From: Thermococcus zilligii AN1
GTDB lineage: Archaea; Methanobacteriota_B; Thermococci; Thermococcales; Thermococcaceae
Reading direction: 5' to 3'
Assembly (NCBI RefSeq): GCF_000258515.1
Contig: NZ_AJLF01000001.1
Span: forward strand, 62,001 to 126,000
Length of the DNA stretch: 64,000 nucleotides
Below, piece by piece: positions 1-64,000 of this stretch. Every line of letters begins with the position of its first letter. Within the stretch, counting starts at the first letter, position 1. The translations under genes were made by a program, and so were the position numbers. A model generated the notes under the pieces. The model saw only the letters and a program-made list of their open reading frames with translations. It made no database searches and had not been told where the DNA came from.

Positions 1-176
1 GAAATCGTCGTGCTCTCTCCGCCCGGGATTATTATCGCGGAGATCCCCTCGAGTTGCTCCGGCCTTCTGAGCCAGAAGACCTCGCCGGAAACGCCGAGGT
101 TTTTGAGGGCTTTTTTGGCCGCATCGACGTGCTCGCTCACGTCCCCCTGGAGGCCGAGGACTCCCACCCTGACCAT
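1..176 (-). CDS. pdxT: PdxT, glutaminase subunit of PLP synthase (N-terminal part, runs off the left edge)
   Basis: Glutamine amidotransferase that feeds ammonia to PdxS for de novo pyridoxal 5'-phosphate synthesis. Only about 58 residues are in the window. They begin [13 protein letters not shown] and reach the oxyanion-strand motif IIPGGEST, which is diagnostic of PdxT/SNO; the catalytic Cys-His-Glu lies outside. Start chosen at ATG 176, preceded by GGGGTGGT. It lies 27 nt downstream of the pdxS stop on the same strand, the usual pdxS-pdxT order, so the two are surely co-transcribed and act as one complex. Confidence 0.93.
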
Positions 177-203
177 TTTGACCACCCCAAAAAGAAAAAA
201 GGC

Positions 204-1211
204 TCAGACGCCCCTCTCCTCGAGGCGAACCTCGAGCTGTTCTATCTCCTGGCCGTGCATGGGCTCTCCGATCTCCTTGCTTATCTCGACCAGTACATCG
301 GGCTCGTCCCAGTGGTTTACGGCCTCAACTATTGCCCTCGCCATCTTGGGCGGGTTGGAGCTCTTGAAGATTCCGGAGCCGACGAACACCCCGTCCATGC
401 CCATCTGCATCATCAGGGCAGCGTCTGCGGGGGTGGCAACTCCTCCAGCCGCGAAGTTGACGACTGGAAGCCTTCCGAGCTTTTTGATCTCTAAAAGGAT
501 CCTGTAGAGGCCCTCGACGATCTCGCGGTAGGTGTAGTGGCCGTAGACCGGCTCGTTCTCAAGAACCTGCTTCGGGAGGCCGCTTATCTCCCTGACCTCC
601 AGGGCGAGCCTGAGGTAGGGCTCAGCAAACTTCTCTGCAACGCCGTAGACCTGCTCGTCGGTCATGCGCTGGATTAAGGCTATGTTGTCCTGGAGAAGGC
701 GGACGTGCCTGACCGCTTCTATGATGTTTCCTGTTCCCGCTTCACCCTTCGTCCTCATCATTGCCGCGCCTTCCCATATCCTCCTGACGGCCTCGCCGAG
801 GTTCCTGTTGCCGCAGACGAACGGAACCTTGAACTCGCGCTTGTCGATGTGGAAGTACGGGTCAGAGGGTGTGAGAACCTCGCTCTCGTCTATCATGTCA
901 ACGCCCAGGGCCTCGAGTATCCTCGCCTCTGCGACGTGGCCTATCCTGACCTTGGCCATCACGGGAATCGTCACGGCGTCCATTATCTCCTGGATCTTCT
1001 CTATCGGAGCCATCCTCGCGACTCCGCCGGCCTTCCTGATATCAGCTGGAACGCGGTGGAGGGCCATAACGGCCACTGCACCAGCTTCCTCAGCGATTCT
1101 CGCCTGCTCGGCGTTGGTGACGTCCATTATGACACCGCCCTTCACCATCCTGGCGAAGCCTCTCTTCAGTCTCTCCGTGCCCTTAACCTCGATAACGTCG
1201 AGCTTTCCCAT
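204..1211 (-). CDS. pdxS: PdxS, PLP synthase lyase/synthase subunit
   Basis: Cytosolic (beta/alpha)8-barrel enzyme that condenses ribose 5-phosphate, glyceraldehyde 3-phosphate and ammonia to pyridoxal 5'-phosphate. The 335-residue protein starts [18 protein letters not shown]. The Schiff-base lysine is in MAKVRIGH (about Lys87), and the phosphate-binding glycine stretch is [16 protein letters not shown] near the C terminus. As in other Thermococcales it is about 40 residues longer than bacterial PdxS. An ATG 18 nt upstream is open but the family start is the one chosen. A minus-strand TATA box (CTTATATC, 1248-1255) gives a short leader. PdxT follows as partner. Confidence 0.97.
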
Positions 1212-1247
1212 ATCGATCACCCCATCCACTTGTGGTTCGAAGGGGAA

Positions 1248-1255
1248 GATATAAG
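1248..1255 (-). promoter_or_regulatory. TATA box of pdxS-pdxT
   Basis: CTTATATC on the minus strand, 37 nt before the pdxS ATG. With the usual archaeal spacing of about 26 nt to the start site it predicts transcription from about 1225. The divergent dehydrogenase gene has its own box (TTTATTAA, 1298-1305 on the plus strand), so the 125-nt gap holds two back-to-back promoters. Confidence 0.7.
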
Positions 1256-1336
1256 CCTTTCCACTTTGGATGTTTTCCCCACAGTTTTCCCGACAGGTTT
1301 ATTAACCATTTCGACAGATATCTTAACGGTGGTACT

Positions 1337-2338
1337 GTGAGGCCGAAGGTGGCGGTTCTTTTTAAGATGAAGAGCAGGCCCGTTGAGGAGCTCAAGAAGT
1401 ATGCAGACGTTGAGTTCATCCTGTACCCGGGCGTTGAAGAGCTCAGGGAGCGCATAGGGGAGTTCGACGGCGTCATAATCTCGCCCCTGAACCCCTTCCC
1501 GAGGGAAGTCATTGAGATGGCCGGGAGGCTTAAGGTGATAAGCTGCCACTCGGCTGGCTACGACCACGTTGATGTGAAAGCGGCGACCGAGCGCGGGATC
1601 TACGTTACAAAAGTCTCCGGGGTTCTGAGCGAGGCAGTCGCTGAGTTTGCCGTCGGCCTGACCATCGCCCTCCTCAGGAAGATAGCCTACACCGACAAGC
1701 TCGTCCGTTCCGGAAAGTGGGAAAGTCAGGCAATGATATGGAGCAGTTTCCAGGACATAGAGACGGTTTACGGCAAGAAGGTGGGAATCCTCGGCATGGG
1801 GGCGATAGGGGAGGCGATAGCGAGGAGGATGAAGGCCTTAGGGACGGAAATCCTGTACTGGTCGCGCTCGAGGAAAGAAGCGGTGGAGCAGGAGGTCGGG
1901 GCAGTTTACAAACCCCTGGAGGACGTCCTGAGGGAGAGCGACATCGTTATCTTGGCGCTTCCCGCGACGCCCGAGACATACCACATCATCAACGGGGAGC
2001 GGATAAAGCTCCTCGAGGGCAAATACCTGGTGAACATTGGAAGGGGGACCCTCGTGGACGAGAAAGCCGTCGTTAAGGCCATCGAGGAGGGCAGGCTCAA
2101 GGGCTACGCCACCGATGTCTTCGAAGAGGAACCGGTGCGGGAGCACGGGCTCTTCAAGTACGAGCGGGAGACCGTCTTGACGCCCCACCACGCGGGCCTC
2201 TCAAGGGAAGCCATGGAGGACATGGGCTTTCAGGCCGTGAGAAACCTCCTCTCCGTCTTCCGCGGTGAAGTTCCGAAAGACCTCGTGAACCGGGAAGTAG
2301 TTAAAGTCCGCCCGCCTGAGAAAGTCAAGATGCTCTGA
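1337..2338 (+). CDS. D-2-hydroxyacid dehydrogenase family protein
   Basis: NAD(P)-dependent D-isomer-specific 2-hydroxyacid dehydrogenase of 333 residues; the substrate (glyoxylate, hydroxypyruvate, phosphite or another) cannot be told from sequence. The Rossmann motif GMGAIG is at about 153-158. The catalytic Arg is in NIGRGTLVDE (about 236), the Glu in VFEEEPV, and the His in TPHHAG (about 284). Start chosen at GTG 1337, preceded by GGTGGTACT; the frame is open about 100 nt upstream but that part has no family similarity and overlaps the promoter. It is followed 10 nt later by the M42 peptidase, probably one operon. Confidence 0.88.
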   Translation: MRPKVAVLFKMKSRPVEELKKYADVEFILYPGVEELRERIGEFDGVIISPLNPFPREVIEMAGRLKVISCHSAGYDHVDVKAATERGIYVTKVSGVLSEAVAEFAVGLTIALLRKIAYTDKLVRSGKWESQAMIWSSFQDIETVYGKKVGILGMGAIGEAIARRMKALGTEILYWSRSRKEAVEQEVGAVYKPLEDVLRESDIVILALPATPETYHIINGERIKLLEGKYLVNIGRGTLVDEKAVVKAIEEGRLKGYATDVFEEEPVREHGLFKYERETVLTPHHAGLSREAMEDMGFQAVRNLLSVFRGEVPKDLVNREVVKVRPPEKVKML

Positions 2339-2348
2339 GGTGGTTGGA

Positions 2349-3344
2349 ATGCTGGTTGAGGAACTCAGGGAGATTACACGGATCCCGGGTATTTCAGGCT
2401 ATGAGGAGAAAGTCAGAGAAAAGATAGCGGAGTGGGTAGAGCCATACGCGGACTATGCCGTTGATACCATAGGGAACCTCGTCGTTGAGCTCGGCGAGGG
2501 CGAGCTTAAGGCCATCTTCATGGCCCACATGGACGAGATAGGTCTTCTCATCACAGGGATAAGGCCCGACGGGAAGCTGACCTTCAGAAAAATCGGGGGA
2601 ATCGACGACCGCCTTCTGTACGGCAGACACCTCGACGTCATCACCGAGAGAGGGAAGCTCGACGGGGTCATCGGGGCACTCCCTGTGCACCTCAACCTTG
2701 AGCAGAAGTTCGAAACGGTGCCATGGAGCAAGCTCGTCGTAGACATAGGTGCGGAGAGCAGGGAGGAAGCGGAGAAGCTCGGCGTTAAGGTTCTTGACTA
2801 TGCAGTCTTCAAGAAGCACTTCGCGGTTCTGAACGACCGCTACGTCTCGACCCGCTCGCTGGACGACCGCTTTGGGGTGGTCGCCCTCGTTGAGGCCATC
2901 AAAGACCTCGTTGACCACGACCTCGATGGCAGACACATCTTCGCCTTCACAGTCCAGGAGGAGGTGGGCCTCAACGGGGCAAAGTTCCTGGCCGAGAAGT
3001 ACTCTCCCGGGTACGCCTTTGCGGTGGATTCCTTCGCCTGCTGCGGGGACTTAACCGGCGACGTTAAGCTCGGCGGGGGCGCCGTGATAAGGGCCGTCGA
3101 TGGCTCTGCCATCTACACCAGGGCCCTCGCGAGAAAGGTCGCTGAAATCGCCCGCAGGAACGGGATCCCCCTCCAGGTCGGCGTCACCGGCGGTGGGACG
3201 GACGCTTCGGTCTTCCAGCACAAGAGCGAGGTTCTCGCTTTGAGCGTGCCCATCAGGTACCTCCACAGCGAGGTCGAGACGCTCCATTTGGCTGACCTCG
3301 AGGCGCTGATAAAGCTCATCGAGGCGATAGCGTTTGAGCTCTGA
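2349..3344 (+). CDS. M42 family metallo-aminopeptidase
   Basis: Co-catalytic metal aminopeptidase of the M42 (glutamyl/deblocking aminopeptidase, tetrahedral TET) family, 331 residues, thought to finish peptide degradation after the proteasome. Visible metal ligands are His60 and Asp62 in AHMDEIG, Asp in SLDDRFG, Glu-Glu in VQEEVG, Asp in AVDSF, and the late His in YLHSE. ATG 2349 is preferred because GGTGGTTGG lies just before it; a GTG at 2340 would sit on that site. Family membership does not settle whether it prefers acidic, hydrophobic or blocked N termini. Confidence 0.92.
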   Translation: MLVEELREITRIPGISGYEEKVREKIAEWVEPYADYAVDTIGNLVVELGEGELKAIFMAHMDEIGLLITGIRPDGKLTFRKIGGIDDRLLYGRHLDVITERGKLDGVIGALPVHLNLEQKFETVPWSKLVVDIGAESREEAEKLGVKVLDYAVFKKHFAVLNDRYVSTRSLDDRFGVVALVEAIKDLVDHDLDGRHIFAFTVQEEVGLNGAKFLAEKYSPGYAFAVDSFACCGDLTGDVKLGGGAVIRAVDGSAIYTRALARKVAEIARRNGIPLQVGVTGGGTDASVFQHKSEVLALSVPIRYLHSEVETLHLADLEALIKLIEAIAFEL

Positions 3345-3387
3345 GAAATTTTTATAACCCCCAGGAAAAGTGGGATTGGTGGGAAAA

Positions 3388-3651
3388 GTGGGACTGACTA
3401 AGGTGGACGAAAAGGGCAGGATAGTCATCCCGAAGGAGATAAGGAGAAAGCTGAAGATAAAGCCTGGTGAAGAGTTTGTGGTTACAGAGCTAGACGGCGA
3501 TACTCTCATTGTAAAGCGCTTCAACGTTAAAAAGATGCTCGAGGGCCTGATAGAGAAGGCAAAAGACGTCGACCTTGAGAAGCTCCAGATGGAGACAGCC
3601 GAAGAGGGGAACAGGGTTGCCAGGAAAAAGTACAGAGAAGTTTTTGATTGA
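3388..3651 (+). CDS. AbrB/SpoVT-type antitoxin (VapB-like)
   Basis: Small DNA-binding protein with a swapped-hairpin AbrB domain, TKVDEKGRIVIPKEIRR at the N terminus, followed by a charged helix (KKMLEGLIEKAKDVDLEKL) of the type that wraps a PIN toxin. It should neutralise the next gene's product and autoregulate the pair. Start is uncertain: GTG 3388 has GGTGGG four bases upstream and fits a TATA box TTTTTATAAC at about 3348-3357, but GTG 3370 or 3379 are open. The 3' end overlaps the toxin gene by about 35 nt, typical of translationally coupled VapBC pairs. Confidence 0.85.
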   Translation: MGLTKVDEKGRIVIPKEIRRKLKIKPGEEFVVTELDGDTLIVKRFNVKKMLEGLIEKAKDVDLEKLQMETAEEGNRVARKKYREVFD

Positions 3652-4042
3652 CACCAACGTCTTCATTGCCGCAGTAAAGCGGGGGTGGACCGACACGACC
3701 GAGCTACTCCTCCACTTACTCTCCAGCAGCAGGTATAGACTCATAGCAAACGACGTCCTGCTTGCAGAGTACCGGAAATACGCGGAGAGGCTCGATGCCA
3801 TGGATTTTTATGAGTTTTTGGTGAGTAGGGTTGATCTTGTGAACCCAAAGCCTGAGGACGTTCGAAAGGTGCTGTCCTACTTCCCAAAAAGCCAGGTTGC
3901 GGATGCTGTTCACGCAGCGACCTGTCTGATAACTGGAGCCGTATTAATCACGAACGACAGGCACTTTGAGGAGATTTCTAAAGCAGGCCTGATTGAAGTC
4001 TGGAGCGTTACAACTGCAATTAAAAGACTAATCCGGAGGTGA
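3617..4042 (+). CDS. PIN-domain toxin (VapC-like RNase)
   Basis: Predicted Mg-dependent endoribonuclease of about 141 residues. The PIN acidic residues are visible: first Asp in FLIDTNVFIAA, Glu in LLAEYRKY, Asp in QVADAVHAATC and the last Asp in LITNDRHF. The start is not an ATG in the expected place; TTG 3617 (GAGGGG upstream) gives LPGKSTEKFLIDTN, while ATG 3575 would add 14 residues inside the antitoxin frame. Context: overlaps and follows the AbrB antitoxin. RNA target unknown. Confidence 0.83.
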   Translation: MPGKSTEKFLIDTNVFIAAVKRGWTDTTELLLHLLSSSRYRLIANDVLLAEYRKYAERLDAMDFYEFLVSRVDLVNPKPEDVRKVLSYFPKSQVADAVHAATCLITGAVLITNDRHFEEISKAGLIEVWSVTTAIKRLIRR

Positions 4043-4046
4043 TTCC

Positions 4047-4811
4047 GTGCTCAGATACCTGGGCTACTTCGGAGTTGGAGTCCTCATCGGGGCCCTCGCG
4101 TCGATGTTCGGGCTCGGCGGGGGCTTCCTGATAGTGCCTGTCCTTAACCTCCTCGGCGTCGAGATGCACCACGCCGTTGGAACTTCGAGCGCGGCCGTGG
4201 TCTTTACTTCCCTCAGCTCGGCCATAGCCTACCAAAGGCAGCGCAGGATACACTACAAAGCCGGCCTTCTGCTGGCGTTAACAGCAGTCCCGGGGGCATA
4301 CATAGGCGCGTGGGCGACGGCCTATATAAGCGCCTCCCAGCTGAAGGTGATCTTCGGTACAGTTCTCCTCCTCGTCGCGATAAGGATTTACAGGAAGAAG
4401 AGCGCCGAGCCGCACGAGGTCAGGATTGAGGAGGTAAAGCTCGACTACGGGCTGATCCTCCTCGGCGGCCTCATAGCGGGGATAGCCAGCGGGCTTTTGG
4501 GCGTCGGGGGAGGGGTTATAAACGTGCCCTTCCTCACCGCCATGGGCATGCCGATACACTATGCGGTAGCCACCTCGAGCTTTGCGATAGTCTTTACCGC
4601 AACGAGCGGGGCCCTGAAGCACTACATGATGGGCAACGTTGAGGTGGAGTGGCTTCTCCTCCTCGTGCCGGGCCTCATAATCGGCGCCCAGATAGGTGCG
4701 AGGATAGCGAAGAGAACCAGGGCTTCCTCACTCAGCAAGGGCTTTGCGGTTGTCCTGGCCCTCCTGGCCATCAGGATGGTGCTCCGGGGACTCGGCTTTG
4801 CCGTCCCGTGA
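4047..4811 (+). CDS. TauE/SafE family membrane permease
   Basis: Polytopic membrane protein of 254 residues, predicted exporter or importer of sulfite, sulfonate or another small anion. It has the internal duplication of the family: GLGGGFLIVPVL in the first half and GVGGGVINVPFL in the second, with about eight hydrophobic segments. GTG 4047 is preceded by a strong GGAGGTGA that overlaps the toxin stop codon, so it may be read through from the toxin operon, but there is no functional link to expect. Substrate unknown. Confidence 0.85.
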   Translation: MLRYLGYFGVGVLIGALASMFGLGGGFLIVPVLNLLGVEMHHAVGTSSAAVVFTSLSSAIAYQRQRRIHYKAGLLLALTAVPGAYIGAWATAYISASQLKVIFGTVLLLVAIRIYRKKSAEPHEVRIEEVKLDYGLILLGGLIAGIASGLLGVGGGVINVPFLTAMGMPIHYAVATSSFAIVFTATSGALKHYMMGNVEVEWLLLLVPGLIIGAQIGARIAKRTRASSLSKGFAVVLALLAIRMVLRGLGFAVP

Positions 4812-4844
4812 GCTTTTGTTTATGTCCTCCTGCTTCTATTCTCT

Positions 4845-7501
4845 GTTTCAATTCTCCCAGAGTCTTGTCGTCTGGGGGGGACGTCCCGTCCCCCACACCC
4901 CCTCGAAGTTTCCTGAGACTCCCACCAAAGCCCGGTTAGAACCGTGTTCTTGTCTTTAAATTCTCCCGGAGTCTTATTGGAACCAGGTATAACAGCAGCT
5001 GCAGTGCGTGATGAGCTGACCTTTCCATTCTCTCAGAGTCTTATTGCAACGAAGTGATGGTCGCCCCAAGAACACCAAAAGACTTCGGTTTCCATTCTCC
5101 CAGAGTCTTATTGCAACACTGAAGGGGGATGAGGAATGGATCTTCACTTACCCGTTTCCATTCTCCCAGGGTCTTATTGCAACTCGGAGGAGGTGGCTGA
5201 GATGAAAAAGAGAGAACGGCGTTTCCATTCTCTCAGAGTCTTATTGCAACTTCTTCCAGGCCGGGCTCATGACCACACTCAATGACCCCGTTTCCATTCT
5301 CTCAGAGTCTTATTGCAACACAGTGAAGGGTGAAAGGGTGAAGCATCTCAAAATCCCGGTTTCCATTCTCTCAGAGTCTTATTGCAACGAGGAGAAGAAT
5401 TCGCTGGTGATTGAGCTGGGGAAGCTTGTTTCCATTCTCCCAGAGTCTTATTGCAACTGACGGAAGCAGCGAAGAGGCCCAAACTCCTTGAGGCGGTTTC
5501 AATTCTCCCAGAGTCTTATTGCAACTACAGTGCCTGCAGAAAGTCTTCCCGGAGTCGGTAGTTCTGGCGTTTCAATTCTCCCAGAGTCTTATTGCAACCG
5601 GGGGGTACGCAGGTGGGAGGGCCCCCGGCTCGGGAGTTTCAATTCTCCCAGAGTCTTATTGCAACACCGGGATGACGACCTGTGCGCTGGTCGTGTTGAG
5701 CTGTTTCAATTCTCCCAGAGTCTTATTGCAACTCGTCATCGATGAGGGTGGCACGTTGCTCTTCTCACGTGCGGTTTCAATTCTCCCAGAGTCTTATTGC
5801 AACGTCTTGCCTCCAGCGCTGGCCGGGCTCGAAGACCTGAGTTTCAATTCTCCCAGAGTCTTATTGCAACAAAAAAAGTCGTCAAACAGATTAGAAAAGA
5901 ACACCCGAGCGTTTCAATTCTCCCAGAGTCTTATTGCAACTCATCCGGTAGTGGTGCCTGGCTCTAAGGGGGCGTGAAGTTTCAATTCTCCCAGAGTCTT
6001 ATTGCAACAGCAACCGCCTTTGTGCCCGTACTCTCCCGCTGAAAAGTGTTTCAATTCTCCCAGAGTCTTATTGCAACCCCAGAGTTTGAAGACAACCTCA
6101 GTGCGAACAGAGAGGTTTCAATTCTCCCAGAGTCTTATTGCAACGGTTTGGACGTTTTTGACAGTTCGAGTGGCAGGTTTCTGTTTCAATTCTCCCAGAG
6201 TCTTATTGCAACGGTAATGATGTGGGGTATATCCCCACTGAGCCAAAAAAGTTTCAATTCTCCCAGAGTCTTATTGCAACAAGTAGGGCGCCCCAAGTCA
6301 GTATACTGCTTTAAGTCCGTTTCAATTCTCCCAGAGTCTTATTGCAACAGAGCGTATAGCATAATGGTGATGACGGAGTATATCGTTTCAATTCTCCCAG
6401 AGTCTTATTGCAACTAATTCCAAGCGAGGTTGGGGCGACATTCCAGGCCCCAAGTTTCAATTCTCCCAGAGTCTTATTGCAACTCAGTCGAGCTTTACGA
6501 TATTGCCTTTTCAGAGCCTCGTTTCAATTCTCCCAGAGTCTTATTGCAACTGGAAGGAATATTTGTTGGAGGTGAGGATGAATGAACGATGTTTCAATTC
6601 TCCCAGAGTCTTATTGCAACGAAGAATTCCTCAAGGCAAACGGTTACAACGAACACTGTTTCAATTCTCCCAGAGTCTTATTGCAACGTTAAGCATGCTT
6701 ATAGGACTGGTAGGGCGGGTGATTGTTTCAATTCTCCCAGAGTCTTATTGCAACATGTGGGGTATATCCCACTGAGCCAAAACAAAAAAAGAGTTTCAAT
6801 TCTCCCAGAGTCTTATTGCAACAGGAATTTCTGAAGTTTGGGCATAATGTCAACGGCTTTCGTTTCAATTCTCCCAGAGTCTTATTGCAACGGAACCACG
6901 ACGATGAGAAGGTAATAAAGAAGAAGCTGTTTCAATTCTCCCAGAGTCTTATTGCAACGCGGCTTTTGTGTCAAGTATAAGTAAAAACAAAATTGGTTTC
7001 AATTCTCCCAGAGTCTTATTGCAACTTGTCCCCACTGTTCAAATGATTTGAACAGTTTGAACAGTTTCAATTCTCCCAGAGTCTTATTGCAACTTCCTGA
7101 TTTCCGGCTGATAAGCGCCTCTCAGCCTCTTGTTTCAATTCTCCCAGAGTCTTATTGCAACTTTAACTTTAGTAACTGAAGACGATTATGCTTATTTAGT
7201 TTCAATTCTCCCAGAGTCTTATTGCAACTACTATCATCAGGTGAAGGACTACGAGGAGGGGGCGGGTTTCAATTCTCCCAGAGTCTTATTGCAACCTAAT
7301 TTTGGGGCCCTCAAGTGTCACGTTTACCCTCCTTGTTTCAATTCTCCCAGAGTCTTATTGCAACAGGAGAATTCCTAAGTGACCTACTGCACTTTAACAT
7401 CAGTTTCAATTCTCCCAGAGTCTTATTGCAACCAGCCAAGTCAGTATCTCGCCCTCATCCACGTACTCCTCGTTTCAATTCTCCCAGAGTCTTATTGCAA
7501 C
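4845..7501 (-). CRISPR. CRISPR array, 38 full repeats plus one decayed, no adjacent cas genes
   Basis: Thirty-nucleotide repeats written on the plus strand as GTTTCAATTCTCCC...TTATTGCAAC, spaced by 36-43 nt unique spacers. I place full repeats at 4954, 5021, 5088, 5154, 5221, 5290, 5359, 5428, 5496 and then about every 67 nt to the last at 7472-7501; a decayed copy is at 4845. Transcription should be on the minus strand: the repeat then reads GTTGCAATAAGAC...GAATTGAAAC as in Pyrococcus, giving a crRNA tag ATTGAAAC. All degenerate repeats are at the low-coordinate (trailer) end, and a promoter-bearing leader is at the high end. No cas gene occurs in the window, so processing must rely on Cas proteins encoded elsewhere. 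Interest: functional immunity memory. Confidence 0.98.
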
Positions 7502-7958
7502 AGGGCGGGTTTTTCCTCGCTTTTCCCTGCAGGGCTATGTTAATCCCCGGATTTTATAAGTTTTTCTGTGGAGGGGTCTTAAGAGAGCCCTCAAAAGGCC
7601 GGATTTCCAGGCACCAAAAAGCCAGACTCAACGGACAAAACCCTCCCCTAGGGCTTTTCCCACAATGTACTCCCATGAGCATGAGATTTCCAAAGGGAGA
7701 AAAAGGGCCTAAACAAACAAAAACGGCTTTTAAACCCTTTAAACTCAAAAAACTCCAATTCCCATCCGGGGGGCGGGATTCCGGGCCCTCCCCTCCCTCC
7801 ACTCAAGACTCCGAAAAAAATTCGTTACAAAACGCACAAAAATCTGTAACAAAATGTTAGATAGTAACACAAGGTTACTAAAGACTTCCACAGAGCCCGG
7901 AGCCGTCTAAATCGCAGTAAAACCGGCCAAAAAGGGCAAAATCTCAATAAAAGGAACG
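7502..7958 (-). promoter_or_regulatory. CRISPR leader with promoter
   Basis: 457 bp without a credible gene, between the first repeat and maf. On the minus strand it is rich in poly-purine and AT tracts, like the long conserved leaders of Thermococcales arrays. A TATA box CTTATAAAAT (7551-7560, minus) predicts a start near 7528, about 27 nt before the first repeat. New spacers would be added at this end. Open frames here lack ribosome sites and look random. Whether the whole 457 bp is leader, or only the proximal part, cannot be told without other arrays to compare. Confidence 0.75.
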
Positions 7959-8519
7959 TCACCGTGATATGACCTCAAAGCCCAGCTCCCTGAGCTTCCA
8001 GATTATCTCCATCGGGAAGCCCACGACGTTGTAGTAGTCCCCCTTTATCCACTCGACGAAGAGGCCCCCGAGCCCCTGTATCCCGTAGGCCCCCGCCTTG
8101 TCCATCGGCTCGCCCGTGGCTATGTAAGCCTTGATGATCCCGTCGTCCAGCTCGCGGAACTTAACCTCCGTGACCACTGCCCCGCAGTGCTCCCTTCCCC
8201 CGTGGATTATGCAGTAGCCCGTCGTGACCCTGTGAACCCTGCCGCTGAGGAGTTTTAGCATTTCGTAGGCCTCGTTCTCATTCTTCGGCTTACCGAGAAT
8301 CCTCCCCTCCACGCTCACGACGGTGTCGGCCCCAATGACCGTTCCGCCAGCCCTGGAGTGGACTTCCCTCGCCTTTCTCCTGGCCAGCTCCAGTGCCACC
8401 TCTTCGGGATCGGTGAGGGAGCACTTCTCGTCGGCGTTGCTTGGTATCACGGCAAATTCCTTTATGAACCTCGCCAGTATCTCCCTCCTTCTCGGTGAAG
8501 CCGAGGCAAGCACCAGCAT
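7959..8519 (-). CDS. Maf-like nucleotide pyrophosphatase
   Basis: House-cleaning nucleoside triphosphate pyrophosphatase of 186 residues that hydrolyses non-canonical or methylated nucleotides. The N terminus carries the Maf signature ASASPRR (residues 5-11), followed by the metal-binding Asp in GADTVV and Lys in LGKPKNENEA; the SGRVHRVTTG strand is conserved. Full family length, start at ATG 8519. It lies upstream of the CRISPR leader on the same strand; no functional link is implied. Confidence 0.93.
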   Translation of the reverse strand: MLVLASASPRRREILARFIKEFAVIPSNADEKCSLTDPEEVALELARRKAREVHSRAGGTVIGADTVVSVEGRILGKPKNENEAYEMLKLLSGRVHRVTTGYCIIHGGREHCGAVVTEVKFRELDDGIIKAYIATGEPMDKAGAYGIQGLGGLFVEWIKGDYYNVVGFPMEIIWKLRELGFEVISR

Positions 8520-8564
8520 GGCTTAACCCCCGAAAAGCCATTAAAGGGGAAGAGCTACCTGTTA

Positions 8565-8622
8565 GGGCGATGACGAGGATTTCGCTAGCTGAGGTGTGAT
8601 GACTACCCTCGCAGCCGAGCCC
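8565..8622 (+). ncRNA. Candidate box C/D guide sRNA with variant boxes
   Basis: In the 155-nt gap between maf and the PIN-KH ATPase the plus strand reads: box C GCGATGA (8567-8573), 15-nt guide, box D' CTGA (8589-8592), GGT, box C' GTGATGA (8596-8602), 12-nt guide, then CCGA (8615-8618) in the box D position. GGG at 8565-8567 can pair with CCC at 8620-8622 as a terminal stem. A weak TATA-like CATTAAAG at 8539-8546 is placed correctly for a start near 8565. The C'-guide-D spacing of 12 nt is canonical for archaeal 2'-O-methylation guides. Box C and box D each deviate by one base, so this is a candidate, not certain. Confidence 0.55.
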
Positions 8623-8674
8623 GTGAAGGGCGGAATGTCCCCCGGAGAAAAGGGGGAGGGTTTAAAAGCCTGTC

Positions 8675-11600
8675 TCATGTGCTGGCCCATATCTTTATGC
8701 CGGCTTCGATGAGCCTCTTCAGCTCCTTCCCTATCGGCGTGCCCGTGCTCACCTTCACGAGGCCCTTCTTGTTCGGCGTTGCGGTGAAGATGTACTGCTC
8801 TCCCCCGTAGAACTTGAGGGGCTTTTTTGCGTGGTCAGGCGAAACTCTGAGGACGATCGTTTTCTTCTTTGCCTCGACTTCAACGGGTATCTCCTCCTTC
8901 GGCTTCTCCGCTTCCCTCTCGGCGAAGCTCTTGACGTCTATGCTTATTCCCACCTTCTTCTCCAGCTCGCTTATCCTCTTGCCCTTCTTTCCGATTATTG
9001 TTGGAATGTCAAACTCGTCGGCGTAGATAACTGCCTTGTGCGGGCTGACTATCTCGACTTCCGAGTAGACATCCGGCAGAAACTTCTTTATCTCCTGCTT
9101 GAGCCTCCTCTCCGCGAGCTTCAGGGCGGGGGCCTTCTCCTCCTTCTTAACAGGAACGACGCTTACCTCCTCACCGTAGGTGTATATCTCGTACTCAAGC
9201 TCGCCCGTCTCGAAGTCCCTGACCTCTATGACTGGCCTTGCCAAATCCTCTTCCTTCATGCCGCTCGGCACCTTGACGAGGTACTCAAGCGTCAGAACCT
9301 TCGCAACTTTACCGGCCTTGATGAAAATTACCGTGTCGACTATCTGCGGTATCATCCCGAGCTCGACCCTGCCGATGAACCTCTGAATAGCGTCGATGGG
9401 CTTTGTGGCGTGAACCACCCCCACCATTCCAACGCCTGCTAACCTCAAATCGGCGTAGACCTTGAAGTCGCTGGTCTTTCTCATCTCGTCGAATATCGTG
9501 TAGTCCGGCCTGACGAGGAGGAGGATATCCCCGGTCAGCTCCATCCTGCCGTTTAGAGCCGTGTACTGCGTTATCTCCTCGCTGACCTGTAAATCCCTCG
9601 GCTTCTCCATCGTCTTGACGATTTTACCCATGGAGGCGTACCACTCGGCCAAAGCCTGAGCAAAGGTGGAGTTGTGCACAATGACTGGGGCAAAACCTGC
9701 CATGAAGTTGTGGTTAGGCACAGTTATGTCATATACTTCGAACTCGCCCTCTATGAGCTCTATGGACTCAATCCTGTCCCACAGGATGTTGGGGTCGAGC
9801 ATAACCCTCAGATGAGCCAGGTGTTCTTCGATGAGCTCGGCCCTGTGGTAGTACTCGGCAACCACGTCCTCAATGACTTTGACCAGGCGTTGGACGTTGA
9901 TTTCCGCCCCCTTTAGGAAAAGGCTGACCATTGCCTGGGAAACAGCGCTTTGAGAGTTCTGACCGAGGAATGCAAAGGCAACGCTCAGGAGTTTTCTAAC
10001 TTCGGCTGTTATCTCGTTCCATATTCTAGCTTCTTCAGCCAAAAGACCAGTTTCGGATGAAAAAGCTAAGAGCAGTTTGGCAATTGTTGACGGCATGGGC
10101 GTTCTTTCTCCTTTGAGCCAAAGTGACGGGGCGCTTGAATCAATGTGGTTGCGGCGATAGAAGTCCCTGGAAACCCGTTCATCTATAAACTGTACGAGTT
10201 CTTTCCAGCGGGAGATGTGGTTTGCGTAACTTATGAGCCTCTTCATTGAACTTTCAAATGAGGTGTACTCCCTGTAAAGAGTTAAGAAGTCTTCATACAC
10301 TTTTGAGAGCCTTCTCCTGGAGTAGCTGTTCTTGGTGGCGTTCTTTATTCCTCTCCCTGTCAGGATTCCAAGGGCCTTGACAAGTTCTCCGGCAGGGATA
10401 ACGTCGAGGTTTGGATTTGAAGTTCTCTTAAGGTGCTCCCCAAAGCCTTCAACCTTAAACCGGGGCTTTACAACGTCGTAGAACAGCCTTATTGACTCCG
10501 AATCCTTTATGAGGACGCGGTAGTAGGGTCTTTCCAGTACTCTTTTTTCCCTAACGATGGAGGGTATTCCGAGCCTGAGGAGAAGATACTGTAGGCCGAG
10601 GGCAAAGTCCCTGCTGGCGGTGGCTATTTCGAGTTCTTTTCCTATGTATCCGTCGCCTTCAAAAACTCCTCGGAGAAATGCGGCTATATTCCTCTCGCTG
10701 GTCTTCATAACTATTTCTGGAACCCTTATCGAGTGTGCCTTCTTCTTTTCGGGATAACCGAGGGCTCTCAGTAGTTTTTCTATTGTCTTGGAGTTCCTAA
10801 CCCTGAGCCTTCCGGGTACAACAAAGTAGAACTCATCCTCGGAAACTCCGAATATTCTGGATACGAGGTCTTTGAAGTGCTTTATGAGCCTTTCGTCGAA
10901 GTTGTTGAACTCAAAGTTGCTTCCCGAGCCCTCTGCCCACATCAATCCCAGGAACTCAAAGAAATCCTCGTTAGCCTCAATGTAGGGTGGTATCTCCCTC
11001 GAAGTCCTGCCGTTCTTTCCCACGTAGAACACTGATTCCACTTCATTGGGGTCGGCCTCCCTTATGGGGAGAATTCTTCCGTCCCTAGTCCTGGCGAAGA
11101 AGCCTTCACTTACAAGCGCCCCAACCCATAGCTTGTTAGGGAGACTGCCCCTCACCCCTATTCTCCTGGGTACGGCTATAACTGAGCCCTCTCCAAGCTT
11201 GCCTGCGTCATTCCAGACAACAAAACCGTCCTTTATTGTCAGAACTGGATGGTTGGGACTGAGGGTTATCTCTCTCCCAGTGGCTGTTTTAATCCGCACC
11301 ATGTGCCTCTCTGACCTCTTATGGACTCTAAGAACAGGTTGGGGTTCAAGTCTTTCATGGAAGACTGTTATTACCCTCATGCCGGGCTTCACGTCTTTAA
11401 TACAAACAAAGGACCCATCTTCGAGCAGTACGGGGGTTTCCGGAGGTAAGCACTTGCCCTCGCCCGGGGCGCCGGCCACGATGACCCCGGCCGCTTTGTC
11501 CTTAAGGCGCTCCATGAGCTCTTTGCTTAGCCCGTAGTCCTCTATGCTGAGCTTTTTGACCGGTCTCACTGCGGTTATCTCTATCCTGTCAGCGAAGGGC

Positions 11601-12265
11601 GGTCTGGCTATGACTATGCGGTAGTTCCTGAGCTGAACGACCGTCACTCCTGGCTCGTCCATCTCGATAAAGCTCTCCGGGTCGCGCCTGGCGCGCTCTA
11701 CAATGTCGTTGGCAACCTCCTCAAGCTCTTCATCTGTTAAGGGTTCGTCTCTGACGGGGACGAGCTTCCACTCGCCGGGTTTGCCCCTCTTGGCGAGCGG
11801 CCTTGTACCAGCTTTGAGGTGGACGCTCATGGTTGTTTCATCGAAGAAGTCCTCAAGGCGGTGCCTGAGCTCTTTCTTGGCGGCAAGGTAAATTACATCT
11901 ATCCCCTTGGCTATGGCAACGTCCCTCTGAACCTGATCGCCGGTTACGAGGGTTGCACCGAGCTCCCTCGCGGCCTCGCGCACCATGTGGTCTATCTCAC
12001 CTGCTTTGGCCCTTCTAATCTGCCAGAGCTCCGGTCTGCCGCCGTAGAACTCAAGGAGTATCTCCTCCCTCCTGGCCATCTCGCGGAGCTTTTTGAGCTC
12101 TTCAAGGCCGACATGGCCAATGGCTTTCCCCTCGTTGGCCTGGTGCTCTATCTCCGCTATGACCGCCTCCGGGATGACCACCTTAACCTTCTCACCGAGC
12201 GTTGAGAGGAACTGGGTCAGCCTGCCGTCAACTATCACGCTTGTATCTGCGACAAACAATTTCAT
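8675..12265 (-). CDS. PIN-KH domain ATPase (PilT/VirB11-like, COG1855 type) interrupted by an intein
   Basis: 1196-residue precursor; the spliced host protein is 602 residues. Order: N-terminal PIN domain (FVADTSVIVDG with Asp7, EAVIAEIEH, VTGDQVQRD), a secretion-ATPase-like core whose Walker A is GAPGEGK (265-271) then STFAQ after the intein, a Walker B-like TIFDEMRK, and a C-terminal KH module (PTIIGKKGKRISELEKK). The combination is conserved in archaea and its cellular role is unsettled; RNA binding and ATP-driven RNA handling are inferences. The intein sits between Walker A Lys271 and Ser, so ATP binding depends on splicing. Start ATG 12265. Gene stands alone on this strand, divergent from the MinD-like gene. 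Confidence 0.93.
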   Translation of the reverse strand: MKLFVADTSVIVDGRLTQFLSTLGEKVKVVIPEAVIAEIEHQANEGKAIGHVGLEELKKLREMARREEILLEFYGGRPELWQIRRAKAGEIDHMVREAARELGATLVTGDQVQRDVAIAKGIDVIYLAAKKELRHRLEDFFDETTMSVHLKAGTRPLAKRGKPGEWKLVPVRDEPLTDEELEEVANDIVERARRDPESFIEMDEPGVTVVQLRNYRIVIARPPFADRIEITAVRPVKKLSIEDYGLSKELMERLKDKAAGVIVAGAPGEGKCLPPETPVLLEDGSFVCIKDVKPGMRVITVFHERLEPQPVLRVHKRSERHMVRIKTATGREITLSPNHPVLTIKDGFVVWNDAGKLGEGSVIAVPRRIGVRGSLPNKLWVGALVSEGFFARTRDGRILPIREADPNEVESVFYVGKNGRTSREIPPYIEANEDFFEFLGLMWAEGSGSNFEFNNFDERLIKHFKDLVSRIFGVSEDEFYFVVPGRLRVRNSKTIEKLLRALGYPEKKKAHSIRVPEIVMKTSERNIAAFLRGVFEGDGYIGKELEIATASRDFALGLQYLLLRLGIPSIVREKRVLERPYYRVLIKDSESIRLFYDVVKPRFKVEGFGEHLKRTSNPNLDVIPAGELVKALGILTGRGIKNATKNSYSRRRLSKVYEDFLTLYREYTSFESSMKRLISYANHISRWKELVQFIDERVSRDFYRRNHIDSSAPSLWLKGERTPMPSTIAKLLLAFSSETGLLAEEARIWNEITAEVRKLLSVAFAFLGQNSQSAVSQAMVSLFLKGAEINVQRLVKVIEDVVAEYYHRAELIEEHLAHLRVMLDPNILWDRIESIELIEGEFEVYDITVPNHNFMAGFAPVIVHNSTFAQALAEWYASMGKIVKTMEKPRDLQVSEEITQYTALNGRMELTGDILLLVRPDYTIFDEMRKTSDFKVYADLRLAGVGMVGVVHATKPIDAIQRFIGRVELGMIPQIVDTVIFIKAGKVAKVLTLEYLVKVPSGMKEEDLARPVIEVRDFETGELEYEIYTYGEEVSVVPVKKEEKAPALKLAERRLKQEIKKFLPDVYSEVEIVSPHKAVIYADEFDIPTIIGKKGKRISELEKKVGISIDVKSFAEREAEKPKEEIPVEVEAKKKTIVLRVSPDHAKKPLKFYGGEQYIFTATPNKKGLVKVSTGTPIGKELKRLIEAGIKIWAST
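9671..11452 (-). mobile_element. Intein with LAGLIDADG homing endonuclease, 594 residues
   Basis: In-frame insertion encoding host residues 272-865. It begins with Cys (CLPPETPVLLEDGSFV, splicing block A), has block B TLSPNHPVLT (His in NHP), and ends with VPNHNFMAGFAPVIVHN before a +1 Ser, giving the His-Asn/Ser junction of a class 1 intein. Two dodecapeptide motifs are intact: FLGLMWAEGSG and LRGVFEGDGYIG, each with its acidic residue, so the endonuclease may be active. About 270 residues lie between the second dodecapeptide and the C-terminal splicing block, more than usual, including a possible helix-turn-helix near SAVSQAMVSLFLKGAE. Insertion in the P-loop codon pair GK/S is a classic conserved homing site. 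Confidence 0.95.
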
Positions 12266-12360
12266 TTTCTCACCGGAACTGGGTGGTCGGATGCCTTCAT
12301 AAAGTTAGCGTACCTCAAAGTTCATAAGGATAAAAAACAAACCCCACAACGGTGAGCTCA

Positions 12361-13098
12361 ATGGGGCATCTGATATCAATAGCGAGCGGTAAAGGTGGGA
12401 CTGGGAAAACGACGGTCACTGCAAACCTTTCAATAGCCCTCGGAAAGCTCGGCAAAAAGGTTCTGGCGGCTGATGCCGATCTCACAATGGCAAACCTGAG
12501 CCTTGTCATGGGCATAGACGACGCTGAAATCACGATCCATGACGTTTTGGCCGGAGACGCGGAGATAAACCAGGCAGTTTACCAAACCAGCTTTGAAAAC
12601 GTTGATCTGATTCCCGCAGCTATAGACTGGGAGCACGTGAGAAAGGCTGACCCCAGAAAGCTCCCGGGGATTATAAAGACGTTCAAGGATTCTTACGATT
12701 TCGTCCTAATAGACTGCCCCGCCGGCCTTCAGATGGACGCAATGAACGCCATGCTTAGCGGTGAGGAGGTAATCTTAGTCACCAACCCTGAAATAGCGTG
12801 TATAGCGGACACCATGAAAGTTGGGATAGTCCTCAAAAAAGCTGGTTTGGCCGTTTTGGGTTTTGTTCTCAACCGCTACGGAAGAAGCGAAAACGACATC
12901 CCCCCCGAGGCCGCTGAGGAGGTCATGGAAGTTCCTCTCCTGGCCGTGGTTCCAGAGGACCCCAAAGTCAGGGAGGCAACCCTTGAAGGAGTCCCCGTTG
13001 TGGAATACGCCCCGGAGTCGGAGGGTGCCAAAGCTTTTATGAAGCTGGCCGAGGAGGTTGTCAGAATAGCGGGCTTTAAGGCAAGGGTCATGTACTGA
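12361..13098 (+). CDS. MinD/ParA-like ATPase
   Basis: Deviant Walker A ATPase of 245 residues, SIASGKGGTGKTT at the N terminus, Walker A' region DADLTMANLSLVMG and switch-type DCPAGLQMDAMNAM. Such proteins position cell or membrane components, or carry iron-sulfur clusters; which applies here is unknown. Unlike the second MinD-like protein of this window it lacks a clear C-terminal basic amphipathic helix (ends AGFKARVMY). Start ATG 12361 with GGTGA six bases upstream rather than GTG 12352. Followed 9 nt later by the GPN-loop GTPase, so probably one transcript. Confidence 0.88.
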   Translation: MGHLISIASGKGGTGKTTVTANLSIALGKLGKKVLAADADLTMANLSLVMGIDDAEITIHDVLAGDAEINQAVYQTSFENVDLIPAAIDWEHVRKADPRKLPGIIKTFKDSYDFVLIDCPAGLQMDAMNAMLSGEEVILVTNPEIACIADTMKVGIVLKKAGLAVLGFVLNRYGRSENDIPPEAAEEVMEVPLLAVVPEDPKVREATLEGVPVVEYAPESEGAKAFMKLAEEVVRIAGFKARVMY

Positions 13099-13107
13099 GG
13101 TGGTGCG

Positions 13108-13854
13108 ATGATACTGATTTTTCTGGGCACAGCCGGTAGCGGAAAGACGACCATAACCGCGTCCTTCGGGAGGTATCTTGAGAAAAACGGTAAATCAGTT
13201 GGTTACGTCAACCTCGACACCGGGGTAAAGAAACTCCCCTACAGGCCGGACATCGACGTCCGGGATATAATAACCGTTGAAGAACTTATGAAGGAAGGCT
13301 ACGGGCCAAACGGGGCCATAGTTGAGAGCTATGACAGATTGCTTTCCCACGCTGGGGGGATAGTCGGGGGAATACTTGAACTGGATGAAGAGCGCGACTA
13401 CCTCCTTATAGATACTCCCGGGCAGATGGAGAGCTTTCTCTTCCACGATTTTGGTATCAGGATTACGGAGCACCTGAGCGAGCCGCTGGTCGCGTACCTC
13501 TTCAGCCCCGAGATACTGAAGAAGCCCCGCGACTACTGCTTCGTCAGGTTCTTCGCCATAATGATAGCCCTCCGTCTGGGCACGACAACGGTTCCCGTCC
13601 TCAACAAGGTCGACTTAATCAAAGAAGAACTGCCCTCGATAAGGCGGCTCCTCGAGGACATAGATTATTTAAACGCCCGCCTTAGGCTCGATCCATCCAT
13701 GCAGGGCCTTCTGGCCAACAGGGTATGCTCCTTTCTTCCCGAGGTTTCCCCTCCAGTTAGGGTTGTTTACGCCTCAGCTAAAACCGGCGAGGGGTTTGAT
13801 GAGCTGGAAACCCTTTCCTATGAACACTATTGCACCTGTGGAGATTTGACCTGA
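13108..13854 (+). CDS. GPN-loop GTPase
   Basis: 248-residue GTPase of the homodimeric archaeal GPN family (like the Pyrococcus abyssi prototype). It shows G1 GTAGSGKTT, the signature YGPNGA (about 65-70), G3 DTPGQ, G4 NKVD and G5 SAKTGEG. Eukaryotic relatives help assemble and import RNA polymerase II; the archaeal role is open, with replication or polymerase assembly proposed. Start ATG 13108 behind GAGGTGGTG. It immediately follows the MinD-like ATPase. Confidence 0.93.
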   Translation: MILIFLGTAGSGKTTITASFGRYLEKNGKSVGYVNLDTGVKKLPYRPDIDVRDIITVEELMKEGYGPNGAIVESYDRLLSHAGGIVGGILELDEERDYLLIDTPGQMESFLFHDFGIRITEHLSEPLVAYLFSPEILKKPRDYCFVRFFAIMIALRLGTTTVPVLNKVDLIKEELPSIRRLLEDIDYLNARLRLDPSMQGLLANRVCSFLPEVSPPVRVVYASAKTGEGFDELETLSYEHYCTCGDLT

Positions 13855-13960
13855 ATCCCTGGACAGATGTTCACATCCAGCAACATTTTTTGGAAAACCT
13901 CTTCAAGTTGGAATTGGCAAGGCTTATCTGGCCTCCCCACAACTGCACCGGGGGAATGCC

Positions 13961-15418
13961 ATGTGCCTGATCGCGGGGGGAATGGGGTTAAATCTTAAGG
14001 ATAAGTTCATCCGCATGATCCTTGCCGGGAAACACAGGGGTCCTGATTCCTTTGGCGTTTGGACTGATCTGGGGGTTTTCAAGTCGGGGGACTTTTCAAA
14101 GATCGGCGAAATTCCCGAGGGAAGCGTGGGTCTTCTTCAGTGCAGACTGGCAATGACGGGATCGAGGGACTTCACACAGCCCTTTTTCAATGACATCGTT
14201 CTCGTTCACAACGGAGAGATCTACAATCACCGCCAGCTCAGGGATTACCTTGAGGGCAGGGGCGTTGAATTTGAAACCGACGTTGACAGTGAGGTTGTGC
14301 TCCGTCTCCTCGAGTACCTCATTTCAGGGGGCCTGAGCGTTCATGAGGCCGTTAAGAGGGCCATGATAATGATGAACGGTGACTACGCCATTTCTTTCCT
14401 TTGGAGGGGCAGTATCTACCTGTTCAGGGACCCCGCCGGTATAAGGCCCCTTTACTTTTCCCCCGGCGGCTTTTTTGCCAGTGAGAAGAAAGTTTTGTGG
14501 GCAATAGGGGAGAAAGCTGTCCCCGTTGGGCCCGGTGAGCTGGTGAGACTTTCCCCCGGGGGTGCCGATAGGAAAAAAGTTCTTGACATCAGAGAGCTTC
14601 CCTGGTGTAGAAAAGAGTTCACCGAGGAAAGGGCTGTTGAGGCTCTGGTTAAATCCCTCGAGTGCTCCGTCAGGATGAGGGTTGGCCCCAGAACCGGGGT
14701 TCTCTTCTCCGGTGGTCTGGACAGTTCAATAGTCGCTTACTTAGCTTCAGATTTCTCAGACGTTACCCTTTACACCGCTGGCGTTGAGGGCAGTCCGGAC
14801 GTTGAGTGGGCCAGAAAGGCCTCTGACGAGCTTGGTATTCCGCTGAGGGAGAGGCTTTTCACGGAGGAAGACGTTGAAAACATCATTGAAAAGGTCATCT
14901 TCGCCATAGAGGAGCCCAACTTCATGAACCTTGCCATAGGGATTCCCCTCTATTTTGCCACAGCACTCGCCGCTTCCGATGGCCTTAAAGTCCTGCTCAG
15001 CGGCCAGGGTGCCGATGAGCTCTTCGGTGGCTACGCCAGGTACATTGAGAATCCTGGGCTGATGGAGAGGGACCTTCTTGAACTGGGCGAGAGGAATCTG
15101 ACCAGAGACGACAAGATAGCGATGTACAACGGCGTTGAAGCCAGGTATCCTTACCTTGCACTTCCACTCATGGGGCTGGCCCTTAAAATGCCGCACAGCA
15201 TGAAGATCAAAAACGGCGTCAGGAAGTTTGTCCTTAGAAAAGCCGCCGAGAAGATGGGCCTTCCCGCCGATCTGGTTTGGAGGGAGAAAAAAGCCGCCCA
15301 GTACGGTAGCGGTTCCCAGAAAATCCTGATGAAACTGGCCAGGGAGAGAAAAATGAAGCCCGGTGAATTTGCTGAGTTCCTTTTCCGGAAAGTCTTTGGT
15401 TCAGTGGGTTGGCCTTGA
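13961..15418 (+). CDS. asnB: Asparagine synthetase, glutamine-hydrolysing type
   Basis: 485-residue two-domain enzyme making asparagine from aspartate, ATP and glutamine. Cys2 after the initiator (MCLIAGG) is the class II amidotransferase nucleophile, with HRGPDSFG and LVHNGEIYNH forming the glutaminase site. The synthetase domain has the PP-loop SGGLDSS at about 250 and GQGADELFGGY. It is shorter than bacterial AsnB (about 550-600), as are several archaeal copies, so another amidotransferase-linked substrate is possible. The 3' end overlaps the convergent helical-repeat gene by 18 bp. Confidence 0.87.
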   Translation: MCLIAGGMGLNLKDKFIRMILAGKHRGPDSFGVWTDLGVFKSGDFSKIGEIPEGSVGLLQCRLAMTGSRDFTQPFFNDIVLVHNGEIYNHRQLRDYLEGRGVEFETDVDSEVVLRLLEYLISGGLSVHEAVKRAMIMMNGDYAISFLWRGSIYLFRDPAGIRPLYFSPGGFFASEKKVLWAIGEKAVPVGPGELVRLSPGGADRKKVLDIRELPWCRKEFTEERAVEALVKSLECSVRMRVGPRTGVLFSGGLDSSIVAYLASDFSDVTLYTAGVEGSPDVEWARKASDELGIPLRERLFTEEDVENIIEKVIFAIEEPNFMNLAIGIPLYFATALAASDGLKVLLSGQGADELFGGYARYIENPGLMERDLLELGERNLTRDDKIAMYNGVEARYPYLALPLMGLALKMPHSMKIKNGVRKFVLRKAAEKMGLPADLVWREKKAAQYGSGSQKILMKLARERKMKPGEFAEFLFRKVFGSVGWP

Positions 15419-16600
15419 GAGCCCCTCCGCTTCGTGGAGCAGCTCAACGACCGGTCTTAGTTCCTCTATGTTTAGCAACACGGAGTTTAGCAGGGTAATT
15501 GCCCTTGAGGCGTCTCCCTTTTCTATGTAGTAGTTGGCTTCCTCAGCGGCAAGCAGGACGTTTTTATCTTTTTTCTCAGCTCCGTAAACCTTCAGGATGG
15601 CGGCCCTCATGAGGGCTTTGGTCTTTAAGTCTCCAATCCTGTTTAGCGCTTCCCTGTATGCTTTAAAAGCCTCTTCCGTTTTTCCTATCAGGAGGAGGGC
15701 CTGAGACAGTTCAAGGAACTTTTCTCCTGCTTTTCTCTCGTCTCCCTCTTTTTGGTGGGAAGTTATGACCTGATAAAGCATTCTGGTGTTGTTTAAGCCT
15801 ATTAGCTTGGCCCTGTTTGCGTTTCCTGCCAGAAGATACGCGTACTGGGCTTCGAGGAGATAGCTGGTTGTCTCGTCCAGGTCGCCCTGAGAATAGGCGA
15901 TCTTGCTGGCTTTCTCATAGTTTTTGGCGGCGGTGTCCATCATCTCAATGTACTGGGAACCGTAGTCGAAGAGCTCCAGAACGTAGGTGGCGACCCTGTA
16001 AAAGGCCTCGGCGGCCTTTCCGATTTTCCCCTCTTGGAGCGTCTTTTCGGCCAGTTCCCCGTGTATGGTTATTAGAATGTCGGCTATCCTCTTGATCGAT
16101 TCTTCGTCCTCGAGTAGCTTATAGTACCTGAAAGCATCTTCGTACGTTTTGATCGCCAGCGGGAGGTTTTCGTTTTCCCTGGAGGTATTGGCCAGGTCCT
16201 CGTAAATCTCCGCGAAGTATTTCGCATATTTTTTGAGGTTCTTTTCGTCCCCTATGGTCGCGAAAGTAGAGAGGGTTTTTGAGATGTACTCGCCGAGCTT
16301 GCCCGTATCAACTTCCAACTTTTCCAGCTCCCGCTCAATGAGTTCTATGTAAAGTGAGGCGCTTTTGAGAAGCGGTTTTTTGGCTATATCGGGCTTTTTC
16401 AACTTTTCCAGGGAGAAGTACCCGGAGTACTGGTACAGCCTGGCGGCGTCTTCAAGTTTTTTCTCTTCCTCATACTTTTTCGCCGCTTGAAGGATTAGCT
16501 TTAACCCTTCCTTTATCTCCCCTTCTTGGAGCTTTTTGAAGCCTATCCCCTCGAGGTCCTCGGGTGAGGCGAGGTCTGGAAGGAGGGCCAATTTGCTCAC
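15401..16600 (-). CDS. TPR-like helical-repeat protein, function unknown
   Basis: 399-residue soluble, almost wholly alpha-helical protein with repeated 35-40 residue helix pairs of TPR/SNAP character (for example AARLYQYSGYFSLEKL, AIKTYEDAFRYYKLLED, AAEAFYRVATYVLELF, AFKAYREALNRIGD). No enzyme motif, signal or membrane segment. It is probably a protein-protein scaffold. GTG 16600 is the likely start; a TATA-like GCTTAAATAG lies about 50 nt upstream. Convergent with and overlapping asnB by 18 bp. I do not recognise a named family beyond TPR-like. Confidence 0.75.
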   Translation of the reverse strand: MSKLALLPDLASPEDLEGIGFKKLQEGEIKEGLKLILQAAKKYEEEKKLEDAARLYQYSGYFSLEKLKKPDIAKKPLLKSASLYIELIERELEKLEVDTGKLGEYISKTLSTFATIGDEKNLKKYAKYFAEIYEDLANTSRENENLPLAIKTYEDAFRYYKLLEDEESIKRIADILITIHGELAEKTLQEGKIGKAAEAFYRVATYVLELFDYGSQYIEMMDTAAKNYEKASKIAYSQGDLDETTSYLLEAQYAYLLAGNANRAKLIGLNNTRMLYQVITSHQKEGDERKAGEKFLELSQALLLIGKTEEAFKAYREALNRIGDLKTKALMRAAILKVYGAEKKDKNVLLAAEEANYYIEKGDASRAITLLNSVLLNIEELRPVVELLHEAEGLSRPTH

Positions 16601-16660
16601 CCCGTGATTTAAAGCTTCAATCCCTAAGGTTTGATACGGCCCTTTCTATTTAAGCTTATC

Positions 16661-17683
16661 CTATACTTTGACAACCCTGTAACCGGCCGCTTTTCTGAGT
16701 CGGTTCATCACGGCCATACCGAGGCCCCTCTCATCGACACCTTCCGCTACTATTATGTCCACTCCTCTTCTGTCCAGTTCCCTCAGGGCTTTGAACAGGT
16801 TCCTTGCAACTTCTTCAACGCTGTCTCCGAGGTAGAAAAATTCATCGGCGTCATGTTCTTCCGTGGCCATTACTCCAACTCTAAATCCCTTTTTCCTGTA
16901 CTCTTCAACGAGCTCGTCTATCTTCTCCCCGACTTTTTCTCTGTTGCCTTCCACCACTATCACCTGTGCGTTGGGGGAGTAGTGCTTGTACTTCATCCCA
17001 GGAGACTTCGCTATGTCCACTTTCTCTCCCTTCACGGCCGGATGGATGAGAACCTCTCCGAGTACCTTACTGAGCTCTTCAACGGGGAGTCCCCCCGGGC
17101 GAAGAAGTACGGGCACTTCGGACGTGAGGTCTATAACGGTTGACTCAACCCCAATCGGAGTTTCCCCTCCGTCCACTATGCAATCTATCTTCCCGTAGAA
17201 GTCCTCAATGACGTGGTCTGCGGACGTTGGGCTCGGTCTGCCGCTTATGTTTGCCGAAGGGGCGGCAACTGGAACGTTGCTGAGCCTTATGAGCTCCAGT
17301 GCTATTGGGTGGGCGGGCATTCTCACGGCAACGGTGTCCAGACCCCCGGTCGTGGTTCTCGGCACGGTATCCCTCGCGGGCAGGACGATTGTCAGGGGTC
17401 CTGGCCAGAACTTTTCGGCCAGTTCCCATGCCTTTTCCGGAACTTCCTTTGCCAGTTTTTCAAGCCACTCTACCTCAGCTATGTGAACTATCAGGGGGTT
17501 ATCAGCGGGCCTTCCCTTGGCCTCGAAAATCCTTCTGGTAGCACTTTCGTTGAGGGCATCAGCGCCGAGGCCATAAACTGTCTCGGTTGGAAAAGCGACC
17601 AGGCCACCTCTCCTAAGTATCCCCGCCGCTACGCTCAGTTTATCCCTCTGGACTCCTTCCCGCATCGGGATCACTATCGTCAT
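16661..17683 (-). CDS. sua5: Threonylcarbamoyl-AMP synthase, Sua5 type
   Basis: 340-residue enzyme that makes threonylcarbamoyl-adenylate from threonine, bicarbonate and ATP for the t6A37 modification of ANN-decoding tRNAs. N-terminal YrdC domain: FPTETVYGLGADA, KGRPADNPLIVH, FWPGPLTIVL and SANISGRPSPT. C-terminal Sua5 domain: SPGMKYKHYSP linker motif and a Rossmann-like GVMATEEHDADEF region. Start ATG 17683 overlaps the upstream gene's stop in an ATGA, so the two are translationally coupled. Confidence 0.95.
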   Translation of the reverse strand: MTIVIPMREGVQRDKLSVAAGILRRGGLVAFPTETVYGLGADALNESATRRIFEAKGRPADNPLIVHIAEVEWLEKLAKEVPEKAWELAEKFWPGPLTIVLPARDTVPRTTTGGLDTVAVRMPAHPIALELIRLSNVPVAAPSANISGRPSPTSADHVIEDFYGKIDCIVDGGETPIGVESTVIDLTSEVPVLLRPGGLPVEELSKVLGEVLIHPAVKGEKVDIAKSPGMKYKHYSPNAQVIVVEGNREKVGEKIDELVEEYRKKGFRVGVMATEEHDADEFFYLGDSVEEVARNLFKALRELDRRGVDIIVAEGVDERGLGMAVMNRLRKAAGYRVVKV

Positions 17684-18120
17684 ACCATATCACCGGGATT
17701 GTGCCCTTTTACGTCAACCCTCGGCAGGGGCACGTGGTAGGGCAGGCCCATCTCCTTGGCTATTACGAAGAGCATCGGCGCCGCGGAGTGAGTTATAAAG
17801 TTGACGACCTCTGCAAAGACCTCGGGTTTGACTTTTCTCTCGCTTTCCCACGTGTCCAGGATCTCATCGATTTCCTCCCTTCTCTGGGGGAGGTACATCA
17901 CGGCCCCCTCGATGAAGCCCTCAGCTATCTCGGGCCTGTAGGCTATCTCGTACTTGAACAGGATCTCAATACCCTGCGTCTCTCCGGTGGGAGTCCTTAT
18001 CTCGCCGAGGCGCATATCCTTAACTTTGGGGCTTAAGTTCACTTCTATTCTGCCGCCGAAAAAGGGCTGGATTTTCTTTTCAAACCCTATCCTCGTGATG
18101 TTTATGCCTATAACCGGCAT
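17680..18120 (-). CDS. Conserved archaeal protein of unknown function, possibly SecB-like fold
   Basis: 146-residue protein with a beta-rich first half (PVIGINITRIGFEKK, GRIEVNLSPKVKDMRLG, IEILFKYEIAY) and a helical end (EVFAEVVNFITHSAAPMLFVIAKEMGLPYHVPLPRV in outline). The layout recalls SecB-type chaperones, where a beta sheet is followed by a helix and a proline-rich tail, but this is only an impression. ATG 18120 is preferred over GTG 18129 because GGTGG lies directly before it. Coupled to sua5 by an ATGA overlap; a role near tRNA t6A synthesis is possible but unproven. Confidence 0.7.
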   Translation of the reverse strand: MPVIGINITRIGFEKKIQPFFGGRIEVNLSPKVKDMRLGEIRTPTGETQGIEILFKYEIAYRPEIAEGFIEGAVMYLPQRREEIDEILDTWESERKVKPEVFAEVVNFITHSAAPMLFVIAKEMGLPYHVPLPRVDVKGHNPGDMV

Positions 18121-18180
18121 TTTCCCCACCTTAGACCTTTTTTGGAGAGGCTTTAAAAAGTTAAAGGGGTAGCTAAAGTT

Positions 18181-18885
18181 ATGCCGAGGGAAAAGGTCGT
18201 CCGCGTCTGGGACGAGAGAGAAGTAGTTTATTCGCCGAAGAGATGGCGCTACCTGTGGGAAAAGAGGGAGAAAGCTCTCGGGATAATGGAACGCCTTTCC
18301 CAGTTTGACCCGCAGCTCTACGGCAGTGTAGCCAGAGGAGACGTTAGGAGAGACAGCGACATAGACATATTCATCCCGATAAAGGTTCCCAGTTACCTCA
18401 TCGAGTTAGCCCTTGAGGGCCTCGTGAGGAGGAGGAAGATAGTGATGGCAACGCCGTGGCACCTCATAAAGGGCGTCATTGAGATAGACGAGGAAACGGC
18501 GGTTACGTTCCCCCTAATCGAGCCAACTGATAGGGAGCTTGAGTTTTACCGCTGGGGAGGAACGATTGACATGTGGGGGGTCAAAACCAGAGAGCGCGTT
18601 CCCGGGGTGAACAAGAAGCTCATCCTGATAATCCCGACCGAGAGGGGGCACATTGAAAGGGAAGTCGTCGGCAGGGAGAGCGAGGTCGCGAAAATCCTCG
18701 GAGTAAGCATCGACATAGTCACTGAGCGCGTCCACGTCCTCACGAGGAGGGACAGAATAGGGAGGACGGGAATTTATCTCAACGAGGAAGTGCCCGACTG
18801 GATGAGCTTTGAGGAGGCCCTGAAAATCATCGCCGACCGCGACCCGAACGTGAGGAAGAAGGTGAGGGAGAGGGGAGGGGTTTAG
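18181..18885 (+). CDS. Nucleotidyltransferase-domain protein
   Basis: 234-residue protein of the DNA polymerase beta nucleotidyltransferase superfamily: LYGSVARGDVRRDSDIDIF (about 42-60) supplies the GS and D-x-D metal ligands. A C-terminal region (VAKILGVSIDIVTERVHVLTR) looks like a helix-turn-helix, so it may bind nucleic acid or be an archaeal regulator-type fusion. Substrate unknown. A TATA box CTTTAAAAAG (18151-18160) about 26 nt from the ATG and no ribosome site suggest a leaderless mRNA. Confidence 0.82.
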   Translation: MPREKVVRVWDEREVVYSPKRWRYLWEKREKALGIMERLSQFDPQLYGSVARGDVRRDSDIDIFIPIKVPSYLIELALEGLVRRRKIVMATPWHLIKGVIEIDEETAVTFPLIEPTDRELEFYRWGGTIDMWGVKTRERVPGVNKKLILIIPTERGHIEREVVGRESEVAKILGVSIDIVTERVHVLTRRDRIGRTGIYLNEEVPDWMSFEEALKIIADRDPNVRKKVRERGGV

Positions 18886-18943
18886 GGGGAGGCACAGGCC
18901 CCTGTGCAGAACAATGCCCTGGGAGATTCGGAAAGAAGAAAAA

Positions 18944-20311
18944 TCAATCCTGGCAACACTTCTCCTTCATGCTCGCCGGCAGGATTTCCTTAAAACCGGT
19001 ATACTTCCAGAGGGCCTTCGGGAGCTTGACAACGCCTTCCTCCGTCTGGTGGTTTTCGAGGATGGCCACTATGGCCCTCGAGGTGGCTATGGCAGTCGAG
19101 TTGAGCGTGTGGACGAAGCGCGGCTTCTCGTTGGTCCTATCCCTGAAGCGGATGTTCAGGCGTCTCGCCTGCCACTCTGTGCAGTTGCTGGCTGAAACGA
19201 CCTCCCTGAACTTGCCCTGCCCCGCCATCCAGGCTTCGATGTCGTACTTCTTGGCGGCAACGTAACCGAGGTCGCCGGTGCAGATGTTTACAACTCTGTA
19301 GGGAATCTCCAAAGCCTGGAATATCTCCTCCGCGTTGGCTATGATCTTCTCGTGCCACTCCCAGCTCTCCTCCGGGCGGGAATAAACAAACTGCTCAACC
19401 TTGTGGAACTGGTGAACGCGGAAGATCCCCTTGGTGTCCTTTCCAGCTGTGCCGGCCTCCTTCCTGAAGCAGGGGCTAACTCCTACGTAGAGGAGTGGTA
19501 AGTCATTTCCGTCGAGGATTTCGTCGGCGTGAAGGCCTGCAAGCGGGTGCTCCGCGGTGGGGATGAGGTAGAGGTCTTCGCCCTCAACCTTGTAGATTAC
19601 GTCCTCGAAGTCCCCAAATGTAGTTGCTCCCTCTTCCACGAAGCGCCTCACCATGTAGGGCGGAATCACCGGGGTAAAGCCCTTCTCTATGAGTTTGTCC
19701 AGGGCGAAGCGTATCAAAGCCAGATCGAGAATGACCAGCTCGTTGAGGAGGTAGTAGAATCTTGCCCCGCTCACCTTTGCGGCCCTCTCAAGGTCAGCCC
19801 CCTTCAAAAGTTCGAGCATGTCGACGTGAATCCTCGGCCTCCAGCTCAGAAGTTCATACTCCATTTTCCCGAGGCTCTGCTCCTTAAAGCTTTCGAGGAA
19901 GCCCTCCCAGACTTTAGCCCTGCCCCAGAACCTTATCGGGACGTTGTCCTCGTCGCTCTTGCCAACCGGAACGCTCTCGTGGGTGATGTTCGGGAGCCTC
20001 CAGAGGTAGTAGTTGATCCTCTTCTCCAGTTCCTCGACTTCCTTCTCGAGTCCTTCAATCTGCTTCGCTATTTCGTCGCTCCTCGCGAGTAAATCGTCCA
20101 CTGGCTCTCCGGCGTTCTTGCGCTTTCCTATCTCTATCGCCAGCTGGTTGCGCTCCTTCTTGAGCTGGTTTATCTTTCTGAGGTTCTCGCGCCACCTGGC
20201 GTCGAGTTCGAGGATTTCATCTATCCACTTGAGCTTCTCAAGCTCGCCGCGCTTGATGAGGTCGCCCCTGACGAGGTCGGGGTTTTCGCGGATGAGCTTT
20301 ATGTCCAGCAT
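18944..20311 (-). CDS. serS: Seryl-tRNA synthetase
   Basis: Class II synthetase of 455 residues, bacterial/eukaryal-like rather than the rare methanogen form. N-terminal coiled-coil arm of about 100 residues that grips the long variable arm of tRNA-Ser; then motif 2 around CFRKEAGTAGKDTKG and RVHQFHKVEQF, and motif 3 with the serine site in SASNCTEWQARRLNIRFR. ATG 20311 (GGTGAAGACT before it) is preferred to the GTG inside that ribosome site. A cognate tRNA-Ser gene is at 45175. Convergent with the nucleotidyltransferase. Confidence 0.97.
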   Translation of the reverse strand: MLDIKLIRENPDLVRGDLIKRGELEKLKWIDEILELDARWRENLRKINQLKKERNQLAIEIGKRKNAGEPVDDLLARSDEIAKQIEGLEKEVEELEKRINYYLWRLPNITHESVPVGKSDEDNVPIRFWGRAKVWEGFLESFKEQSLGKMEYELLSWRPRIHVDMLELLKGADLERAAKVSGARFYYLLNELVILDLALIRFALDKLIEKGFTPVIPPYMVRRFVEEGATTFGDFEDVIYKVEGEDLYLIPTAEHPLAGLHADEILDGNDLPLLYVGVSPCFRKEAGTAGKDTKGIFRVHQFHKVEQFVYSRPEESWEWHEKIIANAEEIFQALEIPYRVVNICTGDLGYVAAKKYDIEAWMAGQGKFREVVSASNCTEWQARRLNIRFRDRTNEKPRFVHTLNSTAIATSRAIVAILENHQTEEGVVKLPKALWKYTGFKEILPASMKEKCCQD

Positions 20312-20384
20312 AGTCTTCACCTGGGGATGGAACGGTAAGGAGTTTAAAAAAGGTTTTGATGGGTGGATTGGAAGGGCGACGAAA

Positions 20385-21587
20385 TCAGCCGAACAACGTT
20401 ACCTCGACCTCTTCCCCTGCCTCAAGTATCTCCACCGTCTCGGGAATCTCGATGAAGCCGCTGGCCTCGACGAAGCTCGTCACAGCCCCGCTCCCCTTCA
20501 TTATCGGCACGGCCTTTTCGCCTTCAATCTTAACCGGGAGGAACTGCCTTCTCCCCTTGACGGAGAAGACCTTGTGGGCAAGCCTCTTCTTGACTTTCCT
20601 TACCTCGCTCTCCCTTCCGAGGAGCCTCCTCAGGAGGGGCGCGACGAGGAGGGTGAAGTTCGTTAGACAGCTGGTTGGGTACCCGGGAAGACCAAAGACT
20701 GGCTTTCCGTCCACGACGCCTATTATCGTTGGCTTTCCCGGCTGGATCGCTATGCCGTGTATATAGACCCTTCCGAGTTTTTCTATCACCGAGCTTGTGA
20801 GATCCTTCCTTCCACCGCTTGCGCCGCCGCTTATTAATACCATGTCGCACTCGGCAACTCCTTTTATCACGAGATCCGCGAGACTCTTCTCGTCATCCCT
20901 CGCTATTCCCAGGAACACCGCTTCCCCGCCAAGCTCCCTCACGGCGTCGGTTATCGCCCTTCCGTTTATGTCATAGATTTTTCCTGGCCTGAGTTCCTCC
21001 CCCGGCGGAACTATCTCGTTCCCCGTGCTTATCACCGCAACCTTTGGCTTTGCGTAGACTTTTACCGTGTTGAATCCCAGGGCAGACAGCAGGGCGGTTT
21101 CTTTAAACCCCAGCCTTGTGCCGGCTTCGAGAACCAGTTTCCCTCGGGGAATATCGGCCCCAGCCTTCATGACGCCCAGGCTCGGGTATGCTGGTTCGTA
21201 GACTATTATCGCATCGTCCTTCCTGTCAACATCCTCAAACTGGATTACCGCGTCTGCCCCTTCGGGGAGCGGGGCACCTGTTGAGACGTAGACAGCCGTA
21301 CCCGGGGCAAGCTTGATTCTGGGTTCTTCCCCTGCCTGAACTTCCCCTATTACCTTCAGTTCAACGGGGTTGCTTTCGCTCGCCATAAATGTGTCCTGGG
21401 CCCTTACAGCGTAACCGTCCACAGTGGCCCTATCGAAGGGGGGCACGTCTATCGGAGAAACAATGTTCTCTGCGAGAACCCGTCCGAGGGCTTCGTCTAT
21501 GGATATTTTTTCGACCCGGGGCTTGAGGTTGAACGAGTCCACGATCCTTAAAGCCTCTTCCAGCGGGACTACCTTGAGGAAAGCCAT
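20385..21587 (-). CDS. moeA: MoeA-type molybdopterin metal-insertion enzyme
   Basis: 400-residue enzyme that inserts molybdate, or here most likely tungstate, into adenylylated pterin. It has the domain III motifs ISTGNEIVPPGEELRPGKIYD and LISGGASGGRKD, and domain II PPFDRATVDGYAVRA at about 48-62. The C-terminal beta domain ends EVEVTLFG. In this window it complements the tungsten enzyme AOR at 41838 and the MoaD-like protein at 43725. ATG 21587 behind GGTGATGTC. Confidence 0.95.
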   Translation of the reverse strand: MAFLKVVPLEEALRIVDSFNLKPRVEKISIDEALGRVLAENIVSPIDVPPFDRATVDGYAVRAQDTFMASESNPVELKVIGEVQAGEEPRIKLAPGTAVYVSTGAPLPEGADAVIQFEDVDRKDDAIIVYEPAYPSLGVMKAGADIPRGKLVLEAGTRLGFKETALLSALGFNTVKVYAKPKVAVISTGNEIVPPGEELRPGKIYDINGRAITDAVRELGGEAVFLGIARDDEKSLADLVIKGVAECDMVLISGGASGGRKDLTSSVIEKLGRVYIHGIAIQPGKPTIIGVVDGKPVFGLPGYPTSCLTNFTLLVAPLLRRLLGRESEVRKVKKRLAHKVFSVKGRRQFLPVKIEGEKAVPIMKGSGAVTSFVEASGFIEIPETVEILEAGEEVEVTLFG

Positions 21588-21657
21588 GACATCACCGGGG
21601 GAAATGGAGCGTGAGCATATAAATCAGTTTTGCTAAATGGAAGCGTTAACAGAATTG

Positions 21658-21735
21658 TGGCGGACCGGCGGGGCTTCGAACCCCGGACCTGCGGCTTAGG
21701 AGGCCGCCGCCCTATCCTGGCTAGGCTACCGGTCC
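21658..21735 (-). tRNA. tRNA-Arg (CCT)
   Basis: 78-nt gene with encoded CCA. Acceptor GGACCGG pairs with CCGGTCC, discriminator G. The anticodon stem GCGGC/GCCGC closes the loop CTCCTAA, anticodon CCT, reading AGG. T-loop GTTCGAA. No intron. Confidence 0.96.
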
Positions 21736-21801
21736 AGACCCGTTTCTTCCCTCCAGCGGAGAGTATTTAAAGTTTACGGTAAACTGTATGGGGTGGTGAA
21801 T

Positions 21802-22254
21802 ATGGATGACCTGGACTTGAAGATACTCAAACTCCTTCAGGAGAACGCCAGGTATTCCTATCGGGAAATAGCCAAGGAACTCGGCATTGCGGTCGGCACG
21901 GTTTACAATCGAATAAAAAAGCTGGAAGATGAGGGAATTATCAGGGGCTTTTGCGTTGATGTGGACTACGAAAAGCTTGGTTTTGGCCTTACTGCGGTTA
22001 TCGGGATAAAGGCCAGGGGGAAGGACATAGTAAGAATAGAGAAAGAAATCTCAAAGAGTTCGAGGATAATGCAGGTGTACGACGTTACCGGCGAGTACGA
22101 CATAATCGTCGTTGCCAAATTCAGGGACAGAGCGGACATGAACAAATTCGTTAAATGGCTGCTTTCCCTGGACGGGGTGGAGAAGACGAACACCAGCGTC
22201 GTCATGGACATAGTTAAAGAAAAGTTTGCAATCGCCTTTCTCACAGAAGAATAA
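21802..22254 (+). CDS. Lrp/AsnC family transcription regulator
   Basis: 150-residue feast/famine regulator. N-terminal winged helix-turn-helix (DLDLKILKLLQENAR, YREIAKELGIAVGTVYNRIKKLE) and C-terminal RAM effector domain (VYDVTGEYDIIVVAKF, LDGVEKTNTSVVM). Probably an octamer-forming regulator sensing an amino acid; target and ligand unknown. ATG 21802 is chosen because GGGGTGGTGAA sits directly before it. Divergent from tRNA-Arg; its end overlaps the next convergent gene by 14 bp. Confidence 0.93.
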   Translation: MDDLDLKILKLLQENARYSYREIAKELGIAVGTVYNRIKKLEDEGIIRGFCVDVDYEKLGFGLTAVIGIKARGKDIVRIEKEISKSSRIMQVYDVTGEYDIIVVAKFRDRADMNKFVKWLLSLDGVEKTNTSVVMDIVKEKFAIAFLTEE

Positions 22255-22576
22255 GGTTATTCCGGTTTTCCAGGAACCTCTTTGCAAAGTCCACCAAGCT
22301 TTCGGCTGGGAGTTCGACTCCCCTGCCGTTTACCTTTCCCCTGAACAGGTACTTTCTCACTTCTATCTTTTCGATTGGTTTGAAGCTCGGATCTTCCTCT
22401 ATAGTGCTTTCCAGGGCTTTATTGAACTCTGCCTCGGAGACTTCGATTATTACCCCCTCGATGACAACCTCCTTACCGCATTCTTCTTCGGAGCACTCAA
22501 AATAAAAGGGGGAACCGACTTCGGCCTCCACCGGCAGTGTGAGGCCGGCCGTGTTGTAAATCATGAACTTTGCCAT
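22241..22576 (-). CDS. Small conserved protein, function unknown
   Basis: 111-residue soluble acidic protein, MAKFMIYNTAGLTLPVEAEV at the start, with a close cysteine pair in ECSEEECGKE and a basic middle (EKIEVRKYLFRGKVNGRG). It lies 3 nt after the stop of the HTH-phosphoribosyltransferase gene, so it is probably in that operon. I do not recognise the family. The convergent 14-bp overlap with the Lrp gene means the two mRNAs are antisense at their ends. Confidence 0.72.
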   Translation of the reverse strand: MAKFMIYNTAGLTLPVEAEVGSPFYFECSEEECGKEVVIEGVIIEVSEAEFNKALESTIEEDPSFKPIEKIEVRKYLFRGKVNGRGVELPAESLVDFAKRFLENRNNLILL

Positions 22577-22579
22577 AAT

Positions 22580-23299
22580 TCATCTCTCCAGAACCAGGAT
22601 GCTCTCTACCGGGATTCCGTACTCTTCCCTGAGCCTATCAATTATGTCCCCCACGCTCACCAGAAACACCATCCCGACGGGTTCTGCACCCGCCTGCCTG
22701 CAGAGGTCAACGAGTGCTCTCTGGGTCTCTCCGCTCCTGACAACGTCGTCAACGATTAGGACTTTCTCCCCCTTCGACAGCGCCCACGATGGGAGATAGA
22801 GGGTTGTTATGCTCCCCGAGGCGCTTGGGACGTAGTTGACCTCGTAAAACTTCTCCACACCGACCTCTTTTTTCTTCTTGGCGTAGACAACGTCAACGTT
22901 GAGTTCTCTCCCAAGGTGAACTGCCAGCGGAATACCGTCGGTGGCCGCCGTCAGTATCTTTTCGATTTCAACCTCCTTAAGCCTGCTCGCTATCTCCTCG
23001 GATAGGAGGGTCATTAGTGATGTGTCGCTGAGCACTGACATGCTGTCGAAAAAGCCCCTGCTGTCAAAACGGAGCCTCTTCCTCACCTCATTTTCGAGGT
23101 TCACGTACTGGGACAGCAGCTGGGTGAGCTCCCTGGTTCTCTCACTGTTGGGAAGGACTTTTCCCCTTACGTATCTGTTGAGGACAGTTATTGGTAGTCC
23201 TGTTATCTCCGAAAGCTCCTCGTAGGTGTAGCTTTTCTTCAGGAGCCTGAGCAGGGCGATGAGTCTCAGTTTTTCCTTGACTGACTTCAGCTGGCTCAC
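22580..23299 (-). CDS. HTH-phosphoribosyltransferase regulator (GfcR/PyrE-like)
   Basis: 239-residue protein with an N-terminal helix-turn-helix (YTYEELSEITGLPITVLNRYVRGKVLP) fused to a phosphoribosyltransferase domain whose PRPP loop is VLIVDDVVRSGETQRALVDL. The architecture is that of archaeal GfcR proteins, annotated as orotate phosphoribosyltransferase-like regulators. It may be a sensor of PRPP or nucleotides rather than an enzyme. GTG 23299 follows GGAGGTGATAGC. A TATA element TATTTATACATTTT (about 23332-23345) gives it its own promoter inside the end of the upstream gene. Confidence 0.87.
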   Translation of the reverse strand: MSQLKSVKEKLRLIALLRLLKKSYTYEELSEITGLPITVLNRYVRGKVLPNSERTRELTQLLSQYVNLENEVRKRLRFDSRGFFDSMSVLSDTSLMTLLSEEIASRLKEVEIEKILTAATDGIPLAVHLGRELNVDVVYAKKKKEVGVEKFYEVNYVPSASGSITTLYLPSWALSKGEKVLIVDDVVRSGETQRALVDLCRQAGAEPVGMVFLVSVGDIIDRLREEYGIPVESILVLER

Positions 23300-23323
23300 G
23301 CTATCACCTCCGGTGCTCCGCAT

Positions 23324-23884
23324 TTAACAAGAAAATGTATAAATATGTTTCGGTGTTGTTTCACTTTCGCTCGGCGAGTGTTCCGACTCTGCCGTGGCTT
23401 TGATGCGGTATCCTTCAATCACCTCGCTGTATTCCCGCAGTATGAAGTCAGCAGCTATAGGTTCTCCATCGGGATGGTCTATTCCGGGGCAGAAAGAATC
23501 GAGCTTGATGTGAACCTCCATCCTGTCGCCTTTCTTTATGAAGACAAAGGGGTAAAACCGGCAGGCGAGGGGTCTGTGCTCGTATATTCTGCATTTTTTC
23601 GTCTCGGGGTCCAGAAAAACACATGAATCATCGAAGGGCCTCTTTCTAAGGCCATAGCCCAGGAATTTGTCTCCCCGGTAGAACAGTTTTTCATAATCCA
23701 CGAATTCCCACGCGTTGTATCCGAGTTCTTCTATTCCCGCTATGTCCTCGTCTCTGAGGGGTATCTCCAGCTCTTGACAGCATTTTCCGCAGTTCTCAAC
23801 ACATTTAAACTTCACTCTGGAGTGAACTGTAACCTCCAGGGTCTTCAGGTCTATTGTGGCCACGAGCCTCGTTTCGAGGTTCAT
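23324..23884 (-). CDS. YkgJ-type CxxCxGxCC metal-binding protein
   Basis: 186-residue protein of the zinc/iron-chelating YkgJ family. The cluster is KCVENCGKCCQELEIPL near residue 30, with further Cys in SCVFLDPETKKCRIYEHRP, ACRFYPF and FCPG. These residues probably hold an iron-sulfur cluster or zinc; several relatives are thought to be flagellin- or peptide-modifying, but the role is unknown. ATG 23884 behind GGAGTGAAGG. The upstream Lrp-RAM gene ends 5 nt before it. Confidence 0.85.
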   Translation of the reverse strand: MNLETRLVATIDLKTLEVTVHSRVKFKCVENCGKCCQELEIPLRDEDIAGIEELGYNAWEFVDYEKLFYRGDKFLGYGLRKRPFDDSCVFLDPETKKCRIYEHRPLACRFYPFVFIKKGDRMEVHIKLDSFCPGIDHPDGEPIAADFILREYSEVIEGYRIKATAESEHSPSESETTPKHIYTFSC

Positions 23885-23889
23885 GGCCT

Positions 23890-24135
23890 TCACTCCTTGA
23901 TCCCGTAGGTGCTGGCTATCAGTGTCTCGGTTACCTCGATCTCTTTTATTTTTCTAAGGACGTTATCATGGAACTCATCGAGATCCCTTATGTCTTCGAC
24001 TTCCACCCGGGCGATGAGATCGTACTCTCCGTACACTTTGTAGACTTCCTTTACTTTGGGGTGGTTTTTAAGCTGGTCGTAAACCTTTTTCTCCGCCCCG
24101 GGTCTCGTAACTATAAGGATTATAGCCTCGATCAT
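23890..24135 (-). CDS. Stand-alone Lrp-type RAM (ligand-binding) domain protein
   Basis: 81 residues containing only the effector/oligomerisation domain of Lrp/AsnC regulators: [48 protein letters not shown]. There is no DNA-binding domain, so it may form mixed oligomers with full Lrp proteins or act as an amino-acid sensor or enzyme accessory. Its ATG overlaps the end of srp54 by 4 nt, so it is translated with SRP54. Confidence 0.9.
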
Positions 24136-25481
24136 ATCCCCAACCCCCCTAACCCCCCAAAATTCTTCGCCATCTTCGCGAGCTTTCTCTTATCAAGGTT
24201 TTTGAACATCTTTCTCATCTGGTTGTATTGGGCTAATAACTCTTTTACCTCCTTTGTTGAAGTCCCCGATCCCCTGGCAATTCTCTTTATCCGGGAGTAG
24301 TTTATGATGTCCGGGTTTTCGAGTTCTTCCTCTGTCATGGAGTCCATTATGACCCTGTAGCGCTTGAGTTTTTCCTCACCGACTCTGATGGCCTCGTCCG
24401 GTAGGGAGTAGCCCAAACCGGGGATCATCTGGAGTACTTTCTGGAGGGGCCCCATCTTCTGCATGGCCTCCAGTTGTGCGTACATGTCCTTTAAGTTGAA
24501 CTTACCCTTGAGGAACTTCTCTAAATCTTCTTCCCTGATTTCCTGCTCCTGGGTCAGTTCCTCGAACTTTTCGAGGAGGCTCTCTATATCACCCAGTCCA
24601 AGAAGCCTGGAGACGAACCTCTTGGGGTCAAAGGGTTCCAAGTCGTCTATCTTCTCTCCGGTACCTATGAACTTTATGGGTGCTCCGGTTGCAGCGACTG
24701 CCGAAAGAGCTCCCCCACCCTTGGCGCTTCCGTCCAGCTTCGTGACTATTATCGAGCCTATTGGTGTGGCCTCTTTGAAAGCCAGGGCTTGATTGTAAGC
24801 CTGCTGGCCGATTGTACCGTCTATGACCAGTATGACTTCATCGGGCTGTATTGCTGAGCTTATCTGCTTCATTTCCTCTATCAGGCCGGCTTCTTCCTTG
24901 TGTCTGCCCGCGGTGTCGACTATTATAACGTCCACACCCTTATCCTTAAAGTACTCGACCCCTTCTCTGGCCAGCTTTATTGCGTCCTTCTCCTCGGGAT
25001 TTCCAAACACCCCTATCCCGAGGGGTTCAACGAGCTGTTTGAGCTGGGAGTAGGCACCTGGGCGCCATGTGTCTGTGCAGACAAGACCGACCCTATAACC
25101 TCTCTTCTGGAGATACCTTGCAAGTTTGGCTATGGTCGTGGTTTTTCCCGAGCCCTGAATTCCGACCGTGAGTAGAACCGTGGGTTTCTTCTTTATCTCG
25201 AGGGGCACTGCTTCCTTACCGAGGAGATCCGTGAGTTCCTCGTAAACTATCCGGATAACGTGCTCCCTTGGGCTCATCCCGGCAGGGGGTTTCTCTTTTA
25301 GTGCCCTTTCCTCTATCCTTCTGGTGAGCTGGAGAACCAGCCTAACGTTCACGTCCGACTGGATTAGGGCCCTCTGTATATCCCTCACGACTTCTTTTAT
25401 CAGTGCTTCGTCGATTGTGCCTGCCCTCGCGAGTTTTCTCAGTGCACTGTTCAGTGCCTTCCCCAGCCTCTCTAGAGCCAT
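24132..25481 (-). CDS. srp54: Signal recognition particle GTPase SRP54
   Basis: 449-residue SRP subunit that binds signal peptides and 7S RNA and docks with FtsY at the membrane. N domain, then G domain with [10 protein letters not shown] (about 107), [17 protein letters not shown] and [12 protein letters not shown], then the Met-rich M domain ([23 protein letters not shown]) with the RNA-binding [16 protein letters not shown] 25481 follows GGAGGGTTGACA. TATA GGTTATAAAG is about 40 nt upstream. Followed by the RAM-domain gene with a 4-nt overlap. Confidence 0.97.
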
Positions 25482-25751
25482 TGTCAACCCTCCGGGGTTA
25501 AGTGGGCCGCCATCTTTATAACCCTTCCTTTGGGTTCTTTGCGAGTTTGATGCTCATAACTTTAGATTAAACTCTGTTTTAAGCCGTTAAATTTTTCCAA
25601 TTATGTACATCGTAGCAAAACTTGGGGCAATCCTCCTCTTTGGGTTTAATTCCTATTCTGAGACGAGCATTAACGAAGAAAACAGAGCTAAAAACTTTTT
25701 TAAACCTAAAACCACTATTCTTTCCCGGAGCGGGCGAGAGGAGGTGAGAAA

Positions 25752-25862
25752 ATGGAGTGGCTGGTTGCACTTTATAATTACAAATATCTGGCTGATATGG
25801 AGCGCCGCAGAAAGAAGCCCATACCCGAGGAAATGGAGTACGTTGGGGCACTCCTTCAGTGA
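25752..25862 (+). CDS. 36-residue small protein, function unknown
   Basis: Short gene translating to MEWLVALYNYKYLADMERRR... and ending VGALLQ. Support: a perfect GAGGAGGTGAG ribosome site 4-5 bases before ATG 25752, a TATA-like CTTTTTTAAACC about 50 nt upstream, and a composition (aromatic N-terminal helix, basic middle, acidic EEMEY) unlike random frame. It lies in the otherwise empty gap between srp54 and the 69-residue gene. The stop codon is the first part of a perfect inverted repeat at 25861-25882. Unrecognised. Confidence 0.62.
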   Translation: MEWLVALYNYKYLADMERRRKKPIPEEMEYVGALLQ

Positions 25863-25882
25863 TATCGTCATTTGACGATATC
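25861..25882. repeat. Perfect 22-nt inverted repeat
   Basis: Arms GATATCGTCA and TGACGATATC, each 10 nt, separated by TT. It starts inside the stop codon of the 36-residue gene and ends 28 nt before the TATA box (25911-25919) of the next gene. It could be an operator for that promoter or an mRNA 3' hairpin; position slightly favours an operator. No second copy was seen in the window. Confidence 0.8.
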
Positions 25883-25910
25883 CATTTTAACGATTGACTT
25901 TCCGAAATCC

Positions 25911-25919
25911 TTTTATATT
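25911..25919 (+). promoter_or_regulatory. TATA box of the 69-residue gene
   Basis: TTTTATATT, 31 nt before ATG 25950, predicting a transcript start near 25942 just ahead of the GGTGAG ribosome site. The palindrome at 25861 lies immediately upstream. Confidence 0.6.
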
Positions 25920-25949
25920 TTGAAGTTGTAGTAATCAGTGGTGAGCACC

Positions 25950-26159
25950 ATGACAACTGTTATTAAAAGAAACCCCCATCTGTTTTTGAAAGAGCTTAGA
26001 GAATACTACAACGATGTCTGGAAGCTCCCGGACAGTAAGTACCTGGTCGATCCTGATTTCCTGGTTGTCGACCCAAAGACCGGAAAAAGGGCAAAGGTTG
26101 CCTTTGTAGTTCTTGACGACGGCGAAACCGTAAGCGTCGTCTACGACGATATGAGCTGA
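25950..26159 (+). CDS. Small hypothetical protein
   Basis: 69 residues, MTTVIKRNPHLFLKELREYYN at the N terminus, then a beta-rich part DFLVVDPKTGKRAKVAFVVLDDGETVSVVYDD. Soluble, no Cys, no known motif. ATG 25950 with GGTGAG four bases upstream; its own TATA box and the upstream palindrome suggest a regulated single-gene transcript. Probably a Thermococcales-restricted protein; I do not recognise it. Confidence 0.75.
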   Translation: MTTVIKRNPHLFLKELREYYNDVWKLPDSKYLVDPDFLVVDPKTGKRAKVAFVVLDDGETVSVVYDDMS

Positions 26160-26262
26160 TATCGGTGCACGCTCAAATTCTCCAACTAAAATAAGTTTTT
26201 AGCCGAATTTTTCCGGAAAAGTTATATAACACTGACTCCTTAAAGAACTAATGGGTGGTACT

Positions 26263-27597
26263 GTGAATACAAGTTCTCCAGAGCGGGTAAAGCTACACCC
26301 TCAGGTTATAAATGCCGCCCGGGAGATCCCCGATCCTTACGTGCGGGCCGTGACGCTCGCCAGGATTGGTCACAGGCTTTATCTTGCTGGTGACGCCAAC
26401 TACGGGAAGGCTTTTTCCCTTGCCCTCTCTGCCATCAATGATATCGATAATCCAATCGTGGTTCTGAAGGCCATGGTGGACGTTTCCAGGTATCTTTACC
26501 TCTCTGGAATGGAAGAGAAGGCAAGAGACTTACTGAGAAGCGCCCACGAGGGTTCTCTCCTTCTAAAAGGTCCCGCAAGGGACGTGGTTCTCCTGGATAT
26601 AGCAAGGGGAGCCCTGGTTATCGGAATGCCCGATGAAGCTCTTCTCTACTCGACTGACGTTCAAGACGCCCAAAAGCGGGACCTGATTATGGCGGAAATC
26701 TTTCAGTTTTATATTAAAAAGGGTGATCTGAGAAGGGCGTCATCCCTCCTGGATGGGGTGTCTTCGGAGGATGTAAAGTCAAGGATTTCCTTTGAGCTTT
26801 TTAAGGAGCATCTTAGAAGGGGGGAATTTGCAAGCGCCCTGAGAATTCTTCCCAAAATAGGGGTTTACTACTGGATGGATTCCTCCATCGATGAGATCGC
26901 CAGGAGGATCAGTGAGGAAGATGCTTCTGAAGATGTCTACTGGAAGTTTGTTGAGGCCATAAAGGAGCTCTCCATGTCCTCGGGGAGGGATTATTTGACA
27001 ACGTTTCTAATCGGGCTCTCTCTTAGAGGGAAGGTCGGGTTTGTGGCCAAAGTTCTAAACTCCCTGACCGATTTCCCCCGGGCCGAGGTTGCAAAGAGGG
27101 TTGCCATGACCCTCGTCTCCAGCCCCGGGAATCTTGAGGAGTTCATCCGCGAGCTGTCTCTTCCTCCGGAGGAGTTTGACCCCCTTGCACGCGCTGTAAT
27201 GGACGAGCTGTTAAAGGGGCCGGTGTCGCCCGCTTACCGGGAAGTTGCCCTGATTATAGGACGGAGAACTGAGGATATGGCCGTCCTCGTTAAAGTTTCC
27301 ACTTACCTTTCAAAGATCGGCTATCCTGAAGAGGCCGGAACTTTTGCAGAACAGATTGCCGACCCGTATTTAAGATCCCTAGCGTTCGGGGCCATAGCGC
27401 TTGCCCATCTCAAGAAGGGGGACATCGATAGTGCCATCGAAGCGGCTGCCGAAGTTCGTGACAGGGACTGGGGATCGTGGTTGATGGGGGAAATACTCGT
27501 CAAGGTAGTTGAAAGCTCCATAGGGGAGAACGCTGAGGAAGAGTTGAGCGAGAGGGCTCAGAAGCACAAAAAGTGGAGGGATGATATTGGCTCCTAA
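26263..27597 (+). CDS. Helical-repeat (TPR-like) protein, function unknown
   Basis: 444-residue soluble, helix-rich protein with repeated helix-turn-helix pairs such as AVTLARIGHRLYLAGD, ARDLLRSAHEGSLLL, LAFGAIALAHLKKGDIDSAIEAA. These recall TPR repeats in chain-like scaffolds. No catalytic motif or membrane segment. The palindromic TATA GTTATATAAC (26221-26230) predicts a start near 26252, so GTG 26263 (GGTGGTACT before it) is better than ATG 26251. Second such scaffold in the window after the one at 15401; no close sequence similarity seen between them. Confidence 0.78.
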   Translation: MNTSSPERVKLHPQVINAAREIPDPYVRAVTLARIGHRLYLAGDANYGKAFSLALSAINDIDNPIVVLKAMVDVSRYLYLSGMEEKARDLLRSAHEGSLLLKGPARDVVLLDIARGALVIGMPDEALLYSTDVQDAQKRDLIMAEIFQFYIKKGDLRRASSLLDGVSSEDVKSRISFELFKEHLRRGEFASALRILPKIGVYYWMDSSIDEIARRISEEDASEDVYWKFVEAIKELSMSSGRDYLTTFLIGLSLRGKVGFVAKVLNSLTDFPRAEVAKRVAMTLVSSPGNLEEFIRELSLPPEEFDPLARAVMDELLKGPVSPAYREVALIIGRRTEDMAVLVKVSTYLSKIGYPEEAGTFAEQIADPYLRSLAFGAIALAHLKKGDIDSAIEAAAEVRDRDWGSWLMGEILVKVVESSIGENAEEELSERAQKHKKWRDDIGS

Positions 27598-27639
27598 ACC
27601 TTTTTAATGAATTCGGGCTGATCGTTTTGGGTGGTGCGC

Positions 27640-28443
27640 ATGCCGAGGATAGCGATAATAGGCGGTTCCGGAGTTTACGACCCTTCTCTGCTCTCAAACG
27701 TCCGGGAACAGGTCGTTGAAACGCCTTACGGCAAGGTTAAGCTGAAAATTGGTGAGTACGAAGGCGAAGAAATAGCCTTCCTTCCAAGACACGGCGAAAA
27801 ACACAGCGTCCCGCCGCATAAGATAAACTACCACGCCAACATGTGGGCCCTTTATGAGCTCGGTGTTGAGAGAATCCTCGCCACCTCTGCCGTTGGCTCC
27901 CTGAACCTTGATATGAAGCCCGGTGATTTCGTTATACTCGACCAGCTGATGGACTTCACCAAAACGAGGCATTACACCTTCTACGATGGCGAGGACAGCC
28001 CCCACGGTAGGAAATTCGTCGCTCACGTGGACTTTACGGAGCCATACTGTCCGGAGCTCAGAAAGGCCCTCATGAGTGCGGCCAAGGAGCTGGGCTTTAA
28101 CTATCACCCAACCGGCACCTACGCCTGTATGGAGGGCCCGAGGTTTGAAACCCGGGCGGAGATAAGGGCACTTAAGATACTCGGTGCAGATGTCGTTGGA
28201 ATGACCCAGTGCCCGGAGGCAGTTCTGGCGAGGGAACTTGAGATGTGCTACGCCAGCGTTGCTATAGTTACCAACTACGCCGCTGGGATAAGCGGGGAAA
28301 AGCTGACCCACACTGAAGTTGTGGAGCTCATGGAGAAAAAGGGCAGCGAACTCAAGCTGCTCCTGATGAGTGCAATCAAGTACATCCCCAGGGAGAGGAG
28401 GTGTCCGTGCAAGGACGCCCTCAAGGGAGCGACCGGCGAGTGA
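27640..28443 (+). CDS. mtnP: S-methyl-5'-thioadenosine phosphorylase (MTAP-type PNP)
   Basis: 267-residue hexameric purine nucleoside phosphorylase family enzyme that cleaves methylthioadenosine (and often other purine nucleosides in archaea) to base and sugar 1-phosphate. Signature IIGGSGVYD, phosphate site FLPRHGEKHSVPPH, TSAVGSL, and the substrate region MEGPRFETRAE with GMTQCPEAVLAREL. The C-terminal CPC (RRCPCKDAL) is typical of thermostable archaeal MTAPs, where cysteines form disulfides. ATG 27640 behind GGTGGTGCGC. Confidence 0.94.
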   Translation: MPRIAIIGGSGVYDPSLLSNVREQVVETPYGKVKLKIGEYEGEEIAFLPRHGEKHSVPPHKINYHANMWALYELGVERILATSAVGSLNLDMKPGDFVILDQLMDFTKTRHYTFYDGEDSPHGRKFVAHVDFTEPYCPELRKALMSAAKELGFNYHPTGTYACMEGPRFETRAEIRALKILGADVVGMTQCPEAVLARELEMCYASVAIVTNYAAGISGEKLTHTEVVELMEKKGSELKLLLMSAIKYIPRERRCPCKDALKGATGE

Positions 28444-28549
28444 TGCCCTCTTTTCTTCCCCACTTATGTCTGTACCCTGGGAGTGCGGGGGTTCTCACAG
28501 CCCATAAAGGCTTTGCGGACTGGTTATCTTTCGTTAGAAAAGGTTATAC

Positions 28550-28627
28550 TGGTGCGGTGGCCGGGATTCGAACCCGGGTTACCGGCTTGGGAGGCCGGTG
28601 TCCTGGACCAGGCTAGACTACCACCGC
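28550..28627 (-). tRNA. tRNA-Gly (CCC)
   Basis: 78 nt with encoded CCA. Acceptor GCGGTGG/CCACCGC, discriminator A; anticodon stem CCGGC/GCCGG around CTCCCAA gives CCC, reading GGG. T-loop GTTCGAA. Minus-strand TATA-like AAATTTTTAAAC is about 25 nt upstream. Confidence 0.96.
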
Positions 28628-28776
28628 GCGTCCCCATTATGGGGGGTGAAGTTTAAAAATTTTACGCGGACTGGGATGGACAGAGTAGTTCATTGGAGGT
28701 TCTTTTTGGGCGCGAAACCTCTCTTAAACTTTTCGTAAGGCCTATAAACCCTTCACCTCACCCCTATCTCGAAAAG

Positions 28777-28784
28777 CTTATATA
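28777..28784 (+). promoter_or_regulatory. TATA box of the RNA polymerase/ribosomal operon
   Basis: CTTATATA, predicting transcription from about 28807 and a leader of some 40 nt before rpoH. No other strong promoter is seen up to rps7, so the eight genes are likely one unit. Confidence 0.75.
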
Positions 28785-28848
28785 GGTGAACCTGAACGGG
28801 TGGGTAGTGGCGGTCATTCTTAAAAAAACTGTAAGGGGGCATTTCTCG

Positions 28849-29094
28849 GTGACGGCGAAAAAGGAATTTAGTGTGTTTATGCACGAGCTGGTTCCGGAAC
28901 ACAGGATACTTAGCGAGGAGGAGAAGGAGGAGCTCCTCAGGAAGTACAGGATCAAAATCTCTCAGCTCCCCCAGATACTGGCTTCTGATCCGGCAGTGGT
29001 GGAACTGGGCGCGAAGCCCGGTGACGTTATTGAAATTAAAAGAAAGAGCCCCGTGGGCACTTCCTATTACTACAGGCTCGTTGTTGAAGGCTGA
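28849..29094 (+). CDS. rpoH: DNA-directed RNA polymerase subunit H
   Basis: 81-residue subunit equivalent to the C-terminal half of eukaryotic Rpb5, binding the jaw of the polymerase. Characteristic [22 protein letters not shown] and the C-terminal [24 protein letters not shown] 28849 (VTAKKEF) fits the family start; the frame runs back to 28786 through the promoter. GGGGG at 28834 may serve as ribosome site. First gene of the operon. Confidence 0.95.
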
Positions 29095-29109
29095 TTTTGA
29101 GGTGAGAGC

Positions 29110-32100
29110 ATGAGCGTGAGAGGACCCACTCTTGTTGAGGTTACCCCCGACGACCTCTGGCTCGTTATGGAATCCTACTGGAAGGAGAAGGGACTCGTTA
29201 GACAGCACCTCGACTCTTACAACGCCTTCGTTGACTATGGCCTTCAGGAGGTAATTGACGAGTTTGGTGGGGTTAAGCCGGACATACCCAACTTAGAGGT
29301 CAAGTTCGGGAAAATAAGGGTAGGGGAACCCGTATTTCAGGAGGCTCAGGGACAGAGAAGACCGCTTTATCCAATGGACGCCAGGATAAGGAATCTTACG
29401 TATTCCGCGCCTCTGTTTCTGGAACTCATTCCAGTCGTCAACGGGATTGAGCAGGAGCCTGTTGAAGCGAGAATTGGGGAGCTCCCGATAATGCTCAAGT
29501 CCAAGATATGCAGGCTTCACGGCCTCAGCGATGGGGAGCTCGTGAAGCTCGGCGAGGATCCAAAGGATCCGGGAGGATATTTCATCATCAACGGCTCCGA
29601 GAGGGTTATCGTTTCTATCGAGGATCTTGCCCCCAACAGGACCCTCGTCGAAAGAGACGAAAGGCAGGAAAGGGTAATTGCCAAGGTCTTCTCATACAGA
29701 CACGGTTACCGCGCACTTATAACCGTTGAAAGGAGAAAAGACGGGATTCTGTACGTTACGATTCCGAACGTGTCCAAACCGGTCAAGTTCGTTTACGTAA
29801 TGCGTGCCCTCGGTCTTCTCAGCGATAGGGAGATAGTGGAAGCGGTCAGCGACGACCCGAGGATCCAGCAGATCCTCCTCGACAACCTGGAGGATGCCAG
29901 CGATATAAGAACGCAGGAAGATGCGCTCGATTACATAGGCAAGCTCTCCCTCCCGGGACAGCCAAAGGAGTACAGGCTTAGAAGGGCCGAGCACATCATC
30001 GACAACAACCTCCTGCCACATATGGGCGTTGGGCCTGAGAACAGGAAGGCCAAGGCCTACTACCTCGGCATGATGGCACTCAAGGTTCTCGAGCTCTCAC
30101 TTGGCCTCCGCGGTGAGGATGATAAGGACCACTACGCCAACAAAAGGCTCAAGCTCGCAGGGGATCTGCTCAAGGACCTCTTCCGCGTTGCCTTTGGCCA
30201 GCTCGTCAAGGACATGGAGTACCAGATGACCAAGACTTACCAGAGGAAGGGGGAAAGGTACACCTTCCAGAACATACAGCGCTTTGTAAGGAACTCGATA
30301 AGGCCTGATGTGCTGAGCGAGAGGATAGAGCACGCCCTGGCGACCGGCTCGTGGCCGGGAGGAAGGACGGGCGTCAGCCAGCTCCTCGACAGAACGAACT
30401 ACATGTCAACCCTCTCCCACCTCAGGCGTGTAACTTCTCCCCTTGACAGGGAACAGCCGCACTTCGAGGCGCGTGACCTTCATGGAACCCACTGGGGCAG
30501 GATCTGCCCAACGGAAACGCCTGAAGGTCCAAACTGTGGTCTCGTTAAGAACCTCGCCCTGATGGCCCAGATCACCACGGGACTCCCGGAGGAAAAGGTA
30601 AGGGTTTATCTGGAGAAACTTGGCATAGTCCCAATTGAGGAGAGAAGGCCTGCCCCGGGTCTTTACAGGGTTTACCTCAACGGTGTTCTTATAGGCACAG
30701 TTGAGAAAGGACGCGAGCTCGTTGAGAGGATAAAAACTGACAGGAGAGCGGGCAGGATAAGCGACGTAATCAATGTGGCCCTCTACGAGGAGGGGGACGT
30801 TAGGGAGATTTACATAAACAGCGACGATGGCAGGGTCAGGAGGCCGCTCATCATAGTAGAAAACGGAAAGCCAAAGCTCACGAGGGAGCACGTTGAGGGC
30901 ATAAAGAACGGCACCCTCGCCTGGAGCGACCTCATAAGGATGGGCGTCATTGAGTACCTTGATGCTGAAGAAGAGGAGAACGCCTACGTGGCAACCTGGC
31001 CGTGGGAAGTGACCGGGGAGCACACCCACCTCGAGCTCATGCCAGCGGCGATACTCGGTATTCCTGCTTCCCTTGTCCCCTACCCGGAGCACAACGCTGC
31101 CCCGCGTAACACCTACGGAGCCGGTATGGCCAAGCAGAGCCTCGGTCTCGGGGCTGCTAACTTCAGGCTTCGCATTGATACTCGTGGCCATCTCCTGCAC
31201 TATCCACAGGTTCCGCTCGTCAACTCCCGCATAATGAAGGCAGTCGGCTTCGAGGAGAGGCCAGCGGGCCAGAACTTTGTCGTTGCGGTTCTTAGTTACC
31301 ACGGATACAACATGGAGGATGCTGTAATCATTAACAAGGCATCGATAGAGCGCGGCCTTGGAAGGAGCACCTTCTTCAGAACCTATGAAGCGGAGGAGAA
31401 GCGCTACCTCGGCGGCCAGACGGACCGCTTCGAAAAGCCCGATCCAACGATCAAGGGTTATCTCGGGGATAGATACTACCGCAACCTCGATGAGGACGGT
31501 ATAATCTTCCCCGAGTCAAGGGTCGAAGGGAAAGACGTTCTCGTTGGAAGAACTTCCCCACCCAGGTTCCTTGAAGAGCAGGGTCGCCTTGGCGGAATCG
31601 CCCTTCAGGAGAGGAGGGAAACCAGTGTTGCGGCCAGACCGAGTGAAGAGGGCATAGTCGACAAGGTGATAATCACCGAGACCGGTGATGGAACCAAGCT
31701 CGTCAAGGTTACGGTGAGGGATCTCCGCATTCCCGAGTTAGGCGACAAGTTCGCGAGCAGGCACGGTCAGAAGGGCGTCGTCGGTTTAATCGTCCCGCAG
31801 GAGGACATGCCCTGGACGGAGAGCGGTATCGTTCCGGATCTGATCGTCAACCCGCACGGTATCCCGAGCCGTATGACCGTCGGACAGCTCATTGAGGCCA
31901 TCGGCGGAAAGGTGGCTTCCCTCAAGGGCAGACGCGTAGATGGAACGGCCTTCATCGGTGAGCCAGAGGAGAAGCTCAGGAGGGAGCTCGAAGAGCTCGG
32001 CTTCAAACACAACGGCAGGGAGATCCTCTACGACGGAATAACCGGAAGAAGGCTTGAGGCGGAGATATTCGTTGGCGTCATCTACTACCAGAGGCTCCAC

Positions 32101-32478
32101 CACATGGTCGCGGACAAGATGCACGCCCGTTCACGCGGTCCCGTTCAGGTTCTCACCAAGCAACCAACCGAGGGAAGGGCAAGGGAAGGTGGTCTCAGGT
32201 TCGGTGAGATGGAGCGTGACGTCCTCATCGGACATGGCGCCGCGATGCTCCTGATCGAGCGTCTCCTCGAGGAGAGTGACAAGACCGAAGTCTGGGTCTG
32301 TGAGAACTGCGGGCATATAGCCCTTGAGGACAAGCGCAGAGACAGGGTCTACTGTCCGGTCTGTGGTGAAGAGGAGAGAATAAGCAAAGTTGAGATAAGC
32401 TACGCATTTAAGTTGCTCCTCGACGAGCTGAAGGCGATGGTGATCAGGCCTTCCCTCAGGCTGGAGGATAGGGTGTGA
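29110..32478 (+). CDS. rpoB: DNA-directed RNA polymerase subunit B
   Basis: 1122-residue catalytic subunit, unsplit as in Thermococcales. Conserved blocks include [48 protein letters not shown] and the C-terminal zinc ribbon CENCG...YCPVCG ahead of the clamp end. ATG 29110 behind GAGGTGAG. Stop overlaps the upstream GTG of rpoA1's frame, so ribosomes may reinitiate. No intein. Confidence 0.98.
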
Positions 32479-32483
32479 GAGCC

Positions 32484-35207
32484 ATGAACTCGATGAGGAA
32501 GGTTATCGGTAGTATTGAGTTTGGCATACTCTCACCGCAGGAAATCAGGAAGATGAGCGCGGCGGAGATAACCGTTCCGGACACCTACGACGAGGACGGT
32601 TACCCCATAGAGGGCGGCCTCATGGACAAGAGGCTCGGTGTTATCGATCCGGGGCTGAGATGTGAGACCTGCGGTGCAAAAGCCGGTGAATGTCCCGGTC
32701 ACTTTGGCCACATCGAGCTGGCCAGGCCTGTCGTCCACGTTGGCTTTGCCAAAACTATCCTCAGGGTCCTCGAGAGCACCTGCAGGGAGTGTGGCAGGAT
32801 AAAGCTCACCGATGAGGAAATAGAGGGGTACATGAAGAAGTTCGAAGTAATTGGCGACAGGAAGAAGGCCAGGGATGATTTGATCAGGGAAATCCATAAA
32901 AAGGCCAAGGAAAGAATGGTCTGCCCCCACTGCGGTGCCCCCCAGTTCCCGCTTAAGTTCGAGAGACCGACCGTATACTGGGAGCTCAGGAAGGACGAGG
33001 AAGGCAACGACTACAGGCACAGAATGATGCCAAACGAGATAAGGGACAGGCTTGAGAGGATCCCTGACGGGGATCTGCCACTCCTCGGCCTGCACCCGGA
33101 GAATTCCAGACCGGAGTGGATGGTCCTTACAGTTCTCCCAGTTCCACCGGTCACGATGAGGCCATCCATAACCCTCGAGAGCGGCATTCGCGCCGAGGAT
33201 GACCTCACCCACAAGCTGGTAGACATAATCCGTATCAACAACCGCCTCAAGTCCAACATAGAGGCCGGTGCACCCCAGCTGATTATAGAAGACCTCTGGG
33301 ACCTCCTCCAGTACCACGTCACCACATACATCAACAACGAGACGTCCGGTGTTCCCCCTGCCAAGCACAAGAGCGGAAGGCCGCTTAAAACGCTCGCTCA
33401 GAGGCTTAAAGGTAAGGAGGGGCGCTTCAGGGGCAACCTCAGCGGTAAGCGTGTCAACTTCTCAGCGAGAACCGTCATAAGCCCTGACCCCATGATAAGC
33501 ATCAACGAGGTCGGCGTTCCTATAGCCATTGCAATGGAACTAACCGTTCCCGAGAAGGTCACGGAGTTCAACTTTGAGAAGCTCAAGGAGAGGGTTCTCA
33601 ACGGCCCCGAGAAGTATCCTGGCGCCAACTACGTCATCGACCCGGAGGGTAAAAGGATAAGGCTCATGGAGAGCAACCTTAAGACGATCGCGGAGAAGCT
33701 TGACATCGGCTGGACCGTCGAGAGGCACCTCGAGGACGGGGATATAGTCCTCTTCAACAGGCAGCCCTCGCTCCACAGGATGAGCATAATGGCCCACCGC
33801 GTTCGTGTTATGCCCTACAGGACCTTTAGACTTAACCTGTCAGTATGCCCGCCCTACAACGCGGACTTCGATGGTGACGAGATGAACCTTCACGTTCCCC
33901 AGACCGAGGAGGCCCAGGCGGAGGCAAAGATACTCATGGAAGTCCAGAACCACATAATCTCACCGCGTTACGGTGGCCCAATCATTGCGGGAATACAGGA
34001 CCACATCTCAGGCGGTTATCTCCTTACGAGGGAGGGAGCCTACTTCACCCGCCTTGAGGTCGAGCAGATGATCGCCTTCGCGGGCATTGATGTTGACAAA
34101 CTGCCGGAGCCTGACAAGTTTGAAAACGGCCAGCCTCTCTGGAGCGGAAAGACGGTGTTTTCACTCCTTTTGCCAAGCGATCTCACCATATGGTACCGCA
34201 ACAAGCTCTGTGATGAACCGGAGAGATGTGAAGCCTTAGAGAAACTAATCGAGGAGAAACTCCTCCCTGATCCAGAGGAGGTCAGAAAGTTAGCCTGCGA
34301 TGGCTTCGTCTACATCCAGAACGGGAGGTTACTCAGCGGTGCAATAGACAAGACGGTCTATGGCAGGGAGGACGGAAAGCTTCTCGACGTTATCGTGAGG
34401 GAATACGGCGTCGAGAGGGCCAGGCAGTTCCTTGACCAGGTCACTAGGCTTACAATCTGGGTCATAACCCACAGGGGCTTCACCACTGCCATAGACGATG
34501 AAGACCTCCCGGAGGAGGCCCTCGACAGAATTAAGGAGATAGCCCGCGAGGCCGAGGAAAAGGTTCAGAAACTCATCGAGGCTTATAAGAGGGGCGAACT
34601 TGAGCCCCTCCCGGGCAAGAGCCTTGAAGAGACGCTCGAGAGCAGGATCATGGCCGTTTTAGCAGAGGCCCGTGACAACGCTGGTAAGGTTGCCGAGAGA
34701 TACCTCGGTATGGGCAACCACGCGGTGATAATGGCCAAGACCGGAGCAAGGGGTAAGATACTCAACATCACCCAGATGGCGGCAATGCTCGGCCAGCAGT
34801 CAATACGTGGAAAGCGTCTCTACCGTGGCTATCGCGGAAGGGTTCTGACCCACTTCAAGCCCGGCGACCTCGGGGCCAGGGCCAGGGGATTCGTCACGAA
34901 CTCCTACAAGAGCGGTTTAACGCCACAGGAGTACTTCTTCCACGCCATGGGTGGTAGAGAAGGTCTCGTCGACACCGCGGTCAGGACGGCACAGAGCGGT
35001 TACATGCAGAGGAGACTAATAAACGCCCTCCAGGATCTTAAGGTGGACTACGACGGAACCGTCAGGGATCCAACGGGAATCATAGTCCAGTTCAAGTACG
35101 GTGAAGACGGTGTCGATCCAATGAAGAGCTGGCAGGGCAAGACGGTTGACGTTAATAGAGTCATTGTGAGAACCCTCCTCAAGGTGAGGGGGAAGGGAAA
35201 GGCGTGA
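32484..35207 (+). CDS. rpoA1: DNA-directed RNA polymerase subunit A' (A1)
   Basis: 907-residue N-terminal part of the largest subunit, holding the active-centre aspartates in NADFDGDEMNLH (about 460-470). N-terminal zinc site CETCGAKAGECPGHFGH, second Cys pairs CRECGR and CPHCG; also the bridge/funnel region TGARGKILNITQMAAMLGQQSIRG. ATG 32484 (MNSMRKVIGSI) is preferred to GTG 32475, which lies in the ribosome site. Confidence 0.98.
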   Translation: MNSMRKVIGSIEFGILSPQEIRKMSAAEITVPDTYDEDGYPIEGGLMDKRLGVIDPGLRCETCGAKAGECPGHFGHIELARPVVHVGFAKTILRVLESTCRECGRIKLTDEEIEGYMKKFEVIGDRKKARDDLIREIHKKAKERMVCPHCGAPQFPLKFERPTVYWELRKDEEGNDYRHRMMPNEIRDRLERIPDGDLPLLGLHPENSRPEWMVLTVLPVPPVTMRPSITLESGIRAEDDLTHKLVDIIRINNRLKSNIEAGAPQLIIEDLWDLLQYHVTTYINNETSGVPPAKHKSGRPLKTLAQRLKGKEGRFRGNLSGKRVNFSARTVISPDPMISINEVGVPIAIAMELTVPEKVTEFNFEKLKERVLNGPEKYPGANYVIDPEGKRIRLMESNLKTIAEKLDIGWTVERHLEDGDIVLFNRQPSLHRMSIMAHRVRVMPYRTFRLNLSVCPPYNADFDGDEMNLHVPQTEEAQAEAKILMEVQNHIISPRYGGPIIAGIQDHISGGYLLTREGAYFTRLEVEQMIAFAGIDVDKLPEPDKFENGQPLWSGKTVFSLLLPSDLTIWYRNKLCDEPERCEALEKLIEEKLLPDPEEVRKLACDGFVYIQNGRLLSGAIDKTVYGREDGKLLDVIVREYGVERARQFLDQVTRLTIWVITHRGFTTAIDDEDLPEEALDRIKEIAREAEEKVQKLIEAYKRGELEPLPGKSLEETLESRIMAVLAEARDNAGKVAERYLGMGNHAVIMAKTGARGKILNITQMAAMLGQQSIRGKRLYRGYRGRVLTHFKPGDLGARARGFVTNSYKSGLTPQEYFFHAMGGREGLVDTAVRTAQSGYMQRRLINALQDLKVDYDGTVRDPTGIIVQFKYGEDGVDPMKSWQGKTVDVNRVIVRTLLKVRGKGKA

Positions 35208-35216
35208 GGTGGAAAA

Positions 35217-36392
35217 ATGGTGGCGGCCAATGCCATTAAATCTTTAGTTGAGGGGACTCCCCTCCCCGAGGCGGTTAAGGAAGAGCTCTACAGCAAGCTC
35301 ATCAAGTACACCAAGAAGTACAGGCTCACAAAGGCCGAGATAGAGGCCATCGTGGAGGAAGTCGTGAAGGAGTACGAGAAGGCCCTCGTTGAGCCGGGGG
35401 AACCCGTCGGTACCGTTGCGGCACAGTCGATAGGTGAGCCCTCAACTCAGATGACCCTCAACACCTTCCACTACGCGGGTGTCACTGAGATAAACGTTAC
35501 CCTCGGTTTGCCAAGAATCATCGAAATTGTCGATGCCAGGAAGAACCCATCAACGCCCATCATGACGGTTTATCTTGACGAAGAGCACAGGCAGGACATG
35601 GCCAAGGCCCTTGAAGTCGCCAGGAGAATAGAGGGAACCACCCTTGAAAACCTCGCCAGGGAGGAGACGATAGACATCCTCAACTTTGAGTACATAGTTG
35701 AGGTTGATCCCGAGAGGCTCGAGAAGACAGGCCTTGACATGGAAAAGATTCTGAAAAAGCTGTCCGGCTCTTTTAAGAACGTTGAGTTTGAGGCGGATGG
35801 GTACAGGATCATCGTCAGGCCCCAAAAGGTCGGCAGGCTCTCAGACCTGAGGAGGCTTGCCGAAAAGGTTAAAAAGCACCGCCTTAAGGGTCTCTCTGGC
35901 GTCGGAAAGACCATCATAAGGAAGGAAGGCGACGAGTACGTGATATACACCGAGGGCTCGAACCTCAAGCAGGTACTAAAGGTTCCCGGCGTTGATCCAA
36001 CCAGGACGAGAACCAACAACATCTGGGAAATCGCGGAAGTGCTCGGCATTGAAGCGGCAAGAAACGCCATAATAGAGGAAATAGTGAGCACAATGCGGGA
36101 GCAGGGTCTGGAGGTTGATATAAGACACATCATGCTCGTCGCGGACATGATGACCCTGGACGGAGTAATCCGTCCGATAGGGAGACATGGTGTGGTCGGA
36201 GAAAAGGCGAGCGTCCTCGCTAGGGCTTCCTTTGAGATAACTACCACGCACCTATTCGAAGCGGCCGAGAGGGGAGAGGTCGATCCCCTCAACGGCGTGG
36301 TTGAGAACGTCCTCATCGGCCAGCCAGTCCCCGTTGGAACCGGGGTAGTCAACCTGAAGATGGGCCTTCCCCTGAGACCGGAAAGGGAGTAG
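35217..36392 (+). CDS. rpoA2: DNA-directed RNA polymerase subunit A'' (A2)
   Basis: 391-residue C-terminal part of the largest subunit, with the trigger-loop region EPVGTVAAQSIGEPSTQMTLNTFHYAGV (given here only as position about 60-88) and the jaw/clamp segments ending MGLPLRPERE. Together with A' it makes the Rpb1 equivalent. It follows rpoA1 by 9 nt; no intein at the known archaeal insertion site. Confidence 0.97.
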   Translation: MVAANAIKSLVEGTPLPEAVKEELYSKLIKYTKKYRLTKAEIEAIVEEVVKEYEKALVEPGEPVGTVAAQSIGEPSTQMTLNTFHYAGVTEINVTLGLPRIIEIVDARKNPSTPIMTVYLDEEHRQDMAKALEVARRIEGTTLENLAREETIDILNFEYIVEVDPERLEKTGLDMEKILKKLSGSFKNVEFEADGYRIIVRPQKVGRLSDLRRLAEKVKKHRLKGLSGVGKTIIRKEGDEYVIYTEGSNLKQVLKVPGVDPTRTRTNNIWEIAEVLGIEAARNAIIEEIVSTMREQGLEVDIRHIMLVADMMTLDGVIRPIGRHGVVGEKASVLARASFEITTTHLFEAAERGEVDPLNGVVENVLIGQPVPVGTGVVNLKMGLPLRPERE

Positions 36393-36405
36393 GGAGGTGT
36401 GATAT

Positions 36406-36711
36406 ATGGACCTTGCGTTTGAACTGAGAAAGGTACTGGAAACTGGAAAGGCAGTACTCGGTTCAAGGAGGACAATACAGCTCGCAAAAACCGGTGAAGC
36501 CAAGCTCATTATAGTGGCTAAAAACGCCCCCGCCGATATAAAGGGAGACATCTACTACTACGCGAAGCTGAGCGGGATACCCGTTTACGAGTTCGAGGGA
36601 ACGAGCGTCGAGCTGGGTACCTTGCTGGGTAAGCCCTTTGTGGTGGCTTCCCTGGCCGTAGTTAACCCTGGCGAGAGCAACATACTCGCCTTGGCTGGAG
36701 GTAAGGAGTGA
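36406..36711 (+). CDS. rpl30e: Ribosomal protein L30e
   Basis: 101-residue large-subunit protein of the L7Ae/L30e fold. Recognised by [24 protein letters not shown] and [35 protein letters not shown]-type middle. ATG 36406 behind GGGAGGTGTG. Its stop overlaps the GTG/ATG start of nusA. Confidence 0.96.
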
Positions 36712-37148
36712 TGCCGCTCAAGCTCAACACTGACCAGATCAAGTACATAGCCCTCTTCGAGAGCATGACCGGAGCGACTGCCCTCGACTGCCTCATAGAC
36801 ACCGAGAGGAACAGGCTCATCTTCGTCGTCAAGAAGGGCGAGATGGGCCTCGCCCTCGGAAAGAAGGGAGCCAACGTCAAGCGCGTTCAGAGCATGCTCG
36901 GAAAGGAGGTAGACCTCATAGAGCACTCCGAAAATCCCGAAGAGTTCCTGAGGAACATTTATAAAAGCCTCGGGGTTAAGGTTAAAAAGATCCACATCAC
37001 TGAGAAGCGTGACGGTAAAAAGGTCGCCCTCCTTGACGTTGGCCCGCAGGACAAGCCGAGGGCCATAGGAAAGGGCGGCCAGAACATCAACCTCGTGAAA
37101 GAACTGATGGAGAGACACCACGGTATTGTTGATGTGGTCGTAATCTGA
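36711..37148 (+). CDS. nusA: NusA-like transcription factor (KH domains)
   Basis: 145-residue archaeal NusA with two KH domains only: [19 protein letters not shown] and [19 protein letters not shown] carry the GxxG RNA-binding loops. It lacks the polymerase-binding N-terminal and S1 domains of bacterial NusA. ATG 36711 directly follows GTG 36708; either gives the same protein within one residue. Position between rpl30e and rps12 is the conserved archaeal order. Confidence 0.95.
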
Positions 37149-37158
37149 GGTGATGATC

Positions 37159-37602
37159 ATGGCTGGAAAGAAAGCTCCCTACGGAGAATTCGCGGGAAGG
37201 AAGCTCAAGCTCAAGAGGAAGAAGTTCCGCTGGAGCGACATAAGGTACAAGAGAAGGGTCCTCCACCTCAAGGAGAAGAGCGACCCGCTCGAGGGCGCCC
37301 CGCAGGCAAGGGGTATAGTCCTCGAGAAGATAGCCGTTGAGGCAAAGCAGCCCAACTCGGCCATGCGTAAGGCGGTTAGGGTTCAGCTCATCAAGAACGG
37401 TAAGGTCGTCACGGCTTTCACCCCCGGTACCGGTGCCATCAACCACATAGACGAACACGACGAGGTCATCATCGAGGGAATCGGTGGCCCTATGGGAGGT
37501 TCAGTGGGTGACATCCCGGGAATCAGGTACAAAGTCGTCAAGGTGAACAGGGTTTCCCTCAAGGAGCTCGTCAAGGGCAGGAAGGAGAAGCCGAGGAGGT
37601 GA
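37159..37602 (+). CDS. rps12: Ribosomal protein S12 (uS12)
   Basis: 147-residue decoding-centre protein: [34 protein letters not shown] region with the universally conserved KQPNSAMRK, and [21 protein letters not shown] 37159 behind GAGGTGATGATC. C-terminal basic tail KGRKEKPRR. Confidence 0.97.
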
Positions 37603-37607
37603 AGTGA

Positions 37608-38255
37608 ATGGCCAAGGCACTAACGGAGAGGTTTTACATCCCAAAGGAGCTCAAGGTCATGGGCAGGTGGAGCGTTGAGGACGTTGTCGTCAACGACGTG
37701 TCGCTCAAGCCTTACATAAACCTTGAGCCGAGACTGCTCCCGCACAACCACGGAAGGCACGCCAAGAAGCCCTTCGGCAAGGCCAACGTTCACATCGTTG
37801 AGAGGCTCATCAACAAGGTAATGAGGAGCGGTGCCAGCCACTACAAGGCCGGCGGCCACTTCATGAGGAGGGAACACCGCTCGCTGATGAGCAAGAAGAT
37901 GAAGGCCTACGATATCGTTAAGGAGGCCTTCGTGATCATCGAGAAAAGGACGAAGCAGAACCCGATCCAGGTTCTCGTCAGGGCGGTTGAGAACTCCGCC
38001 CACAGGGAGGATACGACGACCATATCCTTCGGTGGAATCCGCTACCACGTCTCAGTTGACGTCTCCCCGCTCAGGAGGCTCGACTTTGCCCTCAGGAACA
38101 TCGCCCTTGGAGCAAGCATAAAGTGCTACCGCAACAAGACCTCTTACGCCCAGGCTCTCGCTGAGGAGATAATTGCCGCCGCCAACGCCGATCCGAAGAG
38201 CTTCGCCTACAGCAAGAAGGAAGAGATCGAGAGGATTGCCCAGTCCTCACGTTGA
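37608..38255 (+). CDS. rps7: Ribosomal protein S7 (uS7)
   Basis: 215-residue archaeal S7. Core: [38 protein letters not shown] and [20 protein letters not shown]. Start ATG 37608, 5 nt after rps12. Last gene of the operon; the elongation factor 1A gene that often follows in archaea is not here, so the operon ends at about 38256. Confidence 0.97.
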
Positions 38256-38338
38256 GGGCTGGTCCCGTCTTCCGCTTTTCTCCGTTGTTTTTTGGGTGAA
38301 CTTTTTAACCTCGACACCTACTTGTTGCGGTGTGGCTC

Positions 38339-38725
38339 ATGATATTCCTCATAGGGTTTTCAGAGGAGGAAGTTAGGCTCGTAAGGGACGCTTTTGGGGA
38401 CGTTCCCGTGTACGAGATTCCCGCGGAGTGCAGGGGCTGGGTTCTGGGGGAGATCATCGAAAAGGCCGGCTCGCTGAAGGGCAGTGGAAACTGGCACGGG
38501 AGGAAGTTCTTCCTGATGCACGACCTGGGCAACGAGGAGATAAAGGATATCCTAAGGAAGATGAAGTCCCTCGGCTTTAGGGAAGTCATATACGCGACAA
38601 CAACGCCGAATTCTCTCACCATGAGGCTCGACGACCTTATAGAGGAGTGGCTCGAGGAGGACGAATACTTCAGGCGGCTGAGAAACATGAAGAAGGGGCC
38701 TTACCTTAACGTAGGCGGCGGTTAG
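38339..38725 (+). CDS. DUF3783-like protein
   Basis: 128-residue small protein resembling DUF3783 families, MIFLIGFSEEEVRLVRDAFG, then EIPAECRGWVLGEIIEKAG and FREVIYATTTPNSLTMRLDDLIEEWLEED. Soluble alpha/beta, function unknown. ATG 38339 has GGTGTGG upstream; TATA CTTTTTAACC at about 38300. It ends just before a decayed PIN-toxin remnant on the other strand. Confidence 0.8.
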   Translation: MIFLIGFSEEEVRLVRDAFGDVPVYEIPAECRGWVLGEIIEKAGSLKGSGNWHGRKFFLMHDLGNEEIKDILRKMKSLGFREVIYATTTPNSLTMRLDDLIEEWLEEDEYFRRLRNMKKGPYLNVGGG

Positions 38726-38915
38726 GGCAACCGTCCGGCCTTCTGCTTTCGTCAAAGAGGCTTAAAGCTCTCCTGCTTCCCTCAACACCAGGCCAGAAGC
38801 CTGTGGGCCCCGGAATCGGAACCTCACCAAGAAATTCCATGAGAAGTTCGAGCCTTTCTATCCTGGCGGGGTGGATGAGGGGAGTTGAGTTACTCACCAC
38901 GGGCAAAGGCCACAC
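38706..38915 (-). pseudogene. Remnant of a PIN-domain (DUF3368-like) toxin gene with internal deletion
   Basis: The translated frame begins VVSNSTPLIHPARIERLELL, which matches the invariant N terminus of DUF3368/VapC-like PIN proteins (SNSTPLIxLxxIxxLxLL), then FLGEVPIP, and jumps directly to GFWPGVEGSRRALSLF, which resembles the family's C-terminal end (GFxLxxELYRRALxL). The central ~100 residues with the other catalytic acids are missing. No antitoxin is adjacent. Read as a dead toxin gene shortened by deletion; the boundaries are approximate. Confidence 0.5.
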
Positions 38916-38936
38916 CCCCGCAGGCGCCCCCTCCGG

Positions 38937-40061
38937 TTACCCCCTTATCAAACTCCTCCCCGCCATGTTGGAGGGCTTCTCAACGCCGAAGAAGTCCAGG
39001 ATTGTGGGGGCTATGTCCATGAGCGAGGCGTTTTCTATGTTAGCGTCCTCGAAGCCCCAGAGGATGAGCGGAACCTTCACAACAGGCTCGTTGTTGGAGC
39101 CGTGCATTCCTTTGGTCCAGTGGCTCACGCCCTTTGTTCCCCTGCACATCCCGTGGGAGCAGAACCAGTAGCCGGGTTTTGCAGAAACTATGAGCTCGCC
39201 GCTGTTCGGGCTGTCAAGGTGGGGAAGTTCCTCGCGGAAGAAAACTTCTTTAACGCCCGGCGCTTTTCTGAGAATCTCAAAGGCATCCTCCGCTTCGCCC
39301 GGGTTTCTCAGGTAAACGTGAACGCCGCCGCCGGAAGAGACCCTCCTAACTCCTATTCCGCTATCCACGAGGAGTTCCTTGAGGTTCACCCAGGTGTGGA
39401 CATCCTCCTGCCCGTGGTCTGCGAAGATTATGAATGCGTACTCATCCTTAAGGCGCTCCCAGAGGGTTCCAACGGCTGTATCGACGGTTTCCACGGCTTT
39501 AAGCGCGCCCTCGCTCAGGGGCCCGTGGTCGTGGCTCATGCCATCTATTGATGCGAAGTGGACGAGGAGCAGGTCAGGCCTGCATTCCTCGTAGATGTAG
39601 AGGGCTGAATTCAACACCCATACATCTTTCTTCCAGTCCCTGCCGTGTTCCCTGTAAAGCTCGTTGTCCGCGAAGAAGGGCGGGAAAATCCTGATGTCTG
39701 TTCCGCTGAAGGGCGGCATCGTGTAACCGCTGACTGAACCGGTCTTTATGCCCTTTCCCCTGAGGATATCGACGATGGTCGGCGCCTTTATGACCTTATG
39801 GGGATTGAAGGCCACCTCGTACTCGTAGAAGTTGACCTTTCTATCAGTCAGCCTGTCATAATAGCCGTTCTCGACGACGCCGTGATCCTTCGGCCATACC
39901 CCTGTCATGACGCTCGCGTGCACTAAATCGGTCAGCGTGGGGAAGATTGAATCAACCACCGCAAAGGCCCCGTCCTCGGCGAGCTCGCTCAGGAAGGGCA
40001 TGTGCCTGAGGTTGTACACACCGTTCCCGTCGAGGCTTATGAGGGCGAGCTTCTTTTTCAT
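38937..40061 (-). CDS. Type I phosphodiesterase/nucleotide pyrophosphatase (alkaline phosphatase superfamily)
   Basis: 374-residue metallo-hydrolase. Metal and nucleophile sites: SLDGNGVYN at the N terminus, the nucleophilic Thr in IFPTLTDLVHASVMTG, SGYTMPPFSGTDIRIFPP, HFASIDGMSHDHGP, FADHGQED and the late His in GMHGSNNEPV. It cleaves phosphodiester or pyrophosphate bonds; natural substrate unknown. No signal peptide, so cytosolic. ATG 40061 overlaps the stop of the upstream frameshifted gene (ATGA), so they were once coupled. Confidence 0.88.
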   Translation of the reverse strand: MKKKLALISLDGNGVYNLRHMPFLSELAEDGAFAVVDSIFPTLTDLVHASVMTGVWPKDHGVVENGYYDRLTDRKVNFYEYEVAFNPHKVIKAPTIVDILRGKGIKTGSVSGYTMPPFSGTDIRIFPPFFADNELYREHGRDWKKDVWVLNSALYIYEECRPDLLLVHFASIDGMSHDHGPLSEGALKAVETVDTAVGTLWERLKDEYAFIIFADHGQEDVHTWVNLKELLVDSGIGVRRVSSGGGVHVYLRNPGEAEDAFEILRKAPGVKEVFFREELPHLDSPNSGELIVSAKPGYWFCSHGMCRGTKGVSHWTKGMHGSNNEPVVKVPLILWGFEDANIENASLMDIAPTILDFFGVEKPSNMAGRSLIRG

Positions 40062-40361
40062 GGCTCAAACCCCAGAAGTGAGCATATCTTTTGGCTTATT
40101 TCTTTTCTGAGAACCGGGCCAATCTCGCCAAGTTCGCCGAGTAGAATATCCTTCTGGACTGTCGTATCTGTATCTCACCTTAAGGTCTTCCTCAGAGTAG
40201 ATGTCCGGTTCGTCTGCGAGGAACTCCCTTAGAGATTCCTCCGAGATTTTCATTAGGGCATAACTCTCCTCCCGCTCAAGCAGTTCATTCAGGAGTTTTT
40301 CTGTGTCCTCAAGTTTCTTCTCAATCCTCACGAGCTCCCTAACGAGGTCAACCCCCTCCAC
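40058..40361 (-). pseudogene. Small helical protein gene disrupted by a frameshift
   Basis: GTG 40361 has an excellent GGAGGTGATAGT before it and encodes VEGVDLVRELVRIEKKLEDTE, a coiled helix, then ISEESLREFLADEPDIYSEEDL-type acidic region. After about residue 67 (near 40160) the frame turns to low-sense Arg/Trp-rich sequence, while the +1 frame continues TVQKDILLGELGEIGPVLRK to a TGA that overlaps the next ATG as ATGA. A one-base change thus splits a gene of about 100 residues. Length and composition suggest an antitoxin-like or regulatory helical protein; family not certain. Sequencing error is possible. Confidence 0.6.
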
Positions 40362-40378
40362 ACTATCACCTCCACTCG

Positions 40379-40434
40379 GTGTCAGCCTGACGTGCAGTCA
40401 TCACCGTTCAGCGGGATGAGGCTCATCATCCGGT
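40379..40434 (-). ncRNA. Box C/D guide sRNA
   Basis: On the minus strand all four boxes are perfect: C ATGATGA (40429-40423), 11-nt guide GCCTCATCCCG, D' CTGA (40411-40408), ACG, C' GTGATGA (40404-40398), 12-nt guide CTGCACGTCAGG, D CTGA (40385-40382). Spacing is that of archaeal C/D RNAs that bind L7Ae, Nop5 and fibrillarin to direct 2'-O-methylation. Predicted targets would contain 5'-CCTGACGTGCAG and 5'-CGGGATGAGGC; methylation falls on the nucleotide paired to the fifth guide base before each D box. Sits in the 81-nt gap between nreA and the frameshifted gene. Confidence 0.85.
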
Positions 40435-40442
40435 TTGGGCGG

Positions 40443-41684
40443 TCACGTTAAAACCTTTCCCAGCCACTGGTCTAAGGTTTTCTGCTTTGCGAGGTGGCCG
40501 AGGATGTAGCTCTTCTCGAGGTATTTCTCGAGCGGGTGCTCAAGGCGTCCCTTAATGGCCTCAAGCGCCTCGTTTAACGTCCCGAAGCGTCCTATGGGAT
40601 TATCCATCGCCTTCTTCACCCCGAGCCTTATCTGCCACACGCCAACGGGGGCGTAGTACTCCGGGGTAACCTCGCGGAAGACCACGGCCCTCGCCTGTCT
40701 TCTCCTTTTCCGCAGGGCTTCGAGGACGCTCAAGCGGGCCGCGTAGTAGGCTCCAGCCGTTTCCCTGACGTATTCCTTTCTGCCGCGGAAATCCTCGTAG
40801 TCGTGGATGGCCTCCGGCTCCGAAGCGCCAAAGAGTGAGCCCTTCAGCCAGACCTCCAAAAGCTCGAAGGCGTAGCTCTCCGGCATCAGAAGGACAGCGT
40901 AGCGATTTCCGAGGAAGCCGTAAAAGTAAACCTCATAATCGCCGATGGGCGGATAATGAAGAATCTCTCCCCTCAGGTTGTTCCCTATCGTGTCCTGCAC
41001 GGCCGTGATGCTCCACCTCGTGGGAACGAGCTTCCTGTCCACGCCGAGAAGCCCGGCAGAGAGGAGCCTTACGATGTAGTACTCGTCAAAGCCCCAGTTG
41101 TAGAGCCTCATTATCGCTTCTTCCGCCTTAAGCTCGTCGTCCACAACGTATTCAGTCCTTTGCGGGATTTTTGGATTTTCCGTCAGCTCAAAGTCGAGGA
41201 GTTCAGCCCTGGGCCCTACCGGGGGAGCAAACTCGCTCGGGATGACCTTGAGGACCGGTTTGCTCTTGAGCAGGATTTCGCTGTCAACTGGCCTAACGCT
41301 CATCGCCAGCTCCTGGACTTCGCCAAGTATCCTGCCGCTCTTCCTCACGTTCACATCCGCCTCGACCTCGCCCATAACGAGAAGGGAGCGGTAGTAGAGG
41401 ACGTCGCGTATCGTTTTGTCCTCCCATTTGAGGGGATTATCGAGGTAGCTCGTGTCCCCCTCCATCGGCGGGACGAGGGGGCCGATCCTGACCTTTGGAT
41501 AACCGTACTCACCGACGAAGATGGCCGGGGGCGATGAGCCGAAGAGGTGGCGCCTGTTCAGTTTCTGCTCCACACTCTGGGCTACCCTAAACCTTTCGAG
41601 TATGGGACAGGTCGGCCTGCCGCAGAGGAGCTTTCTGCCCTTGCAGACCGCACAGAGTTTCGAGTTAAAGACCGGCGCGTTCAT
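40443..41684 (-). CDS. nreA: NreA-like archaeal DNA repair protein
   Basis: 413-residue protein of the archaeal Nre family, implicated in repair of DNA damage with PCNA. An N-terminal zinc ribbon is visible in CAVCKGRKLLCGRPTCPI; the central part includes SSPPAIFVGEYGYPKVRIGPL and QARAVVFREVTPEYY; the extreme C terminus is QKTLDQWLG, a clear PCNA-interacting (PIP) motif. A TATA CATAAATATC (41706-41715) 26 nt from ATG 41684 with no ribosome site indicates a leaderless mRNA. Confidence 0.92.
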   Translation of the reverse strand: MNAPVFNSKLCAVCKGRKLLCGRPTCPILERFRVAQSVEQKLNRRHLFGSSPPAIFVGEYGYPKVRIGPLVPPMEGDTSYLDNPLKWEDKTIRDVLYYRSLLVMGEVEADVNVRKSGRILGEVQELAMSVRPVDSEILLKSKPVLKVIPSEFAPPVGPRAELLDFELTENPKIPQRTEYVVDDELKAEEAIMRLYNWGFDEYYIVRLLSAGLLGVDRKLVPTRWSITAVQDTIGNNLRGEILHYPPIGDYEVYFYGFLGNRYAVLLMPESYAFELLEVWLKGSLFGASEPEAIHDYEDFRGRKEYVRETAGAYYAARLSVLEALRKRRRQARAVVFREVTPEYYAPVGVWQIRLGVKKAMDNPIGRFGTLNEALEAIKGRLEHPLEKYLEKSYILGHLAKQKTLDQWLGKVLT

Positions 41685-41796
41685 CGGATTTACTCATTAG
41701 GCCGTGATATTTATGGCTTTCCCCGAAGACTGAACGCCCGTAAACATCCCTGGTTAACAGAATGGATTTTTGTGCACGACGGTGTTTTCCTAAACC

Positions 41797-41804
41797 CTTA
41801 TATA
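41797..41804 (+). promoter_or_regulatory. TATA box of the aor operon
   Basis: CTTATATA, predicting a start at about 41824-41828, a few bases before the GAGGTG ribosome site of aor. Strong box, as expected for an abundant enzyme. nreA diverges from the same 153-bp gap. Confidence 0.75.
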
Positions 41805-41837
41805 CTTTGATGTACTATTATGTCACGAGGTGTTTTT

Positions 41838-43655
41838 ATGTACGGCAACTGGGGAAGGTTTCTGCGCGTGAACCTCTCCACAGGGGAGGTAAAGGTTGAG
41901 GAGTACAGTGAAGAGCTCGCCAAGAAATGGCTGGGTAGCAGAGGCCTGGCCGTCTACTTCCTCCTCAAGGAGATGGACCCGAAGGCCGACCCGCTTGGCC
42001 CCGAGAACAAGCTGATAATCACCCCCGGCCCGCTGAGCGGAACGAGCGCCCCGACCGGTGGAAGGTACAACGTCGTTACCAAGAGCCCCCTGACCGGACT
42101 TATAACCATGGCCAACTCCGGCGGCTACTTTGGTGCCGAGCTGAAGTTCGCCGGCTGGGATGGCATAATCGTTGAGGGCAAGGCCGAAAAGCCCGTATAC
42201 ATCTACATAAAGGACGACAACGTCGAGATCCGCGACGCGGGCCACCTCTGGGGCAAGGTCGTGAGCGAGACCGAGGAGGCCATCAGAAAGGAGGTGGGGA
42301 GCAAAAAGGTGAGGATAGCACTCATCGGGCCGGCGGGCGAGAACCTCGTCAAGTTTGCATCCGTAATGAACGACGGCCACAGGGCGGCCGGAAGGGCCGG
42401 AGTTGGAGCCGTCATGGGCAGCAAGAACCTCAAGGCGATAGCCGTTGAGGGAAGCAAACAAGTTCCGATAGCGGACAAACAGAAGTTCATGCTCACAGTT
42501 AGAGAGAAGATAAACAAGCTCAAGAACGACCCGGTCGCCGGAGGCGGGCTCCCGAAGTACGGTACAGCCGTTCTGGTCAACATAATCAACGAGAACGGCC
42601 TCTACCCGGTGAGGAACTTCCAGACGGGGGTCTATAAGCACGCCTACGAGCAGAGCGGTGAGGCGATGGCAAAGAAGTACCTCATAAGGAACCAGCCGTG
42701 CTACGCCTGCCCGATAGGCTGTGGAAGGGTCAACAAGCTCCCAACCGTTGGTGTAACCGAGGGGCCGGAGTACGAGAGCGTCTGGGCTTTGGGAGCGAAC
42801 CTCGGCATAAACGATTTGGCCAGCATAATAGAGGCCAACCACCAGTGCGACGAGTTCGGCCTCGACACCATCTCCACCGGTGGGACGCTCGCCACGGCCA
42901 TGGAGCTCTATGAGAAGGGCTACCTGACTGACGAAGAGCTGGGCGATGCGCCACCGTTCAGGTGGGGGAACACGGAGGTTCTGCACTACTACATAGAGAA
43001 GATAGCCTACAGAAAGGGCATCGGCGACAAACTTGCAGAAGGTGGCTACCGCTTCGCCGAGAGCTACGGTCACCCCGAGCTCTCGATGAGCGTCAAGAAG
43101 CTCGAGCTTCCCGCATATGACCCGCGCGGTGCAGAAGGACACGGTCTCGGTTACGCCACCAACAACCGTGGCGGCTGCCACATCAAGAACTACATGATAA
43201 GCCCCGAGATCCTGGGCTATCCCTACAAGATGGATCCCCACGACATAAGCGACGAGAAGGTGAAGATGCTCATAATCTTCCAGGACCTCAGCGCACTTAT
43301 CGACGCCTCTGGACTGTGCCTCTTCACGACCTTCGGCCTTGGAGCGGACGACTACCGCGACATGCTGAATGCCGCTTTAGGCTGGGACTTCTCAACCGAG
43401 GACTACCTCAGGATTGGGGAGCGCATCTGGAACGCCGAGAGGATTTTCAACCTCAGGGCTGGCCTTGACCCGCTCAGGGACGACACCCTGCCGAAGCGCT
43501 TCCTTGAGGAGCCTATGCCAGAGGGGCCGAACAAGGGCTACACCGTCCGCCTGAAGGAGATGCTCCCGCGCTACTACGAGCTCCGCGGCTGGACCGAGGA
43601 CGGAAGGGTCCCGAAGGAGAAGGCGGAAGAGCTCGGCATAGCCGAGTTCCTCTGA
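41838..43655 (+). CDS. aor: Tungsten aldehyde:ferredoxin oxidoreductase
   Basis: 605-residue AOR, nearly collinear with the structurally known Pyrococcus furiosus enzyme. It oxidises aldehydes from amino-acid and sugar fermentation to acids and reduces ferredoxin. The 4Fe-4S cluster ligands are Cys288, Cys291, Cys295 (CYACPIGCGR) and Cys494 (SGLCLF); pterin-contacting stretches GRYNVVTKSP, NDGHRAAGRAG and DPRGAEGHGL are present. ATG 41838 follows GAGGTG. Followed by a MoaD-like gene and a radical SAM gene, the conserved aor-linked set for tungstopterin maturation. Confidence 0.98.
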   Translation: MYGNWGRFLRVNLSTGEVKVEEYSEELAKKWLGSRGLAVYFLLKEMDPKADPLGPENKLIITPGPLSGTSAPTGGRYNVVTKSPLTGLITMANSGGYFGAELKFAGWDGIIVEGKAEKPVYIYIKDDNVEIRDAGHLWGKVVSETEEAIRKEVGSKKVRIALIGPAGENLVKFASVMNDGHRAAGRAGVGAVMGSKNLKAIAVEGSKQVPIADKQKFMLTVREKINKLKNDPVAGGGLPKYGTAVLVNIINENGLYPVRNFQTGVYKHAYEQSGEAMAKKYLIRNQPCYACPIGCGRVNKLPTVGVTEGPEYESVWALGANLGINDLASIIEANHQCDEFGLDTISTGGTLATAMELYEKGYLTDEELGDAPPFRWGNTEVLHYYIEKIAYRKGIGDKLAEGGYRFAESYGHPELSMSVKKLELPAYDPRGAEGHGLGYATNNRGGCHIKNYMISPEILGYPYKMDPHDISDEKVKMLIIFQDLSALIDASGLCLFTTFGLGADDYRDMLNAALGWDFSTEDYLRIGERIWNAERIFNLRAGLDPLRDDTLPKRFLEEPMPEGPNKGYTVRLKEMLPRYYELRGWTEDGRVPKEKAEELGIAEFL

Positions 43656-43724
43656 TTCTTTTCCCATTTTTGTCCAGCAACTCTTTTATGTTCTTCCGGG
43701 AAGAACTTAATTAAGGTGATCTTC

Positions 43725-43973
43725 GTGCTGGTTAAGCTCTTCGCGACGCTCATTGAGTTCACCGGAAAGAGGAAGCTGGAAATAAGCGGCCCGAAAACAG
43801 TCGGGGAGCTCTTGGAAGAGCTGGATCGAATGTTCCCCGGCTTTAAAAAGGAGCTTGAGAGGGGATACATAATCCTGGTGAACGGGAAGAACATCGAACA
43901 CCTTCGGGGCCTCGATACGCCCCTCTCGGACGAAGACACCGTGAGCATATTCCCTCCCGCCGGGGGCGGTTGA
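43725..43973 (+). CDS. MoaD/ThiS-type ubiquitin-like sulfur carrier
   Basis: 82-residue beta-grasp protein ending ...IFPPAGGG, the C-terminal Gly-Gly that is activated and thiocarboxylated. LVKLFATLIEFTGKRKLEI at the start and LVNGKNIEHL in the middle are MoaD-like. It may donate sulfur for molybdopterin synthesis, or be a dedicated partner for AOR. GTG 43725 behind AAGGTGATC. A 1-nt gap separates it from the radical SAM gene, so coupled. Confidence 0.9.
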   Translation: MLVKLFATLIEFTGKRKLEISGPKTVGELLEELDRMFPGFKKELERGYIILVNGKNIEHLRGLDTPLSDEDTVSIFPPAGGG

Positions 43974-43974
43974 G

Positions 43975-45120
43975 ATGGGCATAAATTTCAGCAAGGAGTA
44001 CACCTTCTCCCTCTGGGACGGGAAGGTTATAGTGCGACCGAAGCTCGACATGAAGTATCTCTACATTGAAATAACGAGCCGCTGCAACCTAAGGTGTGAA
44101 ATGTGCTTCAAGCAACACTGGGAGGATAAGGAGGGGGACATGGACTGGGAGCTCTTTCTCAAGATACTTGATGATGCCGAACAGTTCCCTGAGCTCAAGA
44201 TGATTTACTTCGGCGGGATTGGAGAGCCGACCGTCCACCCGCGCTTCATGGACATGGTGAGGGAGGTCAAAAGGAGGGGCTTCGCCTTAGGAATTAGCAG
44301 CAATGGAACCCTCATGACCGACGACATGCTCCGCGAGTTCGCAAAGTTCGGCGTTGACCTGATATACTTCTCCATGGACACGGTTCCAACGGCTCAGAAT
44401 GCCATAACACTGGGACACCTTACCGCTGCCGCGACCGCCGACAGGATAAAGAGGCTCGTTAAATACCGCGGGGAGTACGGGACGCACAGGCCGAGCATCG
44501 GCGTTGAGGTTGTTGTAACCAAAGAGAACTACAAACAGCTGCCCGAAATGGCGCGTTTTCTGCTTGACATCGGCGTTGACTCCATGCTCGTCTCGAACCT
44601 CCTCCCGCTGACACAGGAACAGGTCGGTGACATAATCTACGACGGCAGCGTCGATATTAACCCAATACTCGATGAGCTCTACAGGATAGCCCACAACGGC
44701 CTCTACATAAAGCTACCCAAGTTCGAGCTGAAGACCGAGAGGAGCTGCGACTTCGACGAGAACAACGTCGCCATCGTCCGCTGGGATGGGGAAGTTGCCC
44801 CCTGCTACCGCTTCCTTCACAGTTATTACGAGTACATCTTCGGCAGGAAGAAAAAGGTCAACGCCTACTCCTTTGGCAACGTGAGGGAGAAGAGTCTCAC
44901 CGAGATATGGACGAGCGAGAAGTACACCTGGTTCCGCTTCACCATGAAGAACTACATGTACCCCTCGTGCACGGACTGCTCCCTCGTTGACGCCTGCGAC
45001 TTCGTCAAGACGAGCGATATAGATTGCTGGGGCAACGAGCCGAGCTGCGCCGACTGCCTGTGGGCCAGGAGGATAGTGCAGTGCCCCATTCCGCAGCACA
45101 ACTTCGGGAAGTTCTTCTGA
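43975..45120 (+). CDS. Radical SAM/SPASM protein, tungsten-cofactor oxidoreductase maturase
   Basis: 381-residue radical SAM enzyme: Cys37, Cys41, Cys44 in CNLRCEMC bind the SAM cluster, IYFGGIGEPTVHP is the glycine motif. The C terminus has a SPASM-type set (CYRF, CTDCSLVDACDF, CWGNEPSCADC) for auxiliary clusters. The gene next to aor in Pyrococcus was called cmo, for cofactor modifying; the reaction is unknown and may modify AOR or its pterin. Operon position after aor and the MoaD-like gene supports this role. Confidence 0.93.
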   Translation: MGINFSKEYTFSLWDGKVIVRPKLDMKYLYIEITSRCNLRCEMCFKQHWEDKEGDMDWELFLKILDDAEQFPELKMIYFGGIGEPTVHPRFMDMVREVKRRGFALGISSNGTLMTDDMLREFAKFGVDLIYFSMDTVPTAQNAITLGHLTAAATADRIKRLVKYRGEYGTHRPSIGVEVVVTKENYKQLPEMARFLLDIGVDSMLVSNLLPLTQEQVGDIIYDGSVDINPILDELYRIAHNGLYIKLPKFELKTERSCDFDENNVAIVRWDGEVAPCYRFLHSYYEYIFGRKKKVNAYSFGNVREKSLTEIWTSEKYTWFRFTMKNYMYPSCTDCSLVDACDFVKTSDIDCWGNEPSCADCLWARRIVQCPIPQHNFGKFF

Positions 45121-45174
45121 GGTTCCAAAAAGCTTAAAAACCCTCGCGGGCCCATATAGCTTGAGCACTGGAGT

Positions 45175-45260
45175 GCCGCGGTAGCCTAGCCTGGTAGGGC
45201 GCCGGCCTGCTAAGCCGGTGGGCGGTGCCCACCGGGGTTCAAATCCCCGCCGCGGCGCCA
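45175..45260 (+). tRNA. tRNA-Ser (GCT)
   Basis: 86 nt with a long variable arm (class II) and encoded CCA. Acceptor GCCGCGG/CCGCGGC, discriminator G; anticodon loop CTGCTAA in stem CCGGC/GCCGG gives GCT, reading AGC/AGT. TATA-like CTTAAAAA at 45133-45140. Confidence 0.96.
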
Positions 45261-45279
45261 AATTTTCTTCGGGCCAAAC

Positions 45280-45354
45280 GCCGGGGTAGCCTAGAGGCAA
45301 GGCGGCGGACTGCAGATCCGCTTTACGGGGGTTCAAATCCCTCCCCCGGCTCCA
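45280..45354 (+). tRNA. tRNA-Cys (GCA)
   Basis: 75 nt with encoded CCA. Acceptor GCCGGGG/CCCCGGC, discriminator T (U in RNA), which is usual for tRNA-Cys. Anticodon stem GCGGA/TCCGC around CTGCAGA gives GCA. It lies 19 nt after tRNA-Ser and probably shares its transcript. Confidence 0.96.
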
Positions 45355-45389
45355 GTTTTTAGCTGTTCAAAAAAGTCTTCCGGGAAGAA

Positions 45390-46058
45390 TCAGAGCTCGA
45401 CGTACTCCTGCTCGACCATCTCCGGGACGAGCTCATCCCCGCTGACGGTGATGACCTCCGGGTTCCTCATGTACTTCCTGGCGAGCAGGAGGACTTCCCC
45501 CGGCATCGTTGCGGAGAACATAAGAATGCGCTTTTCCCGGGGTGCGCTCTTCATTATGGTCTCTATGTCCTCTATGAAGCCCATGTCAAGCATCCTGTCG
45601 GCCTCGTCGAGGACGAAGAACTTAACGCCGCTGAGATCAAGGGTGCCGCGCCTTATGTGGTCGAGAACCCTTCCGGGGGTTCCGACGACGATGTGCGTGC
45701 CCCTCTCGAGGGCCCTCACCTGCGGGCCCATCGGCTGGCCGCCGTAGAGGGCATAGACGTGGACCCTCTTCCTCCCGCGGAGGCTCCTGATTTCCTCCGC
45801 CACCTGGAGGGCTAATTCCCTTGTAGGTGTGAGGATTATCGCCTGGACGCTTTTCTCCCCGGGGTCTATGGCCTCTATTATCGGAAGCGCAAAGGCGGCT
45901 GTCTTTCCAGTTCCGGTCTGGGACTGGCCGATTATATCCGTCTCCCCGTTCAAAAGACGCGGTATGACCTCCCTCTGGATGTCTGTTGGCTGTGAGAAGC
46001 CTTTTTGCCTTACCGCCACCAGAGTGGCCTCTGATAAGCCCAGTTTTTCAAAGCTCAT
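45390..46058 (-). CDS. DEAD-box RNA helicase, first RecA domain only (truncated)
   Basis: 222 residues covering only RecA domain 1: Q motif GFSQPTDIQ, Walker A SQTGTGKTA, PTRELALQ, TPGR, LDEADRMLDMGF and SAT. It stops at ...EMVEQEYVEL, exactly where RecA domain 2 should begin; motifs IV-VI (ARGLD, HRxGRxxR) are nowhere near in any frame, and the space is taken by tRNA-Cys and tRNA-Ser on the other strand. Full archaeal homologs are about 370-400 residues. Without domain 2 it cannot unwind RNA normally, so it is either a pseudogene or a reduced RNA-binding protein. Follows tRNA-Lys on the same strand. Confidence 0.85.
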   Translation of the reverse strand: MSFEKLGLSEATLVAVRQKGFSQPTDIQREVIPRLLNGETDIIGQSQTGTGKTAAFALPIIEAIDPGEKSVQAIILTPTRELALQVAEEIRSLRGRKRVHVYALYGGQPMGPQVRALERGTHIVVGTPGRVLDHIRRGTLDLSGVKFFVLDEADRMLDMGFIEDIETIMKSAPREKRILMFSATMPGEVLLLARKYMRNPEVITVSGDELVPEMVEQEYVEL

Positions 46059-46127
46059 TTTTCTAACTCCTTAGGTTGCTCAAGCGCATTCCTTCTCAAA
46101 CGGAACGCGTTGAGAAGAAACGCGATC

Positions 46128-46205
46128 TGGCGGGCCGAGGGGGATTCGAACCCCCGACCACGGGATTAAGAGTCCCGCGCTCTAACCATGCTGAGCTACC
46201 GGCCC
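46128..46205 (-). tRNA. tRNA-Lys (CTT)
   Basis: 78 nt with encoded CCA. Acceptor GGGCCGG/TCGGCCC with a terminal G-T pair; anticodon loop CTCTTAA gives CTT, reading AAG. The truncated helicase starts 69 nt downstream on the same strand. Confidence 0.95.
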
Positions 46206-46278
46206 ACGACCCGAAATCATAAAGTGGAAGTTGCTTTATAAATTTTTTGGTCGTTCAGTTCGTCCGCTGAGGGAAAAC

Positions 46279-46286
46279 TTTATAAA
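46279..46286 (+). promoter_or_regulatory. TATA box of tRNA-Leu
   Basis: TTTATAAA, 36 nt before the mature 5' end of tRNA-Leu, in the gap divergent from tRNA-Lys. Confidence 0.65.
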
Positions 46287-46314
46287 TACACTCTGAGCCC
46301 TATAATTGGGCAGC

Positions 46315-46402
46315 GCGGGGGTTGCCGAGCCTGGTCAAAGGCGCGGGATTGAGGGTCCCGTCCCGTAGGGGTTCCGGGGTTCAAATCCCCGCCCCCGCAC
46401 CA
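46315..46402 (+). tRNA. tRNA-Leu (GAG)
   Basis: 88 nt with long variable arm and encoded CCA. Acceptor GCGGGGG/CCCCCGC, discriminator A, anticodon loop TTGAGGG in stem CGGGA/TCCCG gives GAG, reading CTC/CTT. Confidence 0.95.
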
Positions 46403-46633
46403 GTCTCGTTCTCCTTCTCTGAGCTCTTCCCAGAGGCCGAGACTTTTAAAATTACTGTCGGAAGACTTCTGGAATTGTGAACTTTCAAAAGTTCTGTCCT
46501 TATCAGTCAATTGGGGGAACCTCTTTTCCGCCCTCTCAAAACTGACTATCGCGTCCTGATATTTTGGGCGAGAATTCTTTTTAGGGGAGTTTTGCGGCGG
46601 TATCTCCCGTCCGAACCCTCCAATTACCGAAAG

Positions 46634-46643
46634 CTTTATATAT
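46634..46643 (+). promoter_or_regulatory. TATA box of the histone gene
   Basis: CTTTATATAT, predicting a start near 46665 and a leader of about 30 nt. The rest of the 291-bp stretch between tRNA-Leu and the histone (46403-46693) shows no gene or repeat that I can support. Confidence 0.75.
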
Positions 46644-46693
46644 CTCCAATTCGCTAAAAAAATAACGAAGAACCCTTTAAGGAGGTGTTGGGA

Positions 46694-46897
46694 ATGGCTG
46701 AGTTGCCGATTGCCCCAATTGACAGGCTTATAAGGAAGGCCGGTGCCGAAAGGGTCAGCGAGGATGCCGCCAAGGTCCTCGCCGAGTACCTCGAGGAGTA
46801 CGCCATAGAAGTAGGTAAGAAGGCCGCTGAGTTCGCCAGGCACGCCGGCAGGAAGACCGTCAAGGCCGAAGACGTCAGGCTTGCCGTTAAGGCCTGA
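46694..46897 (+). CDS. Archaeal histone
   Basis: 67-residue histone-fold protein, [20 protein letters not shown], then [44 protein letters not shown]-type helices 2 and 3 (the [12 protein letters not shown] end is diagnostic). It forms dimers and wraps DNA in hypernucleosome-like fibres. No tails. ATG 46694 behind GGAGGTGTTGGGA. Confidence 0.97.
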
Positions 46898-46965
46898 AGT
46901 CCTTTGGCTTTTCTTGCTGTTTTTGCCCCGTTACCGTTTTAAGCCCCCTTCTCAAGCCTTAAAAC

Positions 46966-48237
46966 ATGCCCGAGATAGCGGTCAGAATGACAAAGCGCAA
47001 TCACAATGCCTTTGTTCACCTCCTGGGTGCCCTGGAGAGCCAAGGTTTCGATCTGGGCGAACTTCTCATAACCAAGGATTTTAACGAGATTTTGACGGCC
47101 AGACCAAAGGTTGTGTTGTATTCCTTCTTCACCGAGGAGATATGGGGTCCCCTTCCGATGGAGGTCAAGCTCCTCAAGGAGAGGGGAGCCCTGCTCGTAG
47201 CCGGTGGCTACCACGCGATAGCCATGCCAAAGCACACTCTGAAGCTCGGTTTTGATATTGCGGTCATCGGCGAGGGGGAAGAGGTTCTGTTCCAGCTTCT
47301 CACAACGCTGAGGAGAACCGGGTACAAAATAACGCCTGAGCTGGCTGATATTAGAGGCCTCGCCTTCTATCTCAACGGCGAGTTTGTTTTCACTGGCTTT
47401 GCAAAGGTTGAGGACTTCTGGCGCTTTCCACCTTATCCGGAGAGCCTTCGGTTGGTATCCCCCATAGAGATAACCCGTGGCTGCCCCTTTGGCTGTTACT
47501 ACTGCCAGACGCCTTACATCAAAGGGTTCCGCATGAGGCACAGGCCGATAGACCAGATAGTGAAGTACTCGCGCAGAATGAAGGACATGCGCTACATCAC
47601 CCCAAACGCCTTCGCCTACGGTTCCCCTGGGGCAGTGCTGAAGCTGGACAAGCTTGAGGCCCTCCTGAAGGCGCTCCAGCCGCTGAGAAAGGAAGGCAGA
47701 CGGCTTTTCTATGGAACTTTCCCGAGCGAGGTAAGACCGGAGTTCGTTCTACCAGAAACGCTGGAGCTCCTCATTGACTACGCGGACAACAGGAGGCTCG
47801 CCATCGGGGCCCAGAGCGGGGATGATGCGATGCTCAAAGCAATGCACAGGCTTCACAGGGTTGAACACGTCAAACGGGCCGTGGAGTACATGATAGAATA
47901 CGGCTTCGAGCCCGTTGTGGACTTCATAGTTGGTCTGCCAAATGAGACCGAGGAGAGCCAGAGGATGAGCATTGAGCTCATGAGGTGGATTATGAACAAA
48001 GGTGGAACGGTTCGCGCCCACTACTTCATGCCCCTGCCCGGAACACCGTGGGCGCGCTGTAAGCCCTCCCCCCTGAGCGAGGAGATGAAGAGGTTTTTGG
48101 GAAGGATGGCGGCAGAAGGCAGGATAGAAGGCTCGTGGAGCAACCAGGTGGAGCTCTCCAGAAAGCTCCAGAGGTTAATGGATGAGTTCTACGAGGAGCC
48201 AATGAGCCACACGGTCCCGGTGAGAAACGCCTGCTAA
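46966..48237 (+). CDS. B12-binding/radical SAM domain protein (archaeal TIGR04013-type)
   Basis: 423-residue protein with an N-terminal cobalamin-binding-like Rossmann region (VVLYSFFTEEIWG, LLVAGGYHAIAMP, IAVIGEGEEV) and a radical SAM core with ITRGCPFGCYYCQTPY. Class of methylases or thio-insertion enzymes; substrate unknown. A TATA GTTTTAAG (46936-46943) about 26 nt before ATG 46966 and no ribosome site point to leaderless translation. C terminus MSHTVPVRNAC. Confidence 0.85.
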   Translation: MPEIAVRMTKRNHNAFVHLLGALESQGFDLGELLITKDFNEILTARPKVVLYSFFTEEIWGPLPMEVKLLKERGALLVAGGYHAIAMPKHTLKLGFDIAVIGEGEEVLFQLLTTLRRTGYKITPELADIRGLAFYLNGEFVFTGFAKVEDFWRFPPYPESLRLVSPIEITRGCPFGCYYCQTPYIKGFRMRHRPIDQIVKYSRRMKDMRYITPNAFAYGSPGAVLKLDKLEALLKALQPLRKEGRRLFYGTFPSEVRPEFVLPETLELLIDYADNRRLAIGAQSGDDAMLKAMHRLHRVEHVKRAVEYMIEYGFEPVVDFIVGLPNETEESQRMSIELMRWIMNKGGTVRAHYFMPLPGTPWARCKPSPLSEEMKRFLGRMAAEGRIEGSWSNQVELSRKLQRLMDEFYEEPMSHTVPVRNAC

Positions 48238-48334
48238 TGAAAAAGTTTTACCATGCTTGTATTGGATAGCTCGGGCCAGGTTCGATCCCCTTCCCGGCAC
48301 TGCTCCCGCTCTCGGCGTCAAACCAGGGGTGGGC

Positions 48335-48521
48335 TTGGATGATCTTTTACTCTTCATAGGTTCCCTGGCGGGCTTTTTGGTGGTCTTGGACTAACGCAAC
48401 CGGCTGGAAATCGGTGGTACTCATGGCCCTGCCGTTTATCGGGGCATTTCCGGCCCTGTATCACGGAAAGAAAAGCAACTACCTCCCCTGGTCGGTTTTC
48501 GGCTTCAGGTATAAGCTCTGA
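48335..48521 (+). pseudogene. Decayed small membrane-protein gene
   Basis: Between the radical SAM gene and the Toprim gene there is 338 bp without an intact gene. One frame reads LDDLLLFIGSLAGFLVVLD then stops; from about 48390 the +1 frame reads WTNATGWKSVVLMALPFIGA and goes on PALYHGKKSNYLPWSVFGF before TGA 48519. The two halves together look like a two-helix membrane protein broken by a frameshift. TTG 48335 after GGGGTGGGC could be the start. Family unknown; short and tentative. Confidence 0.35.
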
Positions 48522-48575
48522 ACACTGGCCAATAAGCTTATAACCACATCCCCTTGCCATCAGAACGACGGCGAA

Positions 48576-48968
48576 ATGTACGCCGAAAACTATAAAAGGT
48601 TCCTGGAGCTTATAGACAAACTGCGAGAGTTTGAGGGGGCCATCATAGTTGAGGGCCCGCGAGACGAGGTAGCTCTGAGGAATTTGGGGGTCAGAGCGGA
48701 GATAATACGGCTCTCACGCTTACCGCTCGTTGAAATAGCGCTCGTTGCATCACGGTATCGCGACGTCATGATCCTTACAGACTTCGACAAAAAGGGCGAG
48801 GAACTTGCTAAAAAGCTCCTCTCGTACCTGGAGGGTTACTCCTGCAGAGTCGATACAGAGACCCGCAGAGAGCTCAGGAAAATCCTGAAGAAGGATATAA
48901 AAGGTGTTGAGGAGCTCTACGGGCTCTACCTCTCCGTTTCTGGCCCCCATTTGGAGGGGTTTCAATGA
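48576..48968 (+). CDS. Small Toprim-domain protein (RNase M5-like, UPF0292 type)
   Basis: 130 residues forming a single Toprim domain: AIIVEGPRDEVALRNLG supplies the catalytic Glu and ILTDFDKKGEELAKKLL the DxD-like acids. Related to the Toprim of RNase M5 and DnaG; probably a metal-dependent nuclease or RNA-processing factor. ATG 48576; stop overlaps an ATG in the upstream part of dnaG, so coupled to dnaG. Confidence 0.87.
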   Translation: MYAENYKRFLELIDKLREFEGAIIVEGPRDEVALRNLGVRAEIIRLSRLPLVEIALVASRYRDVMILTDFDKKGEELAKKLLSYLEGYSCRVDTETRRELRKILKKDIKGVEELYGLYLSVSGPHLEGFQ

Positions 48969-49039
48969 AAAGGGAGAAGCACGTCCTCCAGCATATTTTG
49001 TCCGAAAAGAAACGGGTAGAAAAGATGAGGGGTGATGAT

Positions 49040-50392
49040 ATGTCAGCCAAAGACGAATTCGGAACGACTAAATATATCATCTACGCTGAGTTTGAGGCGA
49101 ACGGCGTTGTCGAAAGGCCCGACGTCGTTGGTGCAATCTTTGGTCAGACTGAAGGTCTTCTTGGGGACGATCTCGACCTCAGGGAGCTTCAGAAGACCGG
49201 GAGGATTGGAAGGATCAGGGTTGAGGTTCACACGAAGGCCGGGAAAACCTACGGAACGATAACAGTCCCATCGAGCCTCGACAGGGTTGAAACCGCGATC
49301 CTTGCGGCCGCCCTGGAGACGATAGACAGGGTTGGCCCGGCAGAGGCCCAGATAAAGGTTCTCCGCATCGAGGACGCGAGGGCAACCAAAAGAAAGTACA
49401 TAATCGAGAGGGCCAAGGAGATACTTGAGACCCTCGTGGAGGAGGAGATACCTGAGACCCAGGAGCTCACGGAGGAAGTTAAAAAGGCTGTCCGTGCCAA
49501 GGAGCTGATTGAATACGGGCCGGAAAAGCTTCCCGCGGGGCCCCATGTGCCCTTCTCTGACTCGATCATAGTCGTTGAGGGCAGGGCGGACGTTCTCAAC
49601 CTTCTCAAGCACGGCATAAAGAACGCGATAGCCGTTGAAGGAACCTCAATTCCCGAGACAATAATCAAGCTCAGCAAGGAGAGAATCGTTACCGCCTTCA
49701 CCGACGGCGACCGCGGCGGGGAGCTTATACTTAAGGAGCTCCTCCAGGTTGCGGATGTGGACTACGTTGCCAGGGCGCCGGAGGGCAAGGAAGTCGAGGA
49801 GCTTACAAAGAAGGAGATCGTGAAGGCGCTCAGGAGCAAGATACCTGCGGAGCAGGTCATAACCGAGGTGTTTTACAAGGGAAAAAGCTTCTACGACATA
49901 ATTAAGGAGAGGGAGAAGGCCGCAGAGGCAAAACCCGCGGAAAGCCTCGATGTTCAGCCCGAGGTGAAGGTGGAGAAGAAACCTGAGATGGAGGCTCAAT
50001 TAACTGAGAAAATCCCTGAGAAAACACAGGAGGAGGAAGCGAAGGTTGAGACCAAGGCAGAGGAGGCCAGGATAATCAAACCCATTCAGCAGCAGCCAAA
50101 GAGGGCCTCCGAGCTGGAAGAGTTTGCGGACTTCATAGAGAGGGTTAAAAAGGAACAGACTGCCCTCCTGCTCGACAAAGACAAGAACATCATAGCGGAG
50201 ATCCCCGTCAGAGACTTGCTGACGACGATAAGCAACAGGGACGGCATTTACGCCATAATATTCAACGGTATAATCACCCAGAGGCTTATAGACATCGTCA
50301 GTGAGAAGGGCGTCAAGTACTTGCTCGGGGCCAGAAAGGCCAACGTTGTCAGAAGGCCAATAGACCTGAAGATAATCACTTTTGCCGAGTGA
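49040..50392 (+). CDS. dnaG: Archaeal DnaG (bacterial-type primase homolog)
   Basis: 450-residue protein; in archaea DnaG is mostly associated with the exosome as an RNA-binding subunit, with primase activity also reported. Toprim domain near 173: DSIIVVEGRADVLNLL and FTDGDRGGELI. N-terminal FGTTKYIIYAEFEANGVVERPDVVGAIFGQ is the archaeal signature region. About 60 residues near 315-375 are Glu/Lys/Pro-rich and probably unstructured. ATG 49040 (GGGGTGATGAT before it) is preferred over ATG 48965, whose extra 25 residues are not family-like. Confidence 0.95.
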   Translation: MSAKDEFGTTKYIIYAEFEANGVVERPDVVGAIFGQTEGLLGDDLDLRELQKTGRIGRIRVEVHTKAGKTYGTITVPSSLDRVETAILAAALETIDRVGPAEAQIKVLRIEDARATKRKYIIERAKEILETLVEEEIPETQELTEEVKKAVRAKELIEYGPEKLPAGPHVPFSDSIIVVEGRADVLNLLKHGIKNAIAVEGTSIPETIIKLSKERIVTAFTDGDRGGELILKELLQVADVDYVARAPEGKEVEELTKKEIVKALRSKIPAEQVITEVFYKGKSFYDIIKEREKAAEAKPAESLDVQPEVKVEKKPEMEAQLTEKIPEKTQEEEAKVETKAEEARIIKPIQQQPKRASELEEFADFIERVKKEQTALLLDKDKNIIAEIPVRDLLTTISNRDGIYAIIFNGIITQRLIDIVSEKGVKYLLGARKANVVRRPIDLKIITFAE

Positions 50393-50443
50393 TGTGGGCT
50401 AACTTTATAACTCCTTCCTTTTCTTCTCTCCCAGGTGGTGAAA

Positions 50444-52162
50444 ATGGAAGTTGAAACCCTAATCTGGAAGTATGCACTCATCAACGCATACCAGCACGGG
50501 GGGAAGGCCGAGCCCAAGGCAGTTGTGGGCAAGGTTCTCGGCGAGAACCCCGAACTAAGGGGGAAAGCTAAGGAGATAACCCCGCTCGTGAACGAGATAG
50601 TTGGGAAGGTGAACTCCCTCAGCCTTGAGGAACAGGAGGCAAAGCTAAAGGAGCTTTATCCCGAGTTCTTTGAGGGGAAGAAGGAAAAGAGGGAGGAAAA
50701 GAAGGGCCTCCCGCCGCTTCCGAAGGCAGAGAAGGGGAAAGTGGTCACCCGCTTTGCTCCTAACCCGGATGGCGCCTTCCACCTCGGGAACGCGAGGGCG
50801 GCTATTCTGAGCCATGAGTATGCGCGCATGTACGACGGCAAGTTCATCCTCCGCTTTGATGATACTGACCCAAAGGTCAAGAGGCCCGAGCCCATCTTTT
50901 ATGAGTGGATTAAGGAGGACCTTGAGTGGCTCGGCTTTAAGATTGACGAGATACACTCGGCCAGCGACAGGCTTGAAATCTACTACGACTACGCCGAGAA
51001 GCTCATTAAGATGGGCAAGGCCTACGTCTGCACCTGCCAGCCGGAGGAGTTCAGCGAGCTCAGGGACAGGGGAATTGCCTGCCCCCACAGGGAAGAGCCG
51101 GTCGAGGTTCAGCTCAAGCGCTGGAGGAAGATGCTCAACGGTGAGTATAAAGAAGGTGAGGCAGTGGTCAGGATAAAGACCGACCTCAAGCACCCAAATC
51201 CAGCCGTTCGCGACTGGCCGGCTTTGAGAATCGTAGACGACCCGGACCACCCGAGGACGGGCAACAAGTACCGCGTCTGGCCGCTCTACAACTTTGCCTC
51301 GGCCATAGATGATTACGAGCTGGGGATTACCCACATCTTCCGCGGGCAGGAACACGCGGAGAACGAGACTAGGCAGAGGTACATCTATGATTACTTTGGC
51401 TGGGAGTATCCAGTGACGGTGCACCACGGCAGGCTGAGCATCGAGGGAGTTATCCTCAGCAAGTCCAAAACGAGAAAGGGCATTATGGAAGGCAAATACC
51501 TCGGCTGGGACGACCCGAGGCTCGGAACCATCCGGGCACTCAGGAGGCGCGGTATAAGGCCCGAGGCAATAAGGGAGCTGATCATCGGGGTCGGCCTCAA
51601 GAGGAGTGACGCCACGATAAGCTGGGACAACCTGGCGGCCATAAACAGGAAGATAGTGGAACCGATAGCCAACCGCTACTTCTTCGTCGCCGATCCCGTT
51701 CCCATGTACGTTGAAGGTGCCGGGGAGTTCGTCGCCGAGATACCCCTCCACCCGGATCACCCCGAGAGGGGAGTCAGAAGGCTCAGGTTCGAGCCGGGTA
51801 AGCCGGTTTACGTTTCCAGGGACGACATGGAGCTGTTCAAGCCGGGCAACTTCGTCCGCCTGAAGGACCTCTTCAACGTTGAGATAGAGGAAGTGGGAGA
51901 GGAAGGCATCAGAGCAAAATTCCACAGCGTCGACTACGAGACAGCGAAGGAAAACCGCTGGAAGATGGTGCACTGGGTAACCGAGGGCAGGCCCTGCGAG
52001 GTTCTCGTTCCGGAAGGAGACGAGCTTATCCTCAGAAAAGGCCTGCTTGAAGCCGATGCAGAGGTTAAGGTCGATGATATCGTCCAGTTCGAGCGCTTTG
52101 GCTTCGTCAGAATCGATGAGGTAAAGAAGGAGAAGGTCGTGGCGATATTCACCCACAAGTGA
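50444..52162 (+). CDS. gltX: Glutamyl-tRNA synthetase, archaeal type
   Basis: 572-residue class I synthetase, probably non-discriminating (charging tRNA-Gln also, for GatDE transamidation). An N-terminal alpha-helical appendix of about 95 residues precedes the catalytic domain: HIGH-type HLGNAR (113-118), FDDTDPKVKRPEP, and KMSKS-type LSKSKTRKG. C-terminal beta-barrels bind the anticodon. ATG 50444 behind AGGTGGTGAAA. Convergent with the transporter pseudogene. Confidence 0.96.
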   Translation: MEVETLIWKYALINAYQHGGKAEPKAVVGKVLGENPELRGKAKEITPLVNEIVGKVNSLSLEEQEAKLKELYPEFFEGKKEKREEKKGLPPLPKAEKGKVVTRFAPNPDGAFHLGNARAAILSHEYARMYDGKFILRFDDTDPKVKRPEPIFYEWIKEDLEWLGFKIDEIHSASDRLEIYYDYAEKLIKMGKAYVCTCQPEEFSELRDRGIACPHREEPVEVQLKRWRKMLNGEYKEGEAVVRIKTDLKHPNPAVRDWPALRIVDDPDHPRTGNKYRVWPLYNFASAIDDYELGITHIFRGQEHAENETRQRYIYDYFGWEYPVTVHHGRLSIEGVILSKSKTRKGIMEGKYLGWDDPRLGTIRALRRRGIRPEAIRELIIGVGLKRSDATISWDNLAAINRKIVEPIANRYFFVADPVPMYVEGAGEFVAEIPLHPDHPERGVRRLRFEPGKPVYVSRDDMELFKPGNFVRLKDLFNVEIEEVGEEGIRAKFHSVDYETAKENRWKMVHWVTEGRPCEVLVPEGDELILRKGLLEADAEVKVDDIVQFERFGFVRIDEVKKEKVVAIFTHK

Positions 52163-52187
52163 CCTCTTTTAATTTTTAAAAAAAAGC

Positions 52188-53483
52188 TCAGGCCCCTTCT
52201 TCTGTTTTGGGCATCAGGGCCTCGCCAAAGAGGCCGGCCAGTACCACTATCAAGGCCAGGAGTGCCGAGGCGTAGTAGATGCCACCCAGGTTGATGTCGT
52301 GGCCGAGCTGGATGAGGAACCCTACAATAAACAGGGCCCCCGATATCAAGACCACGCCGAGCTGGACTGGGGTCATGCCCTCTTTCCTTGAGATTATCGG
52401 ATACATCTCGAATATTGCCGTAACGAAGAGTGCCGTACTGACTGCTCTGAGCATCATGTCGGCAACGCTTGGTGGGGAGTCGAGCACACCCACGAGGAGA
52501 ACAAGGCCAGTGAGGTAAACGGCGGCCCTGTTTCTGCCCGTCTTGAGGAGGTACTGGAGTATCTGGAGGGCCACCTCGGAATTCGGCAGAATGCTGGTCA
52601 GCCCCGCCATGAACACGGCCAGTCCGATTGCGTAGAGGACGAGGGTGTGGTTTGCGAGCATATCCGGCAGCTTTCCGAGAAGAGCTATCGCGGCCTCTTC
52701 ACCCCCGGCTACATACTCGTTAAATGCACTGGGGTCAGTCGGTGCAGCTATGTAAATAATGGCTATCGTGGAGAGGATCCCGAGGATGAACTGGATGAAG
52801 ACGCCCGTTCCTATGATGACCTTTGGGTTGAACCTCTCGTTCAGGAAGCTCCCGAGCATTATGTAAAAGCCGAACCCAAGCCCAACAGCGTAAATGGCCC
52901 TGTCAGTGGCCTCCCTAAGCAGGCTGAAGGTTATGGGGTGGGAGCTGAGGAGCATTCTCCACGCGCTGGAAATGGCCTCCGCGTTCTTGGGGATCTGGCT
53001 CATCGAAAGTATGGCCAGAGCAGGGATTATCAGCACGAGAAAGAGCGACCCCAGGGCCATTATTGTGAAGGTCTTCTCCTTTGCGCGGGAGATAACGACG
53101 AAGATTATGGCTATGAGGATAACTTTGGCAACGAGCCTTGCGATGGTGCCCGTTCCGAGGAAGGGCGATAGCAGGGAGAGGCCAACGTTGCCGGTGTAGT
53201 AGGAGAGGAACATCACCCCAAATGGTCAGGAAGGCTATCATCATTCCCGGCTTTCTCCGGACCTTGTAGTAGAGCTCGGCGAAATAGTATCCTGACCTCA
53301 TGACGGTCTCTGCCTCGTTTATGGCGAGAACCGTCAGGATGGCCAACGCAACCACGTGGATAGCGAGCCCGTGATGCCGTGCTTCAGCCACATCTGCGGG
53401 AACAGGCCTATTGTTCCCATCCCTGTGGCAAAACCGGCCACTAGCATTATCAGGTAGAAGGTCCATTTCTTGACGTCGTCCAT
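52188..53483 (-). pseudogene. NSS/SNF-family sodium-dependent transporter with two frameshifts
   Basis: Reading minus from ATG 53483 gives MDDVKKWTFYLIMLVAGFATG, then MGTIGLFPQMWLKHGITG, NSS-like TM1. At CCC 53368-53370 (GGG on the coding strand) the frame breaks; the next frame continues LAIHVVALAILTVLAINEAE and YYFAELYYKVRRKPG. At CCCC 53216-53219 it breaks again and the third frame continues MFLSYYTGNVGLSLLSPF through about nine more hydrophobic segments to the stop. One lost and one gained G restore a 430-residue protein. The 342-residue downstream frame is intact. Substrate unknown; a family of archaeal proteins related to amino-acid:Na+ symporters. Sequencing error in G runs cannot be excluded. 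Confidence 0.72.
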
Positions 53484-53557
53484 TTTTATCCCCCCGGCAA
53501 ATTTACAACAGCCGTTAGAGGGCTTATTTTAAAGGAATAAAAACCAAACGGGGGGCA

Positions 53558-56050
53558 TTACTCCAGCCCCTTCCACTTCACCAACCCTAAGAGGAACCGG
53601 TGTGGGAGCTTTTCGTGGTGGGGGTGAATCCTCACAGCGTAGTGCCAGCAGGGGTCGCCGAGATGCCTGAGGGCGTTGCCTTCGTAAACGTAGAGCCACT
53701 CGCTCTCCCCGGCTTCCTGGGGATGCCTGAGCTCGACTATGTGGGGCTTCTCTATTTCGTAGCCCTGAGCCCTGACACCGTAGTAAAGTTCGACCTCAAC
53801 GTCTTCAGGCCTGAGCCCGTCAAGGTAGACCCCGAGCTCGAGCCTCTTGTCCCTGATCTTGGCCTCCCTTATCTCCACGTTGCCCCAGGATGAGACGACC
53901 CTCTCCTTCCAGGCCGCTATTTCCCTGGCCCCCTTGTAGTTCTCCCTCGTGAGCCAGATGTAGTTGCTCATGGCCTTGGAGTAGAACCTGTCCATGTACT
54001 CCTTGACCATCCTGTGCGTGCTGAAGCGCGGGGCTATGCTCTTTATGCTCTCCTTCATCATGTATATCCAGCGGCTCCTGTTCCCGTAGTAGGTGGGGAT
54101 TATCTCCTTCTCGAGCAGGGTGTAGAGGCTCTCAGCGTCCTTCGCGTCGTCCTCTTCGCTCTCCGGCTCGGTGGTCTCCTCCCCAATGACCCAGCCGTTT
54201 TTCCCATTGTAGCCTTCAACCCACCATCCGTCGAAGATGCTCGCGTTGAGGACACCGTTGAGGCCGGCCTTCATGCCGCTCGTCCCGCTTGCTTCAAGCG
54301 GTCTGCGCGGGTTGTTGAGCCAGACGTCGACTCCAGCGACCATGAGCCTCGCGCTCCCCATGTCGTAGTTCTCGAGGACGAATATCTTGCCCCTGAACTC
54401 CGGCATCTGGCTGACCTCGTAAACCCTCCTCAGGAACTCCTTCCCAGCCTCGTCGCGCGGATGGGCCTTCCCGCCGAAGACTATGTAAACCGGCCTTTCT
54501 GGGTTGTTGAGGATTTTCTTCAGCCTCTCAAGGTCGCTCAGGATGAGAGTTGCCCTCTTATAGGTCGCAAAGCGTCTGGCAAAGCCGATTATGAGGGCGT
54601 TCTCGTCTATCTCCGGTATCGGGTCATCGGTTCCGAGCCTCCTGTTCCTCTCCATTGTCTTCTCCCTGAGGAACTCTATGAGCTGTCTCTTGGCCTCGAG
54701 GTGGGCTCCCCAGAGCTCTTCATCCGGGATCCTTTCCACGGCGTACCAGATGCCCTCTATGTTGGTGTGCTCCCTCCAGACCTTGCCGATGTAGCGGTCG
54801 AAGAGCTTCCTCATCTCGTCGTGGACCCACGTCATTGTGTGGACGCCGTTTGTGATGCCCTCTATAGGGATCTCGTTGAGGGGAACTCCGGGCCAGAGGT
54901 CTTTCCACATGCGCTTGCTTACCTCCGCGTGGAGCTGGCTTACGCCGTTGACGTAGCTCGAAGTTCTTATTGCAAGCAGGGTCATGTTGATCTGGTCGCC
55001 CTCGCGGCCGAGTTCGAGTAGCTCCTCCCTTCCCTCGAGGAATTTTGAAAGCCTCTTCCTAACTTCCGCGATCGGGAACCTGTCGTGGCCTGCAGGAACC
55101 GGCGTGTGGGTGGTGAAAACCGTGGTTCCCCTGACGATGCTCAAAGCTTCCGTGAATGTGAGGCCTTTTTCCATGTACCAGGCTATTCTCTGGAGGTTGG
55201 CAAAGGCGGGATGCCCCTCGTTGAGGTGAACCACACCGGGCTCGATGCCGAGGGCCTGGAGCAGTCTCATTCCGCCTATTCCGAGGAGGATCTCCTGTTT
55301 TATTCTCTTGTCCATCTCGGCGTTGTAGAGGTAGTCGCAGATCGCCCTATCCTCCGGGCTGTTCTCGGGCACATCTGTGTCAAGGAGGTAGAGCTTGGCC
55401 ATGCCGACGCTGACCTCAAAGGCCCTCGCGTAGACGATCCTGTTTTCAATGGGGACCTCAACGAGTAGGGGTTTTCCGTCTTTGCTTAGAACAGGCTTTA
55501 TCGGCATTTCCTCGGGCCTGTATTCCGGGAATATCTCCCTCTGCCTTCCGTCCCTGTCTATCTCCTGCCTGAAGTAGCCGTGCTTGTAGAGGAGGCCTAT
55601 AGCTATGAAGGGAAGGCCGAGGTCACTCGCGGTTTTGAGGTGATCCCCGGCGAGGATTCCGAGGCCACCGGAGTAAATCGGGAGGCTCTTGCTTATGCCG
55701 TACTCCATGCAGAGATAGACTATCGGTTTGTCCCATTTGGGGTAGTTGGTCGAGAACCACGTTGATTTCGGGTTCATGTATGCGGTAAACTGGTCCATAA
55801 CGAGCTCGTAGAGGTTCATGAAGTCGTCATCCTTGAGGAGCTCCCAGAACCTCTCTTCGGGCGTGTCAAGAAGGAGCTTGACCGGGTTCTTGTACTCACG
55901 CCAGTGTTCGGAGTCTATGTACTCCCAGAGCCGGGTGGCACGTCTGTTCCAGCTCCACCAGTAGTTATAGGCCAGTTCTGCGAGATTCTCCAGCGGGTAG
56001 GGGAGCTTCGCCCTTATTAAATTCTCAACTGTGTGGGAAACGTCCGCCAT
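53558..56050 (-). CDS. glgP: Alpha-glucan (maltodextrin) phosphorylase
   Basis: 830-residue GT35 phosphorylase of the short archaeal type, releasing glucose 1-phosphate from maltodextrin or glycogen. Visible motifs: AYNYWWSWNRRA, MEYGISKSLPIYSGGLGILAGDHLK in outline (active centre near 105-130), LNEGHPAF, TTHTPVPAGHDRF, GFARRFATYKRA, and the PLP-lysine region EASGTSGMKAGLNG near 610. ATG 56050 follows AAGGTGGTTGCC. A TGM-like site lies at 56064-56080 between TATA (about 56098-56105) and start. PEPCK and the inactive phosphohexomutase follow upstream. Confidence 0.97.
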   Translation of the reverse strand: MADVSHTVENLIRAKLPYPLENLAELAYNYWWSWNRRATRLWEYIDSEHWREYKNPVKLLLDTPEERFWELLKDDDFMNLYELVMDQFTAYMNPKSTWFSTNYPKWDKPIVYLCMEYGISKSLPIYSGGLGILAGDHLKTASDLGLPFIAIGLLYKHGYFRQEIDRDGRQREIFPEYRPEEMPIKPVLSKDGKPLLVEVPIENRIVYARAFEVSVGMAKLYLLDTDVPENSPEDRAICDYLYNAEMDKRIKQEILLGIGGMRLLQALGIEPGVVHLNEGHPAFANLQRIAWYMEKGLTFTEALSIVRGTTVFTTHTPVPAGHDRFPIAEVRKRLSKFLEGREELLELGREGDQINMTLLAIRTSSYVNGVSQLHAEVSKRMWKDLWPGVPLNEIPIEGITNGVHTMTWVHDEMRKLFDRYIGKVWREHTNIEGIWYAVERIPDEELWGAHLEAKRQLIEFLREKTMERNRRLGTDDPIPEIDENALIIGFARRFATYKRATLILSDLERLKKILNNPERPVYIVFGGKAHPRDEAGKEFLRRVYEVSQMPEFRGKIFVLENYDMGSARLMVAGVDVWLNNPRRPLEASGTSGMKAGLNGVLNASIFDGWWVEGYNGKNGWVIGEETTEPESEEDDAKDAESLYTLLEKEIIPTYYGNRSRWIYMMKESIKSIAPRFSTHRMVKEYMDRFYSKAMSNYIWLTRENYKGAREIAAWKERVVSSWGNVEIREAKIRDKRLELGVYLDGLRPEDVEVELYYGVRAQGYEIEKPHIVELRHPQEAGESEWLYVYEGNALRHLGDPCWHYAVRIHPHHEKLPHRFLLGLVKWKGLE

Positions 56051-56063
56051 GGCAACCACCTTA

Positions 56064-56080
56064 TATCATCGACGGTGATA
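56064..56080 (+). promoter_or_regulatory. Thermococcales glycolytic motif (TGM)-like operator of glgP
   Basis: TATCAT-CGACG-GTGATA, one base off the palindromic consensus TATCAC-N5-GTGATA recognised by the TrmB-family regulator Tgr. It lies downstream of the presumed glgP TATA box (TTTTTAAGG on the minus strand near 56100), the position associated with repression of glycolytic genes when sugar is absent. The regulator gene is not in this window. Confidence 0.72.
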
Positions 56081-56142
56081 CCAGATTGACCTCAACCTTA
56101 AAAAGCCTGCCTCTCGTCGGATGACGAAAAAGTAGAAAAGGG

Positions 56143-58017
56143 TCAAGACCCCTCAAAAGCAAAGGGGCTTATGTAGTCGCCGTACTTCTCCCTGGCCTCA
56201 AGGAGGCGCTTCCGCTCTTCCCCAAGAACCTGGAACAGCTCCTTAGGAACGTCCTCAAGTTTCCCGTAGATTCCCTCGATGCGCTCTATCTTCGCCAGAA
56301 GCTCCGGAACCCTTACCGTGAACTGCTTCTCGTAGGCCTCCCTCGTGTATTCTTTGTTCAGGACTTCCTTGAAGAGCCTTCTTAAATCCTCGTACTTCGG
56401 TATGTAGCCTATCGGCGTTTCTATGGCATCGACGTCACCGTGGACCCTCAGCTCCATCCACTTGAGCCAGACTGCCTTGTCGAGCTTGTGGTTGAGCCAG
56501 TTGCCCTTTTCATCGCGGAGGAAGTAGTTGACGGCGAAAATCTTTGGGATCTTCTTCAGCTTTCTGCCGAACTCAAGGTAGTTCCTGAGGTAGTCGCCGA
56601 GGTGAACGCTCATGAAGTCGAGGATTGCCATGGGGTTGAATTCCCTGATGCCCTCTTTGCCGAGCGTTGCCGCGGTCGTTTCGCTCTCGAGGGAGGCACC
56701 CATCGTTATGACGCCGTGCTCCCAGTTGAAGGCTTCCCTCACAGGCGGCCAGGTGTCCTTATCGCGGCCGCCGAATATCATGCCTCCGATTTCGACACCG
56801 CACGGGTTCTCGAGGGCCTCTAAATCCGCGTTGGGGAAGTGTTCAAGCGAAACGGTGAAGCGGGCGTTCTTGTGGCTCGGGGGTATCTCCTTGCCCTCCT
56901 TGTCCTTCTTGCCTTTCCACCACTTTCCGCTGTGGTTTTCCCCCTCATCGGGAATTTCAATGCCCATCCCGTTCCAGTAGGGCTTTCCGTCTTTTACTAA
57001 AACGTTGGAGAAGATTATCTCGACCGGGGAGTGGAGTACCTGCCATATTATCGGGTCGTCCTCCGGGTTGATTCCCTCGATGATGCCGAAAACACCTTTC
57101 TCCACGTTCGCTCCTCTCGCTATTCCATTGACCGGGAGAATGAACGTCAGGTCGTCGCCCACTATGTTCTCCCAGCTTATCATGGCGGTCGACGTTTTCC
57201 CGCACATGCTCGGGTAGGCACCGGTGAAGTATGTCTTTCTACCATGCGGGCCGTTCACCCTCATCAGGAACATGTGTTCGCTGAGCCAGCCCTCTTCGAC
57301 GGCCCTCTTGATTGTAAGCCTGAAGGCGAGCTTCTTGAGGCCTATCGAGTTCCCGCCGTACTGGGTGTTGACTGAATAAACGGTATCGCCCTCGACGTCG
57401 ATGTAGACCCTCCTCCTGTCGAGGTTCTTGCTCGTCTTCCTCTCGTCAAGTTCTCCAGCCGAGTGGATGAAGCGGAGGAACCTCGTGTTCCTTCCAAGCC
57501 TCTTGAAATCCTCATAGCCTTTCCTGTAAAGGAGGAACTCGGAATGGGCAACGTAAGCGGAATCGGTGAGCTGAACGGCCGGAATCGTGAAGATCGAGTT
57601 TTTAGGCCCGAGGACGAAGAAGCAGACGAAAAGCTCCTTACCCTTCATAACGCCCTTCATAAGCTCGCGTATCTCCTTCAGGCTTTCTTCCCTGTCTTTG
57701 GTGTCAACGTAGGGCAGCTTCTTCCCTTTGGGAACCAGGACGGCCGTGTTGGCCTTGTCTCTGGCCTGGTCATAGTAGTTGTCGTAGTGAACCGTGTGGT
57801 TCGGCGTTTCGAGCATCTTTTCTTCCTCATAGTAGAGGGCCTTCCATTTGACATATCTCTCGTCCTCCTCGCTGTCGGTGCAGACGAAGACCCTATCCGG
57901 CCCGAGCCACTCAATCCAATCCGCTAAAAAAGCGTGTAGCTGGGGGTTGTCTATAGCCTTTATCTTTTCAAACTGCTCTTTATCGAGGAGCTTTTCAAGC
58001 CTCTCAAGGGGTTCCAT
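56143..58017 (-). CDS. pckG: Phosphoenolpyruvate carboxykinase (GTP)
   Basis: 624-residue GTP-dependent PEPCK converting oxaloacetate to PEP (or the reverse) at the gluconeogenic branch. The P-loop PSMCGKTSTAM (about 269-279) carries the catalytic Cys272; GGNSIGLKKLAFRL and NPMAILDFMSVHLGDYL are family blocks. ATG 58017 follows AGGAGGTGGCACC. The TATA ACTATTTAATAC is near 58041-58053. A TGM-like site (58163-58179) is 100-plus bp upstream, shared with the divergent gene, the placement expected for activation of gluconeogenic genes by Tgr. Confidence 0.96.
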   Translation of the reverse strand: MEPLERLEKLLDKEQFEKIKAIDNPQLHAFLADWIEWLGPDRVFVCTDSEEDERYVKWKALYYEEEKMLETPNHTVHYDNYYDQARDKANTAVLVPKGKKLPYVDTKDREESLKEIRELMKGVMKGKELFVCFFVLGPKNSIFTIPAVQLTDSAYVAHSEFLLYRKGYEDFKRLGRNTRFLRFIHSAGELDERKTSKNLDRRRVYIDVEGDTVYSVNTQYGGNSIGLKKLAFRLTIKRAVEEGWLSEHMFLMRVNGPHGRKTYFTGAYPSMCGKTSTAMISWENIVGDDLTFILPVNGIARGANVEKGVFGIIEGINPEDDPIIWQVLHSPVEIIFSNVLVKDGKPYWNGMGIEIPDEGENHSGKWWKGKKDKEGKEIPPSHKNARFTVSLEHFPNADLEALENPCGVEIGGMIFGGRDKDTWPPVREAFNWEHGVITMGASLESETTAATLGKEGIREFNPMAILDFMSVHLGDYLRNYLEFGRKLKKIPKIFAVNYFLRDEKGNWLNHKLDKAVWLKWMELRVHGDVDAIETPIGYIPKYEDLRRLFKEVLNKEYTREAYEKQFTVRVPELLAKIERIEGIYGKLEDVPKELFQVLGEERKRLLEAREKYGDYISPFAFEGS

Positions 58018-58162
58018 GGTGCCACCTCCTGAACTCCTCGGGGTGATGTATTAAATAGTTTACCCGGGAACAACCGGTACTGCGCAGGATATTTAAGTCC
58101 ATCGAACCACAAAGTTTATCACAAGGGCGCCGTCTATATTGGGGGAAAAGCTTGAAAAAGAA

Positions 58163-58179
58163 TAACACTCACGGTGATA
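58163..58179 (+). promoter_or_regulatory. TGM-like operator between pckG and the phosphohexomutase-like gene
   Basis: TAACAC-TCACG-GTGATA, one base off the Tgr consensus TATCAC-N5-GTGATA. It lies in the 177-bp divergent gap, 15 nt upstream of ATG 58195 and about 145 nt upstream of pckG. A further half site TATCAC is at 58117-58122 and a TATA-like ATATTTAAG at about 58090, so promoter layout for the plus-strand gene is unclear. Confidence 0.65.
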
Positions 58180-58194
58180 TGTGGAGGTGATAGT

Positions 58195-58902
58195 ATGGAG
58201 CTGTACTATTCAGAAAAGTTCAAGCCGGAGGAACTGGCGCTGTTGGGGCGTGCAGTGGGTACGGTTGCCCACGGGACAACCATAGTGGGAAGGGACGGAA
58301 GGGCCCTCTCAAGATATGGCAAGAGGGCCATGGTTGTCGGTATCGTGAGCACAGGATCAACCATAATGGACGTCCGCCTCATTCCCCTCATTGCCCTGAA
58401 GGACTTCGCCCACAAAAAGGGTCTTCCCCTGGCGTACGTCTACTACCATGAGGGGGTGAGGGTCGAGGTCAGCGGTCTCGACGCTGAGGAAATAGAAACG
58501 ATACTCCAGACCAGGAGTTTTATTGAGGCCCATCCGAGTGACATCGGCGCGACGGTTTACTATCCCAACGCCCTTGACGATTTCATGAACGACATCCTCA
58601 AGAAGTACCACATGAGCCTCGGAATGAAAGTCCTGGTTGATGCAATGAACACTCCAGCGGTGCTCTTCTTCCCGCGCCTTTCGGAGGCTCTTGGGATCGA
58701 AGTCGAGATAATGAATGACATGATGAGCAGCTACCTTCCCCCGAAACCAAAGGAGGTCTTTCTCCATAAGTTAAAGAAAGAGGGTTACAACTTTGGACTA
58801 CGGTTCAGGCCGGATGGACACGTTGAACTTCACACTGGGGAGGAAGAGGTTGAATTTGGAAGCATGTGGGCTCTGCTGGATCACATTAAGAAGATCTTTT
58901 GA
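58195..58902 (+). CDS. Phosphohexomutase-like protein lacking catalytic motifs
   Basis: 235 residues, about half a normal phosphomannomutase/phosphoglucomutase (about 450). Domain 1: [24 protein letters not shown], then [20 protein letters not shown]; where the active-site (T/S)ASHNP should be the sequence is [16 protein letters not shown], with no serine loop. Domain 2: [20 protein letters not shown]. Where DGDADR metal loop should follow there is [14 protein letters not shown]. So neither phosphoserine nor Mg site is present. It should be a sugar-phosphate-binding regulator or partner, not a mutase. GGAGGTGATAGT precedes ATG 58195. Divergent from pckG under a TGM-like site. Confidence 0.85.
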
Positions 58903-58979
58903 TTCCGTTTCCTCACTTTTCTGCTCACAAAACTATTAAAGGCCATTGGGATTATCCTCCCCGGTGGGAGGTGAAGTCT

Positions 58980-59606
58980 GTGGGGATATTCATTGTCCTG
59001 GAGGGCATTGATGGCGCTGGAAAATCCACTCAGGCTAAAATGCTGGCTGAATGGTTTGAAAAAAGGGGCTACGAAGTTGTTCTGACGAAGGAACCGACTG
59101 ACACCGCCTTTGGAAAGCTCATCAGGAGACTCGTTCTGACCGGCGGCAGGGAGGGTATCATAGATGGGGCAAGGATAAGCCATGAGGCAGAAGCACTTCT
59201 CTTCGCTGCGGATAGGGCAGAGCACGTGGACAAGCTTATACGCCCCTCTCTCGAGGCTGGAAAAGTCGTTATCTCGGACAGGTACTTTTACTCCTCTCTT
59301 GCCTATCAGTGGGCAAGGGGCCTTGACCTGGAATGGCTCATAGACCTCAACAGGTTCGCCATCAGGCCTGACTTGGCGGTTCTCCTTGACCTCCCCGTAA
59401 AGGAGAGCATGAGGAGGATAAACCGGAGAAGTTTGAAGAGTGAGTTTGATAAAATTGCTGAACTGCAACGGAAGGTCAGGGAGAATTATCTTAAGCTGGT
59501 CGAAATGTTCCCGGAAATGCGTATAGTCAACGCCCAGAACAGCATTGAAGACATACACAACGACATAGTGGGCCTTATAGAGGAAGAGATCCTTAAAAAG
59601 ACTTGA
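58980..59606 (+). CDS. tmk: Thymidylate kinase
   Basis: 208-residue dTMP kinase, P-loop [12 protein letters not shown] at residues 7-18, DR(Y/H)-type motif [13 protein letters not shown], and the LID region RRINRRS. It phosphorylates dTMP to dTDP for DNA synthesis. GTG 58980 follows GGGAGGTGAAGTCT; upstream residues in the same frame are not family-like. TATA-like ACTATTAAAG is near 58932. The two tRNA genes that follow are on the other strand. Confidence 0.95.
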
Positions 59607-59707
59607 AGATTTCGCTGTTCCTCTTTTCCTGCGAACAATTCTGGAAAGCTGGCCCAAAACGCCCCCTCGGCGGGGTTTGTAAGTCCAGCCCAGCAGAAAG
59701 GGTTTGC

Positions 59708-59785
59708 TGGTGGGCCCGCGGGGATTCGAACCCCGGACCTCCACCGTGTCAGGGTGGCGTCATAACCAGTCTAGACCACGGGCCC
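59708..59785 (-). tRNA. tRNA-Val (GAC)
   Basis: 78 nt with encoded CCA. Acceptor GGGCCCG/CGGGCCC, discriminator A; anticodon stem CCACC/GGTGG around CTGACAC gives GAC, reading GTC/GTT. T-loop GTTCGAA. Confidence 0.96.
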
Positions 59786-59796
59786 GGCCCAAATGT

Positions 59797-59874
<78 letters not shown>

Positions 59875-59947
59875 ACCCGAAAGCCGTAATCACCTATCTG
59901 GGCGGGTTTATAAATTTTGCGGTGGCAACAAACAAAAAGTGGGAAAA

Positions 59948-61459
59948 TCAGATGTTCCCAATCCTCTGGAGAACCATGCCCTCTATTCTTATTGGCTCTG
60001 TTCTCCTGGCGTAGACTATAGCCTGCTCCAGTCTGGCCTCGCTCCCGGCGTAGATCTTGAAGAGGGGATCGCCCTCCTTGACCTTCTCGCCCACTTTGAC
60101 GTAGAGCTCCACTCCAGCCCCTTTGTCCTCGGGTGCCCCTGCGGCCCTGGCTATTCCCGTTATCGCGCGGTTGTCAATGGAGGTGACGTATCCACTCGTG
60201 GGGGCGACGAAGGTGTATGTTTTGTCCCCCACCGGTATATCTTCCGGCTTGATGTTGGGATCTCCTCCCTGGGCTTCTATGATCTCCTTCATCTTCTCCC
60301 AGGCTTTGCCGCTGTCAAGTATCTCTTTAGCCATCCTCTTTCCAGCCCCTGGAGGGGCAACCCCACCCATCTCGAGCAGTATCCCTGCCAGCCCAGTGGC
60401 TTTCTCTATCAGGCTTCCGGGGCCCTTGCCGGTCATCAGGGCTAAAAGGGCCTCTTTAGCTTCGAGAGCCGGTCCCACGGTGTGTCCTATCGGCTGGCCA
60501 CCGTAGGTTATCGCAACTTCAACGTACTGGCCGAGCCTCTTGCCGAGCTCTATGAAGTCCTTGGCCAGAGCCCTTGCCTGATCGACGGTTTCGACTTTGA
60601 CCCCCTTTCCAGTGGGTATGTCGATGAGGATGTACTGGCTGCCAATGGCGTACTTCTTTGACATTATGCTCGCCAGCATGAGCCCGGTTGGATCGATGCT
60701 TAGGGCACGCTCGGCCTTTATCGTTAGGTCGTCCGCTGGGGCAAGGTTTAGGGCCCCTCCCCACACAAGGCACGCACCGACTTTTTCCACTATGCTCTTG
60801 ATTTCGTCGAGGGAGAACGTCACGTTCGCGAAGACCTCAACAACGTCCGCTGTCCCTGCGGCGCTGGTTATGGCCCTTGAGCTGGTCTTGGGTATGGTCA
60901 GTCCGGCGGCGGCAACTATCGGCACGACGAGGATGTTGGTCTTGTTCCCGGGGACGCCACCGATGCTGTGGACGTCCGTTATCGGCTTCCTGTCGATGTC
61001 GAGCATGTCTCCGGTTTCAGCCATTGCTATTGTCAGAGCGGCTATCTCATCCATGTCAAGGCCGTTTATCTCGAGTGCAGTCACAAAGGAACTTATCTCT
61101 ATATCCCTGAGCTTCCTGTCCACGATGTCCCTTACAATGGCCTCAATCTCCACTTTCCTGAGCTTCTCACCACTCATCTTCTTCTTTATGTAGCGAACGC
61201 TCTCGGGAGTTCCTGCCGGCACGACCTCGACAACTTCACCGTCTGAAAGATTGTGGAGTTGCAGGACATCCTTGCTGACACCCACTTCCCCCGGCTGAAC
61301 AAAGCTGCTTATCACCAGGCTGCCGTAGATGCTCCTTTTGCCGTATTCTATTTTAACGAGGTCATCCGGGTGTAGCTTCGCTGCCTTCGCATCCTCTGGG
61401 TGTATGAAGATGGAGTACCTGTCCGTATACGCATCCACTATCTTCACGGTTGCCTTCAT
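59948..61459 (-). CDS. AMP phosphorylase (archaeal thymidine-phosphorylase family)
   Basis: 503-residue enzyme of the archaeal AMP-salvage pathway, splitting AMP with phosphate to adenine and ribose 1,5-bisphosphate, which then goes to ribulose bisphosphate and RubisCO. N-terminal extra domain [18 protein letters not shown], then the TP/PNP core: [16 protein letters not shown]-type [31 protein letters not shown] and [15 protein letters not shown] 61459 follows GGAGGGAGTGACG; 25 further residues upstream are not family-like. Partner isomerase and RubisCO are not in the window. Confidence 0.94.
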
Positions 61460-61546
61460 CGTCACTCCCTCCTGAAGATGGGTATCCCAGCAATACGATA
61501 AAACCCTTTTTAACGTCTTCGCTTGTGTGAACAAAAAAGGAGGAGT

Positions 61547-61786
61547 TCAGTAAGTGGGGGTGTCCTGTAATACTGGAGGATATGATCTTAGGGGAGATCT
61601 GAACCTTTCGAGAACCTGGGCAACGTCCTCGGCAACTTCAAGGAATACCCTGGGTATGGGAAACGTGGGGTCGTACATTGCCCGTATAACGTCCGAAACG
61701 TCGGCTGAGTAGAGCCTCTTCTTAAAGAGGTACACCCGATTCTCCCTAATCTCCACGATCCGGTCTGGGTATCCCAGCCGGATCAT
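61547..61786 (-). CDS. Small hypothetical protein
   Basis: 79 residues, MIRLGYPDRIVEIRENRVYL at the start, then DVSDVIRAMYDPTFPIPRVFLEVAEDVAQVLERFRS in two helices and a Pro-rich end. Soluble, no Cys or known motif. ATG 61786 has GGTGATGACC before it; two other in-frame starts lie within 24 nt upstream. It is 87 nt upstream of AMP phosphorylase on the same strand. Confidence 0.65.
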   Translation of the reverse strand: MIRLGYPDRIVEIRENRVYLFKKRLYSADVSDVIRAMYDPTFPIPRVFLEVAEDVAQVLERFRSPLRSYPPVLQDTPTY

Positions 61787-61885
61787 GGTCATCACCGGAA
61801 TTAGAAACAATAGGTAATTTAAAAAGTTAACGGGGCAACTGTGAGAAATACGGGGGCGAGAAGTTGGAAATTTAAAAAAGGCAGC

Positions 61886-62134
61886 TCACAGGTTTCTGAC
61901 TTCTTCCTCTATACTGCTTTCGAGTTCTTTTTCCCACTCCTCCACATCGAAGTCAACCAGCTCCTCTTCGAGTTCCTCTTTGAGGTTTGTGACACGTCTT
62001 TTGAGGGCGTTCTTAGTTTCCTCATCGTAGACAACGTAGTACGGGTTCTTCTTGGCCGAGAGGTACAACAGGAGGACTATTAAGTTCGTGAAAATAAGGA
62101 CTATAAGCAGTGCCGCGTAGAGTCCGTTGACCAT
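61886..62134 (-). CDS. Small single-pass membrane protein
   Basis: 82 residues: one N-terminal transmembrane helix (LYAALLIVLIFTNLIVLLLYL, residues about 5-25), a short basic turn, then a highly acidic coiled tail EELEEELVDFDVEEWEKELE. ATG 62134 behind AGGTGATTGGA. It begins 5 nt after minD stops, so the two are co-translated; it could be a membrane anchor or partner for MinD. Function unknown. Confidence 0.78.
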   Translation of the reverse strand: MVNGLYAALLIVLIFTNLIVLLLYLSAKKNPYYVVYDEETKNALKRRVTNLKEELEEELVDFDVEEWEKELESSIEEEVRNL

Positions 62135-62139
62135 TCCAA

Positions 62140-62919
62140 TCACCTCTTTCCGCCGAATATTGCCTTGAAGACCCTCTTGATCGGGCTCTCTGGCTCGGGT
62201 GGCTGCCACTTGATTCCAGCCAGCTTTGCGGCAAGCTGTTTGATCGCTATCGCGGCCGGGCTCGTCGGATTCTTTATGACGAGGGGAACACCGTAGGCAC
62301 TGGCCCTCTTAACCTCCGGATCCTCAGGGATGACGGCTAAAACTGGAACTTCGAGGATGGCTTCTATTTCCTCCTGCGTGAGCTCGGTCTTCTCGTTGGT
62401 GACCCTGTTGAGCACTGCACCCAGGGGAAGCGTTCCGAGCTTTTCAGCTATGAGCTTGGTCTTGAGGGAGTCCGTTATGGCAGATATCTCGGGGTTCGTG
62501 ACTATTATGAGCTCCTTACCGATGAGCAGGGCAGTAACGGATGTCATCTCAAGACCTGCCGGGGCATCGATGAGGATGAAATCGGCCATCTGGCTGATCT
62601 CCCTTATGACCTCCTTTAGTCTTTCTGGCTTGGCCTTCTTGACCTTCTCCAGGCTGAGCCCACCGGGGATAACTTTTACTCCGGCGGGCCCTTCGTAGAT
62701 TGCATCCTTGAGGTCTGCTTCCTTCGCTAAAACGTCGTGGAGCGTTATGGGTATGTCCTCCATTCCGAGGACGAGGCTCAGGTTTGCCATAGTTATGTCT
62801 GCGTCAATGAGAATCACTTCCTTTCCGAATTGAGCCAGTGCCACACCTAAATTTGCAACCATCGTGGTTTTACCGGTACCACCCTTTCCAGAGGCAAAAA
62901 CTATGGACCTGCCCTCCAA
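62140..62919 (-). CDS. minD: MinD-type ATPase with C-terminal membrane-targeting helix
   Basis: 259-residue deviant Walker A ATPase: FASGKGGTGKTTMVANLG, DADITMANLSLVLG, LIDAPAGLEMT, TNPEISAITD. It ends SPIKRVFKAIFGGKR, a basic amphipathic helix like the membrane-targeting sequence of bacterial MinD, so it probably cycles at the membrane. TTG 62919 has GGAGGTG six bases upstream; GTG 62928 is the alternative. Paralog of the gene at 12361. Confidence 0.9.
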   Translation of the reverse strand: MEGRSIVFASGKGGTGKTTMVANLGVALAQFGKEVILIDADITMANLSLVLGMEDIPITLHDVLAKEADLKDAIYEGPAGVKVIPGGLSLEKVKKAKPERLKEVIREISQMADFILIDAPAGLEMTSVTALLIGKELIIVTNPEISAITDSLKTKLIAEKLGTLPLGAVLNRVTNEKTELTQEEIEAILEVPVLAVIPEDPEVKRASAYGVPLVIKNPTSPAAIAIKQLAAKLAGIKWQPPEPESPIKRVFKAIFGGKR

Positions 62920-63085
62920 AGCCGGCACCTCCTGCTGGGTATATCATCGCGTGGCTTCGAGTAACCTAAGCTCTTTAAAGCGAAACGGCTTTTATCTTTT
63001 GTGGTTGGGCGTGTACATAAAAAGCCCTCTCAAGGCCCAGCAAACTTTTAAAAGATGTGAAAAAAGCAGATGGGTGGGTGAAAAA

Positions 63086-63439
63086 GTGAGGCCAGACAAC
63101 AAATTTGCACTCATCGTGTATCTCTGGGGGTCAATAGCCGGGGTCATCAGCGGATTGCTTTCAACTTACTACCGCCCCGGATGGGTTATTGGCGCCCTTA
63201 TGTTCCTGGCAACGGATCTCTTTGTAAAATTGCTCCTGGGGGAAGATTTGCCCCGGGACATAAAGGAGCTTCCCGAGGACGGGAGGCGGAAGGCTATCCT
63301 GAGGAGGGCTTTCTGGGGATGGTTACTGTTCTGGCTGTACTTCACTATGCTTGTCTACACCCTTGGAATAGGGTTTGAACCGAAGGCTTACAACAACCAG
63401 AGCCTCCTCTCAAAGATGATGAATGGAACCGGACGGTGA
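63086..63439 (+). CDS. Small membrane protein, function unknown
   Basis: 117 residues, VRPDNKFALIVYLWGSIAGV at the start with two close N-terminal helices (about 8-45), a charged loop DLPRDIKELPEDGRRKAILRR, and a third helix WGWLLFWLYFTMLVYTLG. GTG 63086 has GGGTGGGTGAAAAA before it. TATA-like CTTTTAAAAG is near 63047. It runs into rpiA (9-nt gap), so co-transcribed. Confidence 0.78.
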   Translation: MRPDNKFALIVYLWGSIAGVISGLLSTYYRPGWVIGALMFLATDLFVKLLLGEDLPRDIKELPEDGRRKAILRRAFWGWLLFWLYFTMLVYTLGIGFEPKAYNNQSLLSKMMNGTGR

Positions 63440-63448
63440 GGTGGTATT

Positions 63449-64000
63449 ATGGATTTGGAAGAACTGAAAAAAACCGTCGCAAGGGAAGCGCTGTCATTCG
63501 TTGAAGACGACATGGTTATTGGCCTCGGTACGGGCTCAACAGCTTCTTATTTCCTGAAGTTCTTAGGCGAGAAGATCCGGGAGGAAGAGCTTGAGATATA
63601 CGGCGTTCCAACGTCCTACCAGTCAAGGCTTCTGGCCCTTGAATATGGGATACCGATTCGGGCCCTCGACGAGGTTGATGCCATAGATATCGCCGTTGAC
63701 GGGGCGGATGAGGTCGATCCTCAGCTCAACCTCATAAAGGGGCGCGGGGCCGCGCTCACCATGGAGAAGATCATCGAATACCGGGCTGGAACCTTCATCG
63801 TCCTCGTTGACGAGAGCAAACTGGTGAATAGACTGGGGGAGAAGATGCCCGTTCCGGTTGAGGTGATCCCCGCCGCCTGGAGGGCCATAGCTGAAGAGAT
63901 AGAGGTCTTCAACGCCAGGGCTGAACTCAGGATGGCGGCCAAGAAAGATGGGCCAGTGATAACGGACAACGGCAACTTCATACTGGACGTTAAGTTCGAG
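63449..64000 (+). CDS. rpiA: Ribose-5-phosphate isomerase A (N-terminal part, runs off the right edge)
   Basis: First 184 residues of RpiA, which interconverts ribose 5-phosphate and ribulose 5-phosphate. Substrate loop GLGTGSTASYFL (about 26-37), VDGADEVDPQLNLIKGRGAALTMEKI-type catalytic region with Asp in DGADEVD and Glu in TMEKI; then LVDESKLV. ATG 63449 follows GAGGTGGTATT. In this organism it supplies pentose phosphates for nucleotides since the oxidative pentose route is absent in Thermococcales. Confidence 0.95.
   Translation, partial: MDLEELKKTVAREALSFVEDDMVIGLGTGSTASYFLKFLGEKIREEELEIYGVPTSYQSRLLALEYGIPIRALDEVDAIDIAVDGADEVDPQLNLIKGRGAALTMEKIIEYRAGTFIVLVDESKLVNRLGEKMPVPVEVIPAAWRAIAEEIEVFNARAELRMAAKKDGPVITDNGNFILDVKFE

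Follow-up and report, generated by a model that had tools for sequence, protein, structure and literature searches.

The closest described relatives of the protein analysed here are the archaeal alpha-phosphohexomutases (PHMs), e.g., GlmM (TIGR03990), the phosphopentomutase (PPM) of T. kodakarensis (9IX8), PGM/PMM (9DU5) and the P. horikoshii protein 1WQA. T. kodakarensis has four ORFs annotated as PHMs, TK1404 among them; one is the phosphopentomutase, and of the other three only TK1108 showed PGM/PMM activity (PMC11940775). TK1404 itself is annotated as a phosphomannomutase (COG1109) (PMC11940775) and adjoins, by locus tag, the PEPCK gene TK1405 (PMC11921379). A search of the literature for a pseudo-PHM acting as regulatory subunit, or for essentiality data, returned nothing usable.

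The other system that has to be considered is a 361-aa sugar-1-phosphate nucleotidyltransferase (c2), often encoded in Thermococcales directly upstream of the gene described below. It consists of an NTP_transferase domain and a hexapeptide left-handed beta-helix (LbH), as do the GMPP/UGP-type nucleotidyltransferases (NF052502 man1P_GTase_Rv; PDB 8X7S), and its nearest types are mannose-1-phosphate guanylyltransferase and UDP-glucose pyrophosphorylase, but it falls below the curated NCBIfam cut-off of NF052502 (254 vs. 440 bits). The top relatives of c2 in a plasmid collection were single nucleotidyltransferase-LbH-PHM proteins of 832-845 aa from Sulfuricurvum (WP_013449919), Streptomyces (WP_168720635, WP_327713799, WP_331730321) and Nonomuraea, with the same domain order as c2 followed by our protein. 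The PHM half of these fused proteins also lacks the serine loop, with e.g., FGVRFDPVGE at the metal-loop site, and shares with our protein the RFxPxG signature (R203, P206 and G208 in our numbering) as well as the missing catalytic loops. They differ in being a single chain whose PHM half, of about 430 aa, has further domains absent from our protein, and unlike these fused or split nucleotidyltransferase-PHM proteins, the genome studied here has no nucleotidyltransferase upstream. The solved stand-alone protein AQ1627 of Aquifex (2EIU/2EHP; ~120 aa), which matches part of our model (Foldseek 1.8e-4, TMt 0.64), is perhaps another stand-alone PHM fragment.

A half-size phosphohexomutase without its catalytic parts

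The window, i.e., the whole stretch of 64,000 nucleotides of Thermococcus zilligii AN1 that was analysed, contains a gene for a pseudo-phosphohexomutase (pseudoPHM) made only of PHM domains I and II (Table 1), in a genome that also encodes three full-length PHMs. TK1404 is very probably its orthologue, since it is one of four PHM-type ORFs and its locus tag adjoins that of a PEPCK. The profile matches are faint, with a weak one to PGM_PMM_II and one to PGM_PMM_I that barely passes its Pfam cut-off (23.5 vs. 22.5 bits), and the significant phmmer matches in the PDB were PHMs, with the T. kodakarensis phosphopentomutase on top (3.1e-12). A first AF2 model, with the protein's own family alone as input, was mediocre (pLDDT 78), and a second one, with family and paralogues, reached a pLDDT of 93 and a pTM of 0.89. 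The model has the two-domain PHM fold, and its closest solved structures are archaeal PGM and PPM (Foldseek 2e-13 to 4e-12, TMq 0.74-0.76). PseudoPHM has the GRDGR segment in common with the archaeal PHMs and is 20-26% identical to them, at about half their length.

Table 1. Location of the features discussed, numbered from the first position of the window.
Feature	Coordinates	Strand	Evidence
Maltodextrin (alpha-glucan) phosphorylase	53558..56059	-	NF041129 (Thermococcales maltodextrin phosphorylase), 1569 bits
Second TGM-like site, close to the maltodextrin phosphorylase start on its 5' side: TATCATCGACGGTGATA (1 mismatch)	56064-56080		Motif search
PEPCK (GTP), divergent neighbour of the pseudoPHM gene	56143..58017	-	NF003253, 692 bits
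PEPCK-pseudoPHM intergenic region, site of the c2 deletion	58018..58194	.	Gene-order comparison
TGM, the operator of Tgr, 32 nt 5' of the pseudoPHM ATG: TAACAC-TCACG-GTGATA (1 mismatch)	58163..58179	+	Motif search
Shine-Dalgarno GGAGGTGAT of the pseudoPHM gene	58183..58191	+	Sequence
pseudoPHM (PHM domains I+II only), 235 aa	58195..58902	+	ORF, profile search, AF2 model
Short beta hairpin, residues 79-93, at the canonical TASHNP loop site	58429..58473	+	Alignment, AF2 model
Degraded metal-binding loop RFRPDGHV, residues 203-210 (canonical DGDADR)	58801..58824	+	Alignment
dTMP kinase (tmk), next gene 3' of pseudoPHM	58980..59606	+	Sole full dTMP kinase match in genome

Alignment with 19 canonical PHMs shows what has been lost. 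The phosphoserine loop (T/S)ASHNP is missing from pseudoPHM and from all of its orthologues, the aligned segment being AYVYYHEG, and in the model a hairpin occupies its position. The metal loop DGDADR aligns with R205-P-D-G-H-V210, the N-terminal FGTxGIRG segment is also missing, and the chain stops after domain II, without the sugar-binding domain III and the phosphate-binding domain IV. With the phosphoserine loop, an intact metal loop and domains III and IV all gone, pseudoPHM is unable to use the known PHM mechanism. An earlier note on this DNA, made from the letters alone, had described a half-size protein with the segments of domains 1 and 2 of a PHM, stripped of its catalytic parts, and had proposed a structure prediction against PMM/PGM; its description is borne out by the profiles, the alignment and the predicted fold. 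Only two details change: the metal loop, which it took to be absent, has lost its motif but is degraded rather than deleted, and position 58163, where it began the feature, is the start of the TGM and not that of the gene.

Residues Y81, Y83, Y84 and G87 of the hairpin and R203, F204, P206 and G208 of the metal-loop remnant are invariant in the family, and invariant residues are over-represented in the active-site loop remnants (19/35 vs. 83/235 overall, p about 0.01, a value that is indicative only, the loops having been chosen by us). This suggests that the old cleft has been retained as a binding cleft. The analysis as a whole turns what is an order-wide "phosphomannomutase" annotation into a defined pseudoenzyme question.

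Conservation through the repeated loss of a nucleotidyltransferase

Of 94 Thermococcales genomes, 93 encode pseudoPHM, with identities of 67-93%; the lone exception (G053) is an assembly that is 73% complete. Among 85 distinct sequences, 80 alignment columns are invariant. Beyond the order, a search of 21 genomes from the class or phylum gave no relative at 1e-12, and the matches in the plasmid collection were ordinary PHMs. Given this order-wide conservation and the AF2 models, pseudoPHM is no chance ORF.

In 54 of the 78 genomes counted, c2 lies directly 5' of pseudoPHM with a gap of 10-14 nt (four of those copies are decayed), and every intact c2 orthologue adjoins pseudoPHM wherever both were located. 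The ancestral string is c2-pseudoPHM-tmk, with pseudoPHM as its second gene. In the Pyrococcus-like genomes (L046-L053) the string runs on one strand from a dnaG-like gene (c3) through c2, pseudoPHM and tmk to an SRP54-like gene (c13), c3 and c13 being named by sequence reading. The T. zilligii genome and 27 others have no intact true c2 but only paralogues at 32-37% or a broken copy; these 27 include G053, which also lacks pseudoPHM, and G029, with a broken c2, and some of the negatives are incomplete. No remnant of c2 was detectable by tblastn in the PEPCK-pseudoPHM intergenic region of the window, and a relocation elsewhere in the same genome is rejected by best matches that are 32% paralogues.

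Stages of this loss are found beside an intact pseudoPHM in five genomes. In G029 c2 is of full length but split over three frames, in G026 it has a central deletion and frameshifts, in G049 and G036 the two ends remain and in G057 just the last 83 codons; the remaining c2-negative genomes with pseudoPHM have no trace of it. In this decay series (L177, L178, L179, L181, L200), four of the decayed copies still end as an intact c2 does and join pseudoPHM across exactly 10 nt, perhaps because this part carries the translation or transcription start of pseudoPHM. On the pseudoPHM gene tree the status of c2 has to change 10 times, and well-supported branches force at least eight losses, numbers that are approximate because this is a gene tree and some c2-negative genomes are incomplete.

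This amounts to a natural experiment, in which a partner was lost repeatedly and pseudoPHM was kept under unchanged selection, which shows that the second gene has a function in its own right. The median dN/dS of pseudoPHM is 0.064 without c2 (n = 14 pairs) vs. 0.061 with it (n = 273 pairs), and genomes with and without c2 share an identical set of 80 invariant positions. A search for residues specific to the presence of c2 gave no clear signal except I29, I38 and G196, which are altered in the clade of the window. From the repeated loss, the unchanged dN/dS and the identical invariant positions it follows that pseudoPHM has a function independent of c2, and its persistence speaks against c2 as its main partner.

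The architectural analogy between c2 plus pseudoPHM and the fused proteins is firm, and we do not claim simple descent of the former from the latter. Eight positions of pseudoPHM (17, 40, 65, 96, 114, 203, 206 and 208) match the fused set and not the canonical PHMs, and 11 match the canonical PHMs and not the fused halves; hhalign favours the canonical archaeal PHMs (3.6e-19 vs. 2e-9 for the fused halves). In the tree, where branches are long, a clade of pseudoPHM with the fused halves was neither recovered nor rejected (p-AU 0.47, lnL difference 0.25; with PPM, p-AU 0.35). The resemblance could be convergent.

A possible role and its competitors

The most likely reading, to which we give an even chance, is that pseudoPHM is a pseudoenzyme subunit that binds phosphosugars without catalysis, was formerly the partner of c2 and has a further role that has outlived it. 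Alongside c2 it would stand for the C-terminal half of a nucleotidyltransferase-PHM enzyme as a separate subunit, which would hold a sugar phosphate in the former active-site cleft and so steady or tune its partner. Since pseudoPHM did not change after c2 was lost, we infer a second partner, another sugar-phosphate enzyme or the dTMP kinase, which would be served by the same non-catalytic binding. For this second partner tmk, the only invariant link in the gene order, would be the best lead. A fuller scenario, rather improbable as a whole, is that pseudoPHM was recruited as a detached nucleotidyltransferase subunit and later became independently indispensable, surviving at least eight partner losses by way of a second essential target, possibly the dTMP kinase, with sugar-phosphate status thereby coupled to deoxynucleotide supply.

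One could go further and regard pseudoPHM as primarily a partner or regulator of the dTMP kinase, or as a coupler of the sugar-phosphate state to the supply of dTTP or dTDP-sugars, a reading that we consider unlikely even if it fares best among the alternatives. The gene order speaks for it: in all 78 neighbourhoods that extend 300 nt or more downstream, from six genera, tmk lies directly 3' of pseudoPHM (spacing 14-153 nt), with a gap down to 14-36 nt in the Pyrococcus-like genomes, and this link alone survives the loss of c2, tmk being moreover the sole full dTMP kinase match. However, the 60-150 nt spacing in the other genera may mean mere co-transcription and, to our knowledge, dTMP kinases elsewhere are functional with no pseudoPHM-like partner.

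Alternatively, the active site might have been rebuilt and pseudoPHM be an enzyme of another kind, e.g., a phosphosugar isomerase, phosphatase or lyase. Strong purifying selection would fit, as would the many charged or aromatic residues that are invariant around the old cleft (R40, Y41, K43, R44, Y81, Y83, Y84, N174, D175, K184 and R203), but any known catalytic motif is absent and its inferred orthologue TK1404 had no detected PGM/PMM activity (PMC11940775). We hold this to be improbable too. The retention of pseudoPHM after the loss of c2 points to tmk and the old active-site cleft as the places to look for the function.

PEPCK, the phosphorylase and the TGM operator

The earlier note had placed the protein at a switch between glucan breakdown and gluconeogenesis, from its divergence from PEPCK, with the glucan phosphorylase following and a TGM-like operator in the shared gap. 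These elements are all real, the PEPCK and pseudoPHM starts being 178 bp apart. Using the consensus TATCACN5GTGATA, with motif and placement rules from PMC4158304, we found two TGM-like sites in the window vs. 0.07 expected by chance, and 17 in the genome vs. one in a reversed-pattern control; the TAACAC form was found again among the other genomic sites. A TGM occurs at -31 to -37 of the pseudoPHM start in 16 genomes (1-2 mismatches), and since all 16 are without c2, it belongs to the arrangement that followed the loss of c2. According to PMC4158304, a TGM represses if it lies at the start site, downstream of BRE/TATA, and activates if it lies upstream. Read by this rule, the position of the TGM suggests that the pseudoPHM gene would be repressed when sugars are absent, and the same site might possibly activate PEPCK.

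From this context one might suppose that pseudoPHM regulates or assists PEPCK and/or the maltodextrin phosphorylase at the switch between glycolysis and gluconeogenesis. The retention of the TGM in the c2-lacking genomes and the presence of another at the phosphorylase start are in its favour, but we find it distinctly doubtful. PEPCK is divergent from c2, or from the pseudoPHM gene where c2 is gone; c2 stood between them in the ancestral order, and its deletion made PEPCK the neighbour of pseudoPHM. The adjacency in the window is a by-product of that deletion. No PEPCK was found in the fetched flanks of any of the eight Pyrococcus-like genomes, nor in those of G093 and G035, and pseudoPHM is equally conserved in genomes that lack a nearby PEPCK and in those without any TGM-like site upstream. 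The linkage to PEPCK and phosphorylase is therefore rejected as an ancestral conserved context, and the placement at the switch is not supported; the comparison of gene order across Thermococcales that the note proposed singled out tmk instead. It serves as a caution that the deletion of an intervening gene can create an attractive neighbour.

That pseudoPHM is a decaying pseudogene or an annotation artefact, as its half size and vanished catalytic loops might suggest, has practically no chance and is ruled out by its near-universal presence in the order, a near-constant length (about 233-241 aa), the lack of stops and a dN/dS of about 0.06.

Sequence reading also assigned an AMP phosphorylase-like gene (pentose bisphosphate pathway) near pseudoPHM, on the opposite strand at 59948-61458, and two tRNA-like stretches near 59710-59880, between that gene and the pseudoPHM side.
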